In this document: in pieces, positions 1-37,420 of the stretch
Layout of the letters: every line of letters starts with the position of its first letter
How positions within the stretch are numbered: position 1 is the first letter of the stretch
Assembly (NCBI GenBank): GCA_026786275.1
Contig: JAJAYJ010000072.1
Location: 1-37,420, forward strand
DNA length: 37,420 bases
Direction of reading: 5' to 3'
DNA from: Nocardioides sp.
GTDB lineage: Bacteria > Actinomycetota > Actinomycetes > Propionibacteriales > Nocardioidaceae
Position numbers and translations under genes: made by a program
The notes under the pieces: generated by a model
The model's database searches: none
What the model saw: the letters and a program-made list of their open reading frames with translations, nothing else
Told to the model about the DNA's origin: nothing

Positions 1-258
1 CTGGTGGCGCGCGGACCCGGCGCACGACCCGGACGGCGTGACGATCGCGTCGTAGCCCGCGAAGGCGTCGACGAAGGTCCGCACCACCGGGACCGCCTCG
101 TCGAGGTAGCCGGTGTTCACCATGGGCTGAGCGCAGCACGTCTGGGCGGCGGGTAACTCCACGTCCACCCCCAGCCTGCGGAGCAGGGTGACCACGGCCT
201 TGCCGGTCTCGGGAAACATGGCGTCGTTGACGCAGGTGACCATCAGGGCGACTCTCAC
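1..258 (-). CDS. (Fe-S)-binding protein / LutA-LldE-like lactate utilization subunit, 3' end truncated by window edge
   Basis: Reverse-strand translation from GTG: VRVALMVTCVNDAMFPETGKAVVTLLRRLGVDVELPAAQTCCAQPMVNTGYLDEAVPVVRTF...GSC; CCx and GSC motifs of CCG-domain Fe-S oxidoreductases. Confidence 0.75.
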   Translation of the reverse strand, partial: MRVALMVTCVNDAMFPETGKAVVTLLRRLGVDVELPAAQTCCAQPMVNTGYLDEAVPVVRTFVDAFAGYDAIVTPSGSCAGSARHQ

Positions 259-404
259 CCGACCAGTCTCCCCTGTTCCGACCTGTTCTGGGCGATTCTG
301 CGGGGCGATTGTGCTGGGCGATGTCACACCGCGGGCAGGTCGGTACGTCGACTCCGAGCGCCCGGGCTGCGGGCGTGGTCCCAGCGGACGTCGGGGCGGG
401 TGCC

Positions 405-1883
405 TCAGCGGGGCGTGGCGTCGACCGCGGCGCCGTCGTCGCGGCGTACCTCCGCATCCGCCTCGGCCTCGGCCTGCGGTCCGCGCACCACGTGCGTGTG
501 GGCCTTGAGGACCGGCACGAACACCGCGACCAGGGCCGCCAGGCCCGAGGTCACGACGAGGACGGTGAAACCGTTGGTGTAGCCGGACTCCAGGGGCAGT
601 CCGTCAGGTCGGGCGTCGGCGGTGACCACGCTGGCCAGGACCGCGCTGCCGAGGGCCCCGCCGACGGTGCGGATGTTGGCGTTCATCCCGCTGGCCACCC
701 CGGTCTGCGACTGCGGCACGGCGTCCACGATCAGGTTGGACAGGGCCGCGAAGGCCAGACCGAAGGCCAGGCCCAGCACCGTGGTCTCAACCAGCACCAT
801 CCACACCTCGTCGTGGAAGAGCACCAGGGCGAGGGTGCCGAGCGACGTCAGGGCGGCGCCGACGACGAGCACCGCCTTGGAGCCGTGGCGGGCGGCGAGC
901 CGGCCCGAGTACAGGCCGGCCAGGAAGGTGGCGGCGGTCTGCGGCAGCAGCATCAGGCCGGACTGGGTGACCGAGGCCCCGAACCCGTAGCCCGTCACGT
1001 CGTTCGGGGTCTGCAGGAACTGCGGCAGGAACGCGAACATCGAGTACATCCCCATGCCGAACAGCAGCGCGACCAGGTTGACGGTCCACACGGTGGGGAT
1101 GCGCATCATCCGCATGTCGATCAGCGGGCTGTCGCTGCGGGCCTCGGCCCGCACCCAGACCGGCAGCACGACGACCGTGGCCACGAAGAGGCCGATCGTG
1201 GCGGGCGAACCCCAGCCCCAGCTGGCACCCTGGCTGACGGCCAGGAGCAGCGTGACCAGCCACGTCGACATCAGCAGCGCGCTGGAGACATTGATCCGCC
1301 CGGGCGTGCGCTCCGGCGACTCCGGCACGAAGACGTGGGCCGCGGCGGCCGCCATTAGGGTCATGATCATCGGCAACCAGAACAGCCAGTGGTAGCTGAG
1401 CGCTGCCACGATCGGGCCGGCCAGCACCAGACCGACGCCACCCCCGACGGCGAGCAGCGCGGCCGACGTACCGACGGCACCGGCGACCTTGTCACGCGGG
1501 AACTCGTCGCGGATGATGCCGAAGGTGAGCGGGAGCACGCCGCCGCCGATGCCCTGCACCACGCGCGCGGCGATCAGCACGCCGATGGTGGGGGCGATGG
1601 CGGCGAGCAGCGAGCCGACCGCGAGCGCACCCAGGGCGACGACCAGCATCCGCTCCTTGCCGACCTTGTCCCCGATCCGGCCGATGATCGGGGTGAAGAC
1701 CGAGGCCGACAACAGGTACGCGGTGAGCACCCAGGTCACCGTCGCCTGGTCGGTGTCGAGGGCGGCCTCGATGGTCGAGAGCACCGGGTTCACCATCGAC
1801 TGGAGCAGCGAGAACGACGAGACTCCGGCGCAGAGCACCACGAAGGTTACCCGGTAGTCGGTGCGCTGGTCGGTGCCTGCCAT
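405..1883 (-). CDS. MFS transporter, DHA2/EmrB-QacA-type drug:H+ antiporter
   Basis: 492 aa ORF, multiple TM segments, 'GRIGDKVGKERML' MFS motif. Confidence 0.9.
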   Translation of the reverse strand: MAGTDQRTDYRVTFVVLCAGVSSFSLLQSMVNPVLSTIEAALDTDQATVTWVLTAYLLSASVFTPIIGRIGDKVGKERMLVVALGALAVGSLLAAIAPTIGVLIAARVVQGIGGGVLPLTFGIIRDEFPRDKVAGAVGTSAALLAVGGGVGLVLAGPIVAALSYHWLFWLPMIMTLMAAAAAHVFVPESPERTPGRINVSSALLMSTWLVTLLLAVSQGASWGWGSPATIGLFVATVVVLPVWVRAEARSDSPLIDMRMMRIPTVWTVNLVALLFGMGMYSMFAFLPQFLQTPNDVTGYGFGASVTQSGLMLLPQTAATFLAGLYSGRLAARHGSKAVLVVGAALTSLGTLALVLFHDEVWMVLVETTVLGLAFGLAFAALSNLIVDAVPQSQTGVASGMNANIRTVGGALGSAVLASVVTADARPDGLPLESGYTNGFTVLVVTSGLAALVAVFVPVLKAHTHVVRGPQAEAEADAEVRRDDGAAVDATPR

Positions 1884-2095
1884 GCGGGTCCTCGTCGGGT
1901 CGGGTCGTGCATGTCACGCGGGCGCGGGCAGATCCTCGTCGACGAGCCCGGCCCCAGGTCCAGCAGCGGACGGGCTCGGAGCATTCCCACGCGGGCGGGC
2001 CCGTCCCGGTCCTTCGGCGGACGACCCCGGATCGGCGCCAGGCGGGCGCACCCGTCGGCCGCGACCCGCGAGCAGCCGGCAGGCGACCCTCACGG

Positions 2096-2530
2096 CTACG
2101 GGGTGACGGCCGCCGTCACCGCTCGCAGGGTCTCCTGCAGGTAGGAGAACTGGGCGGGGTCGAGACCGAGGGCCTTGGTCATGTCGCAGTGGATCCGGCT
2201 CGCGTGAGCGCGCAGGGCGTCACCCCTCTCGGTCAGGGCGATCTCGACGAACCGCTCGTCGATGCTGGCGCGGCGACGGGTGATCACGCCGTTGGCCTGC
2301 ATCCGGCGCAGCAGGGGAGTCAGGGTGCCGTGGTCCAGGTGCAGGGCGTCGGCCAGGTCTCGGACCGTGCTCGTGCCCTCGTCCCAGAGCACGATCAGGA
2401 CCAGGTACTGCGGGTAGGTCAACCCGAGCTCGTGCAGGACTGGGCGGTAGGCGTTGGTGACCGCTCGCGACGTCGCGTACAGGTCGAAGCACAGCTGGTC
2501 GGTGAGCGGGGGTGTCTGCGTGTCGGCCAT
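2096..2530 (-). CDS. MarR/OhrR-family transcriptional regulator
   Basis: ORF track 2096..2548; likely ATG at 2530: MADTQTPPLTDQLCFDLYATSRAVTNAYRPVLHELGLTYPQYLVLIVLWDEG; conserved LCFxLY cysteine of OhrR-like proteins and winged-helix region. Confidence 0.88.
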   Translation of the reverse strand: MADTQTPPLTDQLCFDLYATSRAVTNAYRPVLHELGLTYPQYLVLIVLWDEGTSTVRDLADALHLDHGTLTPLLRRMQANGVITRRRASIDERFVEIALTERGDALRAHASRIHCDMTKALGLDPAQFSYLQETLRAVTAAVTP

Positions 2531-2575
2531 AACGCCCCATGGTGCCACGAGGGTGCGTTACCTTGGCCAAAAGTT

Positions 2576-2589
2576 TCTTGTGTGCAAGA
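2576..2589. promoter_or_regulatory. Candidate operator, inverted repeat TCTTG-TGTG-CAAGA
   Basis: Perfect 5-bp arms between divergent marR/ohrR-like gene and ECF sigma gene. Confidence 0.45.
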
Positions 2590-2637
2590 TGCCGCGATCA
2601 GGCCAGGTCTGACGCTTCCTCTCCCTGAAGGACGCCC

Positions 2638-3228
2638 ATGCCCCCTCGCAGCCCTCGCACCCTCGCCGACCCCGATCCTCTGCAGGCCCGGCTGATGGCC
2701 TCCGGTCGGGGTGACGTGCAGGCCTTCGCCGAGCTGTACGACCGGGTGACGCCGCGGGTCCACGGCCTGGCGGTGCGCATCCTGCGGGACGCCCACCAGT
2801 CCGAGGAGGTCACCCAGGAGGTGCTGCTCCAGGTGTGGCAGACCGCCGCGCACTTCGATCCCAGCCGCGGGTCGGCCCTCGCGTGGATCATGACCCTGGC
2901 CCACCGCCGGGCGGTCGACCGGGTCCGCTCCAGCGAGGCCGCGCGTCGTCGGGACGCGGCCCACGTCGGGCTCACCCACGCAGCCCCGTTCGACGAGACC
3001 GCCGAGTCCGCGCACGCGTCCCTGGAGGCCCAGGAGGTCCGGGCCGCCCTGGCCGCCCTCTCGCCCCCGCAGCGCGAGGCCATCGAGCTCGCCTACTTCG
3101 GCGGGTATACCTACGGCGAGGTGTCACGCCTGATGCAGATCCCCCTGGGCACGGCGAAGAGCCGGATCCGCGACGGCCTCATCCGGCTCGCGGGGCTGCT
3201 CTCGCCCGTGGTCGTCGAACCGGCGTAG
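2638..3228 (+). CDS. ECF RNA polymerase sigma factor, SigK-like
   Basis: 196 aa; sigma-70 region 2 (ELYDRVTPRVHGLAVRILRDAHQSEEVTQEVLLQVWQTAAHFDPSRGSALAWIMTLAHRRAVDRVRS) and region 4 (LSPPQREAIELAYFGGYTYGEVSRLMQIPLGTAKSRIRDGLIRL). Confidence 0.92.
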   Translation: MPPRSPRTLADPDPLQARLMASGRGDVQAFAELYDRVTPRVHGLAVRILRDAHQSEEVTQEVLLQVWQTAAHFDPSRGSALAWIMTLAHRRAVDRVRSSEAARRRDAAHVGLTHAAPFDETAESAHASLEAQEVRAALAALSPPQREAIELAYFGGYTYGEVSRLMQIPLGTAKSRIRDGLIRLAGLLSPVVVEPA

Positions 3229-3404
3229 GAACGCCGGGCACTCGGGGGCACTCGGGGGCGATCGGGGGAGGGCGCTCCGGGGGGCGCGTGGCCGGGCTCA
3301 CCTGATGACGACGGCCCCGCCCTCACGAGGAGGACGGAGCCGGCGGTTTCCTGCGTCAGGTGTGCAGGTCGGCGCACCGCGCCGGCATGCTCACCCACCC
3401 GTGC

Positions 3405-3539
3405 TCAGAGCAGGAGGAACGCGAGGACGATCACGACGAGGATGAGGGCGGCGACGGCGATGGTACGGGTGTTCATGGGGGCTCCTGTGGTGACGCCGGC
3501 CGGGTCGCGGTGGCGCCCGAGGAACGTCGTGTCTCGCAT
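3405..3539 (-). CDS. 44-aa predicted single-pass membrane microprotein
   Basis: MRDTTFLGRHRDPAGVTTGAPMNTRTIAVAALILVVIVLAFLLL*; AGGAGG 7 nt upstream of ATG at 3539; second in-frame ATG at 3476 also preceded by AGGAG. Too short for the supplied ORF list. Confidence 0.6.
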   Translation of the reverse strand: MRDTTFLGRHRDPAGVTTGAPMNTRTIAVAALILVVIVLAFLLL

Positions 3540-3660
3540 CGGGGCACCTCCTGACCAGGATCGACGTCGTGGATAGTGACGGCCGCCGGTCGACGGTCGT
3601 TCATCTCGGACATGTCACCGAGAAACGACAGCGTTACACACCGGCCTCACGGCTCGTCGG

Positions 3661-3705
3661 CGACGGGCGGCGACGGACGGTGACGGGCGGTGACGGGCGG
3701 CGACG
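3661..3705. repeat. 10-bp tandem repeat, about 4.5 units of (c/t)gacgg(g/a)cgg
   Basis: cgacgggcgg cgacggacgg tgacgggcgg tgacgggcgg cgacg read directly. Confidence 0.85.
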
Positions 3706-3735
3706 TACGCGCAGGTGGAACCTCGGGCGATTGTT

Positions 3736-3749
3736 GTTGACGTGTCAAC
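3736..3749. promoter_or_regulatory. Palindromic operator GTTGAC-GT-GTCAAC overlapping a predicted -35
   Basis: Perfect 6-bp arms; TTGACG (3737-3742), 16-nt spacer, TAGGAT (3759-3764) upstream of the mhqO-like gene. Confidence 0.6.
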
Positions 3750-3817
3750 TATTCCGCCTAGGATGGGGTGGCCCGTCATCTAGATCCGACCACTGTGGCT
3801 CGAGGAGCAATGCACCG

Positions 3818-4783
3818 ATGAACGACATCAAGCCCGCAGGCCTGCACCACGTCACCGCCATCGCGGCCGACCCGCAGCAGAACGTCGACTTCTACACCCG
3901 GGTGCTCGGTCTGCGCCTGATCAAGCAGACGGTCAACTTCGACGCCCCGGACACCTACCACCTCTACTACGGCGACACCACCGGGTCGCCGTCCACGATC
4001 CTCACGTTCTTCCCCTGGAAGGGCGTGCCTCGCGGACGCAACGGCGCGGGCCTGACCACCGCGACGGCGTTCAGCGTGCCCCCGGCGTCGATCGGGTGGT
4101 GGCAGAAGCGGCTCGCGAGCCTGCCCGTCGACGCCGACGCACCGGTCGACCGTGACGGCACCGAGGTGCTGACGCTGCGCGACCCGCACGGCCTCGTCAT
4201 CGACCTGGTCGCCTCCCCCGGTGACACCCGCTCCGGCTGGGACGGCGCTGCCGGGGTGCCCGACGAGCACGCCGTGCGCGGTCTGCACTCCGTGACCCTG
4301 TCCGAGACGCAGCTCGAGCCGACGCAGCGGGTGCTCTCCGAGCTGCTCGGCATGTCCATGACCGACGAGGGCGGCGACCGGGCCCGCTTCGCGATGCAGG
4401 ACGGCGGCGCGGGCGCGCTGGTCGACGTCGCCGCCGAGACCGGCGGCCCGGGCCGGCAGGCCGGTGGCACGGTGCACCACGTCGCGTTCCGGGCACCCGA
4501 CACCCAGACCCAGCTGCAGTGGCGCCAGCAGCTGCTCGCGGCGGGCGTGCGGGTCACCGAGGTGATCGACCGGCAGTACTTCACCGCCATCTACTTCCGC
4601 GAGCCCGGCGGGGTGCTGTTCGAGATCGCGACGGACCAGCCCGGGTTCGCCATCGACGAGCCGCTGCTGGCGCTGGGCCGCGAGCTCAAGCTGCCGCCGT
4701 GGCTGGAGCCCGACCGTGAGCAGATCGCGCGGGCCCTGCCCACCCTGCAGGTGCCGGCCGACGACCGGGGGGCCGGGGCGTGA
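3818..4783 (+). CDS. Ring-cleaving dioxygenase / VOC-family protein (MhqO/MhqA-like)
   Basis: MNDIKPAGLHHVTAIAADPQQNVDFYTRVLGLRLIKQTVNFDAPDTYHLYYGD...; two VOC repeats; GGAG upstream of ATG 3818. Confidence 0.9.
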   Translation: MNDIKPAGLHHVTAIAADPQQNVDFYTRVLGLRLIKQTVNFDAPDTYHLYYGDTTGSPSTILTFFPWKGVPRGRNGAGLTTATAFSVPPASIGWWQKRLASLPVDADAPVDRDGTEVLTLRDPHGLVIDLVASPGDTRSGWDGAAGVPDEHAVRGLHSVTLSETQLEPTQRVLSELLGMSMTDEGGDRARFAMQDGGAGALVDVAAETGGPGRQAGGTVHHVAFRAPDTQTQLQWRQQLLAAGVRVTEVIDRQYFTAIYFREPGGVLFEIATDQPGFAIDEPLLALGRELKLPPWLEPDREQIARALPTLQVPADDRGAGA

Positions 4784-5409
4784 GTGCCGACCTGGACCGT
4801 CCGCACGTGTGGCTGCTCGGTGCCGGCAGCCCGCCGTTGCTGCTGTTGCACGGCACCGGGGGCGACGAGCACGACCTGCTGCCGCTGCGCGAGCACCTGG
4901 CGCCCGACGCACCCACGCTGTCGGTGCGGGGCTCGGTCCTGGAGAACGGCATGCCCCGCTTCTTCCGTCGGCTCAGCGAGGGCGTCTTCGACGAGGACGA
5001 CATGAACCGGCGGGCCGACGAGCTCGCCGACGTCCTCGGCGCGGCGGAGCGTGCCTACGACGTCGCGCCCGGCTCGTGGACCGCGGTCGGGTTCTCCAAC
5101 GGCGCCAACATCGCCTCGACGTTGCTGCTGCGACGACCCGCGGCCCTGGCCGGGGCCGTGCTGCTCGCGGCGATGGCGCCCTACCGGGACGGCCCGCCGG
5201 TGACGGACCTGAGCGGCAAGCGGGTCCTGCTGTCCAACGGCCTGCGGGACCCGATGGCCACGCCCGAGCACACCTCGAGGCTGACCCAGCAGCTCCGGGC
5301 CGCGGGCGCCGAGGTGAAGGCGCTCCCCCACTCCGGTGGACACAGCATCGATGCGCAGCAGCTGCCCGAGATCGCTCGCTGGCTCACCGGGGCCGGCACG
5401 GTCGGCTAG
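4780..5409 (+). CDS. Alpha/beta hydrolase, phospholipase/carboxylesterase type (MhqD-like)
   Basis: HGTGGDEHDLLPL, GFSNGAN nucleophile elbow, GGHSID; GTG start overlaps the upstream TGA (GTGA). Confidence 0.88.
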   Translation: MSADLDRPHVWLLGAGSPPLLLLHGTGGDEHDLLPLREHLAPDAPTLSVRGSVLENGMPRFFRRLSEGVFDEDDMNRRADELADVLGAAERAYDVAPGSWTAVGFSNGANIASTLLLRRPAALAGAVLLAAMAPYRDGPPVTDLSGKRVLLSNGLRDPMATPEHTSRLTQQLRAAGAEVKALPHSGGHSIDAQQLPEIARWLTGAGTVG

Positions 5410-5525
5410 CGACCCGGCAGCGTGGGCGCGGCGTCGGTGATGGATCCGGTGTCGATGCCGTGCGGGTGGCCGTCGAGCACCCTGACCAGGGGCGTGCGTG
5501 GGCCGGTGCGCCGGTGCGCCAGGGG

Positions 5526-6812
5526 TCAGCCGACCTCGCCGGTGCCCCCGGCGGGCAGCGTCGGCACCTCCGCGGCAACCCGGTCGGCGAGCCAGGCCCG
5601 GACCTGGGCGTCGTCGGGGCTCAGGCCGTCGAAGATCGCGTGCGGCACGACGCGGCTGTAGAAGTCGGTGATCATGCCGTCAGACTCGCGCACCAGCATG
5701 CCCGCGGCCTGGCCGTCGATCACCCAGGAGCCGATCACCGTGTAGTTGCCGCCGTAGACCGGCAGCGGGGTGTAGGCCTGATAGACGTAGCCCTCGTCGC
5801 CGTACACGCCGGGCATCTCGGTCTCGGTGCCGTCGGCCAGGTGGATGCGCAGGTGGTCGCCCTCGCGGCCGTGCAGCGGCTTGGCCACCCACTCCTCGAG
5901 GTCGCCCGGGGAGTCGAAGTACGCCGGCAGCAGCAGGTGGTGGCCGGGGTTGCGCTCCCACAGCACCGGCAGGATCGCCTTGGTGCTCAGCAGCACCTTC
6001 CAGACCGGCTCGAACCAGCGCACGGGCCGGGCCTCGTCCCCGGCCAGGAGGTGACGGCCGAAGTCCTCGCCGAGCATGTCCTCCCACGGGTAGAGCTTGA
6101 AGGCGTTGCGGATCGGGTAGTCGTTGACGTCGCGGAACTCCCGCGAGTCGGGGTTCCACCCGACCTGCGCCATCGGCTGCGCGAAGGTCGCGAGCCCGGC
6201 CTGGACGGCGCAGTCCATCAGGTAGTGGACGGTCATCTCCATCTCACCGTTGTCGTAGCGCTCGCCCTCACCGAGGTCGTACAGGAAGTGCACCTCGTTG
6301 CCGTCGAGGGCCCCGGAGGTCCGCAGCGTCCGCCAGCGCTCGACCAGCCGGTCGTGCACGCTGTTCCACTGGTCGTTGTCGGACATCAGGTCCTCAATCC
6401 AGCGCCACTGCGCGACCCCGGTCTCGACCAGGCCGGTCGGGGTGTCGCCGTTGATCTCGAGCATCTTGACCGTCCCGTCGGCGCCGTAGACGAGGTCGAA
6501 CCGGGCGTAGACGCCCGGGTCGCCGCGCTCGATGGAGCGCCGCACCAGGGCCAGGGTGCCCGTGGGCAGGCCGAGCCGCTCGTCGGTCATCGTGGCCGCC
6601 ATGTGGCCTGCGGCGTCGACGCACATCGCCCACAGCTCCTCGGTGGCGGCCTCGAGGGTCTCGACCTCCTCGAGGGTCACCTCGTACCAGGCGGACTCGT
6701 TCCAGTACGGGACGGTGGTGCCGTCAGGCAGGCTCGTGGTGGGGAAGATCAGGCCCTGCTCGGTGACGATCCGCTCCCAGTCCGGGCGCGGGCGCAGCTG
6801 GTGGCGCCACAT
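5526..6812 (-). CDS. Glutathionylspermidine synthase-family ATP-grasp protein
   Basis: 428 aa; ARFDLVYGADGTVKMLEINGDTPTGLVETGVAQWRWIEDL, KAILPVLWERNPGHHLLLPAY, KPLHGREGDHL motifs. Confidence 0.9.
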   Translation of the reverse strand: MWRHQLRPRPDWERIVTEQGLIFPTTSLPDGTTVPYWNESAWYEVTLEEVETLEAATEELWAMCVDAAGHMAATMTDERLGLPTGTLALVRRSIERGDPGVYARFDLVYGADGTVKMLEINGDTPTGLVETGVAQWRWIEDLMSDNDQWNSVHDRLVERWRTLRTSGALDGNEVHFLYDLGEGERYDNGEMEMTVHYLMDCAVQAGLATFAQPMAQVGWNPDSREFRDVNDYPIRNAFKLYPWEDMLGEDFGRHLLAGDEARPVRWFEPVWKVLLSTKAILPVLWERNPGHHLLLPAYFDSPGDLEEWVAKPLHGREGDHLRIHLADGTETEMPGVYGDEGYVYQAYTPLPVYGGNYTVIGSWVIDGQAAGMLVRESDGMITDFYSRVVPHAIFDGLSPDDAQVRAWLADRVAAEVPTLPAGGTGEVG

Positions 6813-7273
6813 CAGGCGATGCTGGCGCAGACGATCGCGGCCACGCTCAGCGCGATCGCGGCGGCGACGTAGGCCAACGGCCGGGCGGGGCCGGCCTGGG
6901 TCACGATGGAGCGCAGGTCGCCGGGGGTGATCGCCTCGATCACGAAGAACATCACCGTGTTCAGTGCGATGCCGAGGGCCCCGAACGCCAGGGTGGCCGC
7001 CAGCGCCCAGCCCAGGCTGGTCTCGCCGTTGGTCCAGATGGCGGTGAAGAGCACCAAGGCGTTGGAGACCAGCCAGGCCGAGGTCACCACGCCGGCCGAG
7101 CGGGACGCCAGGTGCACCGACTCCTCGCCCTGGGCGTCGACGCCGCGCAGGTGGCTGCCCAGGTGGCCCGGGGTGACCAGGTCGAGCACGTAGTAGGACG
7201 CGACGAGCAGCGCACCGGCCAGCAGGGCGTAGACGACGGCGTGCCCGAGGGCATTGAGGAGGTCGAGGAACAT
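6812..7273 (-). CDS. DUF350 (YjfL-like) membrane protein
   Basis: MFLDLLNALGHAVVYALLAGALLVASYYVLDLVTPGHL...ITPGDL...; four TM segments; overlaps next gene at TGATG. Confidence 0.85.
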   Translation of the reverse strand: MFLDLLNALGHAVVYALLAGALLVASYYVLDLVTPGHLGSHLRGVDAQGEESVHLASRSAGVVTSAWLVSNALVLFTAIWTNGETSLGWALAATLAFGALGIALNTVMFFVIEAITPGDLRSIVTQAGPARPLAYVAAAIALSVAAIVCASIA

Positions 7274-7311
7274 GGGTGGGGTCCTTGGGGAGTCGGGAGA
7301 GGAGATCGGGG

Positions 7312-7707
7312 TCAGCCGGAGATGCCGCGGCTGGTGCCGCCGAAACCGCCGGACCTGGTAGTCGACTTCACCGACGAGCCACCGGTCGTCGGCAGGCCTC
7401 CGCGGGTGACCGAGCCGTTGAGACCCGAGCCGGTGAAGGTGCCGCCACTGACGCCGCTGCCGACCGCGGGGAACCGTGAGTTGGCCCCCAGGTAGTACCA
7501 CAGGAACGCCGTACCGACACCGCTCCCGCCCGCCGTGTCGTTGTCGTCGCACTGGTTGTCGTCCACCCGGGTGTCGGTGTCGGGGTCCACGCACACGGCG
7601 GCGTAGTCGGGCGAGGACGCACACCCGGACAGGCCGGCCGCCATCAAGACGGTGACGCCGAGGGAGACGCCGGTGGAGCGCATTCGGCGCCGGGGGGTCG
7701 AGGTCAT
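7312..7707 (-). CDS. Small lipoprotein with Gly/Ser-rich C-terminus
   Basis: MTSTPRRRMRSTGVSLGVTVLMAAGLSGCASSPDYAAVCVDPDT...GGFGGTSRGISG; lipobox LSGC. Confidence 0.75.
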   Translation of the reverse strand: MTSTPRRRMRSTGVSLGVTVLMAAGLSGCASSPDYAAVCVDPDTDTRVDDNQCDDNDTAGGSGVGTAFLWYYLGANSRFPAVGSGVSGGTFTGSGLNGSVTRGGLPTTGGSSVKSTTRSGGFGGTSRGISG

Positions 7708-7844
7708 GAGGCGGTCCTTGAACGAGGAGTGGTGGGGTGGGACGACCGAGCGGGGCAGGTCGACCCGCGGCCAGGGGTGGCCGGCAGCGATCGCTGCGCT
7801 CCCGCAGGTGAAGGGTACGTCGCCGTGACCCACGACCGGTCGGT

Positions 7845-7881
7845 GCTCAGGGGTCGGGGCTCAGGGGTCGGGGGTCAGGGG
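7845..7881. repeat. 14-bp tandem repeat gctcaggggtcggg, two full units plus 9-bp partial
   Basis: Read directly; overlaps stop codon of the pseudouridine synthase gene. Confidence 0.85.
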
Positions 7882-8784
7882 CAGGCGCCGGGTGCTGGCG
7901 AAGCGGCGCGAGGTCCCGTCGACGGGATCGGTGAACGCCAGCTCGCTGGCGAGCAGCTGCAGGGGCCGGCTGAAGTCGTCGACCGGGGTCTGCCGCACGT
8001 CGGGGTAGAGGGGGTCGTCCACGATCGGGATGCCCAGACCCAGCAGGTGCAGCCGCAGCTGGTGGGTGCGTCCGGTGCGCGGTGTGAGCCGGTAGACGGC
8101 CAGGTCACCGTGCCTCGACTCGACCTGGACCACGGTCTCCGCGTTGACCTCCGCCCCCGGCACGACCTCGGCCTGCCACACGCCCCGCACCTTGCGGAGG
8201 TGGTTGCGCACGGTGACCGGCGACGCCAGGTCCGCACGCCACGGAGCCAGCGCCCGGTAGGTCTTGTGGACCGTGCCCCGCTCGAACATCACCTGGTAGT
8301 GGCCGCGCCACCTGCGCTCGGTCGCGAGCAGCAGCAGGCCGGACGTCACCCGGTCCAGGCGGTGCAGCGGGGACAGCTCGGGCAGGCCCAGCTCGGCTCG
8401 GAGCCGGACCACGACGCTCTGCTGCACGTGCCGTCCCCGGGGGATGGTGGCGAGGAAGGCAGGTTTGTCGACGACCACGATCCGGTCGTCGCGGTGCACC
8501 ACCTTCAGCACGCCAGGCACCTCGACCTCCTCGCGCAGGTCGCGGTGGAACCAGACGAACGTGTGCGGTGCGTACGGATCGTCCTCCCGCACCGGCGCGA
8601 GGTCGTCGTACACGAAGCGCGCGTCGGCCAGCAGGCCCGCCACGTCGACGTGCTCGGCAAGCCGGTCCCGCAGCCAGGTCCCCATCGTGGGCCACGGATC
8701 GGGGTGCGGCCGGTCGCGGTCCGGCGTACGCAGCCACGCGGCACCCAGGCCGTGGCGCGGTGGCAACGGCGACCGTGGCGGCAC
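7861..8784 (-). CDS. RluA-family pseudouridine synthase
   Basis: VVHRDDRIVVVDKPAFLATIPRG, LSPLHRLDRVTSGLLLLA, RTGRTHQLRLHLLGLGIPIVDDPLY. Confidence 0.92.
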   Translation of the reverse strand: MPPRSPLPPRHGLGAAWLRTPDRDRPHPDPWPTMGTWLRDRLAEHVDVAGLLADARFVYDDLAPVREDDPYAPHTFVWFHRDLREEVEVPGVLKVVHRDDRIVVVDKPAFLATIPRGRHVQQSVVVRLRAELGLPELSPLHRLDRVTSGLLLLATERRWRGHYQVMFERGTVHKTYRALAPWRADLASPVTVRNHLRKVRGVWQAEVVPGAEVNAETVVQVESRHGDLAVYRLTPRTGRTHQLRLHLLGLGIPIVDDPLYPDVRQTPVDDFSRPLQLLASELAFTDPVDGTSRRFASTRRLPLTPDP

Positions 8785-8790
8785 GGGGCC

Positions 8791-9183
8791 TCAGGCCTCC
8801 AGGCCGCTGAGGTCGGGGGGCACGTCGACGGCGTGGCCACGCAGCAGGTCGAGCGGCACGATCCGGAGCACCGCGGCGTTGGTCGAGGCGAGCACGACGT
8901 GGGCGGCGGCGCCGTCGCGATGAGCGCGGGCCCAGTTGAGGGCCGTCACGCACCACCGGTCCCCGGGCACCAGGCCCGGGAAGGAGTACGCCGGCAGCGG
9001 GGTGGCCAGGTCGTTGCCGATGCGGCGCTGGTGCTCGAGGAACTCCGCGGTCACCACCGCGCAGATCGTGTGGCTGCCCTGGTCCTCCTGCCCGGTGCGG
9101 CAGCACCCGTCACGGAAGAAGCCGGTCATCGGTTCGGTCCCGCAGGGCTCCAGCTCGCCGCCCAGGACGTTGCGCTCGCTCAC
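8791..9183 (-). CDS. DUF2237 family protein
   Basis: VSERNVLGGELEPCGTEPMTGFFRDGCCRTGQEDQGSHTICAVVTAEFLEHQRRIGNDLATPLPAYSFPGLVPGDRWCVTALNWARA. Confidence 0.88.
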   Translation of the reverse strand: MSERNVLGGELEPCGTEPMTGFFRDGCCRTGQEDQGSHTICAVVTAEFLEHQRRIGNDLATPLPAYSFPGLVPGDRWCVTALNWARAHRDGAAAHVVLASTNAAVLRIVPLDLLRGHAVDVPPDLSGLEA

Positions 9184-9194
9184 CGCCCCAGTAT

Positions 9195-9233
9195 CCCACT
9201 GCCCGGTCCCACTGCCCGGTCCCACTGCCCGGT
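9195..9233. repeat. Three perfect tandem copies of 13-bp cccactgcccggt
   Basis: Read directly, immediately upstream of the DUF2237 gene start. Confidence 0.95.
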
Positions 9234-9373
9234 CGCGCCGCTCCAGCCTCAGCGCCCTGCATCGGGTGGGTGAGCGTGCGACGGCCCGCACCGGCACCCT
9301 TGACACGACCAGGCGTCGGACGACGTGACGAGAAAGGAGCGGCTCGGGGGTTCCCCCACCCCTAGGAGGAGAC

Positions 9374-9760
9374 ATGCTCAAGGACAGCAAGGTGACAGCG
9401 AACATCCCGGCCGCAGACCTCGAACGCGCCCGCCGCTTCTACGCGGACACGCTCGGCCTGACCCCCACCGGCGACAACCCCGGCGGACTCGTCTTCACCA
9501 CGGGCGCCGGGACGGCGTTCTTCGTCTACGAGACGCAGTTCGCCGGGCAGGCCGGCCACACCATCGCCCCGTGGCACGTCGCCGATGTCCCGGCCGAGGT
9601 GCAGGATCTCAAGGCCAGAGGGCTGACCTTCGAGCACTACGACCTGCCTGGTGTCACCTGGGAGGGCGACGTGGCGATGATCGCCGACGTGGGCCGCGCC
9701 GCGTGGGTCAAGGACAGCGAGAACAACATCATGTGCATCGACGACCAGGTGTCGGCCTGA
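9374..9760 (+). CDS. VOC/glyoxalase family protein
   Basis: MLKDSKVTANIPAADLERARRFYADTLGLTPTGDNPGGLVF...; aggagga upstream of ATG. Confidence 0.9.
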   Translation: MLKDSKVTANIPAADLERARRFYADTLGLTPTGDNPGGLVFTTGAGTAFFVYETQFAGQAGHTIAPWHVADVPAEVQDLKARGLTFEHYDLPGVTWEGDVAMIADVGRAAWVKDSENNIMCIDDQVSA

Positions 9761-9869
9761 CTCGGTGCCCCCCTGCGTGGTGTCGCCCGAGTGGCCGCTG
9801 TCTCGAGGTCGAGCCTGCACGACGAGGGGTACCTCGTCGGGTTGCGGGCGGGTGCGGCAGGCTGGAGAC

Positions 9870-10535
9870 ATGACCGTGGAGGACGAGCAGCAGCGGGTCG
9901 GGCCGCACGATCTGGGCGAGCACCTGGCCTCCTGGCTGGAACGGCTCGGCCTCGTCCCGCACCTGGCCGCGGCGGGTCTGCCGACCCTCGGCCGCGACGA
10001 CCAGGGCCGGGCGGTGTGGACCGACCCCGGCACCGGGCAGACCCTGTCCACCGACCAGCTCGCCCAGCTCGACCGGCTGCTGCGCCAGCAGGGCTCCGAC
10101 CCGCAGCACGCCGTACCGGTGTCCCTGCTGCAGATCGCGCGGCAGGCCCGTCTGCGCGAGGAGCTGGTCGCCGGCGCCTGGTTCACCTACGAGACCCTGG
10201 GCGAGCTACGCGGCTCCTCGCTGGAGGCCACCCGCTTCGCGGTCCACAAGGCGTTTGCCACCCACCGGCTGCTGATCGTCGACGCCGAGGGGCGCACCCT
10301 GGTGCCCGCGTTCCAGCTCACCGCGCAGGGCGAGCTCAGGCCCGACCTGGCCCCCGCACTCGAGCCGCTGCTCGCGGCGCGGATGGACCCCTGGCGTGCC
10401 TGGGTGGGGCTGACCCAGCCGGCCGCGCTGCTCGGCGGCCTGGTGCCGGAGCAGGCGGCGGCCGACCCCGCCACCGTCGACCTGGTGCTGCACGCCGCCG
10501 TACGGCTGGCCGAGCGGGTCGCCGCCCGGCCCTGA
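9870..10535 (+). CDS. Hypothetical protein with MbcA/ParS/Xre-antitoxin-like C-terminal features
   Basis: SLEATRFAVHKAFATHRLLIVDAEGRTLVPAFQLTAQGELRPDLAPALEPLLAARMDPWRAWVGLTQPAALLGGLVPEQAAADP; pattern resembles HTH + PAFQ + W..P...L.G..P of DUF2384-type antitoxins. Confidence 0.5.
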   Translation: MTVEDEQQRVGPHDLGEHLASWLERLGLVPHLAAAGLPTLGRDDQGRAVWTDPGTGQTLSTDQLAQLDRLLRQQGSDPQHAVPVSLLQIARQARLREELVAGAWFTYETLGELRGSSLEATRFAVHKAFATHRLLIVDAEGRTLVPAFQLTAQGELRPDLAPALEPLLAARMDPWRAWVGLTQPAALLGGLVPEQAAADPATVDLVLHAAVRLAERVAARP

Positions 10536-10552
10536 GCCCGCGACGCGCCGAC

Positions 10553-11779
10553 TCAGGCCGGCGCCAGCCAGGTGTCGGGCCCGAACACCTCGTAGTGGAT
10601 GTCGGCCTCGGCCACGTGCTGCTGCTCGACCAGGGTGCCGTGCACGGATCGCATGAAGGGCAGCGGGCCGCACAGGTAGACCTGCGCGTCGAGCGGGAGG
10701 TCGACCGCGCCGAGGTCGACCAGACCCTCTCGGAGCTCCTCACGGGTGGCCCGGACGCCGAGGTCCTCGTACCAGCGGTGCAGGGTCGCGGAGGGCATCG
10801 CACCCACCAGCTCCTTGAGCTGCTGTCGGTGGGCGTGCCGGGCGGGCGAGCGGTCGGCGTGCAGCACCAGCACCTCGCGCGACGACCCGACCCCGACGAG
10901 GTAGTGCAGGATGCCGAGGATCGGGGTGATGCCGATCCCGGCGGAGATCAGGACCAGGGGTCCCTCCGAGTCCTCGAGGACGAGGTCACCGAATGGAGCG
11001 GAGGCCCTGATCTCGTCGCCCTCGAACACGTTGTCGTGCAGGAACGTCGACACCTGACCGGCCCCGACGGGTGCACCGTCCTCGGTGTGGCTCGCAGGCA
11101 CTCCCTTGACCGAGATCCCCCACTCGCTGGGCTGCGACGCGCCGGTGAGACTGTACTGACGGATCTGGTGAGCACCGTCGGGCAGCGACACCTGGAGCGA
11201 CACGTACTGGCCCGGACGCGACGGCGGCAGCGCGCTGCCGTCGGGCGAGCCGAACACGAAGGACACCGTGTCGGGAGATTCCTGCCGACGGCGTCTCAGC
11301 ACGAGGGTCCGCCACACGGCTCCGTCCGCGACGCCGGTCTCGGCGTACAAGCGCTTCTCGATGGTGACCAGAGCCTCGGCCATGTGCCAGAACACCTCGT
11401 CCCACGCGGAGGCGACCTCAGGGGTCACCGCCTCGCCGAGGACCTCGACGATGGCGGCGAAGAGGTGCTCGTGCACGATCGGGTACTGGTCCTCGGTGAT
11501 GCCGAGCGAGGCGTGCTTGTGCGCGATGCGGGCCAGGATCTCGAGCGGGTCCCGCCCGTCCTCGGCCACCAGGAGGGTCGCGTAGGCCGCGATCGCCCCA
11601 GCGAGCGCGCGCTGCTGGTCGCCCTGGGCCTGGTTGCCCCGGTTGAACAGATCGCGTTCAAGCTCGGGGTGCGCAGCGAACATCCGCTGGTAGAAGACCG
11701 GAGTGATGTCGCCGATGGCGGCTCCGATCACGGGCAGCGTGGCCTTGACGACCTGGGTCGACCGGGTGGACAGCAGCAT
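10553..11779 (-). CDS. hmp: Flavohemoprotein (nitric oxide dioxygenase)
   Basis: Globin domain (MLLSTRSTQVVKATLPVIGAAIGDITPVFYQRMFAAHPELERDLFNRGNQ) plus FAD/NAD reductase (IRQYSLT, LISAGIGITPILGILH, YLCGPLPFM). Confidence 0.93.
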   Translation of the reverse strand: MLLSTRSTQVVKATLPVIGAAIGDITPVFYQRMFAAHPELERDLFNRGNQAQGDQQRALAGAIAAYATLLVAEDGRDPLEILARIAHKHASLGITEDQYPIVHEHLFAAIVEVLGEAVTPEVASAWDEVFWHMAEALVTIEKRLYAETGVADGAVWRTLVLRRRRQESPDTVSFVFGSPDGSALPPSRPGQYVSLQVSLPDGAHQIRQYSLTGASQPSEWGISVKGVPASHTEDGAPVGAGQVSTFLHDNVFEGDEIRASAPFGDLVLEDSEGPLVLISAGIGITPILGILHYLVGVGSSREVLVLHADRSPARHAHRQQLKELVGAMPSATLHRWYEDLGVRATREELREGLVDLGAVDLPLDAQVYLCGPLPFMRSVHGTLVEQQHVAEADIHYEVFGPDTWLAPA

Positions 11780-12312
11780 GCAAGGTCTCCGAGCGTGAGG
11801 GGTGGAGCCGGCCCGTCGGGCACCCGTGGGGTCGAGGTCGTCTCGCTCCCACGTTCGGCGTCGACTCATTCCACGCGAGCCGCGTGGCCCACCCCAGGGC
11901 CGAAGGTCCTCGACCGCCGGGCCACGGTCGTGTCAGGTGTCCACGCCGGCGGGGCGAGCGGCGGGACCGCCCCTGTGATCACGCTGGTGGTCTAGGCGCT
12001 GCTGGTCCAGACGCTACTGAGCAGCCGACAGGAACGCCAGGCACGGCGCGTCGGCACTCGGGTGCTTCTCGTCGAGGTGGAGGACCCACCGGTGCATGGC
12101 CGCGATGAAGCCGATGTCACCATGCGCGCGCGCAGATCGGCTCGCCGAGCCGATACCCCGACAGGCGACTGGCGGAGACACGTCGCGTTCGACCACGACT
12201 CACTCTGCGGTCTGCTCCCACGCCGCCAGTGCGGGACCGCGTCGCTGCCGCAGGCCCAACACCACCTCACCTCCGGGGCCGCACTGCAACCACGACCACA
12301 GTGGGAGTCGGC

Positions 12313-12453
12313 TCAGCGGGGGCGGGGGGCGTTGCGTCGGGCCTTGACCTTGGCCACCACGTCCTTGATGCGGGCCTGGTTCTCGGGCTTGCGTGCCTGG
12401 TCATAGACCATCTTGGCCACGCCCAGGGCGCCGGCCTTCCTCATCATCGCCAT
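12313..12453 (-). CDS. Small basic protein, 46 aa
   Basis: MAMMRKAGALGVAKMVYDQARKPENQARIKDVVAKVKARRNAPRPR*; helical, basic; composition typical of a real small protein. Confidence 0.5.
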   Translation of the reverse strand: MAMMRKAGALGVAKMVYDQARKPENQARIKDVVAKVKARRNAPRPR

Positions 12454-12904
12454 GCTCGAGACGATACAGAGCCACCGGGTACGTCGCTGGTCGTGCCGGC
12501 AGCATCGAGGAGATGTCCGTGGGGCTGTGCTTCCCGGGTAGGTCCGCGTTGACGGTCGCGACCCGTCCCTTCCCACCGAGTCGAGAGTCGCCGGGCGGCA
12601 CCACCGCGAATCTCTCCAGCCACCTCTTCCGTGCTGACGGCGCCCGTGACATCACCCGGGCCGCGATCACCTCGATCCCGGCGGTGGTCACCATCCCGGT
12701 GGTCGACCACCTGGCCGTCGCCCACGTCGACACCGAGGGTGATCTCGGCCTGCGGTTCGTCACGAACGCCCAGGTGATCGCGATCGTGCTGGTCACGGTC
12801 AGCATCGAAATGCTGATGGGCCACTCCTTGCTGGCCAGCCTGAGCCTCGGCTCTGCGGGTCCGGCTGGGCAAAGCGATGCTGCAGGAGATGGGCGCAACC
12901 CGGG

Positions 12905-14074
12905 GTGTGGTCGAATCCTCTCGTGCCCACCGCCGACCTCGTGGTGGTCGGCGCGGGCCCCGCGGGCCGCGCGCTGGCCGCCGCCGCCGTGACCGCGAGC
13001 CTCGACGTCGTGGTCGTCGACCCCGACCCCGACCGTGCCTGGACCTCGACCTACGCCGCGTTCGCGCACGAGCTGGCCCCCGAGGTGCCCCGCACGGCCA
13101 CCATGGCGAGGCCCGGGGTGGCGACCCGCCGGGGTGGCACCTCGTGGCTGGCCGACCCCTACGTCGTGATCGACACCGCGCGGCTCCAACACTCGCTGCG
13201 CCTCGACGGTGTCCGGCTCGTGCGGGGCCGGGCCCGCACGCTCTCGCCGACCGGGGTCGACGTACCGGGCCACGGCACGGTCACCGGTCGCGTCGTGGTC
13301 GACGCCCGCGGTGCCCTGACCACGGGCCGCACCGTGCAGACGGCGTACGGCGTGGTGCTCGGCCGGTACGAGGCGGAGCCGCTGCTCGCCCGTGGCGACG
13401 GCCTGTTCATGGACTGGCGACCACACCACGGCGCCGACCCCGGGGGCCCGCCCACCTTCTGCTACGTCGTGCCGCTGGACGACGAGCGGGTGCTGGTGGA
13501 GGAGACCTCGCTGGCGGCCCGACCCGGCCTGGCGACGGCCGAGCTGCGGGCCCGCCTGAGGCACCGGCTGGCGCACCACGGCATCGCGGAGGCGCCCGAC
13601 CGTCCCGAGGAGCGGGTCCGGTTCGCGCTCGCCGTACCTCTGGGCCGGGCGCAGTGGGCCGGTCGGGCGCCGGCCGTGCCCCGGATCGGTGCCGCGGCGC
13701 CTGTGGTGCACCCGGCCACCGGCTACAGCGTGGCCGCCTCGCTGCGACTGGGTCCGCTGCTGGCTGCGGCGCTGGCCGACGGGGCGGACGCAGTAGACCT
13801 GCACGGCCTGATCTGGCCCCGCTCCGCTCTGGCCACCCACGCCCTGCGGCTGCGCGGCCTGCGGGTGCTGACCAGCTTCGGGGCCGACGAGACGGACCGC
13901 TTCTTCGCCGCGTTCTTCACCCTCGCGCCGCACCACCAGCGCGCCTACCTATGCGGGCGCGACCACCCGGGCGCCACGATGCGGGCGATGGCCGCCCTGC
14001 TGCCCCGGTTGGATCCCGACCTGCGGCGCACGGTGCCGACCCGCGCGATGACGCGCGGCTGGGTCTCGCGATAG
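12905..14074 (+). CDS. Lycopene cyclase (CrtL/CrtY flavoprotein family)
   Basis: ADLVVVGAGPAGRALAAAAV Rossmann motif; DARG; FCYVVPLDDERVLVEETSLAARP; GAAAPVVHPATGYSVAASL. Confidence 0.88.
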   Translation: MWSNPLVPTADLVVVGAGPAGRALAAAAVTASLDVVVVDPDPDRAWTSTYAAFAHELAPEVPRTATMARPGVATRRGGTSWLADPYVVIDTARLQHSLRLDGVRLVRGRARTLSPTGVDVPGHGTVTGRVVVDARGALTTGRTVQTAYGVVLGRYEAEPLLARGDGLFMDWRPHHGADPGGPPTFCYVVPLDDERVLVEETSLAARPGLATAELRARLRHRLAHHGIAEAPDRPEERVRFALAVPLGRAQWAGRAPAVPRIGAAAPVVHPATGYSVAASLRLGPLLAAALADGADAVDLHGLIWPRSALATHALRLRGLRVLTSFGADETDRFFAAFFTLAPHHQRAYLCGRDHPGATMRAMAALLPRLDPDLRRTVPTRAMTRGWVSR

Positions 14075-14257
14075 CCGGCGAGCGGGAGAGCACCCCCGGC
14101 CGGATCACCTCTCGCGCAGATCTCGTGCAGGGGGGCTTGCCCAGCCTTGGCCAGGGCGCGGTGGTCGCGAGACTTCACGTGATCGACACCTGCGCGTGCT
14201 GACACTTCTCTCGCAGGTCAGTATCTTTCAACCACGTCTGTCGACCTGAGCCCTCGG

Positions 14258-16390
14258 GTGGCACGGGACGCCATCTTTCCAGGAGCCCCCGTGGAGCGTC
14301 TCGCCCGGACCGTGATCCGCCATCGACTCGTCGTCAGCCTGTTCTGGCTGACCATGTTCGTCAGCGGCATGCTCGCCGCCGGTCAGCTGGGTGACCGGTT
14401 GACCTTCGACTTCTCCCTGCCCGGTCAGCCCGGCGACACCGCGGAGAAACAGCTGATGGAGACCTACGGGGTCAGCTCCTTCGACACCTTCGTCGCCGTC
14501 GTGACCGTGCCCGCCGGCGAGACGGTCCCCGGGAGCAGCGACGCGGTCGCCGGAGTCTTCGACGCAGCAGTGACGGCGGCCCCCGGCGTGCAGATCACCG
14601 ACTTCGCGAGCACGGGTGACGAGGGCTTCCTCTCCGAGGACCAACGCACCACGTTCGCGCTCGTCCAGGGACCGCTGCCGGCCGGCTTCGGACCGGGGGT
14701 CGAGGCCACGCTTGGTCCGGCCCTCGCCCAGGCGGCCGACCAGGCCGGGTTCGAGAGCGGCCTCACGTCGTACGGATTGCTCTCCGCGGGCGGCGACACC
14801 GAGGGCCCGAGCGTGCTCGCCGAGACGCTGTTCGGCGCAGCCGGGGCCCTGATCGTGCTGCTCTTCGTGTTCGCCTCGTTCCTCGCGTTCCTTCCCCTGC
14901 TGATCTCAGCGGTGTCCATCCTGACCACGTTCCTGCTGGTGCTGGGCCTGACCACCTTCAGCGACGTGAGTTTCGTCGTGCAGTTCCTGATCTCGCTGAT
15001 CGGGCTCGGCGTCGCGATCGACTACTCCCTGCTGGTGGTGTCGCGATGGCGGGAGGAACGCGCTCACGGTCGCGACAACGAGGAGGCCGTCGTGGTGGCC
15101 ATGAAGACCGCCGGACACGCGGTGCTCGCCTCCGGTGTGACGGTCGCGATCAGCCTGGTCGCGCTCCTGGTGGTCCCGGTGCCGTTCCTGCGCAGCATGG
15201 GCATCGGCGGCATGCTGATCCCGCTGGTGAGCGTGGCCGTGGTGCTGACCCTGCTGCCCGCCCTGCTCTCCAAGATCGGGCCCCGTATCGACTACCCCCG
15301 GATCCGTAAGGAAGGTGTCGCGTCCCGGGGATGGAGCGCCTGGGCACGGGCGATCGTGCACCGTCGCTGGTGGGCTACCGGGGCCGCGCTGGTGATCCTG
15401 GCGGTGCTGATCTTCCCGGTGTTCGGGCTCAAGATCGGTACGTCGGGCATCGACTCGCTCGCCCGCAGCGGTGCACCGTTCGAGACCCTCCAGAAGCTGG
15501 AGGCGTCCGGGGTCGACAGCGGTGTGCTCACGCCCATCGTGGTGCTGGTGCCGGGAGCCGAGGCTCAGGCTGCTGCCGAGGCCGCGGCTGCGGTCGACGG
15601 GGTGCGTCTGGCCGCGGCCGGCACCGAGCGCGGCGGGCTGGCCGTTGTCCAGGTGGTGCCGACCCGCGAGACCGTCGACAGCTCGGGCAATGAGGTGGTC
15701 GACGGGGTTCGCTCGTCGGTCGAGGGCGCCGTCGACGGCGAGGTCCTCGTCACCGGCGCCGGCGCGACCGTCGAGGACTACTTCACGGCCGTCTACGACA
15801 AGTTCCCCTACGTGCTCGCCCTCATCGCAGTGATCACGTTCGTGCTGCTGGTACGGACCTTCCGGTCGATCCTGTTGCCCATCAAGGCGGTGCTGCTCAA
15901 CCTGGTCTCGTTGGCCGCAGTGTTCGGGGCGGTCGTCTTCTTCTGGCAGCAGGGCCGCGGTTCAGACCTGGTGTTCAGCACCTCGGGCACCGGTGCGATC
16001 ACCTTCTGGCTGCCTGTGCTGATCTTCGCGTTCCTGTTCGGGCTGTCGATGGACTACGAGGTGTTCATCCTGGCCCGGATGCGTGAGGAGTACGACAACA
16101 CCGGTGACACCGCCACGGCGGTGATCACCGGGCTCGGTCGCACCGGGCGTCTGGTCACCTCGGCAGCCTTGATCCTGTTCTTCGCCTTCGCGGCCCTGGC
16201 CTCGGCCCCAGGCACCGACATCAAGGTGCTCGGCACCGCGTTGGGCGTCGGAATCCTGATCGACGCGACCGTCGTCCGTGCGCTGCTCGTGCCGGCGCTG
16301 GTCAGCCTCTTCGGCCGCTGGAACTGGTGGCTTCCCGACGGTCTCGCCAAGGTGCTGCGCGTCGAGCCCTCGCCGCTGGCCCCTCGCTAG
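14258..16390 (+). CDS. MMPL/RND-family transporter
   Basis: 710 aa, two MMPL halves; GVAIDYSLLVVSRWREE and GLSMDYEVFILARMREEY motifs. Start could be the later ATG/GTG near GTGGAGCGTCTC. Confidence 0.9.
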   Translation: MARDAIFPGAPVERLARTVIRHRLVVSLFWLTMFVSGMLAAGQLGDRLTFDFSLPGQPGDTAEKQLMETYGVSSFDTFVAVVTVPAGETVPGSSDAVAGVFDAAVTAAPGVQITDFASTGDEGFLSEDQRTTFALVQGPLPAGFGPGVEATLGPALAQAADQAGFESGLTSYGLLSAGGDTEGPSVLAETLFGAAGALIVLLFVFASFLAFLPLLISAVSILTTFLLVLGLTTFSDVSFVVQFLISLIGLGVAIDYSLLVVSRWREERAHGRDNEEAVVVAMKTAGHAVLASGVTVAISLVALLVVPVPFLRSMGIGGMLIPLVSVAVVLTLLPALLSKIGPRIDYPRIRKEGVASRGWSAWARAIVHRRWWATGAALVILAVLIFPVFGLKIGTSGIDSLARSGAPFETLQKLEASGVDSGVLTPIVVLVPGAEAQAAAEAAAAVDGVRLAAAGTERGGLAVVQVVPTRETVDSSGNEVVDGVRSSVEGAVDGEVLVTGAGATVEDYFTAVYDKFPYVLALIAVITFVLLVRTFRSILLPIKAVLLNLVSLAAVFGAVVFFWQQGRGSDLVFSTSGTGAITFWLPVLIFAFLFGLSMDYEVFILARMREEYDNTGDTATAVITGLGRTGRLVTSAALILFFAFAALASAPGTDIKVLGTALGVGILIDATVVRALLVPALVSLFGRWNWWLPDGLAKVLRVEPSPLAPR

Positions 16391-16445
16391 AGCAGCGCCT
16401 CGAGGAGGTTGATCCGGCCCACCACCTGAGCGGCCGGGACCGTCT

Positions 16446-17089
16446 TCACCGTCGACGAGCCCACGCCCGGGCCGCGGACGCGGACGGACCGGTGGGCAGA
16501 TCGGTGGCCAGGTCGGGGGGCAGGTCGAAGAGCGCACGGGGGTAGGCGCCCCGGACGAGCAGCACCACCGCGGCCACGAGCACGAAGACGAACAGGCCGC
16601 CACCCCACGTGCCGGTGCCATCACCCTGCCCGACGAACCAGCCGCCGCCGAGGAAGAACGCGACCACGAGGTAGTGCGGGATCGCGAGGAGCCACCACGT
16701 GACCAGGGCCAGCCCCCGCGACAGCTCGCCGGGAAAGGTGACCTCGAGGTGGGCGGGGTAGTCGGGCACCTCCTGCAGCGAGAACGGCGGGTGCTGGTCG
16801 GTGCCCAGGGCGCCGTAGGCGTAGGAGGCGACCCGCCACGTCCAGCGCAGGACGCCGACGTTGAAGTCGCAGATCGGGCGGGGGTAGCGACCCGTGGACA
16901 GGATCGAGACGAGAGCGACCAGGCTGGTGACCAGGTAGGCGGTCCAGAGAAGACCAGGATCACGTAGTGCGGCAGCGCGAGGACCCACTTGACCAGCCAC
17001 AGCCAGCGGCTCAACCCCGGTTGCAGGGTGGCGTCGAGCCGGACGGGATAGGAGCGGGCCGGCTGGGGATTGGCGGTGGTGGTGGCCAT
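16446..17089 (-). pseudogene. DUF4389 membrane protein, frameshifted
   Basis: N-terminal part in one frame (MATTTANPQPARSYPVRLDATLQPGLSRWLWLVKWVLALPHYVILVF) continues in another frame (LLWTAYLVTSLVALVSILSTGRYPRPICDFNVGVLRWTWRVASYAYGALGTDQHPPFSLQ...); one base apparently missing near 16948-16951. Confidence 0.75.
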
Positions 17090-17200
17090 GTGGCCAGCCC
17101 CACCGCGCTTCGGCCGCGAGGGGCAGGTGCCAACGGCACGCGTGCCTGGGACCTCAGGCAGCTCCTACGTAGGCCCGAGTCGCTGGCCTACGCCCTGGGC

Positions 17201-17222
17201 GTCCTGACGTCCTGACGTCCTG
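17201..17222. repeat. 8-bp tandem repeat gtcctgac, about 2.75 units
   Basis: Read directly. Confidence 0.8.
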
Positions 17223-17578
17223 CAACCGGATCACCACGCTGCTGGTGCCAAGGACGTGGGCATCACGCTGCGCGAGTTCGAGTTCTCCGCGGGCGGCCAC
17301 CGGGACCCGTCGGTCGTCGTCGGCGGCGCCGAGGGCAGCGCCCACTTCCGACATCTCCGAGGACCCGACGGGGTGGTGGTCGTTGCTGCCGCTGAACGGC
17401 GTCGTGAACCGGCTGGGCGGTCAGCGGCACGAACGTCGCCGAGCTTCTCTCTCCCCAAGTCATCGCCCCCGTGTGGACCGGGGTGCGCGGCCGAACCAGT
17501 GCCACCTGTGGAGGAGAGCCGGACCCGGGCGGCGAGCGTGCGTCCCACCGCCCCCGTGGCGTGGTCCGGGCACGCCGG

Positions 17579-18484
17579 TCAGGAGGGCCGAGCTGCTCGG
17601 TGCGGCAGGACGTCGCGCCAGGAGTGCTGAGGGGCGTAGCCGAGGAGCTCGCGGGCTTTGTCGATGCAGTAGAACGTCTCGTCGTGCCCCATCTCGCGAC
17701 GCACCTCCACCCCGTCGTAGAAACGCTCCCGGATCTCCTGGGTCGACGCAGCCACGGACATGTCGGCGTTGGCGACATTGAAGACCTCATAGCCCAGCCC
17801 GTCGGTCTCCAGACAGCGTTGCGTGATCTGAGCGAGGTCACGGGTATCGATGTAGGCGAAGACGTTGCGGCGCCGCAACGACGGGTCGTCGAGGAAGGCC
17901 GGGAACAGCTCGGCGTACTCGTGCGGTTCGATGACGTTGTTGATCCGCAGGCCGTAGATGTCGGCGCCGGTGCGGGCCTGGAAGGAACGCGCGGTCACCT
18001 CACCCGCGACCTTCGACATGGCGTAGGCGTCCTCCGGGACCGTCGGGTGATCTTCGTCGACCGGCACGTACTCCGGTCGCCGCTCGCCCTGGGCGAAGCA
18101 GATCCCGTACGTCGTCTCGGAGGAGGCGAACACGATCTTGCGGATGCCGAGCCGCGTCGCGGCCTCGAGCACGTGGTAAGTGCTGAGGACGTTGGTCGCG
18201 TACGTCGTGCTGTCGGGCGCGAGCAGGATCCGCGGCAGCGCGGCGAAGTGCACCACGGCGTCGTACGCGGGCTGCTGCGCCAGCTCGAGCTCGGCCATCG
18301 TGGCGAGACCGGCCAGCGCGGAGTACGTCTCGCCCGCGTCGGTCAGGTCCACCCGCAGATCGGCCACCCCCGGGTGGTCCAGCGGGACGAGATCGGCGTT
18401 GGTGACGTGGTGGCCCTGGTCGGCGAGGTACGGCGCGACGTGCCTGCCGGCCTTGCCGCTGCCCCCGGTGAAGAAGATGCGCAT
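17579..18484 (-). CDS. NAD(P)-dependent epimerase/dehydratase (extended SDR)
   Basis: MRIFFTGGSGKAGRHVAPYLADQGH; YAMSK catalytic motif; GLRINNVIEP. Confidence 0.9.
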   Translation of the reverse strand: MRIFFTGGSGKAGRHVAPYLADQGHHVTNADLVPLDHPGVADLRVDLTDAGETYSALAGLATMAELELAQQPAYDAVVHFAALPRILLAPDSTTYATNVLSTYHVLEAATRLGIRKIVFASSETTYGICFAQGERRPEYVPVDEDHPTVPEDAYAMSKVAGEVTARSFQARTGADIYGLRINNVIEPHEYAELFPAFLDDPSLRRRNVFAYIDTRDLAQITQRCLETDGLGYEVFNVANADMSVAASTQEIRERFYDGVEVRREMGHDETFYCIDKARELLGYAPQHSWRDVLPHRAARPS

Positions 18485-18696
18485 GGCTGCCCCAACCACC
18501 TGGACCGTGCATTGCTTCCTCGTGCCGGCTCAGTCTGCTCCCCGACCGCCCCGGTCAGACGAGTAGCTCTCCACCATCACCCTCCGGCGGCAAGACGGTG
18601 CGGTCCGCTGGCACAGGAAACGCGGTGGTGGGTCTCAGGCTCCACGTGTCACCTCATGGAACGGAGGCGGGGCACCTGACGACGGACCAACCCGAC

Positions 18697-20436
18697 CTAC
18701 GCGCGGATGGCGTGCCGCAGTCGACGACTGATCAGCTCGACGGCGACGCTGACGGCGAACGAGGCGAGCAGCAGGGTGGTGACGACGGGGAACCGGAAGA
18801 AGTTGAGGTTGTCAGCCAGCAGTCGCCCCAGACCGGCGGCGCCGACGATGCCGACGACAGCGGTCTCGCGCACGCAGATCTCGAACCGGTAGAGCGTGTA
18901 GGTCACCAACTGCTGCGCCGATGCCGGTACGACGGCCGCGACCGTCGCCAGCGCGCCCGGCACTCCCGTGCGCACGAGGGCGTCCCGCGGCGCCGGGCTG
19001 ACCGACTCCCACGACTCGGCGACCAGGCGCCCCAGAACCCCACCGGTGTAGATCCCGAGCGCCAGCGCGCCGGGGAGGACTCCGGGGAAGAGTGCGAGCA
19101 ACGCGATCACCGCCCACACGGTCGGCGGCACCGAACGCAGGACCAGCAGCACCACGCGGGCGATGGCCCAGACGACCCACCGCACCGCTCGGGCGCCGAG
19201 GGGTGCTGGCGGTCCGCCGCTCCGCCGCGCCGCCACCGCCCACGGGGAGACGACCACCGTGATCAGCACCGCGATGCTCATCGCGAGCACCGCCATCGCC
19301 AGGGTGTCCAGCACCCCACCGGTCACGACCTGCCAGCCCGCGCTCGGCAGCGCAGGTGGCACCAGGTCCTCGAGGAGCCCGACGGTCAGCATCCGGGTGC
19401 GCTCGCTGGTGAGGCCGGACAACGAGACGCCCGACGCGATCCACGCGACGACCAGTCCGGGCACGACCGCGACCGCCGACCAGCGCGCCCACCGGGAGTG
19501 GGACCGTCGCGGGACCGAGGTGGTGCCCCCGGCCGACCACTCCGCGCAGCTCGCCACCGCCATGTCGGTGCGCAGCCGACCGCTCCAGGCGTCGACCAGC
19601 GCCGACAGCACGATCACCGCCGCGATGAGGGTCCAGACCTCGTCCCAGTTGCGCGAGCTGAGGCTGACCACCAGTTCCTGGCCGAGCCCGCCGACGCCGA
19701 CGGCGCCGAGCAGCACCGTCGAGCGCACCGCGCACTCGAAGCGGTAGAACGAGTAGGAGAGCATCAGCGGTCCCGCTGGGGGCAGCAGGGCGAAGACCAC
19801 CGCGGGCACGGCCGGCGCTCCCGCGTCACGCAGCGACCGCAGCGCTCGCGTCGGCAACGCGTCGAAGGTGTCCCCGAAGACCTGGGCGGTCTGCGCCCCG
19901 AACGGCAGCGCGATCGCGATGACCGCGACCAGGGGGTCGAGTCCGAGCACGCTGACGAGCAGCAGCGCCCAGACGAGCTCGTGCACGGACCTGATCGCGA
20001 CCAGGACGCCGCGCAGCAGGCCTCGTACGAGGCGCACCGGCAGGGGGGGTCGGCGCGACCAGGCGACGTCGCTGAGCACCAGCCCGCCCAGCAACCCGAT
20101 GACGAGTGCCCCGGCGGTGCCGAGCGCCGCGAACGCGAGCGTGGTGCCGGTTGCCTCGAGCACGACCCGGAGGAACTCGCCGTCCAGGCGCGGGCTGAGG
20201 GCCTTGGCCAGCAGATCCCCGATCAGTGGCACTCCGCCGGCGTTGACGACGTCGCTGTCCCCGGGAAGGGCACGCCGCAGGGCCCACAGGATCGGGAGCA
20301 GGATGATCAGCGCCCCGGCGACCCGGCGCAGCAGCACCTGACGTGCGCTCACCCGACCCGGTGGCCGCCGGTCGCCTGCGACGTCGGGGGCAGGGTCACG
20401 AGGCGGTCGGGAGCGGACGTCCAGCAGGTCGGTCAT
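18697..20436 (-). CDS. PhnE-type ABC transporter permease, two permease modules fused in one polypeptide
   Basis: 579 aa; two copies of the module (RSVHELVWALLLVSVLGLDPLVAVIAIALPFGA...YSFYRFECAVRSTVLLGAVGVGGLG and RSVPPTVWAVIALLALFPGVLPGALALGIYTGG...YTLYRFEICVRETAVVGIVGAAGLG). Confidence 0.88.
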   Translation of the reverse strand: MTDLLDVRSRPPRDPAPDVAGDRRPPGRVSARQVLLRRVAGALIILLPILWALRRALPGDSDVVNAGGVPLIGDLLAKALSPRLDGEFLRVVLEATGTTLAFAALGTAGALVIGLLGGLVLSDVAWSRRPPLPVRLVRGLLRGVLVAIRSVHELVWALLLVSVLGLDPLVAVIAIALPFGAQTAQVFGDTFDALPTRALRSLRDAGAPAVPAVVFALLPPAGPLMLSYSFYRFECAVRSTVLLGAVGVGGLGQELVVSLSSRNWDEVWTLIAAVIVLSALVDAWSGRLRTDMAVASCAEWSAGGTTSVPRRSHSRWARWSAVAVVPGLVVAWIASGVSLSGLTSERTRMLTVGLLEDLVPPALPSAGWQVVTGGVLDTLAMAVLAMSIAVLITVVVSPWAVAARRSGGPPAPLGARAVRWVVWAIARVVLLVLRSVPPTVWAVIALLALFPGVLPGALALGIYTGGVLGRLVAESWESVSPAPRDALVRTGVPGALATVAAVVPASAQQLVTYTLYRFEICVRETAVVGIVGAAGLGRLLADNLNFFRFPVVTTLLLASFAVSVAVELISRRLRHAIRA

Positions 20437-20513
20437 CGGCGTCTCACCGGCGATCCACCCTGCTGCTGGGTCGGTGACGGGGCCGGCTGCTCATCCGGTT
20501 GCTCATCCGGGCC

Positions 20514-21320
20514 TCAGGCCCGCGCGTAGAGGTCGTCGAGCGCGGCCGGGGGGAGGTCGTCGACGACGGCATCGAAGATCAGCCGGCCCTCACGCAGCCC
20601 GATGGCCCGGGTGCAGTGCTGTCGCGCCAGGAGGGGCTGGTGCAGCGTCACGACCAGCGCGCCGTCCGGGCGCGCCACGGGGCCGGCGTCGGGGTCGGCA
20701 TCGAGTCCGGTGCCGCGGCGTACGGCCTGGCCCAGGAGCGCGAGCACCTCGGAGGCCCGGGTCGGGTCGAGGCTGGCGACGGGCTCGTCGGCCAGGACGA
20801 GCTCGGGTCGCTGGATCAGCAGCCGGGCGATCGCGACCCGTTGCCGTTCCCCGCCGGAGAGCCGTTCGGTGCGCTCGTGGACCGCCCACTCGAGCCCGAC
20901 CGCCGTGAGAGCGTCGAGGGCCCGGCGGTCAGGCCGCGGCCACGCCAGCGAGGCCAGCGCCCGCGGCGTGCCCCACTCGGCCAGGCGACCGGCGTTGACG
21001 TTGTGGAGCACTCGCACCTGCTCGACCAGGTCCAAGCCCTGCGAGATGGTGCCCACCCGTCGCTGCAGCGCTCGACGCTCACGCGTGGACAACCCGGCCG
21101 GCGCCGAGCCGAGGATCTCCAGGCTGCCCTCGGAGGGTTCGAGGGAGCCGTTGAGCAGGGCGAGCAGGGTGCTCTTACCGGCGCCGCTGGGCCCCAGGAC
21201 CGCGACGCGCTCGCCCTGCCGGATCGTCAGGTCGACGCCGGCGAGCGCAGGGGTCGCCCCGAAGCGGCGGCCCACCCCCTGCAGCCGGACGACGACCTCA
21301 CCACTGGGTGTCTGGGTCAC
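20514..21320 (-). CDS. PhnC-type ABC transporter ATP-binding protein
   Basis: LGPSGAGKSTLL Walker A; LSGGERQRVAIARLL signature; LVLADEPVASLD Walker B. Confidence 0.92.
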   Translation of the reverse strand: MTQTPSGEVVVRLQGVGRRFGATPALAGVDLTIRQGERVAVLGPSGAGKSTLLALLNGSLEPSEGSLEILGSAPAGLSTRERRALQRRVGTISQGLDLVEQVRVLHNVNAGRLAEWGTPRALASLAWPRPDRRALDALTAVGLEWAVHERTERLSGGERQRVAIARLLIQRPELVLADEPVASLDPTRASEVLALLGQAVRRGTGLDADPDAGPVARPDGALVVTLHQPLLARQHCTRAIGLREGRLIFDAVVDDLPPAALDDLYARA

Positions 21321-22303
21321 GCGAGAAGGTCCAGCTCCTCAGCGACGTCACGGATCTTGTCGTAGTTGGCGTTCTCGGTCGGGATGAACGAGGCGGCCCC
21401 GAAGAGCTCCAGGATGGCTGCGTCCTCGGGCAGGGCCGGGTCGAGGCCGAAGAGCAGGTCCTTGATCGAGTCCAGCGTGCCGTCGCCGTACACCTCGTCG
21501 ATGTCGGGGCGGGCCAGCCAGTGGTAGTCGAAGTAGGGAGGGGTGCGGAAGAGCACCACGACCTGGGACACGTCGACCACCCCGGCCTCGACGGTGGCGT
21601 TCCAGACCTGCTCATTGACCGCACCCACCTCGAAGCTGCCGGAGGCGACGGCCTCGATGGTCGCGTCGTGGGAGCCCGAGAAGCCGGGCTCGCCCTGGAG
21701 GGCGTCGAGGGAGAGGCCGGCCTGGTCCATGAAGTACTGCGGCATCAGCCGACCCGAGGTCGAGGTCTCGCTGCCGAAGGTCAGCGACGAACCGGCGAGC
21801 TCGGTGAGCCCGGCGACGTCGTCGAACGGTGCGAGCCCGGACTCCTTGGTGGCGATGAAGAGGCTGGTGAACTCGGCGTCGATGTCGCGCTGGGCGAAGG
21901 CGACCGCGCCGTCCACCCGTTGTGCGGCCTGGACGCCGGTCAGTCCGCCCATCCAGGCGAGGTAGAGGTCGCCGACCTCGAAGCCACGGACGACGGCCGG
22001 GTACTCGGTCACCGGCGTGTAGGTCACCTCGAGCCCGGTCGCGTCGGCGAACCGGGCCGCCACGTCGCCGTACAGGCGGTTGAGGAGCTCGGGGTCCTGG
22101 TCCGGGATCGCCGAGATCGGCAACGGGTCGCTCGTCGGAGCTGAGCCACCCGTGCCGCCGCCCGTCGAGCTGTCGGTCCCGGCGGAGTCGTCGGTGCCGC
22201 ACGCGCCGAGGAGGAAGAGACCCGACGCCCCGAGGAAGAGGCCGCGTCGGCTGGTCGCGAGCCCTGGGGGCACGACGGTCGAGGAGGGAGGAGTGTGCTT
22301 CAT
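21317..22303 (-). CDS. PhnD-like substrate-binding lipoprotein, resembling 'putative selenate' ABC binding proteins
   Basis: MKHTPPSSTVVPPGLATSRRGLFLGASGLFLLGACG (RR + lipobox); SAIPDQDPELLNRLYGDVAARFADATGLEVTYTPVTEYPAVV; FGSETSTSGRLMPQYFM; TPPYFDYHWLARPDID; SFIPTENANYDKIRDVAEELDLL. Confidence 0.8.
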   Translation of the reverse strand: MKHTPPSSTVVPPGLATSRRGLFLGASGLFLLGACGTDDSAGTDSSTGGGTGGSAPTSDPLPISAIPDQDPELLNRLYGDVAARFADATGLEVTYTPVTEYPAVVRGFEVGDLYLAWMGGLTGVQAAQRVDGAVAFAQRDIDAEFTSLFIATKESGLAPFDDVAGLTELAGSSLTFGSETSTSGRLMPQYFMDQAGLSLDALQGEPGFSGSHDATIEAVASGSFEVGAVNEQVWNATVEAGVVDVSQVVVLFRTPPYFDYHWLARPDIDEVYGDGTLDSIKDLLFGLDPALPEDAAILELFGAASFIPTENANYDKIRDVAEELDLLA

Positions 22304-22346
22304 GGGCAGTGTCGCTTTCCGTGGTGCCAGCGGTGGGTCGGAGGGT

Positions 22347-23282
22347 TCAGGACGAGCTGACGAGCGGACTCTGGGGTGCGCTCGAGCGGGCCGGGGACCG
22401 CCCGACGAGGAGGGCGACCAGGGCGACCGAGAAATACACCGCCGCCGAGGTCGTGTTGCCACCGAGGATCGGGTCGGTGAACCCGAGCTGGGCGTGCAGG
22501 GAGAGCGCCGCGACCACGCCGAGGATCGCTGCGGCCCTCATCAGAGCGGGCCGCGCCATCCGGACCCCGACGAGCAGCAGCACGCCGACGACGACCAGCA
22601 CCAGCGACCCGAGGAGGTTGTAGGCGCCGAGCGAGAGCGACGGGTCGCTCGACCCGAGCAACGGACCAGTGGCGGCGAGGGGGTCGCCGACGGAGCGGAT
22701 GAGTGAGATCGCTCCCACGAGGACCGCGAGGCCACCCCAGACCTGGCCGAGCGTGCGCGCCGACGTGGTGCCGGCACGGACGCCGTCGGTGCCCAGGACC
22801 CGACCGGCGGCGGCGGAGACCAGCACCAGGTGGGCACCCACCATCAAGAAGTAGGACCAGGGCCACTCCTCGGGGGCGTACGCCACCGAGAGCCCGATCG
22901 CGAGCGACTGGGCGAGCCCCAGCAGCGCGGCCAACCGCACGTAGGTGCCGGTCAGCAGCATCACGGCCAGGGCGGTCTCGGCGATGAGCACGACCCAGCC
23001 GAACACGGGGAAGACCGGCAGGATGAGGTGCTCGCTCACCCACGCGTACGGCGCCAGCACCGGGTAGTCGACGGCGTACACGGTGTACTTGTAGAGCCCG
23101 TTGCCCGCGTCCTGACCGAAGTCGGGCGCACGCTTCCAGGACACGTTGTACAACCACATCAGGCCCAGCAGGATCCGCAGCACCGCGAAGGCGACCGACT
23201 GGGCACGGGCGTTGTCCTCGGGCGTGGGGTCGAACACCCAGCCAAGCGGGTTGCGGGCCGTCACCGGCCGTCCCTCACGCAC
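22347..23282 (-). CDS. DoxX / TQO small-subunit DoxD-like membrane protein
   Basis: Multi-TM; AVLRILLGLMWLYNVSWKRAPDFGQDAGNGLYKYTVYAVDYPVLAPYAWVSEHLILPVFPVFGWVVLIAETALAVMLLTGTYVRLAALLGLAQSLAIGLSVAYAPEEWPWSYFLMVGAHL; overlaps end of rSAM gene. Confidence 0.78.
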   Translation of the reverse strand: MREGRPVTARNPLGWVFDPTPEDNARAQSVAFAVLRILLGLMWLYNVSWKRAPDFGQDAGNGLYKYTVYAVDYPVLAPYAWVSEHLILPVFPVFGWVVLIAETALAVMLLTGTYVRLAALLGLAQSLAIGLSVAYAPEEWPWSYFLMVGAHLVLVSAAAGRVLGTDGVRAGTTSARTLGQVWGGLAVLVGAISLIRSVGDPLAATGPLLGSSDPSLSLGAYNLLGSLVLVVVGVLLLVGVRMARPALMRAAAILGVVAALSLHAQLGFTDPILGGNTTSAAVYFSVALVALLVGRSPARSSAPQSPLVSSS

Positions 23283-24387
23283 AGCGGAACACCTCTCGTC
23301 CGGCCGCCGAAGCGGCGTCCTGGACCTTCAACGTGTCGCGCACGACCCCGAAGATCTCCTCGAGGTCGAGGGGCGCGTCGGCGATCCTCATGTGCGGGTT
23401 CGTCACCGCGACCGGGTGCCACCAGGCACCGTCCGCGGTGATAACCGGCTCGGGCTCGAGGGAGTCGATCGAGACGTGGATGCCGCCGTCGGCGAAGCCC
23501 TCGGCCGCGACCGGCCGGATCACCCGGTCCTCGGCGGCGATGCCTTCAGCGTCGAGACGCTCGTGCAGCTCCCGCACTCCCTCCGGGTCCTCGTCGAAGC
23601 GAGTGGCTGCGATCTTGACCCGGAAACCCAGTGAGTTGGCCAGGGCAATCCCGTCGAGGGCACGTGTCCACGAACCGGCGCCTCGCATCTTGTCGTGGAT
23701 CTCCGGCGTCGCAGAGTCGAGGCTGACCTGCATGACCACGTCGCGGTCGATCGACTCCAGGAGCTCACGGCGGCGGCCACGCCCGAAGATCATCGCGTTG
23801 GTGAGGATCGTGCGCTCGAGACCGGCGGCGGCATCGACGATCTCCCCGAGCTGTGGGTGCATGAAGGGCTCGCCGCCGGTGAGGAGCAGCTCCTTGCCGC
23901 CCTGCTCGCGGAACTCGGCGAACAGAGGCCGCATCACGTCGGGATCGAGGCGACGGGCATCGGCCTTCGGCGAGGACTCTGCGCAGCAGTACAGGCAGGC
24001 GAGGTTGCAGTCGAAGTTGGTGTAGGCCCACAGGCGGTGACCGACCGGCGTTCGGTCGCCGATGCTGAAGACCGTCCCGGCATCGGGTTGGGCGTCGTCC
24101 ACGGCCCTGGCCCCGTCCTTGCGGACCGAGAACCACCACGGGCCGGCCGTGGTCTCTGCCAGGTGGTCTGCGACCTCGTGTCCGACCAGCTCGGCCCAGA
24201 CCGGCAGGTCGGTGACGACACTGGCCTCGGCACTGCGGATCGCGAGCACGTCTCCCGCCTCGAGGCGGCGCATGGCGCGGGTGATGAGGAGCAGCAGACC
24301 GCTGCCGCAGTCCATGTCGCCCCCGTCGATCAGCTTGGCGACATCGCCGAGCGGGGTGCTGGTCGGTAACGTAGTTGTCTGGGACAC
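23275..24387 (-). CDS. Radical SAM protein with N-terminal TusA-like domain
   Basis: N-term DCGSGLLLLITRAMRRLEAGDVLAIRSAEASVVTDLPVWAELVGHEVADHLAE (TusA/SirA-like); FDCNLACLYCC (CxxxCxxC), LLTGGEPFMHPQL; GTG start. Confidence 0.85.
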   Translation of the reverse strand: MSQTTTLPTSTPLGDVAKLIDGGDMDCGSGLLLLITRAMRRLEAGDVLAIRSAEASVVTDLPVWAELVGHEVADHLAETTAGPWWFSVRKDGARAVDDAQPDAGTVFSIGDRTPVGHRLWAYTNFDCNLACLYCCAESSPKADARRLDPDVMRPLFAEFREQGGKELLLTGGEPFMHPQLGEIVDAAAGLERTILTNAMIFGRGRRRELLESIDRDVVMQVSLDSATPEIHDKMRGAGSWTRALDGIALANSLGFRVKIAATRFDEDPEGVRELHERLDAEGIAAEDRVIRPVAAEGFADGGIHVSIDSLEPEPVITADGAWWHPVAVTNPHMRIADAPLDLEEIFGVVRDTLKVQDAASAAGREVFRCA

Positions 24388-24432
24388 ACAGCAAACCTAC
24401 GGGAACTGCCGATACCGGGGGGCGAACACTCA

Positions 24433-24446
24433 TCACGAAGTCGTGA
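24433..24446. promoter_or_regulatory. Candidate operator TCACGA-AG-TCGTGA between divergent rSAM and methyltransferase genes
   Basis: Perfect 6-bp arms, 2-nt spacer, in the ~108-bp divergent intergenic region. Confidence 0.4.
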
Positions 24447-24496
24447 CGGGATGCCGCCGGCTGCGCCCCCGCCTGGCTGCGGGCTATCGTCACACG

Positions 24497-25144
24497 ATGG
24501 TCGACGCCGAGCTGTACCGCCCTGAAGACGCCGCCGCTCGGTCGGACTACTGGGAGAACGTCCACGACGGCAAGGACGTCGACGGGGTCTCGTGGTGGCA
24601 GTCGGTGCCGGAGCTGTCGCTGGGGTTGGTCGACGAGACGGGCCTGGGGATCGACAGCGCCGTGATCGACGTGGGCGCCGGCTGGTCCACCCTCGTCGAC
24701 CACCTCGTCGAGCGTGGCTACACCGACCTCACGGCGATCGACCTGTCGGTGACCGCGCTCACCACGGTGCGCGAGCGCGTGGGAGAGATCCCCGGACGGC
24801 TCGATCTCGATGTCGCCGATGTCCTCGACTTCCGGCCGCCCCGCACGTTCGCCTTGTGGCACGACCGGGCGGTCTTCCACTTCCTCACCGAGCAGGACGA
24901 GCGCGACGACTACCGGCTCTCGCTCGCACACTGCCTGGAGCCCGGCGGCTTCGTGGTGATCGCCACCTTCGGTCCCGACGGCCCGCTGACCTGCAGCGGG
25001 CTGCCGATCGTGCGCTACACCCATGAGGAGCTCGCCGCCGAGTTCCCCGACTACCGACTGCTCTCGACCAGCGGCGAGGACCACGTCACGCCCTGGGGCA
25101 CGCGCCAGCAGTTCACCGCGATCCTGCTGCAGCACGAGGCCTGA
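24497..25144 (+). CDS. Class I SAM-dependent methyltransferase
   Basis: MVDAELYRPEDAAARSDYWENVHDGKDVDGVSWWQSVPELSLGLVDETGLGIDSAVIDVGAGWSTLVDHLVERGYTDLTAIDLS...WHDRAVFHFLTEQDERDDYRLSL (within longer ORF 24062..25144). Confidence 0.88.
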   Translation: MVDAELYRPEDAAARSDYWENVHDGKDVDGVSWWQSVPELSLGLVDETGLGIDSAVIDVGAGWSTLVDHLVERGYTDLTAIDLSVTALTTVRERVGEIPGRLDLDVADVLDFRPPRTFALWHDRAVFHFLTEQDERDDYRLSLAHCLEPGGFVVIATFGPDGPLTCSGLPIVRYTHEELAAEFPDYRLLSTSGEDHVTPWGTRQQFTAILLQHEA

Positions 25145-25300
25145 TCACCGCGAGCCGCCCGACCTGGCTCAACGGCTGGCTGTCCTCGCCTAGGGCCACG
25201 CGCACCTCTACGGTGTATGCCGACCGACCGATTTCTCGAGGTCGACGGCACGTGGGCATATCGGCCCGACCCCGTTTCCGCTGGTGAGGGCCCGTGTGCC

Positions 25301-25336
25301 GGAGCCGCCTGCCGGAATCGAACCGACGACTTTCTC
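25301..25336 (-). repeat. Duplicated 3' end of tRNA-Thr (candidate att site)
   Basis: ggagccgcctgccggaatcgaaccgacgactttctc matches 28931-28966 at 34/36 positions, same orientation. Confidence 0.8.
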
Positions 25337-25430
25337 TATGCGAAGCCGATCTCGGACAGGACCGTTACGCGTGGCTAGCCAGCCATACACCGGACACCAA
25401 TCCTGGGACCGAACTCCGTGAGGCAAGTAT

Positions 25431-27323
25431 TCAGAGCGCACTCGACACGGGGGGGCTGTCCGGGGCGCGGCGGTAGTCGGGCAGTGGACGCGCGGGCTCG
25501 GACTGGAGCAGCATCACCGGGTTGCTGAAGGCGACGCGCCGGCCGGTCGCGTCGACAACGTTGAGCCGGACGAAGCATGATTGTGTTGCGTCGATCCCAA
25601 CGGTTGCTTGGCCCGCGGTGAAAGCGGTACTGGGCAGAGTCGTCACCACCGCAGTCCCCGGGTCGAGGCTGTTGCTGTAGTCCACCGGGCCGCGGACGAC
25701 CTCTACGTAGGAGCCGGTCGAAAGGTCCAGCGCCGTGACGGTCAGCTCACGAGAACGAGCCCCGGGTTTGATGGACACCGATCCCATCGGGTTGCCCTCG
25801 ACGCTTGCGTTGAGGTAACCGTTGAACGCGCCAAGCTCACCGACAAAGACCTGACCGCGCCTTAGTGCTGCCAGAAGATCGGCCTCGGAGGACGACGCCG
25901 CCCAGGTAGTGGTAAAGAACCGGTTCGGATCCTTCGCCCAAGACCCACTGGTTCCCGCGTGGTTGTCGTTGACGCCTGTGGCTGTCACCCAGAACCCGTT
26001 ACGGATGAAGGTGTCAAAGAGCCCAAGATGTGTCTCGAGACCCATTCCGGAGCGCTGACGGAAGCCAGACTCCACGATATCGACACCGCCCACCTCCCGG
26101 TTCAAGAAGCGACTCGCCACAGATCGACGCTGCGTGTCCTGCTGAGCTTGTGAGACGAGCGCTCCTGTGCCGCTTCCGAAGGGATGGTTCAGCGCAGCTA
26201 GTCCCCCGCCCTGATGAATCAGGTTCGAAGCGTAGGCAACAATGTCCGTGGGCTTTGTTGTCTGGTGCTGGATAAGGTGCTGCTCCCCGCCGAACCAGTT
26301 GACATGCTCGGATGATGTGGAGACCTCGACGCCGCGGCCAACGGCTAGCCGCGGGTACTGCTCGACATACTGGCGCACCATGTCGCTTTGCGTCTGCAGC
26401 GGCTGGTCGCCCGCCGTTGACGTCCTGTTGAACCGTAGGTATCCGAAGTAGGCGCGGGCTAGCGTCTTGGCCTGGCTGGTGACACCTAGCCGCAGATCGA
26501 CGAGTGCGTTGTCTGTGGCCACGATGTCGGGCCAGATGGCGGCAATATCGGACGCCATGTCAAGGGTGAGAGTGGTGAACGCTCCAGGCGGCGCCTGGAT
26601 CGTGACGACCCCGAGGAGGCCCTGTGCCGTTCGGCTGGGCGCCGCCGTTCCGACCCGGTAGGAAAGCTGACAACTGCCCGCTAGACGTCCCGCCGTTGCC
26701 GGCCGGTACGACAAGGTGATCAGGACCTCGGCCCACGCGTTCGGGCCGATGAGGTCCGGGAAGACGTCCAGTAGCAGCTGCTGGCCGGCGACATTGGTGC
26801 GCTGGCACTTGTTGGCGGCGATCCCGTCCATGAGGCAGCGACGGGACGCGGCGGCACTGCCTGAGCTGGTGGCCTCGACTTTGAGCGACCCCTTTGAGCC
26901 ACTCGGATCAGCAGGACTGGTCGGCGCGCTCACGATGCCGGTCGACGAGGAGGCCAGAGACCCAGAGGTCGCCGGTTTCCACGTATATGAGCCGCCTTCT
27001 ACGACCTCCGTCAGCCCAGTGAAGTGGAACTCACGAGGCGCCCGGTGCGCGCTCATGCGCCAGTCGTGATCGGTTGGCCAGAACACGTCGAAGCCATTTC
27101 GCGCTGCCTCTTCCAGCTGACTGTGCAAGCTCGCCGTGCCCTCGCTGAAGCTGGTGTGCACATGCATAGCCCCGCGCAGAGCTGTCATGTTTCCGATCAT
27201 CGGTGCGGTCAGCGCCGGACCCAGTGCAAGCGCTTCGCCGCCAAAGGCGGCCAGACCTGACGCGCCCACCACTTGCAAGAAGTCCCGCCGAGAGATGTCT
27301 CGGGACCCAAGAGAATTCACCAT
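25431..27323 (-). CDS. TAT-exported PHP-domain protein (predicted metal-dependent phosphoesterase)
   Basis: SRRDFLQVVGASGLAAFG TAT signal; GAMHVHTSFSEGTASLHSQLEEAARNGFDVFWPTDHDWR PHP motifs; ALNHPFG; beta-rich C-terminus. Confidence 0.8.
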   Translation of the reverse strand: MVNSLGSRDISRRDFLQVVGASGLAAFGGEALALGPALTAPMIGNMTALRGAMHVHTSFSEGTASLHSQLEEAARNGFDVFWPTDHDWRMSAHRAPREFHFTGLTEVVEGGSYTWKPATSGSLASSSTGIVSAPTSPADPSGSKGSLKVEATSSGSAAASRRCLMDGIAANKCQRTNVAGQQLLLDVFPDLIGPNAWAEVLITLSYRPATAGRLAGSCQLSYRVGTAAPSRTAQGLLGVVTIQAPPGAFTTLTLDMASDIAAIWPDIVATDNALVDLRLGVTSQAKTLARAYFGYLRFNRTSTAGDQPLQTQSDMVRQYVEQYPRLAVGRGVEVSTSSEHVNWFGGEQHLIQHQTTKPTDIVAYASNLIHQGGGLAALNHPFGSGTGALVSQAQQDTQRRSVASRFLNREVGGVDIVESGFRQRSGMGLETHLGLFDTFIRNGFWVTATGVNDNHAGTSGSWAKDPNRFFTTTWAASSSEADLLAALRRGQVFVGELGAFNGYLNASVEGNPMGSVSIKPGARSRELTVTALDLSTGSYVEVVRGPVDYSNSLDPGTAVVTTLPSTAFTAGQATVGIDATQSCFVRLNVVDATGRRVAFSNPVMLLQSEPARPLPDYRRAPDSPPVSSAL

Positions 27324-27431
27324 GCTTTCCCCCTGCCCGGATACCAGCTAGATGAGAACCGGATACGTTCAGCCAGGCGCTCCTATGAAGAGCTTCCCTC
27401 TCCCCAGAGGTCCCTTGTGCCCACGTGAGCG

Positions 27432-28160
27432 ATGGCGACCATCGCTCGGTCACAACCCTGCACGCTAGTCGATGCCAACGCAGCATGTCGAGTGCGACTG
27501 GTCAATGATCGCCAGGGCGAGTACTCCTCGCTCACGGCTGCTGCGGCGGTCGTGGGCAAGCAGCTCGGTGTCGGTCACGAGTCCGTGCGTCGTTGGGTGG
27601 TCGAGTCCAGGTCGACGGCGTCCAGCGTGCCGGGGCGAGCACCGAGGAGCTGGCCGGGATCAAGGCGGTCAAGCCGAGGCCAGCCGGCTTGAGGATGACA
27701 ACGCGATCTTGAAGTCCGCGACGGCTTTCCTCGCCGGGGAACCCGACCTCCGCAACCGCTGATCATGGGTTTCATCGACACCATGAGAAGCCAAGGCCAC
27801 GCGGTCGAGTCGATCTGTCGGGTCCTGCGCGAGCAAGACTGTCAGATCGCCGCGCTACCGGGCCTGGAAGCGAGCAGGGCGCGTCGTCGCGCCCCGAATC
27901 GCGTCCGATGCCCACGTCGTCGACGCCGTGCGCGACATCGCCTGGACGACCAAGGTTGACGTCGACGGCGTCGTGGTGCGCAAGCTGGCGCCCGAGGGCC
28001 TTGACGGGCGCCGGAAGATAACCGCCTACCTGCGCGCCTCACCGTCATGCCCGAAGCCAGCGCCGGCGCGGTGGACCGCGCGATGCGAACCCTCGGGCTC
28101 TCAGGGGTCAGGCGTGACAAGGGCATCGGGGCGACGACCTCCTTCAAGGACAGCACAAGG
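27432..28160 (+). pseudogene. IS3-family transposase orfA/orfB N-terminal remnants with frameshifts
   Basis: orfA: VRLVNDRQGEYSSLTAAAAVVGKQLGVGHESVRRWVV.../EELAGIKAVKAEASRLEDDNAILKSATAFLAGEPDLRNR; orfB: MGFIDTMRSQGHAVESICRVLREQDCQIAA / YRAWKRAGRVVAPRIASDAHVVDAVRDIAW / MPEASAGAVDRAMRTLGLSGVRRDKGI in different frames. Confidence 0.85.
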
Positions 28161-28251
28161 CAGCAGCGTCGCCGTGATAACCCCCGAGAACGCCGCAACC
28201 ATCGTCAGCACCGGCAGGTCAGCAGCGGACCTACCGCCGACCCAGCCCGCG

Positions 28252-28353
28252 GTCGCACTGCACGATCTCTCCGGCCACAAAGGTCGTGCGGTCCGCGGGA
28301 TCGGTCGGGGCGCACAGCGGACGGAGTTGGGCGACCTTGGCCCGCAGTTCGTC
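28252..28353 (-). pseudogene. IS21-family IstA transposase fragment
   Basis: Minus-strand DELRAKVAQLRPLCAPTDPADRTTFVAGEIVQCD resembles IstA N-terminal/pre-catalytic segment. Confidence 0.6.
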
Positions 28354-28359
28354 CGTGCT

Positions 28360-28620
28360 TTGGGCCACCACACCATGGTCGGATCGATGGGCCGGGTCGG
28401 CGCCGCAGGTGACAACGCCGCCATGGAGAGCTTCTTCAGCCTGCTCCAAAAGAACGTCCTCAACAAGAAGGCCTGGGCCACCCGCGAGGAGCTCCGGATC
28501 GCGATCGTCACCTGGATCGAGAGGACCTACCACCGACGCCGCAGGCAGGACTCGCTGGGCCGATTGACCCCCATCGAGTTCGAGACCATCATGACCGCAC
28601 CGGCCACTCAGGCCGCGTGA
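28360..28620 (+). pseudogene. IS3-family transposase OrfB C-terminal fragment (different group from 5' remnant)
   Basis: MVGSMGRVGAAGDNAAMESFFSLLQKNVLNKKAWATREELRIAIVTWIERTYHRRRRQDSLGRLTPIEFETIM. Confidence 0.85.
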
Positions 28621-28736
28621 CCCCACCTGTCACCTGATAGTGCAGCAGACCCGGGGCTGTCCCCCACACGTCCCCAAGCCTGGGCTGACGTCGAGACAGG
28701 CCCGGTTACAAAAAGCCCCGGAGACAACGAAAACCT

Positions 28737-28756
28737 CAGGTCAGCGGGCTGACCTG
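28737..28756. other. Stem-loop CAGGTCAG-cggg-CTGACCTG
   Basis: Perfect 8-bp arms, 4-nt loop; no T tract. Confidence 0.6.
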
Positions 28757-28768
28757 CGGCTAGATGTG

Positions 28769-28827
28769 TGGTGCGCCTGGAGAGATTCGAACTCCCAACC
28801 TTCTGATCCGTAGTCAAATGCTGAGCT
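28769..28827 (-). pseudogene. Degenerate tRNA-Arg(ACG)-like remnant (3' half plus collapsed D-arm)
   Basis: Reverse strand: AGCTCAGCATTTGACTACGGATCAGAAGGTTGGGAGTTCGAATCTCTCCAGGCGCACCA; anticodon loop and T-arm intact, D-loop shortened, 5' acceptor strand absent. Confidence 0.7.
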
Positions 28828-28929
28828 TCGGCGATCAGAGGTTTCAGGGGACATTCGTGGGACTTTGGCCCGCACGACCGGCGACCACGGCGATCTCCCG
28901 TTGCATCCCTGCAGGTCAGAGGCCCTTCG

Positions 28930-29005
28930 TGGAGCCGCCTGTCGGAATCGAACCGACGACCTTCTCATTACGAGTGAGACGCTCTACCGACTGAGCTAAG
29001 GCGGC
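28930..29005 (-). tRNA. tRNA-Thr(CGT)
   Basis: GCCGCCTTAGCTCAGTCGGTAGAGCGTCTCACTCGTAATGAGAAGGTCGTCGGTTCGATTCCGACAGGCGGCTCCA; perfect acceptor, anticodon and T stems, encoded CCA. Confidence 0.97.
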
Positions 29006-29111
29006 GCGCTGCCAGGACCAGGTCGAGGACCCGGTCGGGCAACGCGGGGAACTATACGGAAGGCCGCCACGGGCGACCTAACCGGTGTATCGACGTGGTG
29101 CGGCCGGGTGC

Positions 29112-29294
29112 TCAGGCCGCGGCGGGCGTACGCCGCGGGGTTGCGGCGGCGCGGCCGGTGAGCAGGTGCTGCTCGACCCCGCACCAGCAGGTGAAGGAGA
29201 CCTCGATGCCGTGGTCGGTGTTGTCGAGCGAGGTGACCTGGCTCGGGAAGATGAGCTGGCGGCGTTCGCAGGCGGTGCAGGCGTGAAGGAACAT
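29112..29294 (-). CDS. Small CxxC zinc-ribbon-like protein, 60 aa
   Basis: MFLHACTACERRQLIFPSQVTSLDNTDHGIEVSFTCWCGVEQHLLTGRAAATPRRTPAAA; paired Cys motifs. Confidence 0.7.
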   Translation of the reverse strand: MFLHACTACERRQLIFPSQVTSLDNTDHGIEVSFTCWCGVEQHLLTGRAAATPRRTPAAA

Positions 29295-29399
29295 GACGGG
29301 CCTCCCTCGGAGGGTTGACGGGGCGTGGTCTGACTAGCATGACGCGCCGCCAGTCATAGGGGTAGCCTCTCTTTCTGTTGACTCCCAAAGGAAATAACT

Positions 29400-30317
29400 A
29401 TGCTTTCGCTGCACCAGTTGCGCTGCTTCCTCAGCGTCTACGAGCACGGGTCGTTGACGGCGGCCGCGGACGAGCTCGGCTACGCACAACCGTCGATCTC
29501 CGAGCAGGTCCGCGGCCTCGAGAAGACCCTCGGCGTGCAGCTGTTCCGCCGCGTGGGTCGAGGGGTCGTGCCCACCACCGTGGCCGACACCCTGCGCCCG
29601 CACGCCGAGCGCACCATCGCCGCGGCCGAGGAGACCCTGCAGGCCGCGCGGCAGGTGCGCCGCTTCGAGACCGGCACGATCCGGTTCGGCATGTTCGGGG
29701 TGGCCCGGCTCTACGCCGGCGCCGGGCTGGTCGCCGACGTGCTCGCGCGGCACCCCGGCGTACGCGTGGAGCTCGTGGGCCAGAACTCCTCCGAGGTGCA
29801 GGAAGACCTGCGCCGGGGTCGGCTCGAGGCCGCGATGATCGCCACCCCGTACGTCGACAGCGCAGGCATGCAGGTCACGCCGGTCGCGCGCGACGAGCTC
29901 GTCTACGTCAGCGCCGACCCCGAAAAGCTCACCAGCCCGGTCACCGCCAAACGGCTCTCGGAGGCCAGCTTGGTGATGCCCGACACCACCTTCCGCGCCG
30001 ACGACTCCGTGCGGCTGCTGCTGCGCCAGATGCTGCACGAAACCGGCCGGAACCCGCAGACCCGGATCGAGGTGGAGGACCCCGAGATCGCCGTCGAGCT
30101 GGTCGGCATGGGGCTGGCCGACTCGGTGCTGCCCAAGGGCGCGGCCCAGCAGCTGCTGCCCCGCCTCGCCCCGCACGCGGGCTGGGTCTCGCTGCGGCCG
30201 CGGCTCTACGACACGTTCGCGGTCGTGCACCGGGCCGGCGCGACCCTGTCACCGGCGGCCCAGCTGATGATCGAGCTGGCCACCAAGCGGATCCAGGCCG
30301 TGTCCGACCCGCTGTAG
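29400..30317 (+). CDS. LysR-family transcriptional regulator
   Basis: MLSLHQLRCFLSVYEHGSLTAAADELGYAQPSISEQVRGLEKTLGVQLFRRVGRG. Confidence 0.93.
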   Translation: MLSLHQLRCFLSVYEHGSLTAAADELGYAQPSISEQVRGLEKTLGVQLFRRVGRGVVPTTVADTLRPHAERTIAAAEETLQAARQVRRFETGTIRFGMFGVARLYAGAGLVADVLARHPGVRVELVGQNSSEVQEDLRRGRLEAAMIATPYVDSAGMQVTPVARDELVYVSADPEKLTSPVTAKRLSEASLVMPDTTFRADDSVRLLLRQMLHETGRNPQTRIEVEDPEIAVELVGMGLADSVLPKGAAQQLLPRLAPHAGWVSLRPRLYDTFAVVHRAGATLSPAAQLMIELATKRIQAVSDPL

Positions 30318-30327
30318 CGACGAGCCG

Positions 30328-31920
30328 TCAGCACTCCAGGCCGTCCTCGGGCACCGCGTCGTCGACGAGGTAGCTCTCGAGGGTGTCGTCGATGCACTCG
30401 TTGCCGGAGTTGTAGGCGGTGTGGCCGTCGCCGTCGCGGCTGACCAGGACGCCGGACTCCAGCTGGCCGGCCAGGTTGACGGCCCACTGGTAAGGCGTGG
30501 CCGGGTCGCGGGAGGTGCCGACCACGACGATCGGGGCTGCGCCCGCACCAGTGATGGTCGGGGCCAGCGCCGCGGCCTTCGTCTGCACGCCCGAGCAGTT
30601 GGTCAGGCTCCACGCGAACACCGCTCCGAAGGTCGGCGAGGCCGCCTCGAACTCCGCGACCTGCGCGGGCACCTCGCCGGCCGTGATCGAGGACGAGTCG
30701 TCGAGACAGTTGATGGCGTAGTTGGCCTCGGTGCTGTTGTCGGTGTAGCCGTCGGCCCCGCGCGAGGTGTAGAGGTCGGAGAGCTGCAGCAGCAACGTGC
30801 CGTCGCCGCCCATGCCGGAGCGCAGGGCCTGGCTCAGCACGACCCAGTAGTCACGGTTGTAGAGCGGCGCCACGATGCCGTAGAACGCGTTGCCCACCGT
30901 CAGGTCGCGGTCCAGGTCGGTCGGCAGCGGGTTCTCGTCGACCTGGTCGGTGAACGTCTTGATCGCGGCGATACCCGTGTCGACGTCCTCACCCAGGAAG
31001 CAGGAGGACGTCTCGTCCACACAGTTCTGCACGTAGGCCCGCAGCGCGGTCTCGAAGCCGGTGGCCTGCTGCAGGTTGAGGTCACGGTTGGTCAGCGTCG
31101 GGTCGACCGCCCCGTCGAGCACGAACCGACCCACCTTGGTCGGGAACAGCTCGGCGTAGGTCGCACCCAGCTTGGTGCCGTACGACGCACCGAAGTAGTC
31201 GAGGCGGTCGCGGCCGAGCGCCGCCCGCAGCACGTCCATGTCGCGGGCCGCCTCCACGGTCGAGACGTGGCTGGCGAGATCGCCCGACAGCTGCACGCAG
31301 CCGGCCCCGATCCGCTGGGTCGCCTCGGCGTAGGCCTGCGTCTCGGCCGGGGTCTCGGGGTCAGGGTCGCCGGCGACGTAGGCGTCGAGCTGGGTGTCAC
31401 TGAGGCAGTCGACCGGGTCGCTCTCACCGGTGCCGCGGGGGTCGAAGCCGACGATGTCGAAGTTGTCGGTCAGCCGGTCCCGGAAGACCTGGGCGGCGGA
31501 CGCGGCGTAGCTGGTGCCGGGTGCTCCCGGGCCGCCCGGGTTCACCACGAGGGAACCGACCCGCTGGTCCGGCTCGGCGGCGGGCACCTTCAGCAGGGCC
31601 AGGTCGATGGTCTCGCCCGTCGGCTGCTCGTAGTCGAGCGGCACGCTCAGCGTGGCGCACTCGTTGCCCTGGCCGCATGCGCTCCAGTCGAGGGTCTGGG
31701 AGTAGTAGGTGTCCAGGCCCGGCGACGGCGACTTGGACGCACCCGGATCCGGCTGGTCGCCGACCGGCTCGCGCGAGGGTGCCTGGCTGGGGGCCGCGGG
31801 GGACGAGCCGCGGTCGTCGCCGCGGGAGGAGGCCAGCGCCGACAGGGCCGCCACCGCACCGCCGACCACCAGGACGAGGGCCAGGACCCCGGCGACCACG
31901 GTCACGACACGACGACTCAC
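30328..31920 (-). CDS. Secreted alpha/beta hydrolase, TAP-like (tripeptidyl aminopeptidase family)
   Basis: N-term TM/signal; DNFDIVGFDPRGTGESDPVDCL; YFGASYGTKLGATYAELFPTKVGRFVLDGAVDP; C-term GDGHTAYNSGNECIDDTLESYL. Confidence 0.9.
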   Translation of the reverse strand: MSRRVVTVVAGVLALVLVVGGAVAALSALASSRGDDRGSSPAAPSQAPSREPVGDQPDPGASKSPSPGLDTYYSQTLDWSACGQGNECATLSVPLDYEQPTGETIDLALLKVPAAEPDQRVGSLVVNPGGPGAPGTSYAASAAQVFRDRLTDNFDIVGFDPRGTGESDPVDCLSDTQLDAYVAGDPDPETPAETQAYAEATQRIGAGCVQLSGDLASHVSTVEAARDMDVLRAALGRDRLDYFGASYGTKLGATYAELFPTKVGRFVLDGAVDPTLTNRDLNLQQATGFETALRAYVQNCVDETSSCFLGEDVDTGIAAIKTFTDQVDENPLPTDLDRDLTVGNAFYGIVAPLYNRDYWVVLSQALRSGMGGDGTLLLQLSDLYTSRGADGYTDNSTEANYAINCLDDSSSITAGEVPAQVAEFEAASPTFGAVFAWSLTNCSGVQTKAAALAPTITGAGAAPIVVVGTSRDPATPYQWAVNLAGQLESGVLVSRDGDGHTAYNSGNECIDDTLESYLVDDAVPEDGLEC

Positions 31921-33089
31921 CGAGCACTCCCTTCAGAAACGAGCAGAGACACCATCATCGCCTCGAGCGCCAAGGCGATGGGCACGTTGAACTCCAACAT
32001 CTGCTCGCGGGCCTCGAAGATCGAGTCGATCCGGCGGAGGTTGAGCTCGGGGGTGGCGGAGCGGACGACGGTCTCGACGTCGGGCCGGATCTCCTCGTTG
32101 ACCAGCGTCCCGACGGCCCCCGAGGCCAGGGCGATCGCGTCCCGGTAGACCGAGACCAGGTCCATCAGCGCCCGGTCCACCATGTCGAGGTGGCGGCGCT
32201 TGGCCCGGGTCTTCTGGCCCCGCTCGAGCGCGGCCAGGGCCGGGGAGTACTCACGCGGGCGCCGCCCCCGCTCGACCACGCCGTACGTCGTGTCGAGGTC
32301 GGTCTTCTCGCGGGCGTCGAGCTGCCCGGTCAGCGCGTCGGCCTCCTCCTTCGTCATCTCGACCAGGTTGGTGGCCGCGCGCATGCAGGAGCCGAGCGAC
32401 GTCAGGCGGGCCGGGTAGGCCACGACCTCGCGGCGCCGGTTGCGGGTCGCCTCGTCACGGGCCAGCGCCCTTGCCCGGCCGATGTGGCCCTGGCTGGCGC
32501 GGGCGGCGTACGCCGCCAGCGCCTCGCCGACGCCGTCGCGACGCACCAGGAAGCCGGCCACCTCAGCGGTGCTGGGGGTGGTGAGGGTGACCAGGCGGCA
32601 GCGGGAGCGGATCGTGGGCAGCAGGTCCTCGACGGTGGGGGCGCACAGCATCCAGACCGTGCGGGGCGTCGGCTCCTCGATCGCCTTCAGCAGGGCGTTG
32701 CAGGCCTGGTCGGTGAGCCGGTCGGCGTCCTCGATGACCAGGATCTGCCAGCGTCGACCGGCCGGGGCGAGCGCGGCCCGGCGGACCAGGTCACGTACCT
32801 CGTCGACACCGATCGACAGCTTCTGGGTGGTGATCACGTCGACGTCGGCGTGACTGCCGGCCAGCACGGTGTGGCACTGGTGGCAGGTGCCGCAGCCGAC
32901 ACCCGTCTCGCACTGCAGCGCGGCGGCGAACGCAATCGCGGCGTTGGAGCGACCCGAGCCCGGCGGCCCGGTGAACAGCCAGGCGTGGCTCATGCCGTGC
33001 CCGGACGCAGCGGTGGCCAGGCTCTCGGCCACCGCGCGCTGTCCGACCAGGTCGTCCCACACCGTGGCGGCCGCCGGCAGCGTCGTCAC
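31917..33089 (-). CDS. holB: DNA polymerase III subunit delta'
   Basis: VWDDLVGQRAVAESLATAASGHGMSHAWLFTGPPGSGRSNAAIAFAAALQC...CGTCHQC Zn module; LVIEDADRLTDQACNALLKAIEEPTPRTVWML; GTG start overlapping tmk stop. Confidence 0.93.
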   Translation of the reverse strand: MTTLPAAATVWDDLVGQRAVAESLATAASGHGMSHAWLFTGPPGSGRSNAAIAFAAALQCETGVGCGTCHQCHTVLAGSHADVDVITTQKLSIGVDEVRDLVRRAALAPAGRRWQILVIEDADRLTDQACNALLKAIEEPTPRTVWMLCAPTVEDLLPTIRSRCRLVTLTTPSTAEVAGFLVRRDGVGEALAAYAARASQGHIGRARALARDEATRNRRREVVAYPARLTSLGSCMRAATNLVEMTKEEADALTGQLDAREKTDLDTTYGVVERGRRPREYSPALAALERGQKTRAKRRHLDMVDRALMDLVSVYRDAIALASGAVGTLVNEEIRPDVETVVRSATPELNLRRIDSIFEAREQMLEFNVPIALALEAMMVSLLVSEGSAR

Positions 33090-33742
33090 CGGACCCTCCG
33101 GGTCGCCCGGACCAGCCACGGCAGCACGCGTCGGCGCACCTGCTCGGCGATGTCGTCGACCGGGGCCCGGGCGTCGATGACGAGGTAGTGCTCGTCGTCC
33201 GCGGCAGCCATCCGGGTGAACGCCTCGCGCACCCGCTGGTGGAACTCCAGGGACTCGCCCTCGATCCGGTCGCGACCCTCGAAGCGCCCGAGCCCCTGCG
33301 CCGGCTCGAGGTCGAGGACCACGGTCAGGTGCGGGCGCAGGTCGTGGGTCGCCCACCGCGCCACCCGCTCCACCTCCGCGACCGGCAGGGGTCGCCCGGC
33401 GCCCTGGTAGGCCAGCGTCGAGTCGACGTACCGGTCGGTGATGACAACGCTGCCGCGCGCCAGCGCGGGCGCCACCACCGTGTCGACGTGCTCGGCCTTG
33501 TCGGCGGCGTACAGCAGCGCCTCCGTGCGGTCCGAGAGCTCACCGGTCTCGGGGCTCAGCACGATCCGACGCAGCTCGCGACCCACGAGCGTGTCGCCGG
33601 GCTCGAAGGTGAGCAGAGCGTCGTAACCCTCGTCGGTCAGCCACTCGCGGAGTCGCCGCGACTGCGTGGACTTACCCGAGCCCTCGCCGCCCTCGAAGCA
33701 CACGAAGACCCCGCGGTCGACGTAGACACCGGGGTAGCTCAC
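33086..33742 (-). CDS. tmk: Thymidylate kinase
   Basis: VFVCFEGGEGSGKSTQSRRLREWL; DRYVDSTLAYQGAGR; ORF track extends to 33805 but GTG at 33742 is the likely start. Confidence 0.93.
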   Translation of the reverse strand: MSYPGVYVDRGVFVCFEGGEGSGKSTQSRRLREWLTDEGYDALLTFEPGDTLVGRELRRIVLSPETGELSDRTEALLYAADKAEHVDTVVAPALARGSVVITDRYVDSTLAYQGAGRPLPVAEVERVARWATHDLRPHLTVVLDLEPAQGLGRFEGRDRIEGESLEFHQRVREAFTRMAAADDEHYLVIDARAPVDDIAEQVRRRVLPWLVRATRRVR

Positions 33743-33888
33743 GGCGACGAACCTACGAGGTCGCGCCGACAACAGCGAGCGCAGGGCCCGCGGCGCCCCT
33801 TCCACAGGTTGCCTGCGACCCCTCCCGTACGGCGCCCCGCGTGGTTAACCTGAGCGCGACGTCGAGTTCGCTCGGGAAGGGATGTCAC

Positions 33889-34446
33889 ATGAGGCCACCA
33901 CTCCTCGTCGTGTCGCTGCTCGTGGCGGTGGTCCTCGTCGGCTGCGCGGACGACCCTGAACCGGAGGCCGCGCCTTCTGAGTCGACGACCCCACAGTCGA
34001 GCGCGGCACCGAGTCCCCTATCAAGCTCACTGGCTCCGTCCTCAAGCCCGACTGTCGCCGAAACCGAGTCGGCAGCCGACTTTATTCAGCGTTGGCTGGA
34101 CCTCAGCACGAACATGCAAAGTTCGGGCGACGCGACTGAGTATCTTGCGATCACATCGAACTGCAAACCATGCAAACAGCTTGCCCATCGCGTCGAGCGT
34201 TACTACCGAGCCGGCGGTTATGTGCGATTTGGGGGGCAGCAAGCGATTTCGTCGGAGAAGGTTCCGTCCACAGGTGGCGTCACGGTACTTCGCACCGTTG
34301 TCGAGGCCGAACCGACTCGGTACAGGACCTCGGCGTCGGCGCCGGTACAAACGTTCGAAGGGGGACAAGAAACGCTTGAGGTCGTTCTAATTGGCTCCCC
34401 TGCAAGCGGCTGGTCGTTGAACAACTACCTACGCGTTGCCCGATGA
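33889..34446 (+). CDS. DUF6318-like lipoprotein
   Basis: MRPPLLVVSLLVAVVLVGCADDPEPEAAPSESTTPQSS... lipobox; CKPCKQLAHRVERYYRAGGYVRFGG. Confidence 0.72.
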   Translation: MRPPLLVVSLLVAVVLVGCADDPEPEAAPSESTTPQSSAAPSPLSSSLAPSSSPTVAETESAADFIQRWLDLSTNMQSSGDATEYLAITSNCKPCKQLAHRVERYYRAGGYVRFGGQQAISSEKVPSTGGVTVLRTVVEAEPTRYRTSASAPVQTFEGGQETLEVVLIGSPASGWSLNNYLRVAR

Positions 34447-35264
34447 AGAATCTTGGATTCGTTCTCTCGATGTTCGTGGTGGCGGCCACCTTCGTAGGGA
34501 TCGCGTCCGGCGCCCACTCAGCGCCGTCATGCGCATCGGCCGCGTCCTTGAACACGGTGACCTCTCAATGCGTCACTGAAGGACAAGACGTGGATCAAGC
34601 CGTGAGCTCGGTGCCCCAGGGCACGGTCTATGAAAGCCGCATCATCTGCGCCGAGGGCGCCGCCACCGGCCTGTGCACCAACCCGCAGTACTGCGCTGCA
34701 CCACCCGGATCCATCCGCCACACCATCTTCCGGAGCGAGGACGGCGGGCAGACGTTCGTCCAGATCGGCGAGGCCTGTCTGCTGCCCGATCAGGCCCCCG
34801 ATCCCGCAGCCCCCGTCATCACCCCCGACCTCGTAGCCGCGGCGTTCGCCGAGCTCGACTGGCCCCGGTCCGAGCTCACCATCCAGCCGCCAGGCGGACG
34901 CACCCTGGTCAACCTGGCCACGAACTTCCTCACCACCAACACCGCGGCCACCAGTCAGACCGTCCCGCTGCTCGGGCAGCAGGTCGAGATCGAGGCCACC
35001 CCCGCCTCCTGGACCTGGCAGCACGGTGACGGCACCACCCAGACGACCGACCAGCCCGGCACGGCGTACCCCGACCTCACGATCACCCACACCTACCTCG
35101 ACGCCGACACCACCGCCAGCGTCTCGGTCGACACCACCTACACCGGCCGCTACCGGATCAACGCCGGACCCTGGAACGCCATCCCCACCACCCGCACCAT
35201 CACCGGGACCCCCGCGGCGCTCCAGATCGTGCCCGCGACCCCGCAGCTGGTCGGCGCGCAGTGA
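34443..35264 (+). CDS. Secreted protein with PKD-like C-terminal region
   Basis: Signal peptide MKNLGFVLSMFVVAATFVGIASGAHS; ATPASWTWQHGDGTTQTTDQPGTAYPDLTITHTYLDADTTASVSVDTTYTGRYRIN; ATGA overlap with upstream gene. Confidence 0.75.
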   Translation: MKNLGFVLSMFVVAATFVGIASGAHSAPSCASAASLNTVTSQCVTEGQDVDQAVSSVPQGTVYESRIICAEGAATGLCTNPQYCAAPPGSIRHTIFRSEDGGQTFVQIGEACLLPDQAPDPAAPVITPDLVAAAFAELDWPRSELTIQPPGGRTLVNLATNFLTTNTAATSQTVPLLGQQVEIEATPASWTWQHGDGTTQTTDQPGTAYPDLTITHTYLDADTTASVSVDTTYTGRYRINAGPWNAIPTTRTITGTPAALQIVPATPQLVGAQ

Positions 35265-35318
35265 TGGTGATGCTCGACCGGGGACTCAGCGCTCGGGTGG
35301 GGCAGGACGCAACGCACC

Positions 35319-36551
35319 TCACTGCCTCGTGATGAACGCGACCTTCCCGTCACGAAGCGTGGTGGTCCGGTAGGTCGGGTCGTGAGCACGGGCGTGGTGG
35401 CGCGGGCAGAGCAGGCGGCCGGTCGTCACGTCCGTCGTGCCGCCCAGGTGCCACGGGATCTGGTGGTGGGCGTGGCAGAGCCCGGGTGGCCAGTCGCACC
35501 CCTGCGCCGTGCAGCCGCCGTCACGCAGACCGAGGGCGATGCGCTGGGTCTTGGTGTGGAAGCGGGTCTGCCGGCCCAGGTCGAGGACCTGCGACGACGT
35601 GCCGAGGACCGCGGGGATGATCCCGGCCTGGCAGGCGAGTCGACGGGCTTCGGATGCGGTCAGGGACTCGCCGGTGTCGAGCTGGGCGAGCAGGCCGTCG
35701 AGGGGCATGGTGACGACCACGGTGGCGGCGACGCCGCCGGCGTCGGGCAGCCGGTCGGCGGGGTAGCGCTCCACGTAGTGCAGGAACGCCCGGCCCAGCT
35801 TCTCCGCGCTCGGTCGGAGGACGGCGCGGCCCTCGACCGCAGCCTGGTGCTTGGGTGCAGACAGAGCGAGCAGCGCCTTCCTGAGCATCGCACCGTGCAA
35901 CGCGGGCAGGGTGAACCGGCCGTGGACCTTTCCCTGGCCGTCGTCGACCATCGAGAACCGCGCCGCGGCGGCGGCGTCGCGCTCCTGGGACGCCAGGATC
36001 GCGGCCTCGTGGGCCTCACCCACCTCCGGCGCCACGACGGACAGCAGGTGCTGGCCGAGCTTGCGGAGCGCCTTGGCGTCGTGGCTGCGGGCCAGCGTCA
36101 GCAGGTGGGTCTCCGCCTGCTCGAGCACGCCCTGATCCAGACCGGCGGGCAACGCGTCGAGGGCGTCGATGATCACGCCAGCCTGGTCGGCCAGCAGATC
36201 TCCGAGCGCCCACGCGGCCGCCAGCGCCGGGCGTCCTCTCACCCGTGACGCCAGCACGGTCTTGCGGTGCGCCGCCGCCCGGGTCTGCTGCGTCTCGTGC
36301 GCCCACCAGGTCGCGGTCGACGTGGCCCCGTTCAGGTCCTCGACCGCGACGTCCTGGGCGTGCGCGGCCAGGCGCAGCTCGAGCGCCGCCACCCGGGCGG
36401 CGAGCCGTGTCAGTGAGGCCAGCGCGTGCGCGGCCTCCGTCTGGGTCATCGACCAGACCGGCAGGTCGGGCGCCGTGTCGAGCTCGTCGTGCAGCCGGGC
36501 GGCCAACGCCGAGACCGGGTGGCCCCGCGTGGGTGTCGGCGGCTGCGTCAT
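35319..36551 (-). CDS. DUF222/13E12-repeat protein with HNH endonuclease domain
   Basis: DUF222 helices; C-term CTAQGCDWPPGLCHAHHQIPWHLGGTTDVTTGRLLCPRHHARAHD. Confidence 0.92.
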   Translation of the reverse strand: MTQPPTPTRGHPVSALAARLHDELDTAPDLPVWSMTQTEAAHALASLTRLAARVAALELRLAAHAQDVAVEDLNGATSTATWWAHETQQTRAAAHRKTVLASRVRGRPALAAAWALGDLLADQAGVIIDALDALPAGLDQGVLEQAETHLLTLARSHDAKALRKLGQHLLSVVAPEVGEAHEAAILASQERDAAAAARFSMVDDGQGKVHGRFTLPALHGAMLRKALLALSAPKHQAAVEGRAVLRPSAEKLGRAFLHYVERYPADRLPDAGGVAATVVVTMPLDGLLAQLDTGESLTASEARRLACQAGIIPAVLGTSSQVLDLGRQTRFHTKTQRIALGLRDGGCTAQGCDWPPGLCHAHHQIPWHLGGTTDVTTGRLLCPRHHARAHDPTYRTTTLRDGKVAFITRQ

Positions 36552-36617
36552 GACCCCATTCAAGCCGCCGGCGCCGACATTGCGACGCCGACATCAGGGG
36601 TCATCCACAGGGCTCGA

Positions 36618-37346
36618 TCAACCCGCCGCCAGCGCGCGGCTGACCCGCGTCATCGAGGTCACCAGGCCCTCAACGACGCCGCCGGCGAACCGGTCGGCCG
36701 GGCCCGAGACCGACAGCGCGGCTAGGACCAGGCCACCCACCTCGACGGGCACCGCGACGCAGCGGATCCCGGTCTCCTGCTCCTCCTCGTCACCCGCCCA
36801 CCCCTGCCCGACGACCAGATCCAGCTCGCGGTCGAAGGCACCGAGGTCGGTGATGGTGGCCGGGGTCCGCCATGGCAGCCCGGTGCGGCCCAGGACCGCG
36901 AGCGCCTGGTCCCGGGGCAGACCGGCCAGCAGCACCTTGCCCACCGCGGTCGAGTGCGGCTGCACGTGCCGGCCGACCTCGGCGAACATCCGCAGGGTGT
37001 GCGGCGAGGAGACCTGGGCGACGTACACGACCTCGTCGCCCTCGAGGACCGCGAGGTTCGCGGTCTCCCCCGACAGCGACACGAGCTCGACGAGGTGGGG
37101 TCGGGCGCTGCGCGCCAACGAGCGCAGGGCTGCGTCGCTCAGACGGACCGCGGAGCTGCCCATGCTGTACTTGCGGCCCTCGCTGCGACGTACGTAGCCC
37201 CGCGCCTGCATGGTCTGCAGCAACCGGTGCACGGTGCCCTGGGGCAGCCCGGTCCGCTCCGCGATCTCCACGATCCCCAGCGGCTGCGGGGCGGCCGCGA
37301 GGCACTCGAGCAGGTCGAGGGCACGATCCACCGACTGGACGGACCC
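36618..37346 (-). CDS. IclR-family transcriptional regulator (N-terminus compromised by low-complexity sequence)
   Basis: SVQSVDRALDLLECLAAAPQPLGIVEIAERTGLPQGTVHRLLQTMQARGYVRR...; ORF track runs to 37379 into poly-G/poly-A. Confidence 0.9.
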   Translation of the reverse strand, partial: GSVQSVDRALDLLECLAAAPQPLGIVEIAERTGLPQGTVHRLLQTMQARGYVRRSEGRKYSMGSSAVRLSDAALRSLARSARPHLVELVSLSGETANLAVLEGDEVVYVAQVSSPHTLRMFAEVGRHVQPHSTAVGKVLLAGLPRDQALAVLGRTGLPWRTPATITDLGAFDRELDLVVGQGWAGDEEEQETGIRCVAVPVEVGGLVLAALSVSGPADRFAGGVVEGLVTSMTRVSRALAAG

Positions 37347-37420
37347 GGGCGGGGGGGGGGCCGGGGGGGGGGGGCGCAAAAAAAACGCCCCGCGGGGGGG
37401 GGGCCCACCCCGGGCCCGCC
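37347..37420. other. Low-complexity homopolymer terminus, probable assembly/sequencing artefact
   Basis: Runs of G (10-12 nt), A (8 nt) and C near the very end of the window. Confidence 0.8.

Follow-up and report, generated by a model that had tools for sequence, protein, structure and literature searches.

In Mycobacterium tuberculosis, the gene cluster Rv1678-Rv1679 (FadE16)-Rv1680-Rv1681 (NF049986, NF049984, NF049985, NF049973) encodes a radical SAM (rSAM) protein and a DoxX-like protein homologous to those of a locus that we analysed in Nocardioides sp., within a stretch of 37,420 nucleotides (the window). Each cluster also has a PhnD-like protein. However, the mycobacterial branch has FadE16 and the SBP-like Rv1680 in place of the PhnDCE transporter of the window and, unlike the window binding protein, Rv1680 lacks both a signal peptide (judged by eye) and the pocket residues. 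The Rv1681 branch also has no TusA cysteine and, in the loci read, no adjoining methyltransferase, whereas the window has both.

The selenoneine cluster SenA-SenB-SelD (for example in Haloechinothrix, L157) shares the importer family and the fused permease type with the window. The window cluster, however, lacks SenA and SenB and most of its members lack SelD, carrying instead an rSAM-TusA fusion, a DoxX protein and a methyltransferase. The arsenosugar pathway (ArsM, ArsS and TIGR04282/TIGR04283 transferases) follows a similar logic, combining a methyltransferase with an rSAM enzyme, and the nucleoside phosphorylase, DUF2064 and GT2 of that logic often occur in or near loci related to the window cluster. 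Nevertheless, the window rSAM falls outside the ArsS family, membership of which was rejected (TIGR04167, 53 bits against a cut-off of 300), and we know of no counterpart of the TusA-like domain or the importer in that pathway. In ArsS, arsenic is adenosylated by radical SAM chemistry, according to work cited in PMC12159101. Methylthioxylose (MTX) is made from methylthioadenosine (PMC11127046), and a cassette composed like that of MTX biosynthesis, with MtxS (Rv0539) and MtxT (Rv0541c), is present on another contig of the window genome (L193), where DUF2064, GT2, GT-C, galE-like and MTAP genes lie together. Finally, marine picocyanobacterial PhnD1CE (7S6G, 5LQ5), a phosphate transporter according to its authors (PMC10284923), shares with the window its TIGR04553-type clade of binding proteins and an identical pocket but, unlike the window, has no rSAM, DoxX or methyltransferase neighbours.

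Architecture and conservation of the cluster

The earlier note on this DNA described five co-directional minus-strand open reading frames at 18697-24387, and all are present (Table 1). Their coordinates confirm the overlaps of 8 nt (rSAM/DoxX) and 4 nt (PhnD/PhnC), and the remaining junctions, given as under 80 nt, are gaps of 43 nt (DoxX to PhnD) and 77 nt (PhnC to PhnE). The binding-protein gene starts with ATG at 22303. A divergent methyltransferase gene, which had been overlooked, forms a sixth part of the cluster. The intergenic region of 109 nt is probably a promoter region shared by the operon and this gene; a search within it for a conserved motif, promoter or terminator returned no match. 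An epimerase gene (17579-18499) was set aside as an operon member because relatives do not keep it beside the cluster.

Table 1. Features of the cluster in the window.
Feature	Coordinates	Strand	Evidence
PhnE-type double permease (fusion of two permease domains), 579 aa	18697..20436	-	TIGR01097, PF00528
PhnC-type ABC ATPase	20514..21320	-	TIGR02315, ABC_tran PF00005
Substrate-binding lipoprotein (PhnD-like), TIGR04553	21317..22303	-	HMM, homologues 7S6G/5LQ5, pocket residues
DoxX/DoxD-like membrane protein, Rv1678 type, 311 aa	22347..23282	-	NF049986
TusA-like domain + radical SAM fusion, Rv1681-like, 370 aa	23275..24387	-	NF049973, PF04055, alignments, model
Divergent intergenic region, 109 nt	24388..24496	.	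between rSAM and methyltransferase genes
Class I SAM methyltransferase, divergent	24497..25144	+	Methyltransf_25, conservation, fold

The gene order, including the divergent methyltransferase, recurs in 22 further sampled actinobacterial genomes (23 with the window), among them Nocardioides, Streptomyces, Micromonospora, Geodermatophilus and others, which exceeds chance. Adjacency of rSAM and importer is kept throughout these 23 genomes, from at least five actinobacterial families. Sequence comparison shows that the TIGR04553 importer, whose ancestry is selenium-linked, and the TusA-domain rSAM are fixed in one operon, with the DoxX/DoxD-like protein and the methyltransferase nearly always present. 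The earlier note had made its proposal depend on co-occurrence of rSAM, DoxX and PhnCDE beyond this genome; as the linkage is conserved in the 22 others, an objection from missing co-occurrence fails. The literature search returned no report on this gene combination. The cluster is widely conserved in actinobacteria and previously undescribed, and unites an importer whose relatives lie beside selenium genes with a radical SAM enzyme whose added domain resembles a sulfur/selenium carrier. We tentatively read the six genes as one functional unit that imports an oxyanion of a chalcogen, selenite being the likeliest, and directs it into a small molecule.

Carrier-like domain, DoxX protein and methyltransferase

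The rSAM protein matches Radical_SAM (PF04055) with 72.7 bits and NF049973, the Rv1681 family, with 322 bits; as the latter lies below the cut-off of 380, it is a close sister of that family and not an equivalog. It carries a CNLACLYCC core, FRCA at its C-terminus and a TusA-like cysteine in MDCGSG, and its structure was modelled with intermediate confidence (pLDDT 73). The fused domain had been called TusA-like, which agrees with the carrier cysteine, with the alignment to free-standing TusA proteins from related loci (one of which, at 30.7 bits, exceeds the Pfam cut-off of 28.6) and with the modelled fold, residues 18-89 being predicted to form beta-alpha-beta-alpha-beta-beta, a TusA-type order of strands and helices. 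Its own TusA score (PF01206), however, is 21.5 bits and falls short of that cut-off. In the alignment, the cysteine is present in proteins linked to importer or TusA/DsrE genes and absent in the sampled FadE16/Rv1680-linked proteins; one locus (L108) reads DoxX-TusA-DsrE-rSAM-PhnDCE.

The evidence for the DoxX/DoxD-like assignment is likewise divided. A shorter homologue (L027) passes DoxD (PF04173, 35.3 bits, cut-off 22.7), whereas a Pfam search with the 311-aa window protein, including PF04173 and PF07681, gave no match, and the protein belongs instead to NF049986, the Rv1678 C-terminal family (84.7 bits, cut-off 50). The methyltransferase matches Methyltransf_25 (36.1 bits), and nearly all members have a copy next to their operon that is 65-91% identical. 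Its predicted fold is that of class I methyltransferases, with TehB and thiol methyltransferases among many similar matches in an unspecific search.

TusA, DsrE and DoxD are sulfur-trafficking families, and the MTX cassette of M. tuberculosis yields a thiosugar. In a sulfur version of the proposed pathway, the imported ion would be sulfite or thiosulfate, and the TusA-rSAM protein would use the sulfur to make an MTX-like thiosugar or thionucleoside. In the sister branch, FadE16 also resembles SfnB (94 bits) and a sulfinate desulfinase (113 bits), both below cut-off. However, the relatives of the importer are linked to selenium genes and not to sulfur genes, and a dedicated oxyanion importer would be harder to account for, since sulfide and cysteine are already in cells. 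We consider a sulfur substrate rather unlikely.

The importer: selenium-linked relatives and a phosphite-type pocket

The binding protein was proposed to belong to the family annotated as putative selenate-binding, and indeed it passes TIGR04553 (303.5 bits, cut-off 250) and fails the phosphonate model PhnD TIGR03431 by far (95.8 bits, cut-off 261.1). Both motifs given for the family, TPPYFDYHW and FIPT..NY.KI, are present, as are (by eye) a twin-arginine-like SRRGLF motif and an LGAC lipobox. PhnC matches ABC_tran (PF00005) and stays below the cut-off of TIGR02315 (187.9 against 266.1 bits); PhnE passes TIGR01097 (284.2 bits, cut-off 216.7) in two stretches, as is also the case for PF00528. 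As noted earlier, no phosphonate gene lies near the operon, and the C-P lyase PhnJ is likewise absent from the clade (0/23 genomes); the PhnD score and the PhnJ absence rule out phosphonate uptake as the main reading.

TIGR04553 relatives adjoin SelD, SenA and SenB, each above its own cut-off in L157 or L092. SelD was found in 21/21 other Actinomycetota genomes with this importer and, outside the window clade as a whole, in 48/49 TIGR04553 genomes, or 48/58 when nine marine picocyanobacterial genomes are counted; all SelD figures are counts uncorrected for relatedness. These nine are not scored as having SelD, since their matches are the TIGR04369 'not SelD' fusion. Within the window clade, SelD occurs in 5/23 genomes, near the background of 80/297, and was not found in the window genome assembly (78% complete); standard selenium use is therefore not the reason why the importer is kept there. 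Selenoneine biosynthesis was rejected, as none of the 23 clusters read contains SenA or SenB.

Among proteins of solved structure, the nearest homologues are 7S6G (50% identical) and 5LQ5 (40%), which prefer phosphite over phosphate and methylphosphonate in binding. The ten phosphite-pocket residues (D13, Y46, F90, S126, T127, S128, H158, N176, D205 and Y206) are all conserved in the window protein and, in the alignment, in 78/84 family rows. As an identical pocket in solved relatives binds phosphite, a selenium substrate stays putative; we found no report of selenium binding for any TIGR04553 member, and 'selen' does not occur in either phosphite-binding paper. In the tree, the importers of the cluster form a single clade (support 100/100) branching among SelD-linked lineages, which, together with ten unchanged pocket positions, makes a big shift in ligand shape unlikely. 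Selenate itself would suit the importer less well than a pyramidal XO3 anion, for example selenite.

These data leave a phosphorus alternative, in which the clade has left selenium and imports phosphite or phosphate, the rSAM and DoxX link serving phosphorus supply or a phosphorus-containing product. The identical pocket of 7S6G and 5LQ5 and the background frequency of SelD in the window clade favour it, as does the origin of both structures in a lineage that has only the SelD-related fusion; the proteins of these marine picocyanobacteria, which likewise lack true SelD, bind phosphite and phosphate, which counts against a chalcogen. It is nonetheless unlikely, given the lack of phosphonate genes nearby and of PhnJ, the presence of SelD with the importer in every other sampled actinobacterial lineage, and the lack of any evident role in phosphorus use for the TusA-like carrier domain, the TusA/DsrE relatives and the DoxD-like protein. 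The proposal of the earlier note, import of a sulfur or selenium oxyanion and its processing by the TusA-rSAM enzyme, thus stands in part: TIGR04553 membership, selenium-linked relatives, conserved linkage and the carrier cysteine speak for it, and the phosphite-type pocket and the low SelD count against it.

A sugar cassette and the proposed route

Neither the kinship with Rv1678/Rv1681, nor an MTX/arsenosugar-type cassette, nor links to nucleoside phosphorylases had been recognised previously. A TIGR04282-like (DUF2064) gene is present in 23/23 clade genomes and, in the class sample, in 12/12 genomes with Rv1681-type rSAM, against 131/297 in the background (again uncorrected for relatedness). 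In all eight cluster-carrying cases read, it lies within an MTX-type sugar cassette. GT2 and DUF2064 genes adjoin the cluster in two loci (L114, L151), nucleoside phosphorylases adjoin the cluster or PhnDCE in four (L117, L131, L140, L154), and Rv1681-type rSAM genes and the MTX-type cassette are adjacent in three (L017, L098, L102). The cassette is far commoner than the rSAM and present in many genomes without it, so it does not need the rSAM; the literature searched gave no role for Rv1681 in MTX.

The rSAM and DoxX proteins might instead mature or modify an MTX-type cell-wall sugar, for example by epimerisation or deoxygenation, with the importer and TusA-like domain as incidental neighbours. 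The DUF2064 count in Rv1681-type genomes and the three adjacent loci point this way, as do the fold matches, which include DesII and BlsE, enzymes with sugars or a sugar nucleoside as substrates. However, the rSAM-importer adjacency described above and the confinement of the TusA cysteine, among aligned proteins, to those linked with importer or TusA/DsrE genes make this improbable.

For the chalcogen reading, which we favour, the lipoprotein would capture a pyramidal XO3 anion, to be brought in by the ABC transporter and reduced by cellular thiols. The cysteine of the TusA-like domain would carry the chalcogen as persulfide or perselenide, and the rSAM domain would form a C-S or C-Se bond, perhaps through an ArsS-like adenosyl transfer. 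Once the methyltransferase had capped the chalcogen, the MTX-type cassette, together with a nucleoside (MTA-type) phosphorylase, would turn the product into a chalcogen-sugar. The DoxX protein may serve as a redox partner in the membrane, and the Rv1678-1681 type would represent a related branch that lacks both importer and carrier cysteine. The output may be a sugar that contains sulfur or selenium, and most of the bacteria concerned lack the standard selenium-activating enzyme. More speculatively, and rather improbably, selenite would follow a SelD-independent route: the TusA-like domain of the rSAM enzyme would carry it as perselenide, the enzyme would attach it at C5' of adenosine, and methylation, phosphorolysis and the MTX-type cassette would then lead to a methylseleno-sugar, possibly of the cell wall.

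To conclude, according to a 2026 review, prokaryotes have no specific high-affinity selenium transporter identified so far (PMC13188914), and the context data make TIGR04553 a concrete candidate family. One of its clades is uncoupled from SelD and paired with a radical SAM enzyme bearing a chalcogen-carrier-like domain, which also bears on the role of picocyanobacterial PhnD1. For the M. tuberculosis homologues Rv1678-Rv1681, which have no known function, co-occurrence with methylthioxylose genes offers a testable hypothesis. If true, the SelD-independent route would be a second way of placing selenium in small molecules and would hint at a function for M. tuberculosis Rv1681.

Layout and conservation of the cluster

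The five genes lie where the earlier note had placed them, all on the minus strand, as the open reading frames located in the window sequence confirmed. They run in the order TusA-like/radical SAM (rSAM) fusion, DoxX-like membrane protein, PhnD, PhnC and double-length PhnE, with one 8-nt and one 4-nt overlap at their junctions. A class I methyltransferase kept in almost every relative belongs to the unit as its sixth gene. The NAD-dependent epimerase-like gene downstream of PhnE was rejected as a member, as relatives lack it beside the operon. The window also encodes a large secreted protein, unrelated to the operon, whose start is of TAT type and which carries a PHP-like motif, HVHTSFSEG.

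Coordinates and strands of the features discussed
Feature	Position	Strand	Remark
Five-gene operon	18697-24387	minus	
Class I methyltransferase	24497-25144	plus	109 nt from rSAM start
NAD-dependent epimerase-like gene	17579-18499	minus	
Large secreted protein	25431-27323	minus	
Pseudonocardia locus	L182:6733-14346		

In HMM searches, the binding protein matched TIGR04553 ('putative selenate ABC transporter substrate-binding protein') at 303.5 bits (cut-off 250); identity as a phosphonate PhnD was rejected at 95.8 bits (cut-off 261.1). The DoxX-like protein, scoring 84.7 bits (cut-off 50), belongs to the Rv1678 type. The rSAM reached 322 bits, under the cut-off of 380, for the Rv1681 family, to which it is a sister. 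The DoxX-like protein and the rSAM thus have homologues in a known, functionally undescribed M. tuberculosis cluster.

Searching the binding protein against one-genome-per-species contigs returned 80 loci; with the window and one further locus (L077), TusA-rSAM adjoins PhnD in 23 genomes, including Nocardioides, Streptomyces, Micromonospora, Phycicoccus, Blastococcus, Geodermatophilus and one Mycolicibacterium MAG. The remaining transporter genes are visible in 22 of these (in L130 the contig stops in PhnD), and within the locus DoxX is seen in all 23 but L115 (a truncated contig), the methyltransferase in all but L115 and L108. In a class sample of 297 genomes, both the Rv1681-type rSAM (12 genomes) and TIGR04553 above cut-off (3 genomes) are rare. 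The observed six-gene cluster is real, it is conserved, and the literature searched contains no description of it.

The rSAM protein and methylthioxylose-type sugar genes

The N-terminal domain of the rSAM has a predicted beta-alpha-beta-alpha-beta-beta fold and aligns with stand-alone TusA genes from related loci. The rSAMs linked to an importer, and likewise those whose neighbours are TusA and DsrE genes, have a carrier-type cysteine (MDCGSG), which is missing in the FadE16/Rv1680-linked branch, the M. tuberculosis type; in L108, DoxX-TusA-DsrE-rSAM-PhnDCE stand in a single row. A fourth cysteine lies beside the cluster-binding CxxxCxxC, and nearly all members end in F-x-C-A/T. Loci L018-L022, from the same phylum, join an Rv1681-like radical SAM domain and, judged by eye, an apparent metallophosphatase domain in one open frame, most keeping the C-terminal Cys-Ala.

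Three loci (L017, L098, L102) hold rSAM, DoxX, FadE16 and Rv1680 genes together with MTAP, galE-like, GT2 and DUF2064 genes, a set which by its gene order corresponds to M. tuberculosis Rv0535-Rv0541c. Rv0539 (MtxS) and Rv0541c (MtxT) serve methylthioxylose capping of lipoarabinomannan (PMC8780516), and methylthioxylose derives from methylthioadenosine (PMC11127046). The GT2/DUF2064 pair adjoins rSAM and PhnDCE in L114 and L151, and a nucleoside phosphorylase (PF01048) is nearby in L117, L131, L140 and L154. All 23 clade genomes have a TIGR04282-like gene, as do all 12 class-sample genomes having the Rv1681-type rSAM, versus 131/297 overall. The window genome's copy lies in a full cassette on another contig (C31, L193); seven other cassettes examined each hold at least GT2, GT-C and galE-like genes. 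Strongly reminiscent of arsenosugar clusters are L026, L027 and L028 (same phylum) and L023 (a shorter contig), with AhpD-like and rSAM genes, the GT2/DUF2064 pair and, except in L028, DoxX.

Ligand pocket and candidate pathway

Ten residues hold phosphite in Prochlorococcus PhnD (PMC5700983), and all ten are kept in the window protein and 78 of 84 alignment rows, though not in Rv1680-like proteins. Given this conservation, the ligand of the window importer is probably unchanged in shape, a pyramidal XO3 ion or near it, and selenite would suit the pocket as well as phosphite. Among many ligands tested, picocyanobacterial binding proteins bound phosphite best, and the tested strains cannot grow on it as sole P source (PMC10284923). 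Selenite is not mentioned in published picocyanobacterial PhnD ligand tests, and the word 'selenium' is absent from the main text of PMC10284923. Alternatively, the element handled may be phosphorus, in a changed role.

Beyond the gene content, we infer a pathway suggested by its parts. The XO3 ion would be imported and reduced by cell thiols, the TusA-like cysteine would hold a persulfide or perselenide, and the rSAM domain would form a C-chalcogen bond, with methylation, phosphorolysis and glycosyl transfer to follow. A precedent is ArsS, which adenosylates a heteroatom by radical chemistry (as cited in PMC12159101).

The importer family and selenium

The 23 rSAM-linked binding proteins form a single clade (support 100/100), branching among SelD-linked actinobacterial, chloroflexal and cyanobacterial proteins. 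Outside it, TIGR04553 genes adjoin SelD and the selenoneine genes SenA and SenB, each of these three over its cut-off in the scanned examples. By score, SelD-type matches occur in 10/10 and 45/48 TIGR04553 genomes outside the clade, picocyanobacterial fusions still counted. In the marine picocyanobacteria, the matches proved to be the TIGR04369 'not SelD' fusion: three were checked and scored 939-960 bits (cut-off 700), and four more were so classed from low SelD scores. With these removed, SelD is found in 48/58 genomes, or 48/49 without nine picocyanobacteria, and in 21/21 within Actinomycetota. The rSAM clade has it in 5/23 (Fisher p ~ 3e-8 versus the other actinobacterial TIGR04553 genomes, uncorrected for relatedness), close to the class background of 80/297. 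In each clade genome a single TIGR04553 gene, the cluster copy, passes the cut-off; G620 has an additional partial match under cut-off.

In nine Synechococcus/Prochlorococcus loci (L168-L170, L173, L175, L179, L180, L183, L184), PhnD1 falls in the same TIGR04553-type clade as the SelD/SenAB-linked importers, while true SelD is absent and the fusion present (three checked). The Pseudonocardia locus combines SelD, an AhpD-like gene, an Rv1681-like rSAM that lacks TusA, PhnDCE and a methyltransferase of a second type, possibly a SelD-dependent version of the same idea.

The earlier note had proposed import of a sulfur, selenium or other oxyanion and its processing by the TusA-tethered rSAM. For the importer family, its selenium idea gained better support than expected; for the rSAM clade, the absence of SelD in 18/23 genomes stands in tension with it. 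The element handled may instead be sulfur. The tension between a selenium-linked importer family and clade genomes that mostly lack SelD is the most interesting point.
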